Below are positions 1 through 51,680 of a DNA stretch of 51,680 nucleotides, in pieces; positions within the stretch are counted from its first letter, which is position 1; each line of letters starts with the position of its first letter. The DNA comes from Pyrococcus kukulkanii (GTDB lineage: Archaea; Methanobacteriota_B; Thermococci; Thermococcales; Thermococcaceae): contig NZ_JARRIB010000007.1 in assembly GCF_041647995.1 (NCBI RefSeq), positions 1 to 51,680 on the forward strand, given 5' to 3'. The notes under the pieces were generated by a model, which ran no database searches, was not told the DNA's origin, and saw only the letters and a list, made by a program, of their open reading frames with translations. A program made the translations under genes and the position numbers.

Positions 1-104
1 AAAAGTACTAGGAACTCACCATCCCTAACCTCTAGGGTTAAATCCTTAACCGCAGCAAACCCCCCGAAGATCTTCCATACTCCTTCAAGCTTCACGCTTG
101 CCAT
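1..104 (-). CDS. malK: Maltodextrin ABC transporter ATP-binding subunit, N-terminal fragment
   Basis: Only the first 34 codons lie in the window; the gene runs off the left edge. The visible N-terminus contains VKLEGVWKIFGGFAAVKDLT followed by a stretch ending in GEFLVL, the standard first strands of a MalK/UgpC/MsmX-type sugar importer ATPase, ending just before the expected Walker A loop. The ATG at 104-102 has a GAGGTG ribosome binding site about seven bases upstream. It follows the amylopullulanase stop by 33 bp on the same strand, so it is probably the last gene of the malE-malF-malG-apu operon and powers that transporter. The identification rests on the N-terminal signature and context; the catalytic motifs are outside the window. 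Confidence 0.85.
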   Translation of the reverse strand, partial: MASVKLEGVWKIFGGFAAVKDLTLEVRDGEFLVL

Positions 105-137
105 GTTTTTCACCTCTAAAAATGGAAATATGGAAGA

Positions 138-3100
138 TCAAAGCCTTCTCTTTAGTAGGATTAATAATGCCAATCCAAGGATTGCTCCAGGTCCGCATAT
201 CCCTTCTTTAGTCGGTGACTGTGGTGATTGAGTTGGGAAGGTGCTTGGTGCAGTTGTTGAAGTCTGCGTTGTCGTAGTTTTCGTCTCTGTTTTAGTTTCT
301 GTTTTTGTCTGGGTTGGAGTTTCCGTTCTTGTAGGCGTTGGAGTTTTTGTCTCTGTTTTTGTTTCCTCTGGTTTCTCTGGCGGCTTATATGTTCCCTTTA
401 TTACTGGGATCATCAAGACCGTCGCGAGCTTCTTGTTCTTCAGATCATAGCTCTTGAGTTGCTCTTCTTGGGTTAGCTTGAATTCTGGGGGCACTAATAG
501 ATCTACCACTCTTGGCGCTAGACCGTCTATTACCGCTTGTGGCTCTGCTCCTCCTAGCTTCCATTGTTCAGCTTCAACAGCCACTGATCTCCACTTATCA
601 GGCCCATAGCCATCTTGGCTTCCAACTAAGACCGCTAAGTATAGGCCGTAGGTGGTGTTAATCGTAAGGAACTTCTTCGGTAGCTCAACCACTATTGCAT
701 TTCTAGTTGGATCAGCTGAGATCCTCATTTCTCCTTGGTACACGGTTCCATTCGGAAGGACGATTAAATTCCCGTAGTCCCATCCTGCAATTCTAAGGGC
801 TAAGTCCCAGGGATGGTTTGGATCTAAGTTAACGTTACTTCCTGGCCCGTCTGGGTACATCTTTATTGCTGAGGTGTTTCCTCCTGGCCTGAAGTCAAAG
901 TACACCTCTATAATCTGGAGGCTGAATCCATTTGGAGCATTCCATGGATTGTCGCCAAGCTCCTTGAAGTAGAATTCCAGTTTCCAGTACTCCTCTTCTT
1001 CTTTCATAATGAACTTGAGGAGGTCTAGGTGGTGTGGGATGAAGACCTTGTCAGTTGCGTAAGTGTAAGTTCCCGGCCCGTGATCATCTCCTTCTGGATC
1101 AATTATCACTATCGCTGGTTTTATCATTGGAATGGCCCTTACCGTTGCCAGTTTCTTCTTCTCCAGATCATAGCTCTTGAGTTGCTCTTCCTGGGTTGGC
1201 TTGAACCCTGGGGGGGCAAGTAAGTCCATAACCCTAGGTGCTAGACCATCTATCACGGCTTGTGGCTCTGCTCCTCCTAGCTTCCATTGTTCAGCTTCAA
1301 CCGCTACCGGCCTCCACTTGTCTGGTCCATAACCGTCCTGGGATCCAACTAATACAACTCCCCACAGTCCATAGCTCTCGTTGAGCTTTATGAATTTCTT
1401 CGGAACTACCACGACTATCTTATTGCTCGTTGGGTCTGCAGAAATCTTCATTTCTCCTTGGTATACAGTTCCGTTTGCCAAAACTATGATATTTCCATAG
1501 TCCCAGCCGGCTATTCTAAATGCAACATCCCAGGGATGATCTGGATCTAAGTTAACATTGCTCCCAGGACCATCGGGATACATCTTTATTGCTGAGGTGT
1601 TTCCTCCAGGCTTAAAGTCGAGGTAAACCTCTATAATCTGGAGGCTGAATCCATTTGGAGCATTCCATGGGTTGTCTCCGAGCTCCTTGAAGTAGAACTC
1701 CATGACGTAGGAATCGGTCTGCTCAAGTAGTCTGAATCTAAGTAGGTCTAGGTGATGTGGCACGAAGACCTTGTCCGTTGCATAGGTGTAAGTCCCTGGC
1801 CCGTGATCATCTCCCTCAACGTCCTTTATGTCAACTAACGGCACGCCTTTCACTTGCACTGGAAGCTTAACTTCCACTGGAGTCGTGATGACCTCGAGTT
1901 CCCCATCCTTAACCGTAGAGACTGCGAAGTAGAAGTCTTCGGGAGTTTCTATATATTCAAATGGAAGTATGATGTGAACCATGTTGTTCTGAATTAGGAC
2001 TTTGGCTTCTCCTGCCTTCTCGTACCCTTCGTATCCTGTTGCTTTGTACACTTCCGCTTTTCCGTCTTTGACTAAGATGTGCTTGGTTATCATTAATCCA
2101 ACGCTATCCTTTGAGAACGGGAACATTGAGTACCTGAATTCCTTTGGTTTTTCTTGAAGGAGCGTGAACGTGTTTCCTTCTCTCTTTTCATTTTCGTAAA
2201 TGGATATTTCAAGTTCAGTTAAGTTAGTCCCGCTAATTACGAAATGCATACCGTTCGAATCAAAGTATATGCACACCTCTTTTGCCAGCGGGGAGAGGCT
2301 TGAGAACTTTTCCGTTTTGTTCTCGGTAAGTCCCACCAATGCCCTGGTGAAGTACGGCTTTCCATCTGGATAATAGTTTCCGTAGAGATAGGAGGGTGGC
2401 TCTAGACCAGCTAACTTGTATATCTCGTAAAGGTAAACTTTGAAGTACCTGTCGAACGTGTAGTCTTGACCGCTGTCTTGGTCGTTTCCGTACCACCAGA
2501 ACCAGTCACTTCCCTCCGCAAGTAGGAGGTATGTATAAGCTTTCTCCCAGTTTTCCTGACTCATTTTGTCTTTTTCCTTCATCAAAGCTTTTCTAGCTAA
2601 GTACAGCCAGTGCCATGCATAGTTTTCCTGGGGTTCCCCTATCCATGTTGAGAGCGTCCCATCTATCCAGCTCGATTCTGGCCAGTACATTTCCTCCTTT
2701 ACTCCAACCATATCGTATAACTCTCCGAGGGACTTGGCCTTCTTTAGTGCCTCAACTCTATCTCCCGTGAGATCTAGCCTTTCGAGCATCTTTGGTGTAA
2801 GCTTGTTGGCCTTATCCCCATACATCTGAATGTACTCGGAGGGAGTTACAGTTCTTATTAGTCCTTTCTTCTGTAGCTCGGTTAGTTTCTGGTATAACGT
2901 TTCAAGGAATAATTTTCCATCGTACGGATAGTGCTCCCAGGGATTCTCACCGTCAAGCGTTATCACGTAAACAAGAGAGCCGTCATAATTCAGTTTCTGG
3001 ATCTTTAAGAGGTCATTTATGAAGTCCTCAACGGCTTTGTACTGGTTCATTCCTGAGTACGTAAAGCCTACCTTGTCGCTTAGAATGTGATCCCTGGGGA

Positions 3101-4205
3101 ATAGGTAGATTTTCTTTCCGTTGAACTCTGCAACCCAGGGCTTGTAATAGTTTTCGGGGCTGTACTTTATGCCAAGCCTCTGGAGGACTAATTGATCCGT
3201 CATTACCCACTGCCATCCGTTTTCTGTTAATATCTCTAAGGTCTTATCATTGAGGGCACTTTCCGCCGCCCATCCACCCCTAGGCGTTACTTTTCCTCCG
3301 CCCAGGTACTTTTTGTAAAGCTCATTCGCAACTTTAACCTGGTCATCGAAATCCTTGTACCAGCCAAAGTCATTGAGAATTGGTCCTATTGGATGGGCAA
3401 ATGGTACGGTCGTTACTTCCACGTTACCGTTCCCGAGTAGTAGATTTATCTCCTCGTGCATCTTAAAGGTATTGTTGAGGAGCCACATCTGGTGCTTTAG
3501 AACCGTCTTGAGGTCATCTCTTGTGTATCCCCCAACGTCAACCTTCTCGTATAAAGCCTTCAGATCTGGGTGTTCCATGATGTAGTTGTAGTCTATCCAT
3601 GCCAAGTTAAAGAGAACTGCCAAGTCAATATAATCCTGTTCTGTAAATCCTTCTGTAACCTTTATTTTTTGTTCTTCTAGTGGTAAATTAGCATATTTTG
3701 CCTTTAATCTTATCATCTTGCTCCTAAGTTCGCTGTATCTCTTCCAGATTTTCCTTATCGGATTACCACTACTATCTGTTACTGGTTCCCCGTTCCATGG
3801 TATCGTATGGTCAAAGAACCCTCCGGGAGCTTGAAGCATGAACCACTTTTCTTCAACTGTTAGCGGTTCGCCGTTTGCTATTTTTTCCGAGATTATCTGA
3901 TAGGTATCCTTTGAACCATTCATATATTGGGCTATCTGGTATATTAGGGTCCCTGAAAGGTCTATCGTGGCATGTACCTCTGGATATTTGCTCAGATAAT
4001 ATGCCATCTTCCAGTAGTTGTTCGCTGCATGTAGCCTAACCCAGGGTCTTGTAAATATCCCTTGGATTGGATCGTAATAGTAGGGCTGGTGCTGGTGCCA
4101 GACTATTATAACGTTTAGCGGCTTTGGTTCTTCGGCCTTTGCTGGAACTGCTAGAGTACTAAAAAGGATTAAAAAAATTGCAAATAGGGAGAGTAGCTTC
4201 CTCAT
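138..4205 (-). CDS. apu: Secreted, cell-surface GH57 amylopullulanase with duplicated C-terminal modules
   Basis: This 1355-residue enzyme hydrolyses alpha-1,4 and alpha-1,6 bonds of starch and pullulan outside the cell. A signal peptide (MRKLLSLFAIFLILFS, cut near residue 24) leads into a GH57 catalytic domain: the HQHQP motif near residue 37, the nucleophile-type Glu315 in GGWAAES, and the acid-type Asp418 in ITLDGENPWEH. Two near-identical modules of about 240 residues follow (each opening with EGDDHGPGTYTYATDK, near residues 795 and 1036), resembling the glucodextranase C-terminal binding module. The tail is a Thr-rich linker, then CGPG, a hydrophobic helix and KRRL, the Thermococcales CGP-CTERM surface-anchoring type. 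ATG 4205 is chosen over the GTG at 4214 because GAGGTG sits six bases before it. Only 10 bp separate it from malG. Confidence 0.95.
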   Translation of the reverse strand: MRKLLSLFAIFLILFSTLAVPAKAEEPKPLNVIIVWHQHQPYYYDPIQGIFTRPWVRLHAANNYWKMAYYLSKYPEVHATIDLSGTLIYQIAQYMNGSKDTYQIISEKIANGEPLTVEEKWFMLQAPGGFFDHTIPWNGEPVTDSSGNPIRKIWKRYSELRSKMIRLKAKYANLPLEEQKIKVTEGFTEQDYIDLAVLFNLAWIDYNYIMEHPDLKALYEKVDVGGYTRDDLKTVLKHQMWLLNNTFKMHEEINLLLGNGNVEVTTVPFAHPIGPILNDFGWYKDFDDQVKVANELYKKYLGGGKVTPRGGWAAESALNDKTLEILTENGWQWVMTDQLVLQRLGIKYSPENYYKPWVAEFNGKKIYLFPRDHILSDKVGFTYSGMNQYKAVEDFINDLLKIQKLNYDGSLVYVITLDGENPWEHYPYDGKLFLETLYQKLTELQKKGLIRTVTPSEYIQMYGDKANKLTPKMLERLDLTGDRVEALKKAKSLGELYDMVGVKEEMYWPESSWIDGTLSTWIGEPQENYAWHWLYLARKALMKEKDKMSQENWEKAYTYLLLAEGSDWFWWYGNDQDSGQDYTFDRYFKVYLYEIYKLAGLEPPSYLYGNYYPDGKPYFTRALVGLTENKTEKFSSLSPLAKEVCIYFDSNGMHFVISGTNLTELEISIYENEKREGNTFTLLQEKPKEFRYSMFPFSKDSVGLMITKHILVKDGKAEVYKATGYEGYEKAGEAKVLIQNNMVHIILPFEYIETPEDFYFAVSTVKDGELEVITTPVEVKLPVQVKGVPLVDIKDVEGDDHGPGTYTYATDKVFVPHHLDLLRFRLLEQTDSYVMEFYFKELGDNPWNAPNGFSLQIIEVYLDFKPGGNTSAIKMYPDGPGSNVNLDPDHPWDVAFRIAGWDYGNIIVLANGTVYQGEMKISADPTSNKIVVVVPKKFIKLNESYGLWGVVLVGSQDGYGPDKWRPVAVEAEQWKLGGAEPQAVIDGLAPRVMDLLAPPGFKPTQEEQLKSYDLEKKKLATVRAIPMIKPAIVIIDPEGDDHGPGTYTYATDKVFIPHHLDLLKFIMKEEEEYWKLEFYFKELGDNPWNAPNGFSLQIIEVYFDFRPGGNTSAIKMYPDGPGSNVNLDPNHPWDLALRIAGWDYGNLIVLPNGTVYQGEMRISADPTRNAIVVELPKKFLTINTTYGLYLAVLVGSQDGYGPDKWRSVAVEAEQWKLGGAEPQAVIDGLAPRVVDLLVPPEFKLTQEEQLKSYDLKNKKLATVLMIPVIKGTYKPPEKPEETKTETKTPTPTRTETPTQTKTETKTETKTTTTQTSTTAPSTFPTQSPQSPTKEGICGPGAILGLALLILLKRRL
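423..1868 (-). repeat. Tandem 723-bp repeat within the amylopullulanase gene
   Basis: Two copies of a roughly 723-bp unit lie head to tail (about 423-1145 and 1146-1868); for example CAGATCATAGCTCTTGAG occurs at 441 and again at 1164. The copies encode the two C-terminal modules and are very similar in both DNA and protein, differing mainly at silent sites and at the module ends. This points to in-frame duplication of one binding module. Confidence 0.85.
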
Positions 4206-4215
4206 TCCATTCACC

Positions 4216-5559
4216 TCATTCTTTCAATCCTCCTAATGTGAGCCCACTTCTCACGTAGTTTTGGGCTAGGAGGAACATTATAAACACGGGTAGTGCGAAT
4301 ATCAAAGCTGCGGCAGCGAATTGGTTCCACGAGATTGATCTCAAGTTGGCAAGCATTGTGTACAACCAAACCGTAAGTGGATAGTTCTCTTGGTTAAGTA
4401 GCAGGTTTGCCAGAACGAGCTCAGTCCATCCTCCTATGAAGGCAAATATTGCAACGGTTGCTATTCCTGGGAGAGCTAGGGGGATAAGAACGTGTCTTAT
4501 AATCTGTAGGTATCCTGCCCCATCTACTAGCGCAGCCTCATCAAAATCTGGTGGTATCGAATCTAAGTAAGATTTTAGGAGCCAGGTGTTAAACGGAACA
4601 CCTCCCGCTGCGTAAATTACTGGAAGGACAAAAATGTTATTGGTCAAATGGAGCTTAACTAGCATACCATACAGAGCCACGAGCCCAGCTATTCCAAGTC
4701 CTCCTGATACTTGGGTAAACATTAAATAAAAGTACAAGACATGCTCTCTCCCAAAGAACTTGAGCCTTGAGAATGCATAAGCAGACGGTATTACAAAGAG
4801 CAATGTTAGAATTACCGTGAGGCTCGCTATCAATAGGCTCCTTTTCATGTAATCTAGAACCTCTCCTCCTACTTTTGCTAGCCTAATAAATGCAAAATTT
4901 CTTGCTGAGAAAATGCCATTTTCAGTCGTTATGATGCCTCCATCTTTCAATATTACCTCAACGTTCCGAGCTTCATAAGTATTTTCGTTAATCTTTGTGA
5001 ACTTCGAAAGATCTATGGGAACTTCTTCAGGATTTTCGACAGTTATGATTATTTTTTTGGCAAATATTTTCAGGTTCCTAATGGCTCCGACACTTTCTAC
5101 CTTCTTTGCCTTGAGTTTTATATACTCTCCTCCAACTATAATCTGTACATCCTTTTTTTCGGGTCTTTCTTCTCCCCCTTTCCTCTCTAATATTGAGGTA
5201 TCTATGAGGGTAAATCTGGCAGGGTAGCTCCCTGTAATTATTGCATCTCCAAGTACTATTTGATATCTATTTAGGGCATCCTTTATTCTTCCACTTTTTG
5301 CATTAATCTCAAAGTTTGTGGTTTTTATTAACCCCTCCATATGGCCAAAGAGCAAATCTTTATAGTTAGAAAGAGTTATCTTGTCTGGAATTAAGTCAAT
5401 TTCTGTCGTTGCTAGTGCCCCAGAAGGTTTAAGCGAGAGTATTACCATATAGTATACTGGAAAGAGCAAGAGAGCTAAAACGATTAAGGCTAATAGGGTT
5501 GCTATGAGCGACTTTATTACTTCATCTTTTCTCTTTGGAAATTTTATTTTAAATTTCAT
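4216..5559 (-). CDS. malG: Maltodextrin ABC transporter permease, MalG type
   Basis: This 447-residue inner-membrane permease has a first membrane helix near residues 15-38, then a very long insert of about 180 residues predicted to lie outside the membrane, then the helix bundle. The EAA loop that docks the ATPase is visible as EAALVDGAGYLQIIRHVLIPLALP. It ends with the typical YVRSGLTLGGLKE tail. The ATG overlaps the malF stop as ATGA, with a GGAGGG-like site upstream, so the two are translationally coupled. Archaeal and Thermotoga MalG proteins often carry a long first extracellular loop, so the extra length is not by itself odd. It forms the translocation pore with MalF. Confidence 0.93.
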   Translation of the reverse strand: MKFKIKFPKRKDEVIKSLIATLLALIVLALLLFPVYYMVILSLKPSGALATTEIDLIPDKITLSNYKDLLFGHMEGLIKTTNFEINAKSGRIKDALNRYQIVLGDAIITGSYPARFTLIDTSILERKGGEERPEKKDVQIIVGGEYIKLKAKKVESVGAIRNLKIFAKKIIITVENPEEVPIDLSKFTKINENTYEARNVEVILKDGGIITTENGIFSARNFAFIRLAKVGGEVLDYMKRSLLIASLTVILTLLFVIPSAYAFSRLKFFGREHVLYFYLMFTQVSGGLGIAGLVALYGMLVKLHLTNNIFVLPVIYAAGGVPFNTWLLKSYLDSIPPDFDEAALVDGAGYLQIIRHVLIPLALPGIATVAIFAFIGGWTELVLANLLLNQENYPLTVWLYTMLANLRSISWNQFAAAALIFALPVFIMFLLAQNYVRSGLTLGGLKE

Positions 5560-6464
5560 CCCTTAGCACCCTCCTGGAGCCTAGTTATCTTCATGTTAAT
5601 GAACATGTAAATCGCCAGGACGATTGTGGCTATTAGCAGAATTGCAGCTGCTCTCCCATAATGTGGCACCGAGCTTCCGAATGCTTTTCTGTATCCGTAT
5701 AAGAGGAGAAATCTATCCTCAAACAATCCTGCATTATATATGAAGGGCACTAGGAAGTACTGAAAGCTTGCTGCTGATGTCAAAATAGTGGCAAAGGCAA
5801 TGGGCTTGATAACGATCGGCAGAACAACTTTAGTTAACCTTTGCCAGTAGGTTGCTCCATCGATAATGGCGGCTTCAATCAGGGTGTCAGGGACACTTTG
5901 GAGAGCTGACGTTATCACCGTCATCATAAACGGATAAGCTAACCAAACCTCAATTATGTTGAGTGCAATAAATCCCCACGTCACGCTTGTCGTCCAGTTT
6001 GGGGGATTGGTGACCCCTATATCTCTCAACAAGATGTTTATAGGGCCTACAACGGGGTCAAACATAAAACGCCATACCATAACTGAAAAGAGTAAGGGCA
6101 AAGCCCAAGGGATAATTAACAGAGCTCTATAAAGGAACTTCCCCTTCACATACTTACTAGTGTATAAAACACTTAGGAGAACCCCCACCACTACCTTTAA
6201 AGTTACGCTAGTCGCTACAAATAGCCATGTCCATAGGAAGGCGGATCTAAATTTTGGATCGCTTAATGCCCATTTAAAGTTCTCTAAACCTACAAATCTT
6301 AGTGGCTCGGCTTCAGGTGCCTGTATTGGAAAATTACCCAATTTTGCGTTCGTGAAAGCGATATAGGTGGAGTACAGTATTGGGTATATGTTAAAGAATA
6401 AGAAGGCTGCCATACCGGGCAGTATCAAGCTGAGCGCTGCCATTGCCATGGTTTTTTTGTTCAT
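5556..6464 (-). CDS. malF: Maltodextrin ABC transporter permease, MalF type
   Basis: A 302-residue permease with about six membrane helices and an EAA loop (EAAIIDGATYWQRLTKVVLPIV) for contact with MalK. An in-frame start 27 bases further upstream exists, but it would translate through the strong AAGGAGGTGG ribosome binding site, so ATG 6464 is the better start. The gene sits 63 bp after malE and overlaps malG by four bases (ATGA). With MalG it forms the channel that moves maltodextrins delivered by MalE. The family call is firm; substrate range is inferred from the neighbouring amylolytic genes. Confidence 0.93.
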   Translation of the reverse strand: MNKKTMAMAALSLILPGMAAFLFFNIYPILYSTYIAFTNAKLGNFPIQAPEAEPLRFVGLENFKWALSDPKFRSAFLWTWLFVATSVTLKVVVGVLLSVLYTSKYVKGKFLYRALLIIPWALPLLFSVMVWRFMFDPVVGPINILLRDIGVTNPPNWTTSVTWGFIALNIIEVWLAYPFMMTVITSALQSVPDTLIEAAIIDGATYWQRLTKVVLPIVIKPIAFATILTSAASFQYFLVPFIYNAGLFEDRFLLLYGYRKAFGSSVPHYGRAAAILLIATIVLAIYMFINMKITRLQEGAKG

Positions 6465-6527
6465 TTTTCCACCTCCTTCTGGGGGTGACATTGGAAAATT
6501 TAGTAGAACAGAAAAAAAGAAAAATAG

Positions 6528-7880
<1,353 letters not shown>

Positions 7881-7896
7881 CTATATTCAAAGTAGG

Positions 7897-7921
7897 TATC
7901 ATTCTCAGTGATATATATGCC
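7897..7921 (-). promoter_or_regulatory. mal operon promoter with TGM operator
   Basis: On the minus strand a TATA element (ATATATAT, 7911-7918) is immediately followed by TATCAC-TGAGA-ATGATA (7913-7897), which matches the Thermococcales glycolytic motif TATCAC-N5-GTGATA with one mismatch. The palindrome lies between TATA and the expected transcription start, about 35 bp before the malE start codon. In this order the motif is known to act as a repressor site for TrmBL1-type regulators released by maltodextrins. The regulator itself is not in the window. Confidence 0.75.
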
Positions 7922-8022
7922 TTACGCTTTGTTGCTCATAAATCGACATATGCACTAAAGGAGGCAATTATCAAATAAAAAAACTAAAAAGGATGTGAGT
8001 GGTTGGTCTCAACTGAGACTTC
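7922..8022. other. Non-coding stretch upstream of the mal promoter
   Basis: No gene is visible between the mal promoter and the decayed frame that starts near 8640. An A-rich run (7975-7990) and a hairpin, GTCTCA-AC-TGAGAC at 8006-8019, lie just past the end of the decayed frame and could be its old transcription end. Together with that frame this fills the longest gene-free stretch in the window, 7863-8675. Confidence 0.5.
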
Positions 8023-8640
8023 CTTTATTTCAGTTGAAGGTGTCAGAGGGCTGTGATTGTCTCATACTTCTCAAATTCCAGTATTCCCACGTGATGCCTT
8101 TAAGAACTGACTCTATGTAAGTACCAGCTGGAACACTCGCTACAATGAACAAGTTGAGCCATCCTGGACATAACATTGATCCAAGGGTTTCGTCGTTTCT
8201 GAACTCCAAAAGCTTAGCTCTGAGACACTACCTGTTAGCCATAAGTCTCTAAATTAGTGTTTATAACTTCAAAAATAGTTAGATTGTTAGATATTCAAAT
8301 ATTCCATTTGATCAGCTCTATCAGCTCTTTCTGTTATGATTTCAACATAATTCTCATAGTTGTGTAGTTATTCCTGATGAGATGATAAACTCAGCGCTCT
8401 TGTCGCTCCAATAACCAATCTCTGCAACCATAATAATTTTGTTATCAAGACTTTTCATGGAATATCTCCAAACCTTTCTCCACTAACTGTGAGAGTGTTT
8501 TCAGCCCATAAATTGTGGTTATGTTATCACATAGGGCTCCATACACACTAGGTCAATTATAGTAGTGAACAGTGAACTTGGTTGCTCCTTGAACAAGTCT
8601 GCGGAATGTCTCCCATGTTCCAAAGTTATAACTTTAAACT
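8023..8640 (-). pseudogene. Remnant of a glycoside hydrolase-like gene
   Basis: No intact frame exists here, but reading the minus strand with several frame changes gives protein-like segments in a consistent order: FKVITLEHGRHSADLF, ALCDNITTIYGLKTLSQLV, KIIMVAEIGYWSDKSAEFII, NYENYVEIITERADRADQ, FEVINTNLETYG, and SELSFWSSETTKPLD. The VAEIGYWSD segment (Glu codon 8422-8420) resembles the beta-7 nucleophile strand of clan GH-A (beta/alpha)8 glycosidases, and the later GL...KP-like segment fits the end of such folds. At least four frameshifts or stops are needed to join them. The position between maltodextrin genes fits a lost sugar hydrolase. The decay is clear; the family is only an inference from short motifs. 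Confidence 0.5.
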
Positions 8641-8683
8641 CCTTTGATACCTAGCCTCTAGACACTTCCATAAAGTTATAACT
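8622..8683. repeat. 12-bp direct repeat flanking the end of the cyclodextrinase gene
   Basis: AAAGTTATAACT occurs at 8622-8633 and at 8672-8683, 50 bp apart; the second copy overlaps the last codons of the cyclodextrinase gene. Such a pair can mark a deletion or a short duplication at the border between the live gene and the decayed frame. Confidence 0.6.
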
Positions 8684-10661
8684 CCTTGATAATAATACTA
8701 GAAAATGATTCCAGTTGCATATCAACATTATCAAATGATCCACTCTGGAATAGTACTTCAAAGGAAGGTGGTAACCTTAGATGTTGGCTTTCCTTTGAAT
8801 AGTTAATTGCTACTAAGATGTTTTCATTCTCTAACGCTCTTTTATAAATTAACAATCCATCTTTGAATTTAACCGGTTCAAAAATACCTTTTTGCAAAGC
8901 TTTGCTTCTCCTTCTTAGTCTTATCAACTCTTTTGTGGTCTTGAGAATTTCTTTATCCCATTTCTCAGTATTCCATTCCATAGGTGTCCTTGAGATTTCC
9001 ATGGAAGGAACGTCCATGTTCTTTAACCCAACTTCGTCGCCATAATATATGGCTGGAATCCCCTTGTAAGTCATAAGGAATGTTAGAGCACAAAAGTACT
9101 TTCTCTTATCTTCAACGAGTCCTAAAAAGCGCTCCACATCGTGGTTGTCAAGGAAGGTGTACATAGTATATTCTGCTGGTCCATAGTAAACACTCAAAAG
9201 CTCAAGCCAGTTAAGAAATTCTTCTGCAGTAATTTCATTATAGACAAAGAATCTCAAAATACCCTCGTACAGGGGATAATTCATTGTTCCGTGGAATTTA
9301 TCAAAGAGCCACAAACGGGCATCATCCATAACCTCTCCCAAAAGATATGCATCCTTTGGTACATCTTTCCTAATCTCCCGCCAGAGATCAGGAGGGATAC
9401 CATGGGCAACATCCAATCTCCATCCATCTGCCCCTTTATCGAGCCAATATTTCATCACGGTGCGTATGAAATCTATAACCTTTGGATTTTCATGATTTAA
9501 ACGAGGCATTAACCAGACTGAGAAGAAGCTCTCATAGTTCCATCCGAGTTCCTTAAGCTCTTGATGTTTCTTGAGCCAAGATTTATTGGAGTGCAGAATT
9601 TTTAAGAAGTCTTTAGAAACTACAGGAAAATCAAGAATGCGATAAAAGTTTTTGAACTTGCTCCCTTTTCCCTTTTTGAGGATATCTTGGAAATAGGGAT
9701 GGAAAAAGCTCGTATGGTGGAATACTCCATCAAGGATTAGTTTGATGTCTCTCTTTTCTAATTCATTGACAAGTCGCTTAAATGCGGTATCCCCTCCAAA
9801 CCTCTTGGCAACATGGAAATAGTCAATGACGTCATAACCGTGATACGTCATTGACTCGAAGATTGGGGTTAGGTAAAGTGCATTGATGCCGAGTTCCTCG
9901 ATGTAGTCAAGTTTCTCTATAATGCCTTCGAGATTTCCTCCGTGATAGGTGATTACATTAAGCTCTGGCGTACAATTATGAGGATTGTTCTCTGGATATC
10001 CATTAGCAAAGCGATCGGGCATTATTTGATAAAAGACCCTTTCAAAAACCCAAGAAGGTGGCTTAAACTTTTCCTTCTGCTTATTAAAATTCACTTCAAA
10101 GTCGCCATAATCAATAATTTCATTTGCCGTGTGAATCTCAAAATAGTATTCAAGTTCCTCTTTTTTAGGCAATACTACTTCAAAATATTCGAAGGATTCA
10201 TCTCGTGCTTTTCTTTTCATTTCATATTTCTTGTCTGAAACTAAAAACACTCTTTTAGCAACGTCTTTTATGGCTCTAAAGCGAATATATATTGAGTCTT
10301 CTAAAGAATACGCATAAACCAAAGAGGGATAGTGGTAAAATTTCTCTCCTGATAAGATTTTAGCAACATTAACAGTTTTTTCAAATTTGTATGAAAGCCT
10401 TCTATATACCGTTTTTTCACTATTTTCAGAATCTAATGTTAGAGTTCCATCAATGGAGAAAGCATAATACCAGATCCCCTCTGGAAGTTCAATTGTTATA
10501 GTCCATCTATCGCCTTTTTCTTTCATTCGAAAACTCCCTTCGTTGAATGCATTGAAATTTCCTAGGAGGTAGGCATAGCTCCCCCTCTTGGGGGTGCTGA
10601 ATTTTACTTTTGCAACTTTGCCCAGGTATTTGTCATTTTTAAAGCTGAGAATCTTGTACAT
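8676..10661 (-). CDS. Cyclodextrinase / neopullulanase-like GH13 enzyme, intracellular
   Basis: A 661-residue GH13 alpha-amylase-family enzyme without a signal peptide, so it acts in the cytoplasm on imported maltodextrins or cyclodextrins. An N-terminal beta-rich domain (about residues 1-190, CBM34/CBM48-like) precedes the barrel, which opens with FYQIMPDRFANG. The catalytic triad is visible as Asp417 in DGWRLDVAH, Glu443 in LLGEVMDD and Asp508 in FLDNHDVERF. The layout matches the Pyrococcus thermostable amylase/cyclodextrinase and neopullulanase group. ATG 10661 is chosen over an upstream GTG because an AGGGTG site precedes it. It has its own promoter with a TGM-like palindrome, so it is probably controlled with the mal operon but not co-transcribed with it. 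Confidence 0.9.
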   Translation of the reverse strand: MYKILSFKNDKYLGKVAKVKFSTPKRGSYAYLLGNFNAFNEGSFRMKEKGDRWTITIELPEGIWYYAFSIDGTLTLDSENSEKTVYRRLSYKFEKTVNVAKILSGEKFYHYPSLVYAYSLEDSIYIRFRAIKDVAKRVFLVSDKKYEMKRKARDESFEYFEVVLPKKEELEYYFEIHTANEIIDYGDFEVNFNKQKEKFKPPSWVFERVFYQIMPDRFANGYPENNPHNCTPELNVITYHGGNLEGIIEKLDYIEELGINALYLTPIFESMTYHGYDVIDYFHVAKRFGGDTAFKRLVNELEKRDIKLILDGVFHHTSFFHPYFQDILKKGKGSKFKNFYRILDFPVVSKDFLKILHSNKSWLKKHQELKELGWNYESFFSVWLMPRLNHENPKVIDFIRTVMKYWLDKGADGWRLDVAHGIPPDLWREIRKDVPKDAYLLGEVMDDARLWLFDKFHGTMNYPLYEGILRFFVYNEITAEEFLNWLELLSVYYGPAEYTMYTFLDNHDVERFLGLVEDKRKYFCALTFLMTYKGIPAIYYGDEVGLKNMDVPSMEISRTPMEWNTEKWDKEILKTTKELIRLRRRSKALQKGIFEPVKFKDGLLIYKRALENENILVAINYSKESQHLRLPPSFEVLFQSGSFDNVDMQLESFSSIIIKEL

Positions 10662-10681
10662 ATAGCACACCCTGGGAGCTG

Positions 10682-10735
10682 TATCACTGCTGGTGACTAA
10701 GTTTTGCCTATTACTAGAGTCTTAAAAAATTTAGG
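10682..10735 (-). promoter_or_regulatory. Cyclodextrinase gene promoter with TGM-like operator
   Basis: On the plus strand TATCAC-TGCTG-GTGACT (10682-10698) matches the palindrome TATCAC-N5-GTGATA except at the last two bases. Reading the minus strand, a TATA-like AATTTTTTAAG (about 10721-10731) lies some 25 bp upstream of it, so the operator covers the likely transcription start, the repressing position. The pairing with the mal operator is the main support. Confidence 0.6.
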
Positions 10736-10872
10736 GTATTTTTGAAAATCTTAAACGAATAATCTTCCTTGAGATTGCTCTAAAGTAAAGTCCTGGAAAA
10801 TCCTAAAGAACAGTTGTAGGATTATCGAAAGGGCATATTGAATATATTCCAAAGCTTATTAAATAGTTATCA

Positions 10873-11742
10873 ATGAACTTAAATTTGGCGATACCCATGG
10901 GTCTGCTTAGTGGGTTCCTTGGTTCACTCATATGGTGGTTCCTATTCATGTACCTCCTACTGTGGCCTCAAATGCAGTATAGGCAACTTCAGCTTGCGAG
11001 GGCAAAATTACTTGAAAGACTATCAAGGAAAAGAAACTCCACTGTTATAACCTTGATTCACAGACAGGAAAGCATTGGGCTCTTTGGGATTCCAGTGTAC
11101 AAGTTTATTAGCATGGAGGATAGCGAGGAGGTTCTAAGGGCAATAAGGATGGCGCCTAAAGATAAGCCCATAGATCTGATAATCCACACCCCCGGGGGAT
11201 TAGTCCTTGCGGCGACTCAAATAGCCAAGGCATTAAAAGATCATCCTGCTGAGACTAGGGTCATAGTTCCCCACTACGCCATGAGCGGTGGTACGTTGAT
11301 AGCACTGGCAGCAGATAAGATAATAATGGATCCTCATGCCGTTTTAGGCCCGGTAGATCCCCAACTTGGCCAATATCCAGCTCCAAGTATACTTAGGGCT
11401 GTGGAAAAGAAAGGTGCTGATAAGGTCGATGACCAAACACTTATACTAGCCGATGTCGCGGAGAAGGCAATTAACCAGGTTAGAGAATTCATATATGACC
11501 TGTTAAAGGATAAGTATGGCGAAGAGAAAGCTAAAGAGCTTGCCCAAATCCTAACTGAGGGTAGATGGACTCATGACTATCCAATAACAGTTGAAGAAGC
11601 CAGGAAACTTGGTTTAAACGTTTCAACAGATGTTCCTGAGGAAGTTTATGCCTTAATGGATCTGTACAAGCAGCCAGTAAGGGAGAGAGGAACGGTGGAG
11701 TTTGTTCCTTATCCTGTGAAACAGAAGAGTGGAGGCCAATGA
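10873..11742 (+). CDS. Membrane-anchored ClpP-class serine protease (SDH/SppA-like)
   Basis: A 289-residue protein with one N-terminal membrane helix (about residues 8-33) and a cytosolic ClpP/crotonase-fold domain of the serine dehydrogenase proteinase family (PF01972). Visible landmarks are DLIIHTPGGLVLAA, which forms the oxyanion-side loop, and HYAMSGGTLIALAADKI, which carries the nucleophile serine, followed by the GPVDPQLGQYPA segment typical of this family. It probably degrades membrane or misfolded proteins; its substrates are unknown. The start lies a short distance after TATA-like AATATATTCC (10839-10848) with no clear ribosome binding site, so the message may be leaderless. It is a single transcription unit facing the Nip7 operon. 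Confidence 0.85.
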   Translation: MNLNLAIPMGLLSGFLGSLIWWFLFMYLLLWPQMQYRQLQLARAKLLERLSRKRNSTVITLIHRQESIGLFGIPVYKFISMEDSEEVLRAIRMAPKDKPIDLIIHTPGGLVLAATQIAKALKDHPAETRVIVPHYAMSGGTLIALAADKIIMDPHAVLGPVDPQLGQYPAPSILRAVEKKGADKVDDQTLILADVAEKAINQVREFIYDLLKDKYGEEKAKELAQILTEGRWTHDYPITVEEARKLGLNVSTDVPEEVYALMDLYKQPVRERGTVEFVPYPVKQKSGGQ

Positions 11743-11753
11743 TCTTTTGATCT

Positions 11754-12257
11754 TTATTTTCTCCTTAAGAACTCTCCAACATCGGCTAAGTTTTTTATGA
11801 ACTTTTTTTCGTCTTTCGGATTGATTATTCCTATCCCAATAACATCCTTCCACTCGTTCATGACAACTATCTTCTTGCTTCCCTTCCATTTAAGTTCCTT
11901 TATAGCCCTTTTGGGAGCGTCTTTGCCAGTGGTAAAAAGGAATGATGCTTTGGGACCTAAAACAGCATAGTTTTTTTGAATTTTAATAATACTGAAGAAT
12001 TCTATGTTTGGATAAAACTTCTCAACGAGGTTTTCATCGATTTTGATTGTACCAATGAATATCCCAGCACTGTATGGCCTTATCTTTAGCTTTTCGATAG
12101 ATTTCCAAACCCTTTCATTAACAGCATAAACATCCCTATATCGGCCTTCAACTATTATAAAAAATTCATGAAGAAGTTCTCCATATTTTTCAGCTTCCCT
12201 TAAAATTAAATCAAGTTCCCAAGAAGAAGCTCTTCTGGCTCTAATCTCACCACTCAT
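11754..12257 (-). CDS. nip7: Nip7-like ribosome biogenesis protein with PUA domain
   Basis: A 167-residue protein matching the archaeal Nip7 family in length and sequence. An alpha/beta N-terminal domain (residues 1-90) is followed by a PUA RNA-binding domain; [20 protein letters not shown] and the strand [17 protein letters not shown] are typical. In archaea and eukaryotes the protein binds pre-rRNA and assists large-subunit maturation. Its start overlaps the end of the small acidic gene by 11 bp, and the two are followed upstream by the DHPS-like and DHH genes on the same strand, so they are probably co-transcribed. Convergent to the protease gene, with 11 bp between stops. Confidence 0.85.
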
Positions 12258-12423
12258 CTTCTTCCTCTTCCCACTCTTCTTCCTCCTCCTCGTACCACTC
12301 CTCTTCTTCCCATTCCTCCTCTTCCCAATTCTCCCAGTCTTCCTCTTCTACCCAGTCTTCTTCCATCTCTTCAAGGAGCTCTTCTTCCTCGAACTCCTTT
12401 TTAACTTTCTTCCTTGGTTGCAT
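12247..12423 (-). CDS. Very acidic Glu/Trp-rich small protein
   Basis: A 58-residue frame of extreme composition: after a basic start ([10 protein letters not shown]) nearly all residues are Glu, Asp or Trp in repeated EEEW-type units. The ATG at 12423 has an AGGTGAGG site about ten bases upstream, and the last codons overlap the nip7 start, the arrangement of a coupled operon gene. The codons GAG/GAA are mixed, arguing against a pure simple-sequence artefact. I do not recognise a function. An acidic tail of this kind could bind basic proteins or RNA-binding partners such as ribosomal proteins, but that is a guess. It could also be a low-complexity frame that is not translated. Confidence 0.6.
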
Positions 12424-12444
12424 ACCGAGATCCCTCACCTGTAG

Positions 12445-13974
12445 TTATTTCTTTCCAGTTATAAATGTTTCTGAGGAGTAGAAGTCTGGGAACAGCTCTT
12501 CTTCCTGAATATAGGACTTTCCAAGCTTTAACGCTGTATAAGCCTTTTCAAGTTCCCTTCCTAAGTAGAAAGCATGTCGGGGGGAAATTTTGAAGTTGTC
12601 TAGAATTGCATCAATTATCGAATCGGGCTCATCTCCTGTTATTGTTAAAATTAATCTTGTTCCCTCATAAGCGTTTACCCATATCTTCCCATCCTCAGTG
12701 AATATCCTAAAGTACACACCTTCGATTTTTATAGGCCTGCTCTTTGCTCTGATGATCTTCCTAGCTTTTTCAAATCTTATACCTTTCCTACGTTTTTCTT
12801 TTAGGATTAGGAGGGATAGCCCAACATCTTTAAGTCCTCCCAGAAGAATCATGTCAAGTCCCCTTCTCAATTCCCTTAGACTTCCTCTGCATTTTGGACT
12901 TGCTTCGGTTGTTAGGAGTAGGGATATTTTCAATTCTCCTGCTAGCCCTGCTAATATTGCATTTATCCCTGGGCTGTCGGCGTCGGTCATTTCAGTTACG
13001 TTCCCAACTCCTGATAGTAGGATATCGTTGGGGTTTCTTTCCCTGTAAAGGTATAGGGTCGTAACCGAGCGAGCGAAATTAGGATAGTGCTCAAGAATCG
13101 GATCAAGTATTATAGTCCTATATCCAAGGTCTTTGGCTTTTTCTTTTAGTTTTTCTAAGGAATTAACCCTCTCCTTTGGGTTCGTAGGGAACTCCCCTGT
13201 TTTCATATTGGTTGGTATTAGAACTACAGGCTTTTCCGTTACTAGGTCTTCAACATTACCCCAATCTATGCTTAATACTAAATCAACAACTTCAATGCCC
13301 TTTTCAAGTTCCTTCGTGTTAAGCGAGTCGATGGATAGTGGAGATTTAATTTTCTCCTTTATCTCAGGTATTATATCAATGAACTCCAAGTTTGTTTCCC
13401 CACTTACCATCCCAAGGTCAATTATATCTGCCCCCTCTTTCAGGTAATATTCTGCTTTCTTAATGACCTCCTCTATACTGAGTTTTGGGGCATCTACTAT
13501 TTCTCCCAAGATCCTAGTTGGAAAATCCAAGCCGATTGGCAAATCCCCAATTAAGAAGTTCCATGGCTTCTTTAGGGCTTTCCTGATATACCTTTTATTT
13601 GAGGTTTTATTTTTAATATCCCGCACTCTTTTAAGGGCGTCTTGGGAAAATAATTCATCTGCGGGCACTTCCTTACTGAGCTTAAACCCGCTTCTTATGG
13701 CCCTAAGCACAACTGGCAAATCAATGGCGTTCTTTGGTCCCTTATAAGTTGGTATTCCTATTCTGTCTTCTATTTCCTGTGTTGATCCCCTGATAAGGCC
13801 AGGAACTAATATAATATCATACTCCTTTACCCCAGCTTTCTCTAAGTAGTCAGCTACCATCCTAGGAGTCAGAAAAGCTGCAACGGTAACGGGAGTTACA
13901 AAAACGTCGCATCCTTTTCCGTATTTCCTAACTATGGGTTCGGCAAGTCTGCCAGTTACTAAGAGGATCTTCAA
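12445..13974 (-). CDS. Dihydropteroate synthase-related protein
   Basis: A 509-residue archaeal protein of the DHPS-related family (TIGR00284 type). An N-terminal domain of about 150 residues (MKILLVTGRLAEPIVRKYG) precedes a TIM-barrel pterin-binding region with GADIIDLGMVSGE, LSIDSLNTKELE and TIILDPILEHYP, the counterparts of DHPS strand motifs. A C-terminal domain follows from about residue 410. Such proteins are proposed to work in archaeal pterin cofactor synthesis, but the reaction is not settled. The start is TTG with a GGAGGG site, placed one base after the DHH gene stop, so it is translationally linked to that gene. Confidence 0.75.
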   Translation of the reverse strand: MKILLVTGRLAEPIVRKYGKGCDVFVTPVTVAAFLTPRMVADYLEKAGVKEYDIILVPGLIRGSTQEIEDRIGIPTYKGPKNAIDLPVVLRAIRSGFKLSKEVPADELFSQDALKRVRDIKNKTSNKRYIRKALKKPWNFLIGDLPIGLDFPTRILGEIVDAPKLSIEEVIKKAEYYLKEGADIIDLGMVSGETNLEFIDIIPEIKEKIKSPLSIDSLNTKELEKGIEVVDLVLSIDWGNVEDLVTEKPVVLIPTNMKTGEFPTNPKERVNSLEKLKEKAKDLGYRTIILDPILEHYPNFARSVTTLYLYRERNPNDILLSGVGNVTEMTDADSPGINAILAGLAGELKISLLLTTEASPKCRGSLRELRRGLDMILLGGLKDVGLSLLILKEKRRKGIRFEKARKIIRAKSRPIKIEGVYFRIFTEDGKIWVNAYEGTRLILTITGDEPDSIIDAILDNFKISPRHAFYLGRELEKAYTALKLGKSYIQEEELFPDFYSSETFITGKK

Positions 13975-13975
13975 A

Positions 13976-15442
13976 TTATGGGCCCTCCTTCATTCCGAGG
14001 GCTTCCAGGAATTTTTCGGTTATGGCTTCTTCTACAAGCCTTAGAAGTGATGTTTTATCCTTGGCAAGTTTGAATATGCCTAGGGGAATTCTGGCTCCTC
14101 CTGCCTGTGCGTGTCCTCCTCCACTCCCTATCTCCCCAAATGCTTCCTTCATTATTGTCCCTATGTTCACCCTCACATCTCTTGTTCTTGCTGATATCTC
14201 TATCCTGTCGTCCACTATTCCAAAGACAAGGACTGTTGTTATTCCCTCAAGTCTTAGGAGAAAATCTGCTGCTTCAGCTATTGCATCCCTGTTTGCTATG
14301 AACCCTACATTGCTAATAACAACATTTTTGTATATCTTCCTGTTTAATATTGCCCTTGCTAATATTTCTGCCGTTTCTGTGCTTATATCTGGAAACTCAA
14401 TTTTATCCAATAGATCGTAGTTCACTTTTCCGGTTAGAAATTCTATTGCCTTTATATCGACCCTGCTTAGCTTAGAGAATTTTTTTGTGTCAATGTACAT
14501 ACCATAGAAAAGGGCCGTTGCGAGGGCTTCTGTTATTGGGATTTCTAGTGCCCTTAAGTACTCAACCATGATGGATGATGTGGCATTGACTTCGGGCCTT
14601 ATATCTATTAGGCAATTAGGATGGAGTTTCTCCTTAAGGTTTTGGAGAATTTGATGATGGTCAATAACTATCTCGACTTTCTTGAGATCGTTTTCATCTA
14701 AGATCGTTATATTTCCATTTGGCTGGGCGTCTACTATTGCTATGGCAGAGTGCTTCTTTATTTCGTAACTTCCCTTGGAGACTCTTTTGAATTCCATTCC
14801 TAGAACATTAACCATTGCTCTGTTTTGATGGTGGGTTATGTCACCCCCATAGACGATTTGGGTTTTAAGGCCGACAGTTTGGGCGATTAATGCTAATGCT
14901 GACGCACTTGCCATTGAGTCTGGGTCTGGATTATCATGCATCACAATTAATAGAGTATCTGTTCTCTCTTTTATCTCGTTAAGCTTGTTTAGTAGCTTCC
15001 TTGCATTTTTAACTTCACCAACTTTTTCTATCGTTTCAACAACTGCTCTAACTATTGCAGTTCTTGGATTTATTATATAGTCAATCTTAACTTCCGTCTC
15101 ATACTGTTCCTTCAAGACATTCTCTATATCTTCAACGGAGACATCCTCGGGCAGTATGACAAGAACTGAGACATCTTTATTGTTACTTCTAATGACATGG
15201 AGCGTTTTTGCTATTGTCTGGACGTCAGTAGTAGTTATTATAACTAAATCCGCTCTCTCGATATGTGCTTTAAGAAGTGTAGCTGTGTAAGAAAAGTCAC
15301 CTTGAACAACTTGAAGTCCACTTTCAGCTAGTGTTTGAGCTCTAATCATATCTTTTTCTATAACAGTTACGTCAAACTCTCCCATGAGGGCTTCGGCAAT
15401 GGCTCTTCCTAATACTCCACCACCGAGGACGAGGACCTTCAT
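13976..15442 (-). CDS. TrkA-N Rossmann domain fused to DHH-DHHA1 phosphoesterase
   Basis: A 488-residue two-part protein. Residues 1-135 form a TrkA-N/RCK-like Rossmann domain (VLGGGVLGRAIAEAL, then QGDFSYTATL), normally binding NAD or another nucleotide. Residues about 160-480 form a DHH phosphoesterase with the metal motifs HDNPDPDSMAS, DAQPNG and VIDHHQ, and the DHHA1 motif GSGGGHAQAGGARIPLG. DHH enzymes of this class cleave short oligonucleotides or cyclic dinucleotides; the Rossmann domain may let a ligand control that activity. A TATA box (CATATTTAAACAT, about 15465-15477) and an AGGTGGG site precede the ATG, so this is probably the first gene of a DHH-DHPS-acidic-nip7 operon. Confidence 0.85.
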   Translation of the reverse strand: MKVLVLGGGVLGRAIAEALMGEFDVTVIEKDMIRAQTLAESGLQVVQGDFSYTATLLKAHIERADLVIITTTDVQTIAKTLHVIRSNNKDVSVLVILPEDVSVEDIENVLKEQYETEVKIDYIINPRTAIVRAVVETIEKVGEVKNARKLLNKLNEIKERTDTLLIVMHDNPDPDSMASASALALIAQTVGLKTQIVYGGDITHHQNRAMVNVLGMEFKRVSKGSYEIKKHSAIAIVDAQPNGNITILDENDLKKVEIVIDHHQILQNLKEKLHPNCLIDIRPEVNATSSIMVEYLRALEIPITEALATALFYGMYIDTKKFSKLSRVDIKAIEFLTGKVNYDLLDKIEFPDISTETAEILARAILNRKIYKNVVISNVGFIANRDAIAEAADFLLRLEGITTVLVFGIVDDRIEISARTRDVRVNIGTIMKEAFGEIGSGGGHAQAGGARIPLGIFKLAKDKTSLLRLVEEAITEKFLEALGMKEGP

Positions 15443-15537
15443 GACTGCCCACCTAGGCCAATAATGTTTAAATATGACCCTCTAATCTAATGTATTTAAA
15501 TGCATGTCCCTAGACTAACCTAAAACATGCTGAGGGT

Positions 15538-15552
15538 GGACATATATATACC
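15538..15552 (+). promoter_or_regulatory. Promoter of the 568-residue unknown gene
   Basis: GGACATATATATACC (15538-15552) is a strong archaeal TATA box about 20 bp upstream of the chosen ATG at 15567, giving a very short leader that still holds GGTGAGG. It faces away from the DHH operon promoter, about 65 bp away. Confidence 0.6.
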
Positions 15553-15566
15553 TAATGGTGAGGGAT

Positions 15567-17273
15567 ATGGAAATACCTGAGATCAAACCTTCCATTGAAA
15601 ATACTGTATGTCTCTCGGGAAATGAAGTTCTTAGCACTCTTGGAGATCTCTTAAATTCCCCTAATGTCAGGGGAGTATATGCTAAGATATTTGGCAAGGA
15701 TGAGAAAGAAAGTTACATTATAGAAATACTCGCTGATAAATTAAGACTCTTGGCAATTGAGGGCACCTACATTCAAAAGAAAGAGAAAGTATATGGTGAA
15801 GAAGCTATCAGGAAACTTGCAGAGCTTGCAGATATACCCCTAATAGTAACCGCTTACGCTCTGGATGACCAGATGTTTAAGCTTGTTTTGGCAAACAACA
15901 TTGATGTATATTCAAGAACTCCCGCAGTTCCCCTTTCTGAAGTCTTTAAAAAGAGGGCAAAAGAAACTATTGAAGAAGCTATTACCGAGGCTAGAGAGGA
16001 AAAAGAAGAGGAAATAAAGCAGATAACTAAGAAAGCTGAGGAGATCAAAGAAGAAAAGAAGGATATCAAAAAGCCTGAAGTAAAAGAAGAGATTGTCCTA
16101 GATATTAGAGGGAGGGATAATGCGGAAATCCCTGAGGACCTTAAGAGAAGGGTTGAGGATGCATTGAAGGACTATGTGAGGATAATAAAAGCAGACATAT
16201 CCTCTAATATCCCAGGAGCTCAACTTAAATCTGTGAGAATTGAAGGAGAAGTTGGAGAAGGAACACTTTACATGGTGGGAGAGTTTTACATAGTGGCAGA
16301 AAACGGAGATCCTGAGATAATGAAGAGGAAAGGTCTATTTTTACTCCACAAACACGTACCTAAAATCGGGAGGTCTACTAACTTAAAACCGATAATTAGG
16401 GAGTTTAAGTTAAATGTTGTTGTTGGAGGAGAAATAGCGTCTATGGAAGCCAGGGAGAGGGAAGATGTGACATTGTGGAAGCTAACTCGGCCTCCAACAG
16501 CTCAATTAGCTCCAAACTTGTACCTCACAGTGGATCCAAAATTTAGACAGTACTTTGTTGGTTTTGCAAGAACATTATTAAAGGAAATTGAAGATGAGGG
16601 AGTGGTTGTTGACAAACTGGAAATAGAAGCTCTCGGTGGAGTAAAAGAATTTGAAATAAACATACATCTTGAAGGAAAATCCAGGGATATTGATGGCCCT
16701 ATGCTACAGGCAAGGCTTCTTGGCCTGGCCAAGAGGCATGCTTCGGAGCTAACTAAGATCGTTGGAAAGTATGTTTGGATAAATCGTGTAGATGTTGCTT
16801 TAACTAAGCCACTTGAGCAAGAATTCTCAGCTAAGGCAACGGAATTACTTAAGAAGAAAGAAGAAATAGAAAAAGAAGTAGAAAAAATGCTAAAAGAAGC
16901 AGGAATAGAGGAGCTAAGTTACCTCTTGGAAGATAAGAAAAAAGAAATGGAAAAGACAATTATAGCATCTAGGATTAATTCTGCAGTCCAGGATTTGAAG
17001 CAAAAGATGCAAGATGAACTAAAAGCAATACCAAGAGCGAATTTAAGGTGGCTTAAGGTCAACTATGAGGTTAATGGAAACGTCATAGAGGTGCTAATTG
17101 AGGCTAGCCTTGCTAAACTTGAAGAGGAAGGGTTGTTTGGGGTATTGGTAGGTATCAGTGATGAGGAAATAAGGAGAAGGGCTACCGAGATAATTACAAG
17201 GATTCTTAGAGAGGTTTCGCGGGAGCACCAGGTGCAGATAAGGATAAAGAGGCTCAATATACTCGTTAGGTGA
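15567..17273 (+). CDS. Conserved archaeal protein with coiled coils, DUF2226-like
   Basis: A 568-residue soluble protein that I know only as a Thermococcales family (resembling DUF2226). The N-terminal 130 residues are a compact alpha/beta domain with EVLSTLGDLLNSPNVRGVYA; residues about 140-190 are a highly charged Glu/Lys coiled coil; the middle (200-420) is alpha/beta with LFLLHKHVPKIGRSTNLKPI; and a second long coiled coil (430-510) precedes a final strand-rich segment ending in RIKRLNILVR. No catalytic motif or membrane helix is seen. ATG 15567 is preferred over the ATG 12 bases upstream because GGTGAGG lies between them. Two coiled coils suggest an assembly or scaffold role, which is inference only. 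Confidence 0.7.
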   Translation: MEIPEIKPSIENTVCLSGNEVLSTLGDLLNSPNVRGVYAKIFGKDEKESYIIEILADKLRLLAIEGTYIQKKEKVYGEEAIRKLAELADIPLIVTAYALDDQMFKLVLANNIDVYSRTPAVPLSEVFKKRAKETIEEAITEAREEKEEEIKQITKKAEEIKEEKKDIKKPEVKEEIVLDIRGRDNAEIPEDLKRRVEDALKDYVRIIKADISSNIPGAQLKSVRIEGEVGEGTLYMVGEFYIVAENGDPEIMKRKGLFLLHKHVPKIGRSTNLKPIIREFKLNVVVGGEIASMEAREREDVTLWKLTRPPTAQLAPNLYLTVDPKFRQYFVGFARTLLKEIEDEGVVVDKLEIEALGGVKEFEINIHLEGKSRDIDGPMLQARLLGLAKRHASELTKIVGKYVWINRVDVALTKPLEQEFSAKATELLKKKEEIEKEVEKMLKEAGIEELSYLLEDKKKEMEKTIIASRINSAVQDLKQKMQDELKAIPRANLRWLKVNYEVNGNVIEVLIEASLAKLEEEGLFGVLVGISDEEIRRRATEIITRILREVSREHQVQIRIKRLNILVR

Positions 17274-17324
17274 TCAGCACTCAAGATCCTCATCACGACT
17301 CAGAACCTGCCGAGGTCATCATCT
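17272..17324 (-). ncRNA. C/D box guide sRNA between convergent genes
   Basis: Read on the minus strand this has all four boxes in order with normal spacing: C box ATGATGA (17322-17316), a 12-nt guide CCTCGGCAGGTT, D' box CTGA (17303-17300), a 3-nt spacer GTC, C' box GTGATGA (17296-17290), a 12-nt guide GGATCTTGAGTG, and D box CTGA (17277-17274). This is the textbook form of an archaeal 2'-O-methylation guide used with L7Ae, Nop5 and fibrillarin. Its C box contains the stop codon of the PP-loop gene and its D box abuts the stop codon of the opposite gene. The predicted targets would contain AACCTGCCGAGG and CACTCAAGATCC; I could not assign them. Confidence 0.88.
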
Positions 17325-17918
17325 CAGCCCAACGACCCTTGATTGAATGTGCCTTGGAGGAAAAATATCCCTGGGGTTTATCCCTTTTTTCCTTAATGCG
17401 TACCTTAATTCAGTCTCATAATCCCCCTTTTCAAGCTTTTCGCTTTCTTCTTCCTTCACAATAAATATCTCGCTGACGAGCTCTCTTATTGTTTTGTATC
17501 CAAGCCCCAGGAGAGGCCTTATATATGCAACGTTGAACTTATCCTCAAGAGAGCGAGCCTTTCCAAGGTCTAAAAATGGAACTCTATCATCCCTTCTAGT
17601 ACCATCGCTTATTCTCTCAACATCTTCCCTAGAGGCTACCAGCTCTAAAGCCTTCTCATGGATGTACTGGATTGCCCTTCCTGGCCTTCTATCCCCGATA
17701 CACATTCTGACTGCCTCCTCTAGGACTTCTCTGGGGGCTTTAACTACCTCATGATCGAATCCTAGGATCTCCGCAGTTTCTCTCGCGAACTTCCAGTTGT
17801 CGAGGAGGCCGAAGGTTATTGTTACGAGCTTAACTTCATATCCCATCCTTGAAAGCATCCACGCTGCCAGTGAAGAATCCTTACCCCCGCTAAACAGGTG
17901 GTAAACCTCCCTCATCAT
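17319..17918 (-). CDS. PP-loop (adenine nucleotide alpha hydrolase) superfamily ATPase
   Basis: A 199-residue protein with an N-terminal PP-loop SGGKDSSLAAWML that binds ATP for adenylation chemistry, as in tRNA-modifying and NH3-transferring enzymes. It resembles the archaeal COG2117-type group annotated as a predicted subunit of a tRNA methyltransferase/thiolase; the exact substrate is unknown. Other visible conserved stretches are ISDGTRRDDRVPFLDLG and IRPLLGLGYKTIREL. The frame is open a further 75 bases upstream, but ATG 17918 is the start that puts the PP-loop at the usual N-terminal distance and has an AAAGGT site. The last codon overlaps the C box of a C/D sRNA. Confidence 0.75.
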   Translation of the reverse strand: MMREVYHLFSGGKDSSLAAWMLSRMGYEVKLVTITFGLLDNWKFARETAEILGFDHEVVKAPREVLEEAVRMCIGDRRPGRAIQYIHEKALELVASREDVERISDGTRRDDRVPFLDLGKARSLEDKFNVAYIRPLLGLGYKTIRELVSEIFIVKEEESEKLEKGDYETELRYALRKKGINPRDIFPPRHIQSRVVGLR

Positions 17919-18045
17919 GCTCAAACCTTTCGCCCTCGCAATAAAGAAATTACCCTTGCAAAAGTCGGGATAAAATGTCCAGAACCTTGACATTTAGCAA
18001 CACTTAAATACTATTTCATGGAAATGAAAATTGTGGGTGGGAAAA

Positions 18046-18477
18046 ATGGTTGAGAGGTCGAAGGTGAGGGTTCTCATAGCCAAGCCAGGTCTTGATGGTC
18101 ACGATAGGGGTGCAAAGGTCGTTGCAAGGGCGTTAAGGGATGCAGGTTATGAGGTTATATACACGGGAATAAGACAGACCCCAGAACAGATAGTTGAGGC
18201 CGTAGTTGAGGAGGACATAGATGTTCTTGGTATAAGCATACTCTCAGGAGCTCACATGGTTTTAATCCCGAAGATATTAAAATTGCTTGAGGAAAGGGGG
18301 ATAAAGCCAAATGAGGATATACTGATAGTTGCTGGTGGGATAATCCCTCCAGATGATGCTGAAGAGCTTAAGAAAATGGGTGTAGCTGAGGTCTTTGGCC
18401 CGGGAACTCCTCTCCAAGCAATAATTGAATTTATAGACAAGAATGTTGAGAAGCTCAAGAAGTTTCACCCAAGCTAA
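18046..18477 (+). CDS. Methylmalonyl-CoA mutase small (cobalamin-binding) subunit
   Basis: A 143-residue stand-alone B12-binding domain. The motif GLDGHDRGAKVVARAL contains the DxHxxG loop whose His takes the lower axial position of cobalamin; SGAH and AGGIIPPDDAEEL complete the nucleotide-tail pocket, and GPGT is at the expected position near the end. In archaea this domain is a separate gene that pairs with a larger catalytic subunit, absent from this window. ATG 18046 with GGGTGGG just upstream is chosen over a TTG 15 bases earlier. It is followed by meaB and the epimerase gene, which supports a propionyl/succinyl-CoA branch. Confidence 0.9.
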   Translation: MVERSKVRVLIAKPGLDGHDRGAKVVARALRDAGYEVIYTGIRQTPEQIVEAVVEEDIDVLGISILSGAHMVLIPKILKLLEERGIKPNEDILIVAGGIIPPDDAEELKKMGVAEVFGPGTPLQAIIEFIDKNVEKLKKFHPS

Positions 18478-18520
18478 CTTTATATTTTATAAGTTTGGAT
18501 AATTTCTCCAGTGATTAACC

Positions 18521-19468
18521 ATGATAGACGAGCTAATTGAAAGGTTAAAGAAAGGGGATAGAAAAGCAGTTGCTAGGCTTATCACCCTCGTTGAGAATGA
18601 GGAAGGGAAGGCAAGGGAAATAGTAAAGAGGATATATCCCCTAACTGGCAATGCTTACATAGTTGGTATTACTGGCCCTCCTGGGGCTGGAAAATCATCT
18701 CTTCTTGATAAGCTGATAAGAGAAGCTAGAAGGGAAGGCCTCATAGTTGGAGTCATAGCCGTCGATCCAACATCCCCCTTTACGGGTGGGGCACTTCTCG
18801 GTGATAGGATTAGAATGCAAAGACATGCTACGGATCCTGGGGTCTTCATAAGGAGCATGGCTACTCGTGGCTCCTTGGGAGGGCTTGCAAAGGCCACGAA
18901 CGATGCGATAAAAGTATTGGATGCTTACGGCTGTGATGTCATATTTGTTGAAACCGTTGGAGTTGGGCAGGTTGAAGTGGATATCGTTAAGACTGCCGAT
19001 ACGGTTGTTTTAGTTACCGTTCCAGGCCTTGGAGATGACGTTCAGGCAATAAAAGCCGGATTAATGGAGATAGCGGATATACTCGTGATTAATAAGGCCG
19101 ATAGGGAAGGAGCAGATGCTACGTACTTTGAGCTCTCCCTTACCTTGGACTTTGAGGCCGAGAAGTGGGAGAGGCTTGGTTGGAGACCTCCGATAATTGA
19201 GACAATTGCAACTACCGGTAAGGGAGTGAAGGAGCTCTGGGAGAAGATTAAGGAGCACAAGAAGTATTTAGAGTCTTCAGGAAGACTTGAGGAGAAGAGG
19301 AGATTCAGGATTGAGGAGGAGATAAAGACTATAGCTTCAGGAATAATAGCGAGTAAGGTTGAAGCTTCGATAAAGGAGGGGGAGCTTGAGGATCTAATCA
19401 GAGAAGTGCTTGCTAAAAGGATCGATCCTTACACTGCCGCGGATCGGATAATTAAGGAGGTGATGTAG
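18521..19468 (+). CDS. meaB: Methylmalonyl-CoA mutase-associated GTPase MeaB
   Basis: A 315-residue P-loop G3E GTPase (ArgK/MeaB family). Visible are the Walker A GPPGAGKSSLLD, the ETVGVGQVEVDIV switch region, and NKAD for guanine recognition; the C-terminal helices form the family's dimerisation arm. MeaB proteins guard and reload the cobalamin cofactor of methylmalonyl-CoA mutase. A TATA-like TTTATATTTTATAAG lies at 18479-18493 and a GTGAT site precedes the ATG, so it may have its own promoter although it is 43 bp behind the small mutase subunit. The epimerase gene starts on the next base after its stop. Confidence 0.93.
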   Translation: MIDELIERLKKGDRKAVARLITLVENEEGKAREIVKRIYPLTGNAYIVGITGPPGAGKSSLLDKLIREARREGLIVGVIAVDPTSPFTGGALLGDRIRMQRHATDPGVFIRSMATRGSLGGLAKATNDAIKVLDAYGCDVIFVETVGVGQVEVDIVKTADTVVLVTVPGLGDDVQAIKAGLMEIADILVINKADREGADATYFELSLTLDFEAEKWERLGWRPPIIETIATTGKGVKELWEKIKEHKKYLESSGRLEEKRRFRIEEEIKTIASGIIASKVEASIKEGELEDLIREVLAKRIDPYTAADRIIKEVM

Positions 19469-19870
19469 ATGTTCAAGAAGATAGACCACGTAGGAATTGC
19501 CGTTAAGAACCTTGATGAGGCAATAAAGGTTTGGGAGGGCTTGGGTTTTAAGGTTGAGGAGGTTGAGGAGGTTCCTGACCAGAAAGTTAAGGTGGCAGTT
19601 ATAAAAGTTGGAGAGAGCAGGATTGAGCTTTTAGAGGCGACAAGTGAAGATTCTCCGATAGCTAAGTTCATCGAGAAGAGGGGAGAGGGGATACATCACT
19701 TGGCAATTGGAGTGGAGAATATAGAGGCCAAGCTTGAAGAGTTGAAGGAGAAGGGCTACAGGCTTATCGATGAAAAGCCAAGAATTGGAGCGGGAGGCGC
19801 AAAGATAGCCTTCGTTCACCCTAAGAGTGTTACTGGAGTACTGTTAGAGTTGTGTGAAAGAAAAGAATGA
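19469..19870 (+). CDS. mce: Methylmalonyl-CoA epimerase
   Basis: A 133-residue VOC-fold enzyme that interconverts (2R)- and (2S)-methylmalonyl-CoA. The metal ligands are in [11 protein letters not shown] (His), [11 protein letters not shown] (His) and the final LLELCE (Glu). The ATG directly follows the meaB stop, with AAGGAGGTGATG-like sequence inside the meaB end serving as ribosome binding site. Together with the two genes before it, this completes all small components of the pathway except the large mutase subunit. Confidence 0.93.
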
Positions 19871-20152
19871 CTATTCTTCCTTATTTCTCTTTACGTAGGG
19901 CTTTCCAATGGCTATCGTGAAGCCCCTAAATGAGTCATCTTTCCTGTGGAACTCCATGGCTAGGGGCAAGTCGTGCTTTTCACTCACAACTATCCTTATC
20001 AATCTAGCCCTCGGATGGTTGTCGAGGTAGCTTTCCTTTAGAGAATCATAATCATCAAGGGCCTTCCCTATCTCCTCTTTGTTCATCTCGTAGATTTCTC
20101 TCGAGTATGGACTGTGCTCCTTTATCTCTCTGATAGCCTTCTTCTTGTCCAA
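19871..20152 (-). CDS. Small conserved hypothetical protein
   Basis: A 93-residue soluble protein that I do not recognise. It is charged throughout, opens with MDKKKAIREIKEHSPYSREI, and has a beta-rich second half (LIRIVVSEKHDLPLAMEFHR). Its stop abuts the epimerase stop from the opposite strand, and its start lies 3 bp after the stop of the phosphoribosyltransferase gene, so it is most likely co-transcribed with that gene. No catalytic motif is visible. Confidence 0.6.
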   Translation of the reverse strand: MDKKKAIREIKEHSPYSREIYEMNKEEIGKALDDYDSLKESYLDNHPRARLIRIVVSEKHDLPLAMEFHRKDDSFRGFTIAIGKPYVKRNKEE

Positions 20153-20155
20153 AGC

Positions 20156-20803
20156 TCACACCTTGACCCAAAAGCCGTTCTCGAACTTAAAAATGTTCCT
20201 CTTCTCGGCCATTCTCAGGGCTTCTTCAAGTCTCTCTTTAGGAACTTCAATGCCGTGGAGTTGCTTGAACAGCTCTATAATTTCATCCGTTGTCAGCTTG
20301 TCCTTTTCCTCGAACAGGTTGTTAGTTAAGTTTATCATGTCCTCAACGAAGTTCCACGGGAAGATTATCCAAGCCCAGTCAATGTCTTTAGCGTAGTAAT
20401 CCGGAACGAACTTTGAGCCCTTTATGTTTAGGAGTGTGGCTGTCCTTATCTCTGCGGGGTTTCTGGTCTTCATGTACTCGTAGGCTAAGCTCATGCTCTC
20501 TCCAGTGTCGGTGATATCATCAACCACTAAAACTTTCTTCCCCTCGAAGTCGTACTGTGCCCCGTACTTGAGTCTCGCCCTGCCATCAGGGGTCGCTGTA
20601 ATTCCCCAGTGTTCAACTTTTATGCTTACGAGATCCTTAACGCCGAGATAGTCACAGTAGAGCCTCGCAGCTATCCATCCTCCCCTTGCGAGGCCAACTA
20701 TAACGTCCGGCATCCATCCGCTCTCTAAAACCTTCCATGCTCCAGCCTTGGCCCACTCTTCTATATCCTCCCAAGAAGCGAGGTATGCTGGAAACGACTT
20801 CAT
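20156..20803 (-). CDS. Purine phosphoribosyltransferase-like protein
   Basis: A 215-residue type I phosphoribosyltransferase. The PRPP-binding loop is VLVVDDITDTGESM, and the first loop is VIVGLARGGWIAARLYCDYLG. After the core it carries an extra helical tail of about 70 residues with a winged-helix look (TTDEIIELFKQLHGIEVPKERLEEAL). It belongs to the archaeal xanthine-guanine/hypoxanthine group (COG2236 type), probably salvaging purine bases, though some members are regulatory. A second, shorter paralogue lies at 45770-46231. The ATG has a GGAGGG-like site. Confidence 0.82.
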   Translation of the reverse strand: MKSFPAYLASWEDIEEWAKAGAWKVLESGWMPDVIVGLARGGWIAARLYCDYLGVKDLVSIKVEHWGITATPDGRARLKYGAQYDFEGKKVLVVDDITDTGESMSLAYEYMKTRNPAEIRTATLLNIKGSKFVPDYYAKDIDWAWIIFPWNFVEDMINLTNNLFEEKDKLTTDEIIELFKQLHGIEVPKERLEEALRMAEKRNIFKFENGFWVKV

Positions 20804-20849
20804 GGTGTCCCTCCCAAAAGAAGGGAGTGAGAAAATTTAAGAATTTTTC

Positions 20850-21734
20850 TCAGATAACCGCTGGGATCCCAGGAATCCTGGGGAACGGTTGAACTTCTGC
20901 AATATGCTTTGTCCCAACTATGAACCTGACGAGCCTCTCAATGCCAATGCCAGCTCCTGCACTCGGCTTTAGCTTTCCAGCCTTTGCAATCTCAAGGTAC
21001 GGCCTGAAGGCCTCTTCACTAAGTCCTGCCTGCCTAATCTTTGATATTATCTTTTCATATTCCCACTCCCTCTCACCACCACTTGAAACTTCACCATAGC
21101 CATAGGGGAGCACAAGATCATAGTTTCTCCAGTAGCCGTCAACTTCCCTATCGTAGAACTCTCTCGGTATGTTAACCACCCAGAAGGGCTCGTCCATCTC
21201 TTGACTAGCCTTCTCATCACTTCCAAACTCGTCTAGTATCTCCCTGTAATCAAAGACCTTGAAGTGTCTAGCCTTCGGGAACTCCCTTCCCGTCCACTCC
21301 TCAGCCTTTCTGAAGAGGTCGTGGATTAGTTCTTCAATTAACTTCATAACATCCTTCATCTTCGCGCCTTCAATCTCGAAGTCAAGCTGTGTGAACTCAT
21401 AGGCATGCTTTCCATCATCTTTGCTCCTGCTTTCCAGCCTGATGTTTGGCGAGAGGATGAATATCTTCTTTAGTCCCATGGCTATTGCTAGTTGCTTATG
21501 AAGTATCATACTATGCGTTAGCCTCATCTTGGTTCCGTAAACTTCCACTTCTGCTGGCTTCATTCCCTCTTCCACTGGATCTGGCCACAATGGATCAGTT
21601 ATTGGGCTGAGTATTATTGGGAGGAGCCACTTGAAGCCCTTTCTAACGAAGAAGTCGGTCATGTAATCTAATACTCTAGTTTGGAGTTCCAATGCTGGGG
21701 CGACATTTCTTGACACTATTCTAACTGCATTCAT
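20850..21734 (-). CDS. Archaeal asparagine synthetase related to AsnRS catalytic core
   Basis: A 294-residue class II aminoacyl-tRNA synthetase-like catalytic core with no anticodon-binding domain. Motif 2 is around LGLKKIFILSPNIRLESRSK-like sequence and motif 3 is GAGIGIERLVRFIVG with the ATP-binding Arg. The length and sequence match the Pyrococcus AsnRS-related enzyme shown to make asparagine from aspartate and ammonia (AS-AR). It is a single gene with an AGGTGGG site; TATA-like sequence lies far upstream (about 21838-21855), so its leader may be about 85 bases. Confidence 0.85.
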   Translation of the reverse strand: MNAVRIVSRNVAPALELQTRVLDYMTDFFVRKGFKWLLPIILSPITDPLWPDPVEEGMKPAEVEVYGTKMRLTHSMILHKQLAIAMGLKKIFILSPNIRLESRSKDDGKHAYEFTQLDFEIEGAKMKDVMKLIEELIHDLFRKAEEWTGREFPKARHFKVFDYREILDEFGSDEKASQEMDEPFWVVNIPREFYDREVDGYWRNYDLVLPYGYGEVSSGGEREWEYEKIISKIRQAGLSEEAFRPYLEIAKAGKLKPSAGAGIGIERLVRFIVGTKHIAEVQPFPRIPGIPAVI

Positions 21735-21876
21735 AATAGCCCACCTAATTTGATGAATGCAGGGGGAGTTTTATGTCATTTGTGCAACAGAATTTGTGAG
21801 TGGGTCAAAATTGGTCACCAAAAATAGTCGAAAACTAACATATATACAAAATATACGGGAAATTTTTGACAACTAT

Positions 21877-23778
21877 CTAAAGTTGACTACCTATATCGAC
21901 ACCTTTGATAACGACTAAGGGACAGACTTCCATACACTCCCTGCAATGGGTGCATTTCTCTGGGTCAACAACTATCTTCATCCTCTTTCTATCAATTCTT
22001 ATAGCCCTCTCCGGACACTTAGTTACGCATACTCCACAGCCCACGCACTCATAGGCCCTTCTCACGAGGAAGAAGGAGGCATAAGCTTCATCTAATGTTG
22101 GCGATAATATGTAGTTTGTTCCCCCATAGAACTCGTTCTCACCCACAATTAAAAGTCCAGACCTTTCCGTAACTTCTCCAAGGATTGGAGCTACTTCCTT
22201 TATCCTTTTCAGGTTTATCTTTGTACTTATCTCAACTCTGTATTTCCCACCTTCCTCTTTTATGCTGAACTTTATGGGCTCCCACTTCCTTTCCTCTGGA
22301 ATTTCTATACCGAGCTCTTTAGCTAGAACCTTCTCCCTCTTCCCGAGCCTCCTCCATCTCCAGAAGCCGTATTTTATCCACTCTTCTGGGAGGTTAAGTC
22401 TCTTCCTCCACTTTTCCAGCTCATTATACCACTTCTCCCATAGTTCTGGCTTTTCCCTTTTTAGCTTCTCTATTTCAGCTAAAGATTGGCTTGGGCAGAG
22501 GAAGCAGCCTATCCTGTCTATTCCCCTCTCGTATAGTTTATTGTACTTCAAACCTCGGGAGAATATGTAGAGCCAGACTTCCAAGGCCGTCCAGTGGAAT
22601 ATAGGTGCTGCACCTATCTCGTTGGGAACCCAGATGTTTCTCCACACTCTCCCCTGCTTGTACCTCTTGAAGCTCTCGAACTTTCTCTGGCCGACGAACA
22701 TAAGCACTCCCTGGGGGAAATACCTTTCTATAGCGAGTGTTATCGGGCCAAGCTTGGTAACCTTGCAACACCATCTGTAGTCCATCCCAGGGGGAGAAAA
22801 AACATTTATTGCTCTCCAGAATGCATCCTTAGCATCTGCAATGACGAACTTTATTCCCTTGGGCTCCAGCTCTCTCCTTATCTTCTCCACATTTTCAAGT
22901 GTTTCTGGAAACTCTATCCCTGTATTATTGAAGAAAACCGTGAACTCTTTAAACGTTTCAAGTGCCAATCCTAGGACGGCCAAGCTGTCTTTTCCTCCAG
23001 AGTAAGCTACCGCTACTGGTAACTTATACTTCTTTGAGACCTTTTTCATGAACTCCTTTGCTTCCTCAGCCTTCTCCTCCAAGGCAATTCTGTTAGCCCT
23101 TATCACATCTTCAATCGTTGCCTTTTTTCCTTCAATTCTCTTCCCGCTGCCCTGAGCTTTCCTCTTCATCTTAACCCCGGTTCCCCTCTCTCTCGATACT
23201 AGTCCTTTGTAGTCCTTTTTAGCTATTCCAACTCCAATAACTTCCCCACTTTCGCTTACCACCACAACTTCATCGTTCTTCTTTATGCTCTCTTCGGCCT
23301 CAATTATCCCAACTGGGAGGACGTTAGCTCCTTTCTTTACTGGTTCCACAGCACCTTCGTCAATTATCACCCACTTCCTCATTTTCTTCCCAAACTTTTC
23401 CCAGAGAAGTTTTGCACCCTCGAGCTTTAGGGCGGGTCTCCACTCAAGCTTTATGGGGTCGAATATTATAAGTCCGAATATAAATCCGTCAAAAATTATC
23501 TCGTAGGCATCATCTTCACTCGGGATCTTGTTAAGTAAAACAATCTTATCCTCTAAAATCTTCCTCAAATCAACTCCGTAGTGTCTCATAAAGACCTCCC
23601 CGATCAGCTCAATATCCCTCTTAAATGCAAACCTAACGTCGCCTGGGGGCGTTAAATCTATTCTAAAAACTCCCTTCTCGCCGTGAACACTACATTTGTC
23701 CGAGATTAGAGGAACATTACATTTCTCACACCAATATATCCAGAACCTCCCCAGGACAACTGGTCCTCTCTTCCTCAC
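21877..23778 (-). CDS. Zinc ribbon-PUA-PAPS reductase-like-ferredoxin fusion protein
   Basis: A 633-residue fusion. An N-terminal zinc-binding segment (CEKCNVPLISDKCSVHG) is followed by an alpha/beta region, a PUA-like domain (about residues 130-215, VLPVGIIEAEESIKKNDEVV), a PAPS reductase/PP-loop domain (AVAYSGGKDSLAVLGLA, with the later RWCCKVTKLGP), and two 4Fe-4S clusters at the C-terminus (CVGCGVCVTKCP and CTHCRECMEVCP). The PUA domain suggests RNA as substrate rather than simple sulfate reduction. The GTG at 23778 is chosen because AGGTGG lies just upstream; the ATG at 23805 is only 5 bp from the TATA box and would precede the transcription start. Confidence 0.82.
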   Translation of the reverse strand: MRKRGPVVLGRFWIYWCEKCNVPLISDKCSVHGEKGVFRIDLTPPGDVRFAFKRDIELIGEVFMRHYGVDLRKILEDKIVLLNKIPSEDDAYEIIFDGFIFGLIIFDPIKLEWRPALKLEGAKLLWEKFGKKMRKWVIIDEGAVEPVKKGANVLPVGIIEAEESIKKNDEVVVVSESGEVIGVGIAKKDYKGLVSRERGTGVKMKRKAQGSGKRIEGKKATIEDVIRANRIALEEKAEEAKEFMKKVSKKYKLPVAVAYSGGKDSLAVLGLALETFKEFTVFFNNTGIEFPETLENVEKIRRELEPKGIKFVIADAKDAFWRAINVFSPPGMDYRWCCKVTKLGPITLAIERYFPQGVLMFVGQRKFESFKRYKQGRVWRNIWVPNEIGAAPIFHWTALEVWLYIFSRGLKYNKLYERGIDRIGCFLCPSQSLAEIEKLKREKPELWEKWYNELEKWRKRLNLPEEWIKYGFWRWRRLGKREKVLAKELGIEIPEERKWEPIKFSIKEEGGKYRVEISTKINLKRIKEVAPILGEVTERSGLLIVGENEFYGGTNYILSPTLDEAYASFFLVRRAYECVGCGVCVTKCPERAIRIDRKRMKIVVDPEKCTHCRECMEVCPLVVIKGVDIGSQL

Positions 23779-23810
23779 CAAACCACCTGCTAACCACTTC
23801 CACATAACCT

Positions 23811-23820
23811 TTTTAAATTT
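23811..23820. promoter_or_regulatory. Shared bidirectional TATA box
   Basis: TTTTAAATTT (23811-23820), preceded by CC on the plus strand, sits between the divergent PAPS reductase-like and CBS genes. Distances to the chosen starts (33 bp to GTG 23778, 36 bp to ATG 23856) fit one AT element serving both directions. Confidence 0.5.
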
Positions 23821-23855
23821 CCCCTGCTAAAACGGGTTGAGTAGGAGGGATAACC

Positions 23856-24392
23856 ATGGCGCCAAAGATACTAGTGGAGCAGGTTGTCAAGAGAAAGGCA
23901 GTTGTAGTTAGGCCCGATGACACTATTCATAAGGTTGCGAAGGTTCTGTCGAGGAATAAAGTTGGTAGTGCCGTTGTTATGGAGAAGGATGATATCCTTG
24001 GCATAGTAACCGAGAGGGATATCCTTGACAAGGTCGTTGCTAAAGGAAAGGATCCGAGGCAGGTTAAAGTTAAGGAAATCATGAGCAAAAATCCAGTTAA
24101 GATTGAGTACGATTACGATGTCCAGGATGCAATAGAGTTAATGACCGAGAAGGGAGTTAGGAGAATCCTCGTGACGAAGTTTGGCAAGCCCATTGGATTC
24201 GTCACTGCAACTGACTTACTGGCGGCGTTGGCCTCTCAGAACCATGAAGAGGAAGAGAAAAGCGAGGAAGAACCTGAGGTTTACGGCATGTGTGAGCTCT
24301 GCGGTCAGTATGGACCTCTCTACAAGGTTTACTATGAGGGTAGGGAGATCTGGGTTTGCGAGAACTGTAAGGATCTAATCGAGGGGCGATGA
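23856..24392 (+). CDS. CBS-pair protein with C-terminal zinc ribbon
   Basis: A 178-residue protein with two CBS motifs (residues about 8-65 and 70-130), a module that binds adenine nucleotides, SAM or nucleic acid. Conserved CBS stretches are GIVTERDILDKVVAKG and GFVTATDLLAALA. An acidic linker leads to a zinc ribbon, CELCGQYGPLY and WVCENC. This combination is common in archaea and is thought to be a ligand-responsive regulator, but its targets are not known. The ATG has a GGAGGG site. Its stop codon lies inside the C box of a candidate sRNA. Confidence 0.85.
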   Translation: MAPKILVEQVVKRKAVVVRPDDTIHKVAKVLSRNKVGSAVVMEKDDILGIVTERDILDKVVAKGKDPRQVKVKEIMSKNPVKIEYDYDVQDAIELMTEKGVRRILVTKFGKPIGFVTATDLLAALASQNHEEEEKSEEEPEVYGMCELCGQYGPLYKVYYEGREIWVCENCKDLIEGR

Positions 24393-24438
24393 AGAGAAAG
24401 CACCTCCACTGAATAATGATGAAACGCCCACGGCCAGA
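24386..24438 (+). ncRNA. Candidate degenerate C/D box sRNA at the CBS gene stop
   Basis: A C-like box GCGATGA (24386-24392, containing the CBS stop codon) is followed by a 16-nt guide region, a perfect D' CTGA (24409-24412), spacer ATA, a perfect C' ATGATGA (24416-24422), a 12-nt guide AACGCCCACGGC, and CAGA where D should be CTGA. The internal D'/C' pair is textbook but both outer boxes have one changed base, while keeping the GA steps of the kink-turn. It may be real, decayed, or chance. A T-rich run (CCTTTTTCTTCC) follows and would end transcription. Confidence 0.4.
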
Positions 24439-24484
24439 GTCCTTTTTCTTCCTCCCTTCGAAACCTTTATTGGGGAGTTTTAAT

Positions 24485-24499
24485 CACCAGTAACTGGTG
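24485..24499. promoter_or_regulatory. Palindrome over the ribosome binding site of an AAA ATPase gene
   Basis: CACCAGTAACTGGTG (24485-24499) has 7-bp arms around a single A. Its right arm supplies the GGTGG ribosome binding site for the GTG at 24505. It could be an operator or an RNA hairpin that hides the site. Confidence 0.6.
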
Positions 24500-24504
24500 G
24501 TAGT

Positions 24505-25563
24505 GTGCTCTTTAACCCGAGACCAAAGACTCGAAAGGATGAGTTTTATGACAGAGAATTTGAGCTACTGACCCTTGAGAGGGCCGTTGGGAAGAAAGTT
24601 GGTCTAGTTACAGTTCTTGGGATAAGGAGGCTCGGAAAGAGTTCTCTAGTCAACGTGTTCTTAAACGAATCCCCCTATCCTGGGATAAGGATTGATGCTA
24701 GGCAACTGTACTTTCAGCACAAAAGTGTTAGTCCAAACGCCCTTGCAAAGGAAATTTTAGAAGGCTTAATAAGGATCTCAGGAATTGAGAAAGTTAAACA
24801 GCTAATAAGTGGCATTAGAGGAGTTAGCTTCATGGGTTTAAGCGTTGAGATTAAGAGAGAGCACGCAACTCTCACAGAAATTCTCGAGAGGATTAATGAG
24901 TTTGAGAGGTTTGTTCTGGTTATAGATGAGGCCCAATACTTAAGGTTCTCAAAAGCAAGCTACGTTGATATGCTCGCTTGGGCCATTGACGAGCTTGAAA
25001 ACTTAACCTTCATCCTCACGGGCTCTGAGGTTGGTCTGCTTGAGGATTTTCTCAGGCTTCATAGCCCCGAATCACCACTCTTTGGCAGACCATATGTAGA
25101 GATTAAACTTGAAAGGTTCAGCAAGGAGCAGAGCTTGGATTTCTTGAAGAAAGGCTCTGAAGAAGTAGGTATTGAGGTAACACCGGATGAGCTGTATGAA
25201 GCCGTTGAGGAGCTCGATGGTATTGTGGGATGGTTAACGCTCTACGGGTATAATAGGTTTCTAGGCCTAGGCCATAGGGAGGCCCTTGGAAAGTTGAAGG
25301 AAGATGCAATCAAGATAGTGCTTTCAGAGTTCTCAAAGCTGAAGGAGCTATCACCTAGGTACGAGCTTATAATGAGAATAGTAGCCCAGGGAAGGCACAG
25401 CTGGAGCGAGATAAAAAGAAGCTTGGAGGTAATTGAGGGGAAGAAAATTGATGATAGGAACTTCACGAGCCTATTGAAAAATCTAGTCAAGTATGGCTAC
25501 CTCGAGAAAACTGGGGAAGGCTACTTCATTCCAGATCCCCTGGTTGAAGAGGCATTCAGATAG
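24505..25563 (+). CDS. Archaeal AAA ATPase (Arch_ATPase family)
   Basis: A 352-residue STAND/AAA-type ATPase of the archaeal family PF01637. It opens with LFNPRPKTRKDEFYDREFEL, has Walker A GIRRLGKSSLVN, Walker B RFVLVIDEAQYLRF, sensor 1 FILTGSEVGLLE, and a C-terminal winged-helix domain from about residue 270 (PRYELIMRIVAQGRHSWSEI). The cellular role of the family is unknown; related genes abound in Thermococcales and vary between strains. The GTG start follows a palindrome covering the ribosome binding site. The last 43 bases overlap the end of the methyltransferase gene on the other strand. A frameshifted relative lies at 31483-32471. Confidence 0.85.
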   Translation: MLFNPRPKTRKDEFYDREFELLTLERAVGKKVGLVTVLGIRRLGKSSLVNVFLNESPYPGIRIDARQLYFQHKSVSPNALAKEILEGLIRISGIEKVKQLISGIRGVSFMGLSVEIKREHATLTEILERINEFERFVLVIDEAQYLRFSKASYVDMLAWAIDELENLTFILTGSEVGLLEDFLRLHSPESPLFGRPYVEIKLERFSKEQSLDFLKKGSEEVGIEVTPDELYEAVEELDGIVGWLTLYGYNRFLGLGHREALGKLKEDAIKIVLSEFSKLKELSPRYELIMRIVAQGRHSWSEIKRSLEVIEGKKIDDRNFTSLLKNLVKYGYLEKTGEGYFIPDPLVEEAFR

Positions 25564-26291
25564 AATATCAAGCTGTGCCTCCACCTAGTTCCTACCCTGA
25601 ACCTAATGTCCCTCACTGAGTATCCAAGGTCTTCTCCCCTTTTGACTATCGCTTTTATCAGCTTCTCCTTATCTGGAAGAAAGAGTGCCACCTTGCCCCC
25701 GAGGTTTAGGTAGTCAACTGCCTCCTCAAGGAGCTTAACCGAGAATTCCTCACCATATTTACCTCCCCCCAGGGATTCCCTCTCCGTGAGTACTCCTTTA
25801 GTGGGCCTATCGTAGTAGGGAGGGGCTGAAAATATAACGTCGAACTTTTCTCCCTGGGGGATTACTCCCTTTATTATTTCACCCTTGCTTTTCACTAGCC
25901 TAACGTTAGAGTTGTTCCTCGCTATGTTCCTCTTTGCGTATTCAAAGAATTCCTCATCAACTTCTGTGGCCGTGACATCGCATTTAAAGACTTTCTCAGC
26001 TAGTAGGGCCATGAAGGCTGTATGCCCCGTCCCGATTTCAAGAACTTTCTCCCTTCCCCTCAGGAACGTCTTGAGGAATATGAACCTAGAGACTGGAGTT
26101 GTCACGAGCCCCCTGGGGTGGTACTCTATATCGAGGTTGAACAAAGCCTTAGCTATGGCCTTGTTGTAGAGTATTCTTGCCTTTCTGTTGGAGAAGTCTA
26201 TCCTGCCTCTTTCATCAAGGTACCTTTGAAGTTCGGGAATTATCTCAATGGCGTCCTTAATAGGAAGGCCAAGCTTTCCGTCTTTCCACAT
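25521..26291 (-). CDS. RlmF/METTL16-like SAM-dependent methyltransferase
   Basis: A 256-residue Rossmann methyltransferase. The N-terminus with YHPRGLVTTPVSRFIFLKTF leads to the SAM loop LEIGTGHTAF, an acidic ribose-binding Glu in VTATEVDEEF, and the amino-methylation motif SAPPYYD (variant of NPPY). This signature belongs to the RlmF/METTL16 group that methylates the N6 of adenine in RNA. The specific RNA is not known. The gene overlaps the preceding convergent ATPase gene by 43 bp. A short TATA-bearing space separates it from the divergent serpin gene. Confidence 0.8.
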   Translation of the reverse strand: MWKDGKLGLPIKDAIEIIPELQRYLDERGRIDFSNRKARILYNKAIAKALFNLDIEYHPRGLVTTPVSRFIFLKTFLRGREKVLEIGTGHTAFMALLAEKVFKCDVTATEVDEEFFEYAKRNIARNNSNVRLVKSKGEIIKGVIPQGEKFDVIFSAPPYYDRPTKGVLTERESLGGGKYGEEFSVKLLEEAVDYLNLGGKVALFLPDKEKLIKAIVKRGEDLGYSVRDIRFRVGTRWRHSLIFYLNASSTRGSGMK

Positions 26292-26341
26292 TTTCGATAC
26301 CCTTATATGTTTTCCCCTTTAATAATTGTGGGTGTGCCCTT

Positions 26342-27535
26342 ATGTATAAGCTGATTGCGTGTTTGCTCTTCATTATTATCACTGCCGGGTGCTTGGGGAA
26401 TGAGACTGCAATACCTCCTGGGGAAGGTTATGAGAACGTCGTTGAGGCGAATAATAACTTTGCCGTTAACCTGTATAGAGCAATTGGTGGAAAAGATAAC
26501 CTAGTCATTTCACCTTTGAGCGTTTTCTTAGCATTCTCTATGCTCTATGAGGGTTCTGAAGGCGAGACCAAGGCTGAACTTGAAAAAGTGTTTGGGTTCC
26601 CCTCTAATGAAAAGATGAGAGGTGATATCAGAAATTTGCTCCTAAACTTAACTTCTTCTAAGAACTTCACCCTCGACATAGCGAATGCTATCTGGATTAG
26701 GGAAGGGGCTAAACCAGAGAAGGAATACGTTGAGACGATAAGAAAGTATTATCAAGGCGAAATAAGGGAAGTTGACTTCCTCAACGATCCAATGGGTGCG
26801 GCAAGGGAGATAAACTCATGGGTTAGGGAGAAGACGAGGGGAAAGATAGAGAAAATAGTTGATAGGCTCGATTCTGACACTTACCTAATTATAACGAATG
26901 CAATCTATCTTAACGCTACTTGGATCTATCCATTCACCTCAACCTTCAACTCGACCTTCACAACGTTCAATGGAGTCGTGCAAGTGGAAATGATGAAGAG
27001 AATGGGGAAGTTCAACTACTATGAGGATGATGTAATGCAGATCATTGAGTTACCCTACAAGGGAAACCTCTCCATGATCGTTATTCTCCCTAAGAAACTG
27101 GAGGACTTTGAGAAAGTTGAAAAGAGCATTGATGCAAATCTCCTTAAGGAAATTCTCGAAAAGATGAAGAAGGAAAATGTCATGGTTTATTTCCCAAAGT
27201 TTAAGATGAAGAAGTTTTATAATCTCAACGATGCCCTCGCAAGGCTCGGGCTTAAGAGCGTTTTCACGGAGTTAGATATCCCGAAGATAGCTCCGGAAAG
27301 GGAGAAAGAGGATTTATGCATAGATAGGGTTCTTCACAAGACGTTCATAAAAGTTGATGAGAAGGGAACCGAGGCTGCCGCGGCAACTGCAATAATAGTA
27401 GTGGAAACTGCCATGCCTGTAGAAGTAAAGGAGTTCAAGGCGGATCACCCGTTCATATTCTTTATAATCCACAAGCCCACCGGTGCGATAATATTTATGG
27501 GAAGGATCGCTAATCCATCTGAGGGATCCCCATGA
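26342..27535 (+). CDS. Lipoprotein serpin (serine protease inhibitor)
   Basis: A 397-residue serpin with a lipoprotein signal: hydrophobic N-terminus then TAGC with Cys17. The fold is recognisable from ENVVEANNNFAVNLYRAI through NAIYLNATWIYPF to the end VFMGRI-type strand. The reactive loop begins with the inhibitory hinge GTEAAAATA at residue 342, small residues throughout, so it should be an active inhibitor rather than a storage serpin. By standard spacing P1-P1' falls near Thr356-Ala357, which suits a subtilisin-like protease. Anchored outside the membrane, it could control the cell's own secreted proteases. It overlaps the next gene by four bases (ATGA), indicating one operon. Confidence 0.92.
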   Translation: MYKLIACLLFIIITAGCLGNETAIPPGEGYENVVEANNNFAVNLYRAIGGKDNLVISPLSVFLAFSMLYEGSEGETKAELEKVFGFPSNEKMRGDIRNLLLNLTSSKNFTLDIANAIWIREGAKPEKEYVETIRKYYQGEIREVDFLNDPMGAAREINSWVREKTRGKIEKIVDRLDSDTYLIITNAIYLNATWIYPFTSTFNSTFTTFNGVVQVEMMKRMGKFNYYEDDVMQIIELPYKGNLSMIVILPKKLEDFEKVEKSIDANLLKEILEKMKKENVMVYFPKFKMKKFYNLNDALARLGLKSVFTELDIPKIAPEREKEDLCIDRVLHKTFIKVDEKGTEAAAATAIIVVETAMPVEVKEFKADHPFIFFIIHKPTGAIIFMGRIANPSEGSP

Positions 27536-28113
27536 TTGGGATCTTCGCCGGAAGGGGAGCGGTGCTATGGAGGGACGTTGCGAATGCATTGGAAAAGCTT
27601 GGTGTTGAATACGAGCTCGTAAACGATAGCCTGAACTTGGAGGGCATTGATACTTTAATAATCCCAGGGGGATACACATACGAGATGTGGAAGGTGCTCT
27701 ATCCTCAAAGGAACGCAATCCACGAATTTCTAGACTCTGGGGGAAGGTACGTTGGAATATGCGCTGGAGCTTACCTTGCCTCGGATGAAGTCATACTTCC
27801 AGACTATTCGAGGGTTCCTGGGCTTGGAATAGCTGATGTAGTTAATCACAGGCACCGTGGATCTTTCATGGCTGAGATAGAGATAGTTGACGAAGAGTTC
27901 CTCCGTGAGCTCCCCAAGAAGGTTAAGGTTTGGTATCAAAACGGACCACATATGGAGCTTGAGGGAAGGATAATTGCGGTGTTCAATGATGGACTTGCAG
28001 CGATAGCTAGGCAGGGAAATGTGACTTTGTTGGCAGTCCACCCGGAGGGTTCCCTTGAGAATGGAGTGGAGCCCTCTCAGGAGAACCTTAGGCTCTTTAG
28101 TATCCTTATATAA
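27532..28113 (+). CDS. GATase-like protein (BPL_N domain)
   Basis: A 193-residue class I glutamine amidotransferase-like protein of the BPL_N type. The nucleophile elbow GICAGAYLAS contains the Cys, and VHPEGS near the end gives the His-Glu part of the triad. The opening IGIFAGRGAVLWRDVANAL is typical of this group, which is found alone or fused to biotin protein ligase in eukaryotes. No ammonia acceptor domain is attached, so its reaction is unknown; a hydrolase or amidase is possible. It is translationally coupled to the serpin gene, an unexpected partner. Confidence 0.8.
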   Translation: MIGIFAGRGAVLWRDVANALEKLGVEYELVNDSLNLEGIDTLIIPGGYTYEMWKVLYPQRNAIHEFLDSGGRYVGICAGAYLASDEVILPDYSRVPGLGIADVVNHRHRGSFMAEIEIVDEEFLRELPKKVKVWYQNGPHMELEGRIIAVFNDGLAAIARQGNVTLLAVHPEGSLENGVEPSQENLRLFSILI

Positions 28114-28191
28114 CGTGGTGGATGCCAAGATGCCTGATAAATTATAAAGACGCGAATACCTTAATCATTTTTCTCTAGTTTTGTAAATCCA

Positions 28192-28923
28192 TTACTCCCT
28201 GATAACTATCTCTATCTTCTTACCCTCTCTGTATCCCTTCATGGCTGATAGCATTCCCTTTATCGTCTTCTCTACAAGTTCTTGAACCCAGTCCTTTAAC
28301 GGTAGAACTTGGCCGTCTATCTTTATGGTAACCTTGGGCCTAGAGCTTAAAACAACGCAGTCATTAACGCTCTTCTCCCCCCTGACTATAAGCCTGGCCA
28401 TCTCTGCACAGTTGAAGCCGCAGAGACCGCAGTCTATGTTGGGTAGCATAAATCCTCTCTTTAGAACGAGCTCGGCAAGCTTTTCCGGTTCTTTGGTTGC
28501 ATCTATCACCGGTAACCCGTCGATCTCCTTAATGCCCTTGCTCGCTATAACCCCACTCACCGCTACCGCCAGTCCATCATTGAGCTCCTTAACCTCTTCC
28601 TCACTTTTGGCACATATAACCTTAGGCACGTGCTTTATGCCCTTAAATCCCTCTAATAACATGACATCAGCGGACACCATGGATAAGAGGGCGTTTATGT
28701 CCTTTGCCTTGAACAGTAATGCATCGGTGTCGTGGGCCCTAACTAGTACTGCATCTGCAACCTTCGAGAACCTCCACGTGTCCGTTCCCTCCCTGTCGAA
28801 GTCAACGTGCATGCTCTTAGCTATCACGACCCTGTACCCCTTCTCCTTTAGTACCTTCGCAACGGCCTCTACTGTCGTGGTCTTTCCGCTCTTCTTGAAG
28901 CCAACAAAGGCCATGGCTTTCAT
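28192..28923 (-). CDS. mobB: Molybdopterin-guanine dinucleotide synthesis protein B with Fe-S motif
   Basis: A 243-residue protein. Residues 1-160 form the MobB P-loop domain (GFKKSGKTTTVEAVAKVL, later VMLLEGFKGIKHVPKVI) that helps attach GMP to molybdopterin, here presumably for tungsten enzymes common in Thermococcales. Residues about 165-195 hold IDCGLCGFNCAEMARL and a further Cys, a spacing like the 4Fe-4S domain of RnfB and CdhE. Escherichia coli MobB lacks this addition. The LSm gene lies 6 bp upstream, so the two are probably one operon. Confidence 0.85.
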   Translation of the reverse strand: MKAMAFVGFKKSGKTTTVEAVAKVLKEKGYRVVIAKSMHVDFDREGTDTWRFSKVADAVLVRAHDTDALLFKAKDINALLSMVSADVMLLEGFKGIKHVPKVICAKSEEEVKELNDGLAVAVSGVIASKGIKEIDGLPVIDATKEPEKLAELVLKRGFMLPNIDCGLCGFNCAEMARLIVRGEKSVNDCVVLSSRPKVTIKIDGQVLPLKDWVQELVEKTIKGMLSAMKGYREGKKIEIVIRE

Positions 28924-28929
28924 GGCTCA

Positions 28930-29139
28930 TCACTCCAGAAGCATTACCCAGCTTACATCATCTAGTGAAACTAGCATGGCCTTCCCCCTGTTCCCCACGA
29001 CGTCAACTACGTCCCTGAGTAACATAACTTCCCCATCGAAGTCCTCAAGGATCCCCGTAAAGGAGTGCTCGCTTCCAACCGTTATCGCTATCCTGTGCCC
29101 CTTCCATTCTGTGAGAACTTTTTCAAGTAAGCTCTCCAT
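28930..29139 (-). CDS. Small LSm/Sm-like protein
   Basis: A 69-residue Sm-fold protein. The Sm1-like part is HRIAITVGSEHSFTGILEDFDGEVMLLRD, and the second strand pair is MLVSLDDVSWVMLLE. It is divergent from the canonical archaeal SmAP1, lacking the usual KG/RG Sm2 motif, so ring formation and RNA binding are likely but untested. It lies just upstream of mobB on the same strand and divergent from fba. Confidence 0.65.
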   Translation of the reverse strand: MESLLEKVLTEWKGHRIAITVGSEHSFTGILEDFDGEVMLLRDVVDVVGNRGKAMLVSLDDVSWVMLLE

Positions 29140-29218
29140 TTAATCACCCCTTGACGTTCGAGAAACTGAATGAATTTTTAACGTTCACTCAACAAAAGAG
29201 CTTTTAAGCTATAAATCT

Positions 29219-29235
29219 ATTCACCTTAGGTGATA
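29219..29235 (+). promoter_or_regulatory. TGM-like operator at the fba start
   Basis: ATTCAC-CTTAG-GTGATA matches TATCAC-N5-GTGATA except at the first two bases, and its right half contains the ribosome binding site (GGTGAT). TATA-like TTTTAAGC/CTATAAAT lies 10-25 bp upstream. The downstream position would favour repression. Confidence 0.5.
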
Positions 29236-29238
29236 CAT

Positions 29239-30084
29239 ATGGATGCCCTTCAAAGTGTTGGTATTAGGAGGAGATTGAGGAGGTTCTTCCGCAGGGATGG
29301 GAGAGCATTAATTTTTGCCATGGATCATGGCTTTGAACACGGTCCGACGGACTTTGAACCCGTTTGGGAACACGTAAACCCTAGAGTTATAATAAGGAAA
29401 GTCGTGAGGGCTGGAATCGACGGGGTAATGATGCTTCCGGGGATAGCGAGAATAGCTGGGGATGAAGTTAAGCCCAATGTGGGATTGATGATAAAGCTCA
29501 CGAGTAAGACTAACCTAAGGCCAAAGGATGAGCAACTGATGCAGAGCCAGCTTGCCTTTGTTGACGATGCCATCAAGCTCGGTGCAGATGCAATAGCTGC
29601 AACCGTTTATTGGGGCTCCCCCCAGGAAGATGCCATGATGAGGCAATTCGCGGAGATAGTAAGCTATGCCCATGACCTCGGCTTCCCCGTTGTTCAGTTC
29701 GCCTACCCGAGGGGACCTTACATCAACGAGAAGTACGGGAAGAAGGAGGACTACAGGGTTGTCATGTACGGTGCGAGGGCAGCTGCCGAGAGCGGAGCGG
29801 ACATGATAAAGACCTACTGGACTGGGTCGAGAGAAACCTTCGCCAAGGTCGTTGATGCAGCAGCTGGAGTTCCCGTGCTCTTAAGTGGCGGAGCAAAGAC
29901 CGAGAATCCGGTGGACTTCCTCAAGGTAGTTTGGGAGGTCATCGAGGCTGGAGGAGCTGGAGCTGTAGTTGGAAGGAACATATTCCAGAGGGAGAACCCA
30001 GAGCCAATGATAAAGGCACTAATAAGGGTTGTCCACAGGAACGAGGACCCAGAGGAAGCTGCGAAGGCTGAAGGTTTAATATGA
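29239..30084 (+). CDS. fba: Archaeal class I fructose-1,6-bisphosphate aldolase
   Basis: A 281-residue DhnA/FbaB-type aldolase that cleaves and forms fructose-1,6-bisphosphate in the modified Embden-Meyerhof pathway and in gluconeogenesis. Key parts are [16 protein letters not shown] at the N-terminus, the Schiff-base Lys in [13 protein letters not shown], and the phosphate-binding VLLSGGAK and [10 protein letters not shown] loops. The GTG in-frame nine bases upstream would lie in the ribosome binding site, so ATG 29239 is used. Its own promoter and TGM-like site fit control with the sugar regulon. Confidence 0.95.
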
Positions 30085-30145
30085 TCCCTCTTCTTTATTC
30101 ATTAAATTCTTAAACTCTTCTCTCCTTCTACGCGCGGGTGGTGCA

Positions 30146-31003
30146 ATGCTACTCCATACCTATCGCTCGTTCGACATGGAGCTTCCCACCGTGGACTTGA
30201 GGGAGGCCGATTACGTAATCCTCGGCTTGCCTTATGATGGGACTACAAGCTACAAGCCGGGGGCGAGGTTTGGGCCGGCACTTATAAGGCAGGCCACACT
30301 AAACTTTGAAAGCTACATCCTCGACTATAACGTTGACATAGCCGAGCTTAAGATTGCCGATGCTGGCGATGTATCTTTACCAGTAAACGTTGAAGATGCA
30401 ATTAGAGTTGCGGAAGAAACCATTAGAGAGCTTAGAGAGGTGAATCCAAACGCGATTCCAATATTCCTGGGCGGAGAGCATTCGATGACCTACGCCCCAG
30501 TTAAGGTTCTAAAGCCAAAGAGCTACGTCGTTTTTGATGCTCACCTCGACTTAAGGGATGAGTATCAGGGCTCAAGGTTCAACCACGCATGCGTGGCTAG
30601 GAGAATAAGTGAGCTCGGTGTCAAGGTTGCTATATTTGGAGTTAGGAGTGGAACTAAGGAAGAGCTAATTTACGCCGAGGAAAATGGTATTGAGTGGGTT
30701 CATGCCAGAGATTATAGCTATGAGGCATTCGTTGATCTCGTTCTTTCTATGCCCGAGCCAATATATGTTTCAGTGGATATAGATGTCTTTGATGCCTCTT
30801 TAGTTCCGGAAACTGGAACTCCTGAGCCCGGTGGGTTGAGGTTCTGGGACGTTGTGGAGGCCCTTGAATGGATAAGCGAGAGGAAAGAGGTAATAGCTTT
30901 TGATATAATGGAGGTTTCTGGGGATAAATTAGGCAATATAACCGCCTTAACCGCCGGAAAGTTGCTCTTCCACATCCTTGGCATGCTCGAAGAGTTCCGC
31001 TAG
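30146..31003 (+). CDS. speB: Agmatinase / arginase-family ureohydrolase
   Basis: A 285-residue ureohydrolase that most likely converts agmatine to putrescine and urea for polyamine synthesis. The binuclear metal site is complete: GGEHSMTYAP, DAHLDLRDEY, HACVARR and SVDIDVFDASLVP. Archaeal enzymes of this family can act on agmatine or on aminopropylagmatine, so the precise substrate is not certain. The ATG has a GGGTGG site, and the THUMP gene follows 12 bp downstream in the same direction. Confidence 0.9.
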   Translation: MLLHTYRSFDMELPTVDLREADYVILGLPYDGTTSYKPGARFGPALIRQATLNFESYILDYNVDIAELKIADAGDVSLPVNVEDAIRVAEETIRELREVNPNAIPIFLGGEHSMTYAPVKVLKPKSYVVFDAHLDLRDEYQGSRFNHACVARRISELGVKVAIFGVRSGTKEELIYAEENGIEWVHARDYSYEAFVDLVLSMPEPIYVSVDIDVFDASLVPETGTPEPGGLRFWDVVEALEWISERKEVIAFDIMEVSGDKLGNITALTAGKLLFHILGMLEEFR

Positions 31004-31015
31004 GAGGTTTAAGCT

Positions 31016-31486
31016 TTGAAGTTCATAGCCACGTGCCCTCCGGGGAGGGAAGGAGATGCAATGCTCGAACTTGAGTGGGCGATAAACGCTCGGGTTAGGA
31101 GGACGAAGTGGGGTGGCGTGCTCCTAGGTGAGACCAACCTCGAGCGGGATGAAGCGGTAAGGAAGGTTAGGGAGTTCGAAACTTTTTCCCTTCAAAGCTT
31201 CATTCCCATAGATGATGTAGTTGACCTTGAGGATCTTGAGGAGAAAGTTAAAGAGATAAGGCTACCCCCAGGAAAGAGCTTTGCCGTGAGGGTTAAGGTC
31301 AGGGGGGCAAAGGTCGGGGAGAAGTCTCTTGAGAGAAAATTGGGTGGGATTATAAAGGCAGTAAACGGCAATCCGGTGAACCTTGAAAGGCCCGATGTCA
31401 TAATTATGGTTAACGTCCTTGGCAAAAAAGCTGGGATTTCAGTTCTAAGACCTGAGGAGATTGTTAAGAAAGAAGCTAGGGACTAA
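31016..31486 (+). CDS. THUMP domain RNA-binding protein
   Basis: A 156-residue stand-alone THUMP domain, a fold found at the N-terminus of ThiI and of tRNA methyltransferases where it grips the tRNA acceptor arm. Typical parts are CPPGREGDAMLELEWAI, the VRVKVRGAKVGEKSLERKLG strand-helix and NLERPDVIIMVNVLGKKAGI. Single-domain relatives in archaea partner with a separate modification enzyme, for example the Tan1-like proteins. TTG 31016 is accepted as start because GGAGGT lies seven bases upstream. It closes a two-gene unit with speB and overlaps the end of the frameshifted ATPase by four bases. Confidence 0.8.
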   Translation: MKFIATCPPGREGDAMLELEWAINARVRRTKWGGVLLGETNLERDEAVRKVREFETFSLQSFIPIDDVVDLEDLEEKVKEIRLPPGKSFAVRVKVRGAKVGEKSLERKLGGIIKAVNGNPVNLERPDVIIMVNVLGKKAGISVLRPEEIVKKEARD

Positions 31487-32471
31487 AGTTCGAGGCATGT
31501 CTTCCTGTAGATGGGATCAGATATGACGTACAGGTTCCCCTTCTTGGACACGAGGTAGAGCTTTTGTAAGGTAGTAAGGAACTTGTAGAGGCCTGACTTT
31601 GAGGGGCCAAGCTTTAAGAGCTCGCTCCACTTTGCTCCAAATGCCATAGCCCTTAAGACCTTCCTAGCCCATTCCGGCCTGTTTCTTAGTATATTTTCAA
31701 GTTCTCCCCTTGCTACCTTAACTCCTTCACCGATGGCCTCTTCTAGAGCCTTTTTATGGGGAATTCCAGTACATCTCCTCAGCTCGTAGAAGCTCAGCCA
31801 TCCTGGCAGGGTTCCCAACTCCTCAATAGTTTCTGAGAGCTCTTTGGAAGTAAACGGGGCATTACACTTCTTTAATCCTTTTTCAAGGAACTCAAGGGCA
31901 GTTTGTAAATCCCAGGGTCCAATTTCGATCTTTATTGGGCCCTCCCATACAGGGGATTTTGTGGGTCTAGATTGAGGAGCGAGTCCATAAGGCCAATCCC
32001 TGACCCCGTAAAGATGAATTCAACGTCTCTCCTCGTGTTCCTTACCAAAGACAGAATGTTAAGGAACTGGTTCACTCCCTGCTTTATGTCCTGAACTTCA
32101 TCGAACACGACAACTGCCTTTTTAAGTCCCAGGAGAACATCCTCTAGGATTGCTGAGGGTTTCTCGACTTCCCTTTCTACCTCTATCGGGCCTACCCTTA
32201 CCCTTTTTATACCCTTCATCTTTGATCTTCCTAATGCACTGAGTATCCTTAAAGTCACATTCCTCAGGTTTTCTGCTCCTTTGAAATTCACATAGAAGGT
32301 CTTCTTTTCCGTCAGGTTTGCCGATACAATAGCTAGACTTGTCTTTCCAGCCATTCTCGGCTCCAGGATGGCTACCCAGGCATTGTTTTTAAGTGCCTTT
32401 GTAATTGTTCTAAGTTCATCCTCCATATCAAACAACTCCTCTCTGTTATGGCAGGGGCCCTGAAGAAACAT
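31483..32471 (-). pseudogene. Archaeal AAA ATPase broken by a one-base frameshift
   Basis: Two frames together make one ATPase of about 330 residues related to the gene at 24505. The first frame (32471-31932) has MFLQGPCHNREELFD, Walker A EPRMAGKTSLAI, Walker B KKAVVVFDEVQDI and sensor FIFTGSGIGLMD, and stops after NPLYGRAQ. The second continues with IKIEIGPWDLQTALEFLEKG through to the winged-helix end KTCLEL. Adding one C to the CCC run (31937-31942 GGGCCC) restores GRAPIKIEIG and joins them exactly. The break is a single event in a short homopolymer, so it could be a true mutation, a sequencing error or programmed slippage. Two tandem palindromes precede the start codon. Confidence 0.85.
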
Positions 32472-32473
32472 AG

Positions 32474-32505
32474 GTTCACCCGGTGAACTAGTTCACCCCG
32501 TGAAC
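32474..32505. repeat. Two tandem palindromes before the ATPase start codon
   Basis: GTTCACCCGGTGAAC (32474-32488) and GTTCACCCCGTGAAC (32491-32505) are near-identical 15-mers with a 2-base gap, a 17-bp period and dyad symmetry. They fill the space between the queC stop and the ATPase start, and the copy nearest the start contains its GGTGAAC ribosome binding site. An operator or an RNA hairpin is likely. Confidence 0.8.
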
Positions 32506-33225
32506 TTACAACTTTGGCGGTACCAGATAGACCGTCTTGTCCTCCCCTATCCCCTTTATAAGCCCGCGGTGCCTCCTCACACAGCTCTCGCACTGTCCGC
32601 AGTGTATTGGCTTTCCATCTTCGGTGAATCCTTGGGGCATATAGCATGAGTTCGAATACTCGTACTTGGCATTTAGCTCTTTTAGCAGTTTGGCTATCCC
32701 CCTCTTATCCAGATTTATGAGGGGGGCAATGACCTTGACGGGGTTCATGGTTGCTAGCTCTAGTGCCTTGTTAATTCTCTCAACGAAGTCCTGGGTGTTG
32801 TCTGGGAATGTAACACCTTCTTCGGCGTTGAAGCCTACAATTATATCCCCTCCGCCCATTGCGTCAAGCAGAGAGGCGGCAACTGAAATCAAAACTAGAT
32901 TTCTCGCTGGAACCCACACTGCCTTGGCCGTTTCCTTGGCCCTCTCAACGTTTTCTAGCTCTTCCGCTGTTACCCTGGGAGTTTCTCCCCTCACCAATGT
33001 AGTTCCAGCTATCTTGGAGAACTCTTCGAGGAAGTCTAGTCTAATAATTTTCAGCGGAACGTTGAGTTCTTTAGAGAAGAATTCCGCTACCCTGTTTGTG
33101 ACTTTCTCCTCATTACTCCCATAGTTAACCGTGAGCATGATCACCTCTTCGTAATTCTTCTTTGCCCAGTAGAGGCAAGCTGTTGAATCTAATCCGCCCG
33201 AGAATAGGACTACTGCCCTCTTCAT
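32506..33225 (-). CDS. queC: 7-cyano-7-deazaguanine synthase
   Basis: A 239-residue PP-loop enzyme that makes preQ0, the precursor of archaeosine in tRNA. The ATP loop is [17 protein letters not shown]; the zinc site is the Cys cluster CYMPQGF...CGQCESC near residues 195-220. Length and both motifs match the family. GGGAGGGT lies just before the ATG, inside the end of the upstream membrane-protein frame, which overlaps it by 101 bp. The other archaeosine genes are not in this window. Confidence 0.93.
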
Positions 33226-34255
33226 TTCTTACCCTCCCACTCAGTATTGCTCCCATTATTGCCAATAATATCCTGTTATCTATTCCAGCGTCTATAGAAT
33301 ACACCAGGATTGAAATTGTGAAATTTAAAGACTCTTCCCTTATTTCACTTTCCCTTGCCATGATACCAATTAAGAAGCTTTCAATGATCCCCAGGATACC
33401 AAAATCAGCCACTGGTTGGCCGAATATTAAATAAGTATATCGTCCCTTACCACCAAGAAAAGTTGCGACAAGTCTTCTGGGATCTGGAGAAAAAAGTAGG
33501 CCTCCGTGATAAATCCCCCAAGGCATCCCCCTAACTGCAAGATTAGTAAACGTTAGGAACGTGAACCCGATTCTGACAAGTAGCTTTTCAATGTTTCCGC
33601 TAAGTATCAGTATTGCAATGCCAGCAATCCCCACGATGATGGTGTTCTTTGCCTTTACATCCCTCTTAGAGATAGAAAGAAGATATGCAACTGTTATCCA
33701 GAGGATGTATGACCTGAAAGTTCCAATGAAGAATATTGCGACCATCGTAAGAGTATAAACTAGTTTTATCCTTCGGTCTATGTTTGAGTATATTATGGCT
33801 ATTGTGCTCAAATATGCAGAGATCCCGAGGATCCCTGAGAACTCAAACCTAAGTGACTGGTTAAATAGTGGGACTCCAATGACTAGAAATGCAAGTATCG
33901 GAATTAAAAGGGAGCATGAGAAGGCAATGGGTACGCTTTTTGAATATACATCAACACCCTTTCTGTAAAAAAATAATAATATGAGGGCCATAACTGGGCC
34001 AATCGGGAAATATATGAAGGAGAACAATATAATTACTGCCTCATATACAACGTTTGGAATCTTAAACTTCCATATCTCCCAGCCGATATTCATGGCAAGA
34101 AAATTTAGAAGCAAGAGTGTCATTCCAACTGCCACTTCATGAGGTTTGTATCCCCTGGAATATATAACAGCCCTTATATCTTTATTTAAGAGTGTAAACG
34201 TTATAAGGAGCACGTAAAATATGAAGGTCGTGTTGAACACGTGGAATTTCCTCAT
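33125..34255 (-). CDS. Polytopic membrane protein of unknown function
   Basis: A 376-residue protein with roughly nine or ten membrane helices and short loops; no recognised motif apart from a conserved-looking luminal-type segment [21 protein letters not shown] near residues 255-275. The layout recalls oligosaccharide polymerases and ligases, and it sits head to head with an STT3-like gene, so a role in surface glycan assembly is a reasonable guess. ATG 34255 is preferred to an earlier GTG-type start that would enter the short divergent promoter. Its last 34 codons run over queC in another frame; a shift of reading frame would end it at the queC ATG as ATGA, so the 3' end may carry an indel. 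Confidence 0.65.
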
Positions 34256-34294
34256 CACTATTGAATTAGGCCGCACTTTAAAAAGGTGATTGCA

Positions 34295-36760
34295 ATGGGA
34301 AGGAAATTAAACCTTGGGATCGTCCTTCTAATCATAGCGTCCTTTATCGTTAGACTTATCCCTCATAGGATGATGGTCCTTGTTGTCTATGATGAATACC
34401 TTCATAGGGACATCACCCTCAGATTAGTTAGGGAGGGGATACTTTCAATTTCAAAGGATCCCCTGTCCTTGTTAGGACTTAAACCTTACAGTTATCCTCC
34501 TCTCTTCCACATAATTGGGGCATTATTGTATAAGTTTTTCCATACTGATTTACTATTCTATCTCCTCCCAGCTATATATGGCACCTTAGCTGTAATTGGA
34601 TTTTACTATGCCTTTGCCGAGATAGCTGGGAACAAAAGGGTTGCCTTAATTGCGGCAACTTTTTTGTCATTCTCTCCTAACTTTATATACAGAACGAGCC
34701 TTTATATTCCTGAGAATTTGGGTTTATTCCTATTTTCAGTGGCCTTATATTTCTTAGTTAAGTTCCTTAAGGGGGAGAAAGCTGGGTTGCCATATCTAAT
34801 TATCGTCCTTTTAATATACTCTATGACTCATAGGGGATGGCTATTTTTCGTAATCGTTGCAGGGATATTGATACTATCAAGGTACTGGGATGTGGTTAGT
34901 AGATATGTTCATATTTTGCTAGTCTTTGCCATAATCGGGTATCTTGCTTATAATTGGCTTCCAATAATTAAATCCACCATTGGAGGGCTTATTTCAAGGC
35001 TACAAAGAAGTGAGGTGAGCTTTCTTGGGTACTTTAAGTGGATAGGTGTTGTTCAGTTAGCACTTGGGGTTATGGCGACTAGAAGGTACCTGATGCAGGA
35101 TTGTATAAGGAGGGGAATAGCAATCTGGGCTTGGTCTTTTATGTTTGCTGGAGGGATGTCATTCAGATTTAGGGATCCATATGCCTCCATACCCTTGTCC
35201 TTAATGGCTTCGGAATTATTTCTTTATGAGATCTATCCAAATACTGGCCATTATTTAGCCATACTGTTTTCGAATGTTCGGGGATTTGGTTCTAGCATAT
35301 GTAAAAGTATCCCTGGGCAAAAGTGCGTTTCTATGCTTCTTAGTGGGTTAATGGTTGTAGCTCCTATTGTTCAGGGGGGATATGCCGCTTCAAACTATAT
35401 TAGCCCACCGACAATAGTCGATAAGGAGGCTTACCAGTGGATTATTAAAAATACGCCAGAAGATGCAACGATTCTTGTATGGTGGGATATGGGGTACCTA
35501 CTTATTGGAAATACCCATAGGAAGGATGTTGTTATATGGAAAAAGGTTTATCAGGGTTTCTTCACGGAAGCTCCCGAAACAAAAGAAGCCAAGCGAGCAT
35601 ATATGGATCATGTTATCATGTTTGCTTCAAATCAGAGGCAGAGGGTGTATTACCTGCTGAAGAAATACAACGTTAGTTATGTATTTGTTGACAGAATAAG
35701 GCTATCTTATGGTTTTGTAAAATATGGTCTTATGGAGTACGCTCCATATGATCCACATTTTAGGCTTGAATTTTGCAATGGCAATTCGCAGATATACAGA
35801 TTTATTCCAGATCCTCCAATAAAACCTAACAAAATCGATCCTCTCGCTCCTAATGGGATGTTTTCTCCACTGGTATCATTTCTAGAACAGTTCTGGACGG
35901 GCTACAATTATGCTGATTATGATGATTCATATAAAGCGTACTTTAACTTAAACGCTTGGATTGCTAGGATGTACTATGAACTTTATAAAATGTCGGGAAA
36001 TAGAGATTTTGAAGAAAGATATAGGTGGCTACTTAAATGGTTAGTATATAAGAGGATGGATGATGGCTCTTATCCGTGGGGAGTTCCCCCAAACAATTAC
36101 ACCTTATACACGGCATATACTATTGAGCCCCTCAAAGGCTTAAACGTACCTGAAATTGAGAAAAGTCTTGAGTTCCTAAAGTTAAGGGAAAAAGAAGATT
36201 ACTTCATGACAACTAGTAAGGATAAAAAGGGCTCTCTTGTTATTGATGCTTTATTGCTCCCAATATATAAGGAATTTGGTATCCTAAACAATGTTACTGA
36301 GGCTAATATATTGAACAAGCTCCTTCAAGCTCAAAAAGATGATGGGAGCTGGAATGAAAATATTGGGACAACGATAGCAATCGCAAGTGGGTTGGCAAGG
36401 TACTATCAAATAACTAAAAATCACACAGTTTTAGTCTCTGTAAAAAAAGCTGCTAAGTGGCTTATGGAGAATATAGAAGATGATGGTAGGTTAAAGCTTG
36501 AGGGGGTTGGGTATACATACTCCAGGGTGACTTACGCTCAACTAGCTTTCATTTTCCATGTTGCTGGATATTATGAACTGAGGGATCTTGAACTAAAATT
36601 CATAAGGGAAACTTATGATCCAAATAAAGAACCTAGGCCATTGGATTCCCTAGTAGGGATATATAGGTATCTCTCTTACATTTACAATTATGAGCAGGGG
36701 TTGTACTTTGTCAATGATCTTGTTAAAGAGCACAAGCTTTTGAAGTTTAGCCCAATTTAG
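34295..36760 (+). CDS. STT3/AglB-like GT-C membrane protein with C-terminal alpha/alpha-repeat domain
   Basis: An 821-residue protein. Residues 1-380 hold about eleven membrane helices with the acidic first loop YDEYLHRD (Asp33) and YIPENLGLFLF, as in GT-C glycosyltransferases. The soluble part starts with WWDMGYLL (Trp396), the counterpart of the STT3 WWDYG substrate-binding motif. From about residue 540 it changes to helical repeats with DDGSYPWG, KDDGSWNEN and EDDGRLKLEG, the pattern of terpenoid-cyclase or six-hairpin toroids. It likely transfers a glycan to an outer-face acceptor, but it is not the canonical AglB. ATG 34295 has GGTGAT; only 39 bp separate it from the divergent membrane gene. 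Confidence 0.75.
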   Translation: MGRKLNLGIVLLIIASFIVRLIPHRMMVLVVYDEYLHRDITLRLVREGILSISKDPLSLLGLKPYSYPPLFHIIGALLYKFFHTDLLFYLLPAIYGTLAVIGFYYAFAEIAGNKRVALIAATFLSFSPNFIYRTSLYIPENLGLFLFSVALYFLVKFLKGEKAGLPYLIIVLLIYSMTHRGWLFFVIVAGILILSRYWDVVSRYVHILLVFAIIGYLAYNWLPIIKSTIGGLISRLQRSEVSFLGYFKWIGVVQLALGVMATRRYLMQDCIRRGIAIWAWSFMFAGGMSFRFRDPYASIPLSLMASELFLYEIYPNTGHYLAILFSNVRGFGSSICKSIPGQKCVSMLLSGLMVVAPIVQGGYAASNYISPPTIVDKEAYQWIIKNTPEDATILVWWDMGYLLIGNTHRKDVVIWKKVYQGFFTEAPETKEAKRAYMDHVIMFASNQRQRVYYLLKKYNVSYVFVDRIRLSYGFVKYGLMEYAPYDPHFRLEFCNGNSQIYRFIPDPPIKPNKIDPLAPNGMFSPLVSFLEQFWTGYNYADYDDSYKAYFNLNAWIARMYYELYKMSGNRDFEERYRWLLKWLVYKRMDDGSYPWGVPPNNYTLYTAYTIEPLKGLNVPEIEKSLEFLKLREKEDYFMTTSKDKKGSLVIDALLLPIYKEFGILNNVTEANILNKLLQAQKDDGSWNENIGTTIAIASGLARYYQITKNHTVLVSVKKAAKWLMENIEDDGRLKLEGVGYTYSRVTYAQLAFIFHVAGYYELRDLELKFIRETYDPNKEPRPLDSLVGIYRYLSYIYNYEQGLYFVNDLVKEHKLLKFSPI

Positions 36761-36815
36761 TCCAAATTTATTTTGGGAATATCCCAACTTTTGCACATTT
36801 ATTGGGCTAAATTTC
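36742..36815. repeat. Nested inverted repeat between the GT-C gene and ppsA
   Basis: TTTAGCCCAAT (36746-36756) and its exact complement ATTGGGCTAAA (36801-36811) enclose a second hairpin, TTGGGA-ATA-TCCCAA (36773-36787). With one mismatch the outer arms extend to 15 bp. The left arm overlaps the GT-C stop codon. It could be a terminator structure or a binding site upstream of ppsA. Confidence 0.7.
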
Positions 36816-36850
36816 AGAAATGGTCATTAAAGAACTAAGCTATTCACGTT

Positions 36851-36862
36851 AATTTTAAATAC
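36851..36862 (+). promoter_or_regulatory. ppsA TATA box
   Basis: AATTTTAAATAC (36851-36862) is a good archaeal TATA element about 50 bp before the ppsA start, leaving a leader of about 25 bases that ends in GGAGGTGA. A half-matching TATCAC lies at 36873-36878, but the second half is poor. Confidence 0.6.
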
Positions 36863-36910
36863 GTTCTTTCTTTATCACTCTCGGTTATTCTCAGCTGGAG
36901 GTGAATGGAA

Positions 36911-39367
36911 ATGGCCTACAAGTTCATAAAGTGGTTTGAGGAACTCAGTAAAGAAGATGTGCCACTTGTTGGTGGTAAGGGAGCGAATCTCGGTGAAATG
37001 ACAAGGGCTGGCATTCCAGTTCCGCCGGGATTCTGTGTTACGGCTGAGGCATATAAGTACTTTGTTGAGAATGTTAAGGTTTCTAAGGAAGATATTAAGA
37101 GGATCCTTGGGGAAAAGGCTAACAAGGGAACTATAGCTGAAGTTCTCGCCCAGGCTCCTGACGAGCCGAGGGTTCTCCAGGAGTGGATTATGGACATAAT
37201 CGGCAGAACTAACGTTGATGACTCAAAGCAGCTCCAGGAGAATACTGAGGTAATTAGAGAGCTCATAAAGGCCCTTGACATGCCCCCAGAGATCGCAGAT
37301 GAGATCAAGCAGGCTTACAGGGAGCTCAGCCAGAGGTTCGGTCAGGAGGAGGTTTACGTTGCCGTAAGATCATCAGCTACCGCTGAGGATCTCCCAGAGG
37401 CTTCATTCGCCGGTCAGCAGGAGACCTACCTTGACGTTCTTGGTGCTGACGATGTTATCGACAAGGTGAAGAAGTGCTGGGCCTCACTCTGGACTGCAAG
37501 GGCAACCTTCTACAGGGCCAAGCAGGGCTTCGACCACAGCAAGGTCTACCTCTCAGCTGTAGTTCAGAAGATGGTCAACAGCGAGAAGAGCGGTGTCATG
37601 TTCACCGCTAACCCGGTTACCAACGACAGGAACGAGATAATGATCAACGCTTCCTGGGGCCTTGGTGAGGCTGTAGTTAGTGGTGCCGTAACCCCCGATG
37701 AGTACATCGTCGAGAAGGGCACCTGGAAGATTAAGGAGAAGGTCATTGCAAAGAAGGAGGTCATGGTCATCAGGAACCCTGAGACCGGTAAGGGAACCGT
37801 CATGGTTAAGGTAGCTGAGCACCTTGGCCCAGAGTGGGTTGAGAAGCAGGTTCTTACTGACGAGCAGATAATTGAAGTTGCGAAGATGGGCCAAAAGATT
37901 GAAGAGCACTACGGCTGGCCGCAGGACATTGAGTGGGCTTATGACAAGGACGACGGCAAGCTTTACATCGTTCAGTCAAGACCTGTCACAACCCTTAAAG
38001 AGGAGGAGGCTGCTGGTGAGGAGGTAGAGGAAGTTGAGGAGGCAGAGGTCATCCTCAAGGGTCTTGGTGCCTCACCAGGAATTGGTGCAGGTAGGGTTGT
38101 AGTTATATTCGATGCAAGCGAGATCGACAAGGTCAAGGAAGGAGATGTTCTCGTTACAACAATGACCAACCCAGACATGGTTCCAGCGATGAAGAGGGCC
38201 GCTGCAATCATTACCGACGAGGGTGGAAGGACGAGCCACGCTGCAATAGTTTCAAGAGAGCTCGGAATTCCATGTGTCGTTGGTACCAAGGAGGCAACCA
38301 AGAAGCTCAAGACCGGAATGTACGTTACAGTTGACGGTGCGAGAGGTCTCGTTTACAAGGGAATCGTCAAGAGCCTAGTCAAGAAGGAGGAGGAGGCTAA
38401 GGCTGAGGCCGCTGGAGGAGCAGTTGCTGCCGCGCCATTGGTCACTGGAACACTCATCAAGGTCAACGTTTCAATGCCTGAGGTTGCTGAGAGGGCTGCA
38501 GCTACTGGAGCTGATGGTGTAGGACTACTTAGGGCTGAGCACATGATTCTCAGCATCGGTCAGCACCCGATCAAGTTTATCAGGGAAGGCAAGGAGGAGG
38601 AGCTTGTTGAGAGGCTTGCTGAGGGAATTGAGAAGGTTGCAGCAGCATTCTATCCAAGGCCAGTTTGGTACAGAACCCTTGACGCTCCAACCAATGAGTT
38701 CAGGGAGATGCCTGGTGGAGAGGACGAGCCAGAAGAGAGAAACCCAATGCTTGGATGGAGAGGCATCAGGAGAGGTCTTGATCAGCCGGAGCTTCTCAGG
38801 GCCGAGTTCAAGGCCATCAAGAAGGTCGTTGAGAAGGGCTACAACAACATTGGTGTAATGCTACCACTCGTTAGCCACCCAGAGCAGATAAGGAAGGCCA
38901 AGGAGATAGCTAGAGAGGTTGGTCTTGAGCCACACAAGGACGTTGCTTGGGGTGTCATGATCGAGGTTCCAGCTGCGGCAATAATTATCGAGGATCTCGT
39001 CAAGGAGGGAATCGACTTCATCAGCTTTGGAACTAACGACCTGACCCAGTACACGCTCGCAATTGACAGGGACAACGAGAGGGTTGCCAAGCTCTATGAT
39101 GAGACCCACCCAGCAGTGCTCAAGTTAATCAAGCACGTCATTAAGGTCTGTAAGAAGTACGGAGTCGAGACCAGCATCTGCGGACAGGCCGGAAGTGATC
39201 CGAAGATGGCAAGAATACTTGTCAGGCTTGGTATTGACAGCATCTCAGCCAACCCAGATGCAGTGCAGCTAATCAGGCAGGTAGTTGCTCAGGAAGAGAG
39301 GAAGCTCATGCTCGAGGCTGCAAGGAGGCAGCTCTTCGAGGAAGAGGAAGAAGAGGATCTCTTCTGA
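36911..39367 (+). CDS. ppsA: Phosphoenolpyruvate synthase
   Basis: An 818-residue enzyme that interconverts pyruvate and phosphoenolpyruvate with ATP/AMP, central to gluconeogenesis and abundant in Pyrococcus. The N-terminal ATP-binding domain has VGGKGANLGEM and VAVRSSATAEDLPEASFAGQ; the swivelling domain carries the phosphorylated His443 in GGRTSHAAIVSRE; the PEP-binding barrel ends with SICGQAGSDP (Cys757). An Ala/Glu-rich linker lies near residues 495-512. GGAGGTGA sits two bases before a first ATG and eight before the second, so ATG 36911 (MAYKFIKWF) is used. Codon use is strongly biased to C/G-ending codons, the mark of high expression. It stands alone with its own promoter. Confidence 0.96.
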   Translation: MAYKFIKWFEELSKEDVPLVGGKGANLGEMTRAGIPVPPGFCVTAEAYKYFVENVKVSKEDIKRILGEKANKGTIAEVLAQAPDEPRVLQEWIMDIIGRTNVDDSKQLQENTEVIRELIKALDMPPEIADEIKQAYRELSQRFGQEEVYVAVRSSATAEDLPEASFAGQQETYLDVLGADDVIDKVKKCWASLWTARATFYRAKQGFDHSKVYLSAVVQKMVNSEKSGVMFTANPVTNDRNEIMINASWGLGEAVVSGAVTPDEYIVEKGTWKIKEKVIAKKEVMVIRNPETGKGTVMVKVAEHLGPEWVEKQVLTDEQIIEVAKMGQKIEEHYGWPQDIEWAYDKDDGKLYIVQSRPVTTLKEEEAAGEEVEEVEEAEVILKGLGASPGIGAGRVVVIFDASEIDKVKEGDVLVTTMTNPDMVPAMKRAAAIITDEGGRTSHAAIVSRELGIPCVVGTKEATKKLKTGMYVTVDGARGLVYKGIVKSLVKKEEEAKAEAAGGAVAAAPLVTGTLIKVNVSMPEVAERAAATGADGVGLLRAEHMILSIGQHPIKFIREGKEEELVERLAEGIEKVAAAFYPRPVWYRTLDAPTNEFREMPGGEDEPEERNPMLGWRGIRRGLDQPELLRAEFKAIKKVVEKGYNNIGVMLPLVSHPEQIRKAKEIAREVGLEPHKDVAWGVMIEVPAAAIIIEDLVKEGIDFISFGTNDLTQYTLAIDRDNERVAKLYDETHPAVLKLIKHVIKVCKKYGVETSICGQAGSDPKMARILVRLGIDSISANPDAVQLIRQVVAQEERKLMLEAARRQLFEEEEEEDLF

Positions 39368-39430
39368 ATTCTTCTCTTTCTTCAAGCAATATTTTTATCA
39401 TCTCCTCTGGATTAGTTATTGGTGGATGGC

Positions 39431-40456
39431 ATGTTCTTCGATAGGGAGGAAGAACTTAGGGCTTTACTGAGCTTAATATCTTATGAACCAAACATGATAA
39501 CGTTTGTCTACGGCCCAATAAACTCTGGAAAAACTGCTTTGATTGATGAGTTCATCAAGAGGCTTCCAGACGACTACTTAGCTTTCAAAATTAATTTCAG
39601 GAGATCTCCTATTACAGGTTATGAAGAGTTTGTTAGTGTGTTGTTCTCACTAGATCTTAGAAACAATATTAGAACTTTAAAGGATGCAATTTCTCTAGTT
39701 CTCTCCGTTGGAAAGGAAGTTTTTGGATTTCCAATTCCTAGTGAGCTTTTTGAGAGAATAGTTATGGAAAAGAAGCCAAAAAATGCTTTTACATATATCG
39801 CGACTCTTATGGAAGAAATTAGGAGGGTGGGGAAGAATCCTATTCTGATTGTTGATGAGTTACAGGTTATTGGGGACTTGAAGGTTAATGGTTCGCTGAT
39901 CTATGAGATGTTCAACTTCTTTGTTCACTTGACTAAGGAGGAGCACTTAGCCCATGTTTTTGCTGTCACATCAGACAGCCTCTTCATAGAGAAAATCTAC
40001 AACGAGGCAATGCTCCAGGGAAGAGCAGATTACTTCCTAGTTGATGACTTTGATAGAAAGACTGCCTTGGACTTCCTTAAGGTCAACGGACTTAGTAGGG
40101 ATGATGCTGAGTTAGTTTGGAGCTACTTTGGGGGTAAGCCTGTTTATCTTGTTGAAGCACTAAAGCATAGGGAGGAACTCAAGGAGTGGTGCGAGGGAAC
40201 GCTTGAGGCTAAGTTCCATTGGTTGCTCTATTCCCTCAACTCACTTAGAAGAACTAACAAAGAGCTTTTTGAAGAAGTTTTGAGTCTACTTGGAAAGTTC
40301 AGGTGGAGTGAGGAAATTGAGTGTCTAGATATAGATGATGCAGTGGCTTGGACGGTTAAAAACCATGTTCTATTCCTCGATCCAAGGAGGGGAATTTTAA
40401 GGCCTCAAGGGAGGCTTGAACTTTTAGCGATAAGGAAGGCACTTGAAAAGTTATAA
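39431..40456 (+). CDS. Archaeal AAA ATPase, paralogue 1
   Basis: A 341-residue archaeal ATPase: MFFDREEELRALLSLI, Walker A YGPINSGKTALIDEF, Walker B NPILIVDELQVIGDL, sensor VFAVTSDSLFIEK, then a winged-helix end (ILRPQGRLELLAIRKAL). ATG 39431 has GGTGGA upstream; the frame's earlier start would overlap that site. It is the first of three close paralogues in 9 kb and shares a 103-bp identical stretch with the next one. Function of the family is unknown. The following gene starts on the last base of its stop region, so they are co-transcribed. Confidence 0.82.
   Translation: MFFDREEELRALLSLISYEPNMITFVYGPINSGKTALIDEFIKRLPDDYLAFKINFRRSPITGYEEFVSVLFSLDLRNNIRTLKDAISLVLSVGKEVFGFPIPSELFERIVMEKKPKNAFTYIATLMEEIRRVGKNPILIVDELQVIGDLKVNGSLIYEMFNFFVHLTKEEHLAHVFAVTSDSLFIEKIYNEAMLQGRADYFLVDDFDRKTALDFLKVNGLSRDDAELVWSYFGGKPVYLVEALKHREELKEWCEGTLEAKFHWLLYSLNSLRRTNKELFEEVLSLLGKFRWSEEIECLDIDDAVAWTVKNHVLFLDPRRGILRPQGRLELLAIRKALEKL
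40106..40208 (+). repeat. 103-bp block identical to 42346-42448 (copy 1)
   Basis: This part of ATPase paralogue 1 matches paralogue 2 base for base over 103 bp, including silent positions, while flanking sequence diverges. It begins at GCTGAGTTAGTTTGG and ends at GGAACGCTTGAGG. A shorter matching block of about 50 bp lies just upstream (around 39997-40047). Confidence 0.85.
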
Positions 40457-40470
40457 TGGAGGTGGCAAAT

Positions 40471-41646
40471 GTGGAAATTGTGGGCTTATTCTTGGCAAGT
40501 GAGCTTCATGGCGAAAGTTACTATAGGAAGGTCATGGAGAGCTTTAGGGAGGTATTCCCTAAGGATCTCGTGAGCTTTAAGGATGTGAATGAGGTTTCTG
40601 GAGTAGATGGTGCTGATATTGTGTTACTTTTCCTGTTGACTGGGGGAACCAGTAAGAAAGCCAAGGAAGTAATAAAAGCTGGAAAGCCGACAATTTTAAT
40701 TACCCATGGAAAGCACAACAGCCTTCCAAGCGGTTTATCCGCTAAGGCTTGGGCTGAGGCGAATGGTTACAACGTTTACCTGTACCATGCGGAATCTCCT
40801 GAGGAGCTAATTGGTTTAATAAGGGGGTTGAAAGCGTATAAAAGGTTGAAGGGCCTAAGGATCCTCGAGATAACGAGTGATGGTAAAGTAAGCGAAAACG
40901 CTAAGGCCTTCTCAGGGGTTTTTGGTTCTAAAGTCTATGCCATAAGCTACGAAAGGATAAAGGAGGTTGGGTGGAGTGCAAGCGAGAGTGAAATAAAAGA
41001 TCTTCTGGCCAAGGTCAGGGTTCTCATAAACGCTGAAGGGGAGAAGGTCAGGGATGTCGTGAGGATTTATTACGCGCTAAAGAAGCTAAAGGACGAGTAC
41101 AAAGCTAACGCTATAGTAATTGACTGCTTCCCCTTCGTTGTCAAGTATAAGGTTACCCCCTGCCTTGCTGTGGCAATGATGAACGCCGAGGGAATTCCAA
41201 CGGCATGTGAGGATGACTTTCACAGCTTGCTCATGCTCACGATAAGCTATGAGCTAACCGACAGTCCCGGATGGATAGCAAACCCAAGTGGATTCACGAA
41301 AAATGGTGAGCTGAAGCTTGCTCACTGTACGATAGCACCTACCCTGGGGAGGAACTGTGGCATAGTTTCCCACTTTGAGAGCGGTTGTCCCTATGCCGTA
41401 ACGTGCGAGATAAAATATGATAGGCTCATAATAGGTAGGGTGAGCCTAGACTACTCAAAGCTTTCCTACTTCGTTGCGAGAAAAGTGAGGAGTGGCCTCC
41501 TTGAGGAGGGCCTCTGCAGAACTCAGCTGGTGGTGGACATAGGAAGGGAGTTCTTAGAGAAAGCCTTAGGTAACCACCACGTCGTGATGCCCTACACCCC
41601 TGAAGCATTGGAGGGTCTGAAGCTCGTTGACTGGCTCCTGGGATAA
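40471..41646 (+). CDS. L-fucose isomerase-like protein
   Basis: A 391-residue protein of the fucose/arabinose isomerase-like fold (COG2407 type). The N-terminal Rossmann-like part ends around TILITHGKHNSLPSGLSAKA; the C-terminal part has metal-site-like stretches ACEDDFHSLLMLT and LAHCTIAPTLG, with Glu, Asp and His suited to a divalent metal. The sugar substrate is unknown. The GTG at 40471 has a perfect GGAGGTGG site and is preferred to ATG 40456, which overlaps the previous stop and has no such site; the latter remains possible through coupling. It sits between two AAA ATPase paralogues. Confidence 0.75.
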   Translation: MEIVGLFLASELHGESYYRKVMESFREVFPKDLVSFKDVNEVSGVDGADIVLLFLLTGGTSKKAKEVIKAGKPTILITHGKHNSLPSGLSAKAWAEANGYNVYLYHAESPEELIGLIRGLKAYKRLKGLRILEITSDGKVSENAKAFSGVFGSKVYAISYERIKEVGWSASESEIKDLLAKVRVLINAEGEKVRDVVRIYYALKKLKDEYKANAIVIDCFPFVVKYKVTPCLAVAMMNAEGIPTACEDDFHSLLMLTISYELTDSPGWIANPSGFTKNGELKLAHCTIAPTLGRNCGIVSHFESGCPYAVTCEIKYDRLIIGRVSLDYSKLSYFVARKVRSGLLEEGLCRTQLVVDIGREFLEKALGNHHVVMPYTPEALEGLKLVDWLLG

Positions 41647-41685
41647 CCTTTTTACTCCTTTATCAATATTAGCTTAGGTGGTAGC

Positions 41686-42699
41686 ATGTTCTTCGATAGG
41701 GAGAGGGAGCTTGGGAAGTTGCTGAAAATGGTTTCCTATGATCCAAACATGATAACCTTTATCTACGGCCCGATAAACTCTGGGAAAACAGTTCTAATGT
41801 CTGAACTAACTAAAAGAATTGCTAAAGACTTCACGGTTTTTTATATAAATCTGAGAGGACGTTTTGTTAATAGCTATGAAGACTTTATGAAGGTTCTCTT
41901 TAGTGTTAGGGAAGGCTCTCCGAAGGAACTCTTGGCAGAACTCCTGAAAAGTGGTCTAGCTTATGGTGGTATTCCAGTTCCTGAGGGGGTTTTTAAAAAA
42001 ATCCTGGAAAATAAAGACGAAGATCCCTTTGTATTCCTCGAAAATTACTTAAGAGAGCTTAAGGAGAAAGGAAGAAAACCGATTTTGATAATTGACGAAC
42101 TGCAGGTTGTGAGTGATTTAAAGATAGATGGTCTTTTAATATACAAACTCTTTAACTTCTTCGTTAGGCTCACAAAAGAAACTCGTTTAAGCCATGTTTT
42201 TGTCGTTACTTCTGATAGTCTCTTCATAGAGAAGGTCTACAACGAGGCAATGCTCCAGGGAAGAGCAGATTACTTCCTAGTTGATGATTTTGAGAGAGAA
42301 ACTGCCCTTAAATTCCTCGTGTCCCAGGGATTCACTAATGATGAGGCTGAGTTAGTTTGGAGCTACTTTGGGGGTAAGCCTGTTTATCTTGTTGAAGCAC
42401 TAAAGCATAGGGAGGAACTCAAGGAGTGGTGCGAGGGAACGCTTGAGGATAGGACGAGTTGGTTAGTCCTCTCCCTAAACTCGATGAGGAGAAAGAATCC
42501 AGAGTTATTCAGGGATATTTTGCCCCTTCTTAATGAGTTTAACGATAAAGAGGCAATAAAGTGCAATGAGATCGACGATGCAGTTTTCTGGACTGTTAAG
42601 AACAATGTCCTCTTCTTTGATCCGAGGAAAAGACTTCTAAGGCCTCAGGGGAGGCTTGAGCTCTTGGCAATAAGGAGGGCGTTGGATGAGGTTGGATAA
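41686..42699 (+). CDS. Archaeal AAA ATPase, paralogue 2
   Basis: A 337-residue paralogue of the gene at 39431 with the same order of motifs: MFFDRERELGKLLKMV, Walker A YGPINSGKTVLMSEL, Walker B KPILIIDELQVVSDL, sensor VFVVTSDSLFIEK and the end LLRPQGRLELLAIRRALDE. AGGTGG lies six bases before the ATG. Overall identity to paralogue 1 is moderate, yet the segment 42346-42448 is identical at DNA level. It follows the isomerase-like gene by 39 bp. Confidence 0.82.
   Translation: MFFDRERELGKLLKMVSYDPNMITFIYGPINSGKTVLMSELTKRIAKDFTVFYINLRGRFVNSYEDFMKVLFSVREGSPKELLAELLKSGLAYGGIPVPEGVFKKILENKDEDPFVFLENYLRELKEKGRKPILIIDELQVVSDLKIDGLLIYKLFNFFVRLTKETRLSHVFVVTSDSLFIEKVYNEAMLQGRADYFLVDDFERETALKFLVSQGFTNDEAELVWSYFGGKPVYLVEALKHREELKEWCEGTLEDRTSWLVLSLNSMRRKNPELFRDILPLLNEFNDKEAIKCNEIDDAVFWTVKNNVLFFDPRKRLLRPQGRLELLAIRRALDEVG
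42346..42448 (+). repeat. 103-bp block identical to 40106-40208 (copy 2)
   Basis: Second copy of the identical block, 2,240 bp from the first in the same orientation and at the same place in the ATPase fold, just after the sensor region. Confidence 0.85.
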
Positions 42700-42731
42700 G
42701 GTTTTTATCCCCTCCTGTGTTCTCGTCTAAG

Positions 42732-44474
42732 ATGATAGTTGCAATAATAGACGGCTACACGGACGAGCCCGCGGGGCTTGGCGTTCCTCCCTACATAGGT
42801 CTCTACCCAAGGTACGCTTATGGTGCGATAAAGAAGGCTAGGAGAGATGCTAACGTATTCTACCTCACGATTGACGATTTAAGGGCGACATTCGAGGGTG
42901 AAGACGGCATTAGGACGAAGAACAAGACGCCAAACTTCCCTAAGGTTAGGGAGATACTTGAGAAAGCCGATGTTATAATCTTCATTGGCGGCCTTCACAC
43001 TCCTGGAAAGTATCTCTCCGCGGTTCCTGGGAGCGTTGAGGAGGTTGCAAAGTTCATAAGCGGATTTAATGCTGTCAAGATCCTTGGTGGTCCCGCTTTC
43101 ATGGGCTCAGCAAAGATGGGTGGAGTTAAGATAACCACAAAGGAACTCAAGTTCGCCGAGGAGGTTTTCGATTACGTAGTCTACGGCGACCTTGAGGCCT
43201 TCCTCTACGACTACTTCTCGGGAAGGGATCTAGATCCCTTTAGGTTTAGAAGCTATGGGGAGTTGCAGCTCTACGCTTTACTGGGAGCTGAAGTAGTTAA
43301 GCAGTTCCCGGGCTATCCTGAATTCGTATTAGCCGAGATAGAAACCCAGCGTGGCTGTCCCAAGGCAATGGGTATAGGGGGCTGTTCCTTCTGCACGGAG
43401 CCGGTTCGCTACCCCGTCGTAGAGAACAGGCCCCAGGAATTCGTTGCCCAGGAAGTTGAAGTCCTATACAGGTTGGGAGTGAGGCACTTCAGGATAGGGA
43501 GGCAGAGCTGCATCTTCTCCTACATGGCCGAGCCCAACGGCAGGGTTCCAATTCCAAAGCCCGAGGAAGTTGAGAAGCTGTTTAAAGCAGTTAGAAGTGC
43601 TGCACCAAACGTTAAAACCCTCCACGTGGACAATGCAAATCCAGCGGTGATCGCTAACTACCCCGAGGAGAGCAGAAGGATTGCAAAGGCCATAATTAAG
43701 TACGGAACCCCGGGGAACGTGGTTGCCTTTGGATTGGAAACTGCGGATCCAAAGGTTGCCAAGTTGAATAACCTCAACGCTACTCCAGAGGAAACATACG
43801 AGGCCGTAAAGATAATAAACGAGGTCGGGGGGAAGAGAGGCTACAATGGTCTTCCCTGGCTCCTCCCTGGGATAAACATAATCTTTGGACTTCCTGGAGA
43901 GACAAAGAGAACGTACGAACTTACATTTCAGTTCCTGAAGAAGATACTCGACGACGGCTTGATGGTTAGGAGGATAAACATCAGGCAGGTCGTTGTATTC
44001 CCTGGGACGCCGCTTTGGAACATGAGGGATAGGGTGAAGACTGAAAAGCACAAGAAGCTGATAGAGCACTACAGGCACAAGATAAGGCATGAGATAGACC
44101 TCCCAATGCTCAAGAGGGTCGTTCCAGTAGGGACGATTCTGAGGGACGTGAGGATGGAGGTTTATGATAATGGTTTAACTTTCGGCAGGCAGTTTGGAAG
44201 CTACCCCCTGATAGTTGGCGTGCCCAAGAGGCTCGAGCTCGACAAGTATTACGACGTAATGATAGTCGACCACGGGCTTAGGAGCGTCACCGGAATTCCG
44301 GTTCCAATTGACGTTAACAGGGAGAGCTCCAAGGTTTTGAAGTGGCTCCCTGGGGTAGGAAAGAAAACCTTAGCTAAAATTCTGGCGAAGAGGCCCTTTA
44401 AGAGCGAGGATGAGTTCCTTAATTTGCTTCCCCAGGATGTGAGGGGCCTTTATAAGGGTCATGTTAAGTTATAG
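42732..44474 (+). CDS. Radical SAM protein with C-terminal helix-hairpin-helix
   Basis: A 580-residue Fe-S protein of the COG1031-like radical SAM group. Its cluster motif is unusual: RGCPKAMGIGGCSFC gives Cys209, Cys218 and Cys221, a CX8CX2C spacing instead of CX3CX2C. An N-terminal cobalamin-binding-like domain (residues 1-160) contains IFIGGLHTPGKYLSAVPGS. The barrel has FGLETADPKVAKLNNL and IFGLPGETKRTYELTF. The last 50 residues form a helix-hairpin-helix (LPGVGKKTLAKILAKRPF), a DNA- or RNA-binding module, so the substrate may be nucleic acid. ATG 42732 is only about 25 bp from TATA-like GTTTTTATCC, so the message may be leaderless. The end overlaps the convergent AAA gene by 16 bp. Confidence 0.8.
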   Translation: MIVAIIDGYTDEPAGLGVPPYIGLYPRYAYGAIKKARRDANVFYLTIDDLRATFEGEDGIRTKNKTPNFPKVREILEKADVIIFIGGLHTPGKYLSAVPGSVEEVAKFISGFNAVKILGGPAFMGSAKMGGVKITTKELKFAEEVFDYVVYGDLEAFLYDYFSGRDLDPFRFRSYGELQLYALLGAEVVKQFPGYPEFVLAEIETQRGCPKAMGIGGCSFCTEPVRYPVVENRPQEFVAQEVEVLYRLGVRHFRIGRQSCIFSYMAEPNGRVPIPKPEEVEKLFKAVRSAAPNVKTLHVDNANPAVIANYPEESRRIAKAIIKYGTPGNVVAFGLETADPKVAKLNNLNATPEETYEAVKIINEVGGKRGYNGLPWLLPGINIIFGLPGETKRTYELTFQFLKKILDDGLMVRRINIRQVVVFPGTPLWNMRDRVKTEKHKKLIEHYRHKIRHEIDLPMLKRVVPVGTILRDVRMEVYDNGLTFGRQFGSYPLIVGVPKRLELDKYYDVMIVDHGLRSVTGIPVPIDVNRESSKVLKWLPGVGKKTLAKILAKRPFKSEDEFLNLLPQDVRGLYKGHVKL

Positions 44475-45628
44475 AGGAACTCTGGAATTTCCTCTCCGCC
44501 GATAACTATCACACCCCTGGGATACTTCCTCTTTATTCTCCCCGACTTAACCTCGATTTTGATTCCCTTAGCAACTGCGTCGATCTCATATTTATCCGTT
44601 CTGAAATAAAATACCTCTCCAAATTTCCTGTATAGGTGTTCCTGCACGATCCACTCGTACAGCACCTCTTTTCCTATCTCCCTCCCCGCCCACTCTGCTA
44701 AAGCTCTTGCAATTAGGGGGTCTCTTATTATGAACTTCCTATCTTTTCTCTCTATTATTCTCCCTCCTTCATCCCTGAAGGGTATTTGAAGGAGAATGTG
44801 AAGGGCTTCAAACACTTCAATGTACTCTCTTACCGTCGGAACTGATACGCCTGACCTTTCGGCAAGCTTTCTGAAGGATACAGGATCGGGAGCAACGTCA
44901 ATTATGGCTCCGATAACATCCCTAGCAATGCTCGTGCTCTTTCCAAGGGTTAGAATATCTGATTTTATCGTTAAGATCACGTCTTTTGTCGTGAGCATGC
45001 CATTGAGATAGGCCAAGTATCCTCCGGTTTCTAGGTAGTTCTCGAAGATTTCACTGGCCTTTGAGCGAGCAAACTCTTGGTAGAATAAGTGATAGTACTC
45101 TCTGAATGAGAGCGGAGTAACCTCTATAATTCTTCCTCTACCCATTCTTCCCCCAAATGCTCCTATAATTCTTTCTCTGGCGAGGGTTATTGATCCGGTT
45201 ACCGTGAGAACGTCATCAATGAATTTTTTCCTATCAATAAGGTACTTAACTCCCCTCCACCAGTCCGGGAGTAAGGTTACTTCATCAAGGAATATATACG
45301 AGCTCTTTACTCCTTTGCGCCTTCTTATTTTGAAGTATGCTTCCATTATCTCAACGAGTTCTTTATAGTTCTCTAAAATGCTGCAGTCGAAGTAGAATAC
45401 TGAGTACGGGTTTTTTGAATTCTCCAGGATGTTTTTTATCAGTAGCTTCATTCCGAGGGTTTTCCCAACTCTCCTTGGTCCGAGAATGAAATTAAGGGAG
45501 AATGGCTGGAGGGAGATTTCTTCTATCCACTTCGGCGTTATCCTGTACCTCAGCTTCTTAAATTCCTTTAATTCAGGATCTTCCTCATGTATCCACCATG
45601 GATTCTGATCTTCAAGTAGTCCAATCAT
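44459..45628 (-). CDS. AAA ATPase with DUF4143 domain
   Basis: A 389-residue ATPase of the AAA_14-DUF4143 architecture, a different family from the other ATPases here. Walker A is LGPRRVGKTLGMKLL, Walker B SSYIFLDEVTLLPDW, sensor VLTVTGSITLARE. A helical region with a winged helix (SFRKLAERSGVSVPTVREYI) leads to a restriction-endonuclease-like end with EIDAVAKGIKIEVKSG, where Glu/Asp, Glu and Lys are laid out as in PD-(D/E)XK nucleases. The family is widespread and unexplained. GTTAAC repeats lie directly before the ATG and around the TATA box. Confidence 0.82.
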   Translation of the reverse strand: MIGLLEDQNPWWIHEEDPELKEFKKLRYRITPKWIEEISLQPFSLNFILGPRRVGKTLGMKLLIKNILENSKNPYSVFYFDCSILENYKELVEIMEAYFKIRRRKGVKSSYIFLDEVTLLPDWWRGVKYLIDRKKFIDDVLTVTGSITLARERIIGAFGGRMGRGRIIEVTPLSFREYYHLFYQEFARSKASEIFENYLETGGYLAYLNGMLTTKDVILTIKSDILTLGKSTSIARDVIGAIIDVAPDPVSFRKLAERSGVSVPTVREYIEVFEALHILLQIPFRDEGGRIIERKDRKFIIRDPLIARALAEWAGREIGKEVLYEWIVQEHLYRKFGEVFYFRTDKYEIDAVAKGIKIEVKSGRIKRKYPRGVIVIGGEEIPEFLYNLT

Positions 45629-45746
45629 GTTAACTCATACTTTACATATCTTTATAAATATTGTTAACTGCTGTTTTACACAATATTGCAACATCCTGAC
45701 AAACATGCCTCAGCTTTTCGGTGGATTTTTAAATTCAGGTGTTAAC
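45629..45746. promoter_or_regulatory. Three GTTAAC sites between divergent genes
   Basis: GTTAAC occurs at 45629-45634, 45663-45668 and 45741-45746, the last two as GTTAACTG. The first two bracket the minus-strand TATA (ATTTATAAAG, about 45648-45657) of the AAA/DUF4143 gene; the third lies between the TATA (TTTTTAAAT) and start of the phosphoribosyltransferase gene. They may be operators of one regulator. Confidence 0.45.
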
Positions 45747-45769
45747 TGGAGAGCAAAGGGGGTGAGAAA

Positions 45770-46231
45770 ATGGACAAGGTCTATCTAACTTGGTGGCAGG
45801 TTGACAGGGCGATATTTGCTCTAGCCGATAAGCTGAGAGAGTACAAGCCAGATGTAATCGTTGGCGTCGCAAGGGGAGGGTTAATTCCAGCCGTTAGGTT
45901 GAGCCACATCCTTGGTGATCTTCCGCTCAAGGTAATCGACGTTAAGTTCTACAAGGGGATAGATGAGAGGGCTGAGAAGCCTGTAATTACAATCCCGATA
46001 CATGGGGATCTCAAGGACAAGAAGGTTGTGATAGTGGATGACGTCAGTGATACTGGAAAAACCTTAGAGGTAGTAATAGGGGAAGTGAAGAAGCTTGGTG
46101 CGAGGGAGATAAAGGTCGCCTGCTTGGCTATGAAGCCATGGACTTCCGTAGTTCCGGACTATTACGTCTTCAGGACTGACAAGTGGATAGTCTTCCCATG
46201 GGAGGAATTTCCAGTCGTTACCAAAGAGTAG
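45770..46231 (+). CDS. Xanthine/guanine-type phosphoribosyltransferase
   Basis: A 153-residue type I phosphoribosyltransferase with the PRPP loop VVIVDDVSDTGKTLE and the first loop VIVGVARGGLIPAVRLSHIL. The end WIVFPWEEFPVV supplies the purine-stacking aromatic and matches archaeal xanthine-guanine salvage enzymes. It makes nucleoside monophosphates from free bases and PRPP. GGGGGTGAG precedes the ATG, with a TATA box near 45725. It is shorter than its relative at 20156-20803, which has an additional C-terminal domain. Confidence 0.88.
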   Translation: MDKVYLTWWQVDRAIFALADKLREYKPDVIVGVARGGLIPAVRLSHILGDLPLKVIDVKFYKGIDERAEKPVITIPIHGDLKDKKVVIVDDVSDTGKTLEVVIGEVKKLGAREIKVACLAMKPWTSVVPDYYVFRTDKWIVFPWEEFPVVTKE

Positions 46232-46242
46232 CTTTATATATT
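46231..46242 (+). promoter_or_regulatory. Intact promoter in front of a broken gene
   Basis: GCTTTATATATT (46231-46242) is a strong archaeal TATA box about 24 bp before ATG 46261, the spacing of a leaderless message. Confidence 0.6.
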
Positions 46243-46260
46243 TTTGACCAACTTTAAATC

Positions 46261-46956
46261 ATGAAGTGGATATCACTATTTGTAATGCTGTTAATCCTTC
46301 CTTAGGTAGCTGCTGGGAATGATGTGGTGAAGGAGTGCTCCTGGGTTGTCACCTTTAATTCAACTTCCCCGTGATTCTGCGTTAACATTATTGATTACCA
46401 CGACTTTGGTTCAAATGTTTTAGTTATCGGCTCCGCGAAGATGCCTGCCCACCCTAGGGACTCACTTTGGATGGCAGTTTTGGACAGGGACGGGAATTTG
46501 GCTGTACAAAAGGTCATCGCCTCGGAATACTATATGGTTCCAGAGGCAGTAGTCTTCCTAAAGGACTCGGCGATAGTGGCTGGGATTGCTGGAGGAGGTA
46601 GCGATGCTCCTTGGATAGGTTACTACTTTGTAGCCAGAATACTCAAGGATGGGAAAGTATCTTGGGCAAAGTACTACACGGAGGGCTTATCTGGGGACGA
46701 TATTTTCTGGACGCTTAACGTCACCGGTCTGAAGTGCCAAGATACATGCATTGTGAATACGGAATCTTCAAGCTTCGTGATGAAATTGGATGGTGAAGTT
46801 ATAGCCCCCGAGAACATCACAGGTTTTACCCTTAATTATGAGGAAATTCCCACAAATTTCACAGTTTCTAGGTCTGAGTTAAAGTGCTTCCCATGGTGGA
46901 CCCTTGGTGTTATAAGTGTCCTTGCTTTAATCGTGATATTGAGGTGGAGGAGATGA
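46261..46956 (+). pseudogene. Membrane-anchored surface protein gene with two in-frame stop codons
   Basis: From ATG 46261 one frame runs to 46956 and reads as a secreted protein: a signal peptide (MKWISLFVMLLILP), a beta-rich ectodomain (FGSNVLVIGSAK, later SLWMAVLDRDGNLAVQKVIA) and a final membrane anchor WWTLGVISVLALIVILRWRR. The frame is broken only by TAG at 46303-46305 (codon 15) and TGA at 46372-46374 (codon 38). No frameshift is needed. The longest unbroken part starts at ATG 46441 and would lack the signal. The ectodomain recalls beta-propeller-type Thermococcales surface proteins, but it is short; the function is unknown. The stop overlaps the next gene as ATGA. Confidence 0.8.
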
Positions 46957-47525
46957 TCCACAGGATATTTGACAGGTTCGTTAACGTGTACATGATCGAG
47001 AGAGAAGACCACTTAATCCTCGTAGATGCCGGTCTCGAGGAGACCTGTGAAAAGATAGTTGAGAAAGTTAAGGAGCTTGGTAAGCCTTTGACCATGGTCT
47101 TTCTTACCCACCACCACTTTGATCACACGGGCTCCCTGAGATGTCTAAAGGAGAAGTTCCCAGGGATTAAGGTTGTTGCCCATGAATTAGATGCTCCCAG
47201 GATTGGGGAGGTGGATGTGAAAGTTAAAGGTGGAGAAGTCATTGAGGGATTGAAGGTATTCCACATGCCCGGGCACACTCAGGGCAGCATAGTTCTCTTG
47301 GACTTGGAATCAAAGTCTTTGTTCCCTGGGGATCTCCTGATGGAGGAAAATGGGAGGTTAAAGGAGATTCCACGGATGTACTCCTTGAATCCTGAAGAGA
47401 ACAGACAGAGGATCAAGGAATTGCTTGAGATAGACTTCGAGAACCTTTATCCAGCCCATGGTGAGCCCATAATAGGAAACGCAAAGGAGAAAGTGGAGGA
47501 GCTCGTCAGGGAGCTATTTCCCTGA
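46953..47525 (+). CDS. Metallo-beta-lactamase-fold hydrolase
   Basis: A 190-residue MBL-fold enzyme of the glyoxalase II-like type. The zinc motif is LTHHHFDHTGSL, with later ligands in FHMPGHTQGS, LFPGDLL and the final NLYPAHGEPI. ATG 46953 has GGTGGAGG directly upstream and overlaps the preceding broken gene by four bases, so its expression was originally coupled to that gene. The substrate is unknown; thioester or phosphoester hydrolysis is usual for the group. The last 20 bases overlap the convergent ATPase gene. Confidence 0.85.
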   Translation: MIHRIFDRFVNVYMIEREDHLILVDAGLEETCEKIVEKVKELGKPLTMVFLTHHHFDHTGSLRCLKEKFPGIKVVAHELDAPRIGEVDVKVKGGEVIEGLKVFHMPGHTQGSIVLLDLESKSLFPGDLLMEENGRLKEIPRMYSLNPEENRQRIKELLEIDFENLYPAHGEPIIGNAKEKVEELVRELFP

Positions 47526-48483
47526 TTGCGAGTAGATCGAGCCTTGACTGTGGCTTTAGGATTCCCCTTACAGGATCGAAGAACAGGATGTTGTTTTCCA
47601 CTAGGTACTCTATTTCCTCATCAATTTCTTCAACAATAATCTCTTCCTTATCCTTAAACTCTTTGAGAATTTTGAAATTCCTTCCCTTTATTATCTCTTT
47701 TATTTGCCTTTTCCTTAACGAAAGCTGGCTTGCACAAAATTCTTTTATGTTATCCTTGTTGTTTATAGCCTCAATCAAGAACACGGGTTTACCTCCGAAG
47801 TATTTCCACGTTAGCTCAATTTCTTCACTTGAGAATCCGTGTTTTCTTAAGAACTCTTCGGTGGTTTTATAATCGAAATCGTCTACGAGGAAGTATCTCG
47901 CCCTCCCATAGAGCTTCGTTTCTCTGAACACTCTCTCTATAAACAGCGAATCTGAGGTTATAGCGAAGACGTGGGCTGAGTGGTTCTCCTTAGTCAGGCT
48001 TATGAAGAAGTTGAAGAGCTCGTACAGCAGGTAGCCGTTTATCTTAATGTCCTTAATCTTCTGGAGCTCGTCCAATACTATTATTGGCGTCCTTCCGCTG
48101 TCCTTGAGCTTCCTTGTAAGATTCACGATGTACTTGAATGCATCTCCGGGCTTATCTCTGCTAAATATCTTCTCAAGTAAGTTTCTTGAAATTGGAATTC
48201 CCATGAACTTCGTGGTTTCCTCCAATAAGTCGAGGAGTAAGTTCTCTTTAACGTCAAAGGTTTCGAAGAGTTCTTGAATAAAGTCCCTGTAGTCTTTTAT
48301 CATTCTCTCCCTGAGGTTGATGTAGAATGCCACGTAGTCCTTCGGGAGATCTTCGATTACCTTCTTAATTAAAGCTGTTTTCCCGCTGTTTATTGGCCCA
48401 TAGATGAATGTAATTAGCGTTGGCTCACTTTTTATTATCCTCATAAGTCCCTCAATTTCCTTCTCCCTGTTATGGAACTCCAT
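47506..48483 (-). CDS. Archaeal AAA ATPase, paralogue 3
   Basis: A 325-residue relative of the ATPases at 39431 and 41686: MEFHNREKEIEGLMRII, Walker A YGPINSGKTALIKKV, Walker B TPIIVLDELQKIKDI, sensor VFAITSDSLFIERVF, and the end ILKPQSRLDLLAIREIA. It is clearly more diverged and shows none of the long identical DNA blocks shared by the other two. ATG 48483 has GGTGAT just upstream. A C/D box sRNA on the same strand lies 12 bp before the start codon, so the two may share a transcript. Confidence 0.82.
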   Translation of the reverse strand: MEFHNREKEIEGLMRIIKSEPTLITFIYGPINSGKTALIKKVIEDLPKDYVAFYINLRERMIKDYRDFIQELFETFDVKENLLLDLLEETTKFMGIPISRNLLEKIFSRDKPGDAFKYIVNLTRKLKDSGRTPIIVLDELQKIKDIKINGYLLYELFNFFISLTKENHSAHVFAITSDSLFIERVFRETKLYGRARYFLVDDFDYKTTEEFLRKHGFSSEEIELTWKYFGGKPVFLIEAINNKDNIKEFCASQLSLRKRQIKEIIKGRNFKILKEFKDKEEIIVEEIDEEIEYLVENNILFFDPVRGILKPQSRLDLLAIREIAP

Positions 48484-48492
48484 TTTAATCAC

Positions 48493-48546
48493 CGTCAGTC
48501 ATCGCAGGCCTCATCACCGGTCAGAGCTGGATCCTTCATCATCCTT
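48493..48546 (-). ncRNA. C/D box guide sRNA upstream of ATPase paralogue 3
   Basis: Minus-strand reading gives C box ATGATGA (48542-48536), an 11-nt guide AGGATCCAGCT, D' CTGA (48524-48521), spacer CCG, C' GTGATGA (48517-48511), a 12-nt guide GGCCTGCGATGA, and D box CTGA (48498-48495). All four boxes are perfect and spacings are those of archaeal guide RNAs. Predicted target complements are AGCTGGATCCT and TCATCGCAGGCC; I cannot say which rRNA or tRNA site they fit. It lies between the ATPase start and the divergent thpR gene. Confidence 0.9.
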
Positions 48547-48604
48547 TGATAACTCTCCCCAAAATCTCTTTAACCTTTCTCCCTAATTTTCCCTAGGTGG
48601 TATC

Positions 48605-49159
48605 ATGAGGGCGTTTATAGCCATAGACGTCAGCGAGGAGGTTAGGGATGCCATAGTTAGGGCTCAGGACTTCATAGGAACTAAAGAGGCGAAGATTAAG
48701 TTCGTTGAGAGGGAGAACCTGCACATAACGTTGAAGTTTCTTGGCGAGATTACGCAGGAGCAGGCCGAGGAGATAAAGAAAATTCTCGCGGAGATAGCCA
48801 AAAGGCACAAGAAGCATGAAGTGAGGGTTAAGGGAATAGGGGTCTTCCCGAATCCAAACTACGTTAGGGTTATATGGGCTGGAGTTGAGAACGACGAGGG
48901 GATAAAGGCCATAGCCCAGGATATAGAGAGGGAACTTTCAAAGCTAGGCTTCAAGAAGGACAAGGAGTTCGTTGCCCACGTTACAATTGGCAGGGTTAAG
49001 TTCGTTAAGGATAAGCTCGGCTTGGCAATGAAGCTCAAGGAATTGGCCAACGAGGACTTCGGAACCTTCAGGGTTGAGGCGATAGAGCTGAAGAAGAGCA
49101 CGCTAACTCCAAAGGGGCCGATATATGAAACTTTGGCAAGGTTCGAGCTCTCGGAGTGA
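48605..49159 (+). CDS. thpR: RNA 2',3'-cyclic phosphodiesterase (2'-5' RNA ligase family)
   Basis: A 184-residue 2H phosphoesterase with both active-site HxTx motifs, HITLKFLGE and HVTIGRVKF. Members open 2',3'-cyclic phosphates and can join tRNA halves through a 2'-5' bond in vitro. The start has AGGTGGT upstream. Its stop overlaps the frame of the CCA enzyme, and the pair thpR-cca is a conserved tRNA-end processing unit in Pyrococcus. Confidence 0.92.
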
Positions 49160-49164
49160 TATCC

Positions 49165-50505
49165 ATGGAGCTTTTAGCTCAAGTCCTTGAGAGGATAAAG
49201 CCCAGGGAAGAGGATTATAAAGAGTTGAATGAAGTTAGATTGTATCTCCTTGAGCTAGTTAAATCCTCATCAGAGGAACTTGGTATCGAGGTTAGGCCTT
49301 ACTTTGTTGGATCCCTTGAGAAGGATACCTTTCTGAGGGGCGATCACGATATAGACTTGTTCTTGGCCTTTCCATTGGATATCCCCCTTGAGGAGCTCAG
49401 GGAGAGGGGTCTTGAGCTAGCCAAGGAAATCGGGAAAAAATTGGAGAGGTATGAAGTGGCTTACGCTGAGCACCCCTACGTTAGGGCCTACTATAAGGGT
49501 TTTCAAGTTGATCTCGTCCCCTGCTATGACGTTAGGGATTGGAGGGATGTGAGGACTGCCGTTGATAGGTCTATACTCCACACGAGATGGGTTCTAGAGA
49601 ACCTCAACGGGAGGAACGATGAGGTTAGACTGTTAAAGAAATTCCTAAAGGGAATAAACGCTTATGGGAGCGAGATCTACGTTAGGGGGTTCTCTGGATA
49701 CCTTGCGGAGATCCTCGTTATAAAGTTCGGCTCCTTCCTAGAGGTTCTAGAAAAGCATGACTTCATGCTCAGGCAGAAGGTTATTGATCCTGGGAATTGG
49801 CTTAAGAGAGAGCCCGAGATAGCGATGAAGACCGTAAAGAGGGAGGTAGAGGAAGATAAACCCTTGATAGTTATAGATCCTATAGACCCCAGGAGGAATG
49901 TTGCGGCCAACTTAAGCTGGGAGCGCTATGGCCTCTTCTACTTTAACGCGAAGAAGTTCCTGGAGAGCCCTTCGCTTAACTACTTCTTCCCCAAAGTTGC
50001 TGTAGGGAACTACTTGGAGGAGCTCAGGAGGAAGAGAACTCACCTTCTTACCCTCTTATTTGATCCACCTGATATCGTTGATGACCTTCTACTGCCCCAG
50101 GTTGAGAAGACGGCTAAAGGCCTAGCTAGGCAACTCGAGCTAGAGGGCTTTAAGGTTCTAGGGATTGACTACGGTAGAAACTTCATCTTCCTCGAGGTTG
50201 ATAGGCTCGAGAGACCGAAGGTTTCGATAAAGAGGGGGCCCCTCTACTTCTCGTCACATGGCTTAAGGTTCTATGCTAGAAACGAGAGAGTTTGGATCGA
50301 GGGGAAGGATCTCTACTCTGAGAAGTCCGTCGAGGGTTGGATAGTTGACGTGGTTGAGAAGATACTGAAAAGTGGTATGTTCTCTGCTGGGAAGCAGGTT
50401 AAAAAGGCCGTGCAGGAGGCTAATATATTGGTGGATTACGTTCCAAGGAGTTTACGTAAGGATGCTTACGTGTTCCTCTCAAGGATGAAGTTTAGAGTCA
50501 AGTGA
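49165..50505 (+). CDS. cca: Archaeal class I CCA-adding tRNA nucleotidyltransferase
   Basis: A 446-residue enzyme that builds or repairs the CCA end of tRNA. The nucleotidyltransferase core shows FVGSLEKDTFLRGDHDIDLF with the two metal-binding Asp residues, and the third carboxylate near YYKGFQVDLVPCYD. The following central and tail domains (LLKKFLKGINAYGSEIYVRG, later IDPIDPRRNVAANLS) are those of the archaeal class. ATG 49165 is used because GGAGTGAT ends just before it; the GTG nine bases earlier overlaps the thpR stop. It is co-transcribed with thpR. Confidence 0.94.
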   Translation: MELLAQVLERIKPREEDYKELNEVRLYLLELVKSSSEELGIEVRPYFVGSLEKDTFLRGDHDIDLFLAFPLDIPLEELRERGLELAKEIGKKLERYEVAYAEHPYVRAYYKGFQVDLVPCYDVRDWRDVRTAVDRSILHTRWVLENLNGRNDEVRLLKKFLKGINAYGSEIYVRGFSGYLAEILVIKFGSFLEVLEKHDFMLRQKVIDPGNWLKREPEIAMKTVKREVEEDKPLIVIDPIDPRRNVAANLSWERYGLFYFNAKKFLESPSLNYFFPKVAVGNYLEELRRKRTHLLTLLFDPPDIVDDLLLPQVEKTAKGLARQLELEGFKVLGIDYGRNFIFLEVDRLERPKVSIKRGPLYFSSHGLRFYARNERVWIEGKDLYSEKSVEGWIVDVVEKILKSGMFSAGKQVKKAVQEANILVDYVPRSLRKDAYVFLSRMKFRVK

Positions 50506-50800
50506 AGCTGTTATATAACGTTATACACCGTTTCATCCTAGCGAGAACGGTGTGGTTAGGTACACACCAGACTCATTTCCTGAGCTACTTTTCTACCTGG
50601 TCGTGACGGGTCTTCTTCACGTGGAGTTTTATCTCCCGTGATACTACGGGTGCCTGGCTTAGACTACTCTGTTAATCCTCCTTCTCTTTCAGTTCACTAT
50701 GGCGGAGCGGGTCACTCGAACACTCACAGGCTGTTCTCTGAGTAGTGTCTTTCGAAGGGTTTAAATATTTTCGTTGCATACTAATACTTAGGTGTCATTA
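50506..50800. other. Gene-free stretch with hairpins at the left end of an IS607-type element
   Basis: No gene is seen. It opens with the palindrome GTTATATAAC (50510-50519), then ACACCGTT (50525-50532) pairing with AACGGTGT (50546-50553), and GGTGTG (50549-50554) pairing with CACACC (50563-50568), so two hairpins compete for the same bases. A TATA-like TTTAAATATTTT (50760-50771) about 30 bp before the recombinase ATG is its likely promoter. The exact element border cannot be set because IS607 elements lack terminal inverted repeats. Confidence 0.55.
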
Positions 50801-51412
50801 ATGCCCAAGTTTTACAAACCTTCAGAGGTTGCGGAACTCCTCAATTACAATAAAGTCACCATAATCCGCTGGATCCACGCTGGAAAAATCAAGGCCATCA
50901 AAATAGGCCGAGACTACAGAATTCCAGAAGAAGAAGTTCAAAAACTACTCGGTAAAAAACAAGAAACAACAAGAGCAGTCCTCTACGCCAGAGTCTCAGG
51001 AAGAGACCAGAAAGAAGACTTGGAAACCCAACTCAAAACTCTTGAACAATATGCAGTTAGTAAAGGCTACCAAATCGTGGATGAGGTTAAGGAAATCGCC
51101 TCAGGATTGAACGAGAACAGAAAAGGCCTCAAAAAACTAATCAATTTAGCAAAAAACAAGGAGTATGATGTCCTCATCATCACACACCCTGACAGGCTCA
51201 CACGATTCGGGTTCAAATACCTGGAAGAACTCTTCACAGCCTACAACGTGAGGATTGAAACAGTCTTCAAGAAGGATAAAACACCAAAAGAAGAACTTGT
51301 CGAGGATTTGATTACAATAATAACCAGTTTTGCGGGAAGACTTTACGGTCGCAAGAACAAGAAGCTCGTTCAAGGATTCAAAAAACTCCTCACGGAGGTC
51401 GAGAACGAGTGA
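50801..51412 (+). CDS. tnpA: IS607-type serine recombinase
   Basis: A 203-residue transposase. The N-terminal MerR-like helix-turn-helix (FYKPSEVAELLNYNKVTIIR) binds DNA; the catalytic domain begins with VLYARVSGRDQ, whose Ser is the nucleophile, and continues with ITHPDRLTRFGFKYLEELF. This DNA-binding-first order separates IS607 recombinases from classical resolvases. ATG 50801 with GGTGT upstream is used. The length is normal, so it appears intact. It overlaps tnpB by four bases (GTGA). Confidence 0.93.
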   Translation: MPKFYKPSEVAELLNYNKVTIIRWIHAGKIKAIKIGRDYRIPEEEVQKLLGKKQETTRAVLYARVSGRDQKEDLETQLKTLEQYAVSKGYQIVDEVKEIASGLNENRKGLKKLINLAKNKEYDVLIITHPDRLTRFGFKYLEELFTAYNVRIETVFKKDKTPKEELVEDLITIITSFAGRLYGRKNKKLVQGFKKLLTEVENE

Positions 51413-51680
51413 AACTGACGAGAACAGTAGTCCTCGAAAGCTACCCACTCACAAAGAAGAAGTTTAAAGCAGTGAAAGAAGTTTACAGTGATTACTCCAA
51501 ACTCCTGATAATTCTCACCGAGTCTGCTTTTGAAAATAAGATTAGGAATTCAATCAAGCTTAGGAGTTCCATACCACCAGAACTGAAAGGGGAGTATAAA
51601 CTTCCAAGCCACTATTACTACACTGCCTGCCAGGATGTAGTTGCTAGAGTCAAGGGTTTTCTTGAAAAGAAGAGGAAGGG
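51409..51680 (+). CDS. tnpB: TnpB RNA-guided nuclease, N-terminal fragment
   Basis: The first 90 codons of a TnpB open here and run off the right edge. It starts with GTG (GGAGGT nine bases upstream) and reads KLTRTVVLESYPLTKKKFKA, later SHYYYTACQDVVARVKGFLE, the standard N-terminal wedge region of TnpB. The RuvC catalytic residues and the omega RNA region at the right end are outside the window, so activity cannot be judged. Confidence 0.85.
   Translation, partial: MKLTRTVVLESYPLTKKKFKAVKEVYSDYSKLLIILTESAFENKIRNSIKLRSSIPPELKGEYKLPSHYYYTACQDVVARVKGFLEKKRK

Follow-up and report, generated by a model that had tools for sequence, protein, structure and literature searches.

The gene at 34295-36760 (+) of the window, the whole 51,680-nucleotide stretch of DNA that was analysed, encodes one protein that joins a GT-C/STT3-like glycosyltransferase to an (alpha/alpha)6 toroid. 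Together with a divergently transcribed gene for an O-antigen-polymerase (Wzy)-like membrane protein it makes up a cassette, here called cassette A, at a chromosomal slot that other Thermococcaceae fill differently. The new element is the outer toroid on a GT-C/STT3 enzyme, within a glycan system that had already been predicted. The proposed reading, which is given about an even chance of being correct, is that the fusion would be an extracytoplasmic GT-C transferase with a glycan as its acceptor, that the toroid would hold this acceptor, and that the enzyme would form a two-gene surface-glycan module with the Wzy-like protein at the exchange slot.

Read from an upstream GTG, the fusion gene forms a single uninterrupted frame (824 codons, window positions 34286-36760, +). 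The ATG at 34295, which gives a protein of 821 amino acids, appears to be the better start because a ribosome-binding-like GGTGAT precedes it. Residue numbers for the fusion protein are counted from the GTG (824 amino acids), not from the ATG. The features of the gene are as follows:

34295 to 36760, plus strand: fusion of a GT-C/STT3-like glycosyltransferase and an (alpha/alpha)6 toroid, from the ORF, AlphaFold2, Foldseek, hhalign and full-length homologues.
34286 to 35395, plus strand: membrane (GT-C) region, residues 1-370, from AlphaFold2 helices and hhalign to the AglB family.
34391 to 34393, plus strand: D36, invariant, in YDEYLH, aligned to the first-DXD catalytic Asp of STT3/AglB.
34712 to 34714, plus strand: E143, invariant (IPEN/IPES/IPEG), aligned to the second-DXD acid.
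35396 to 35803, plus strand: STT3-like extracytoplasmic core, residues ~371-506, from PDB sequence searches, structure matches and hhalign.
35480 to 35497, plus strand: WWDMGY motif, residues 399-404, with WW in Thermococcaceae only and an acid at 401 in all members.
35513 to 35557, plus strand: family signature TxRKDxxxWKxxYxG, residues 410-424, standing where AglB has its DGGK region.
35864 to 36730, plus strand: (alpha/alpha)6 toroid, residues ~527-815, from AlphaFold2, Foldseek and Pfam toroid families.
35885 to 35935, plus strand: most conserved toroid element, E534..W537..Y542.(D/E)544.....(K/R)550, from the family alignment.

AlphaFold2, supplied with a 16-sequence alignment, gave a whole-protein model with a pLDDT of 84.9. 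In it the C-terminal part (residues 553-815, pLDDT mostly 90-98) consists of six hairpins built from twelve helices, and the C-terminal domain modelled alone reached a pLDDT of 89.3 and a pTM of 0.90. The DG(S/x) turns of the C-terminus are DDGSY at 592-596, DDGSW at 685-689 and DDGR at 732-735. The original prediction, made from the letters of the window, was of an STT3-like enzyme fused to an alpha/alpha toroid at 34295-36760, and it is borne out by the ORF, the AlphaFold2 models, structure matches and hhalign. The GT-C and WWDxG features that it assigned to the membrane part also hold, with STT3 matches in the membrane region and core and WWDMGY at 399-404. The outer region from residue 400 to 821 does contain a toroid, which in the model begins near residue 527 and not at 400. 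Residues ~371-506 form an ordinary STT3-like core, and the six-hairpin toroid comes after it.

Beyond the window, the full-length fusion is present in Thermococcaceae, Methanobacteriota and Aenigmatarchaeota, as shown by the search in other archaea that the original prediction had proposed. Homologues occur in 40 of 94 Thermococcaceae genomes, where full-length copies are mostly 50-60% identical, in 16 of 152 Methanobacteriota genomes (34-36% identity) and in four genomes of Aenigmatarchaeota (29-32%). Relatives were confined to these three groups in a scan of 84,980 species that used two exact peptide patterns, which limits what could match. A chance or mis-assembled fusion is ruled out because the identical full-length arrangement is conserved across three archaeal lineages at 29-60% identity. 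Judged by these homologues, the GT-C/toroid fusion has been retained in distantly related lineages and is patchily distributed.

Some individual copies are damaged. The closest relative, from the same genus (L026, 6952-9425, genome G003), has a frameshift near residues 121-138 beside an intact Wzy-like partner. In genome G275 (1,751,377 bp; L119, 7266-9649) the membrane-plus-core ORF and the toroid ORF are separate near the domain boundary, which is most simply read as a frameshift. An internal stop apparent in several homologues proved to be an artefact of strand and C-terminus. A candidate fusion paralogue in genome G022 (L076, 7183-9438) was rejected; it is a secreted protein of 751 amino acids with squalene-cyclase-like toroid repeats, and its gene adjoins an FtsZ/CetZ-like gene.

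The membrane region and core are a divergent relative of AglB/STT3, either descended from that family or sister to it. Profile comparison with hhalign aligned the fusion to canonical archaeal AglB through the membrane region and into the core, as far as about residue 413 (probability 99.8%, E 1.2e-28), and found no counterpart of the toroid in AglB. For the whole model the best Foldseek matches were STT3/AglB/PglB (human STT3A, E 7.5e-11), the fold matches of the core include the C-terminal domain of AfAglB-S2 (3vu0, TMt 0.61), and PDB sequence searches matched STT3 in the WWDMGY region and the membrane region. Features shared with AglB, STT3 and PglB are the GT-C fold, the Asp of the first DXD motif, an acid at the second-DXD position, the outer core and, in Thermococcaceae, WWDxG. 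D36, invariant in 14 of 14 members, aligns with the EL1 catalytic Asp; the second-DXD position in EL2 holds a single acid, E143, and the AglBs of Thermococcales likewise have one acid there (RGD/RGE). R294/R296 and D297 are also invariant in the family alignment. The membrane region is shorter in the fusion, at ~370 residues versus ~500 in AglB/STT3.

In Pfam, PF02516 (STT3) does not match the window protein at the curated cut-off and matches two of the 16 family members at E <= 1 (best 5.3e-10). PMT_2 (PMT/GT39; PF13231, PF02366) scored 23.9 bits for the window protein, below its cut-off of 26.1, and Glyco_transf_22 (PF03901, ALG9-like) scored 29.9 bits against a cut-off of 23.8, over residues 64-217 only and in one of the 16 members. 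The PMT/ArnT/ALG enzymes behind these weak matches share with the fusion the GT-C fold and an acidic catalytic residue within the first outer loop, but they have neither an STT3-type outer core nor a toroid, and the profile similarity of the fusion is to AglB.

In known enzymes TIXE, WWDYG and DK/MI recognise the N-X-S/T sequon (PMC8342417), and DGGK is the presumed binding site for the lipid-linked glycan (PMC8342417; PMC3703281). In the family alignment TIXE/SVSE is absent from EL5, which is a short loop (R238...V244) with no conserved Glu and, in the homologue at L041, no acid at all. Neither DK/MI nor DGGK was found in alignments judged by eye, there is no D-x-x-K on the following helix, and the invariant TxRKDxxxWKxxYxG occupies the DGGK place. 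At the WWDYG position all Thermococcaceae members seen have an intact WWDxG, as WWD(M/V/L)GY, and the other lineages have MKDEAY, TMDDAY or TWKEEGY. Canonical AglB-like proteins of Methanobacteriaceae (L085, L087, L088, L094 and L095) themselves carry degenerate forms of WWDYG (GWGHG, QWSYG, DWGYG, DWSYG and DWIHG). Loss of WWD is weak evidence because canonical AglBs of Methanobacteriota are also degenerate there.

The fusion further differs from AglB/STT3/PglB, beyond these motifs, its own signature and the extra toroid, in that it co-exists with canonical AglB. The genome of the window has two canonical STT3/AglB genes besides the fusion, and the PF02516 search matched eight of nine other carrier genomes; for one of these eight, the better of two matches was to the fusion, and the second was to L096, an AglB-like protein that stays below the cut-off. 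The idea that the fusion is the sole oligosaccharyltransferase of DPANN genomes was discarded, as two of three carriers have a canonical STT3. Ordinary sequon-directed N-glycosylation by the fusion is disfavoured because TIXE, DK and DGGK are missing. The acceptor of what would be an STT3-derived GT-C enzyme is probably not a sequon, and an extra transferase acting on a glycan is suggested because the sequon motifs are lost and a canonical STT3/AglB is present in nearly all carriers checked.

A rather unlikely alternative is that the fusion is an additional true oligosaccharyltransferase, which would transfer a complete lipid-linked glycan to S-layer or other surface proteins. The Wzy-like partner would help to make this glycan, and the toroid would guide either the glycan or the protein. 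STT3 is its closest relative in both fold and profile, archaeal genomes often hold several AglB paralogues (PMC3703281), and the operon of Aenigmatarchaeota described below adjoins an S-layer_C gene. The full retention of WWDxG in Thermococcaceae also counts against a glycan acceptor, and a peptide acceptor there would fit. This alternative is opposed by the absence of TIXE, DK and DGGK, by the loss of WW in two of the three lineages and by the canonical AglB already present.

The toroid gives Foldseek matches to class II terpene cyclases, TED, GH76, GH88 and epimerases, with TM-scores of about 0.5-0.6 at best. The (alpha/alpha)6 fold is common to it and to these families as well as GH127 and PL10. 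Pfam toroid families match weakly in up to 12 of the 16 members, with GH127, GH88, Pec_lyase and C5-epimerase (C5-epim_C) appearing in some of them; in the window protein no specific toroid enzyme family, and for the toroid no glycosidase family, was matched above the curated cut-off. The family alignment shows no conserved Cys or His column in the toroid, and the Thermococcaceae toroids have no Cys at all. The window protein has a D-x-D-D string at 544-547, but across the family DxDD is unconserved. Sites of the GH127, TED, LanC, prenyltransferase and class II cyclase kinds, catalytic or metal-binding, are excluded because neither Cys, His nor DxDD is kept among the members, and in this respect the toroid is unlike several toroid enzyme families. 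The positions that are invariant or conserved in type are E534, W537, Y542, D/E544, K/R550, R578, W585, Y706, Y707 and Y750. Of these, E534, W537, Y542, D/E544, K/R550, W585, Y706, Y707 and Y750 are charged or aromatic residues conserved in all three lineages; E534 is invariant, position 544 always acidic and position 550 always basic. A test for higher conservation on one toroid face found no clear difference (2.79 versus 2.69 bits).

These conserved charged and aromatic residues would fit sugar binding, and a glycan-binding toroid is the most economical reading of the alignment. The aromatics can also be structural, as in the QxxDGSW-type repeats of squalene cyclases. Another possibility is a bifunctional enzyme in which the toroid, as a hydrolase, lyase or epimerase, would trim or modify the glycan on which the GT-C part acts. 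It would be in keeping with a fold like that of GH76, GH88, cellobiose 2-epimerase and PL10, with the weak Pfam matches that some members give (GH127, Pec_lyase and C5-epimerase), and with E534 and the fixed charges at 544 and 550. It is judged unlikely, given that no specific toroid enzyme family matches the window protein above a curated cut-off and that neither the Cys/His sites of GH127, TED, LanC and prenyltransferases nor the cyclase DxDD is conserved; the glycan trimming suggested at the outset is not supported by this evidence.

The terpenoid cyclase reading, also raised at the outset, is rejected on the unconserved DxDD. Class II terpene cyclases are the top Foldseek matches of the toroid and the QxxDGSW turns resemble squalene cyclase repeats, but TM-scores of 0.5-0.6 reflect only the shared superfamily fold, the window protein's D-x-D-D is not a family feature, and the domain comes after an STT3-type core whose counterparts in known enzymes are extracytoplasmic. 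It is highly improbable that the toroid works on the lipid carrier as a class II terpenoid cyclase or prenyl-binding domain. The glycan-binding reading of the toroid is retained in what follows.

The second gene of cassette A and the region that it shares with the fusion gene are:

33125 to 34255, minus strand: divergent partner, a PF01901 O-antigen-polymerase (Wzy)-like membrane protein (Pfam E 3.4e-13), whose ORF extends to a GTG at 34276.
34256 to 34294, no strand: divergent intergenic region of about 40 bp shared by the fusion and partner genes, with one TATA-like element (CTTTAAAAA).

The partner scores 50.1 bits against PF01901, above the cut-off of 24.2, and the two start codons lie ~40 bp apart in the window. 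A Wzy-like gene of the same subfamily stands head-to-head with the fusion, at a nearly constant gap, in all 37 Thermococcaceae carriers with intact context, which upholds the suggested partnership with the divergent polymerase-like membrane protein; the other three of the 40 carriers hold fragments with no neighbouring Wzy-like gene. No intact copy of the partner's PF01901 subfamily was found in non-carrier Thermococcaceae. The partner is tandemly duplicated in one genus (L025, 8609-10732; L080, 14019-16150). In Aenigmatarchaeota a PF01901 gene lies two genes downstream of the fusion in an operon-like run that also holds a GT4, a Wzx-like flippase, a PF00953 phosphoglycosyltransferase and a DUF354 gene, and an S-layer_C gene adjoins it. 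In several Methanobacteriota the fusion gene comes after a gene of the geranylgeranyl-reductase family. The Wzy-like gene is not adjacent to the fusion in Methanobacteriota, and co-occurrence with PF01901 is uninformative there, as PF01901 is present in all 24 genomes tested, carriers and non-carriers.

Cassette A consists of the GT-C/toroid gene and the Wzy-like gene and fills the slot at 33125-36760 of the window, between two flanking genes:

36905 to 39367, plus strand: PEP synthase, the fixed slot boundary (flank, outside the system).
32506 to 33225, minus strand: QueC, the other slot boundary in the genus of the window (flank).

Across Thermococcaceae, cassette A has PEP synthase on one side; the other side is taken by QueC, by an M20 peptidase or by a subtilase. 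An AAA ATPase gene of the window lies in two frames (31483-32471, minus strand) and is read as frameshifted because its 329-amino-acid homologue at L026, 4148-5137, is intact. Seven non-carriers inspected have a different cassette in the slot, cassette B. It encodes two PF01901 proteins and a TrmB-like sugar-binding protein, as a rule together with a PMT-like GT-C enzyme; the sugar-binding-like protein has an N-terminal hydrophobic segment. Cassette B matches the arCOG03206/arCOG03414/PMT-like archaeal Wzy-type cluster, which has been predicted to serve glycosylation (Makarova et al., 2015; PMC5898192). Both cassettes combine PF01901 Wzy-like proteins and a GT-C enzyme, have a predicted surface-glycan function and use a common chromosomal slot; B differs in its two PF01901 genes, its TrmB-like protein and its lack of a GT-C/toroid fusion. 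A PMT-like gene is also present in some A loci.

By PF01901 subfamily count, A is present in 40, B in 39 and both in none of the 94 Thermococcaceae genomes, against an expected overlap of 16.6 (hypergeometric 2e-14, a figure that ignores the relatedness of the genomes). Three genera include genomes of both kinds. On inspection of the slot, eight of the remaining fifteen genomes proved to have it empty, with the subtilase directly adjoining PEP synthase. Loci for the slot states across Thermococcaceae, which are A, B (with or without the PMT-like gene) and empty, are L129, L130-L136 and L137-L144. In genome G020 (L129) a complete cassette B lies between remnants of A, with the final 38 codons of the fusion to one side and the final 157 codons of the partner to the other, and the flanks are ~93.5-94% identical in DNA to a carrier. 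This arrangement is direct evidence of a replacement of A by B with breakpoints inside both A genes. A literature search, with most subscription papers beyond reach, found no description of the GT-C/toroid fusion or of the A/B cassette exchange. The specialised glycosylation system of the original prediction stands in outline as a surface-glycan system, seen in the exchangeable Wzy-like/GT-C cassette and in the lipid-linked-glycan operon beside an S-layer gene in Aenigmatarchaeota.

In the proposed mechanism, homology and the operon partners suggest a polyprenyl-phosphate-linked sugar or oligosaccharide as the donor, and the D36/E143 site would perform the transfer. The acceptor would be a surface glycan, either growing or lipid-linked, and not an Asn-X-Ser/Thr sequon, the toroid would bind and position this glycan outside the membrane, and the Wzy-like partner may extend or ligate the same glycan. 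The two proteins would form a surface-glycan module that is exchanged at a fixed chromosomal slot. A glycan transferase is favoured because of the AglB/STT3 homology in profile, sequence and fold and the invariance of D36, E143, R294/R296 and D297, and because of the Wzy-like linkage, the Aenigmatarchaeota operon, slot swapping with B, empty slots and the G020 remnants. The assignments of donor, acceptor, toroid function and role of the glycan are inferred from these observations.

One parallel is suggestive: cassette B pairs a membrane Wzy-like protein with a separate sugar-binding-like protein, and cassette A pairs a membrane GT-C enzyme with a fused outer domain. Mycobacterial AftD (6wby), which is among the weak fold matches of the fusion model, is likewise a GT-C transferase with large extracytoplasmic domains, although no family relationship is claimed and its outer domains are beta-type modules instead of an alpha/alpha toroid. 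The outer carbohydrate-binding modules of AftD are thought to hold the glycan acceptor.

A broader interpretation, held tentatively and at somewhat less than an even chance, is that an oligosaccharyltransferase-derived enzyme has swapped sequon recognition for a built-in toroid glycan reader and a Wzy-like partner, at a locus exchanged among at least two cassettes and an empty state, with a genetic logic like that of bacterial O-antigen or capsule switching. The fusion would represent an STT3/AglB-like lineage that has kept the catalytic acids, no longer has the motifs for reading a sequon and has acquired a large outer domain, and it can show how a protein-glycosylating enzyme switches acceptor. 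The strict linkage of the two genes makes the fusion/Wzy-like pair suited to reconstitution. For hyperthermophilic archaea little is known of glycan switching or of the part that it may play in virus adsorption, and the exchangeable cassette provides a concrete locus for surface-glycan variation in these organisms.
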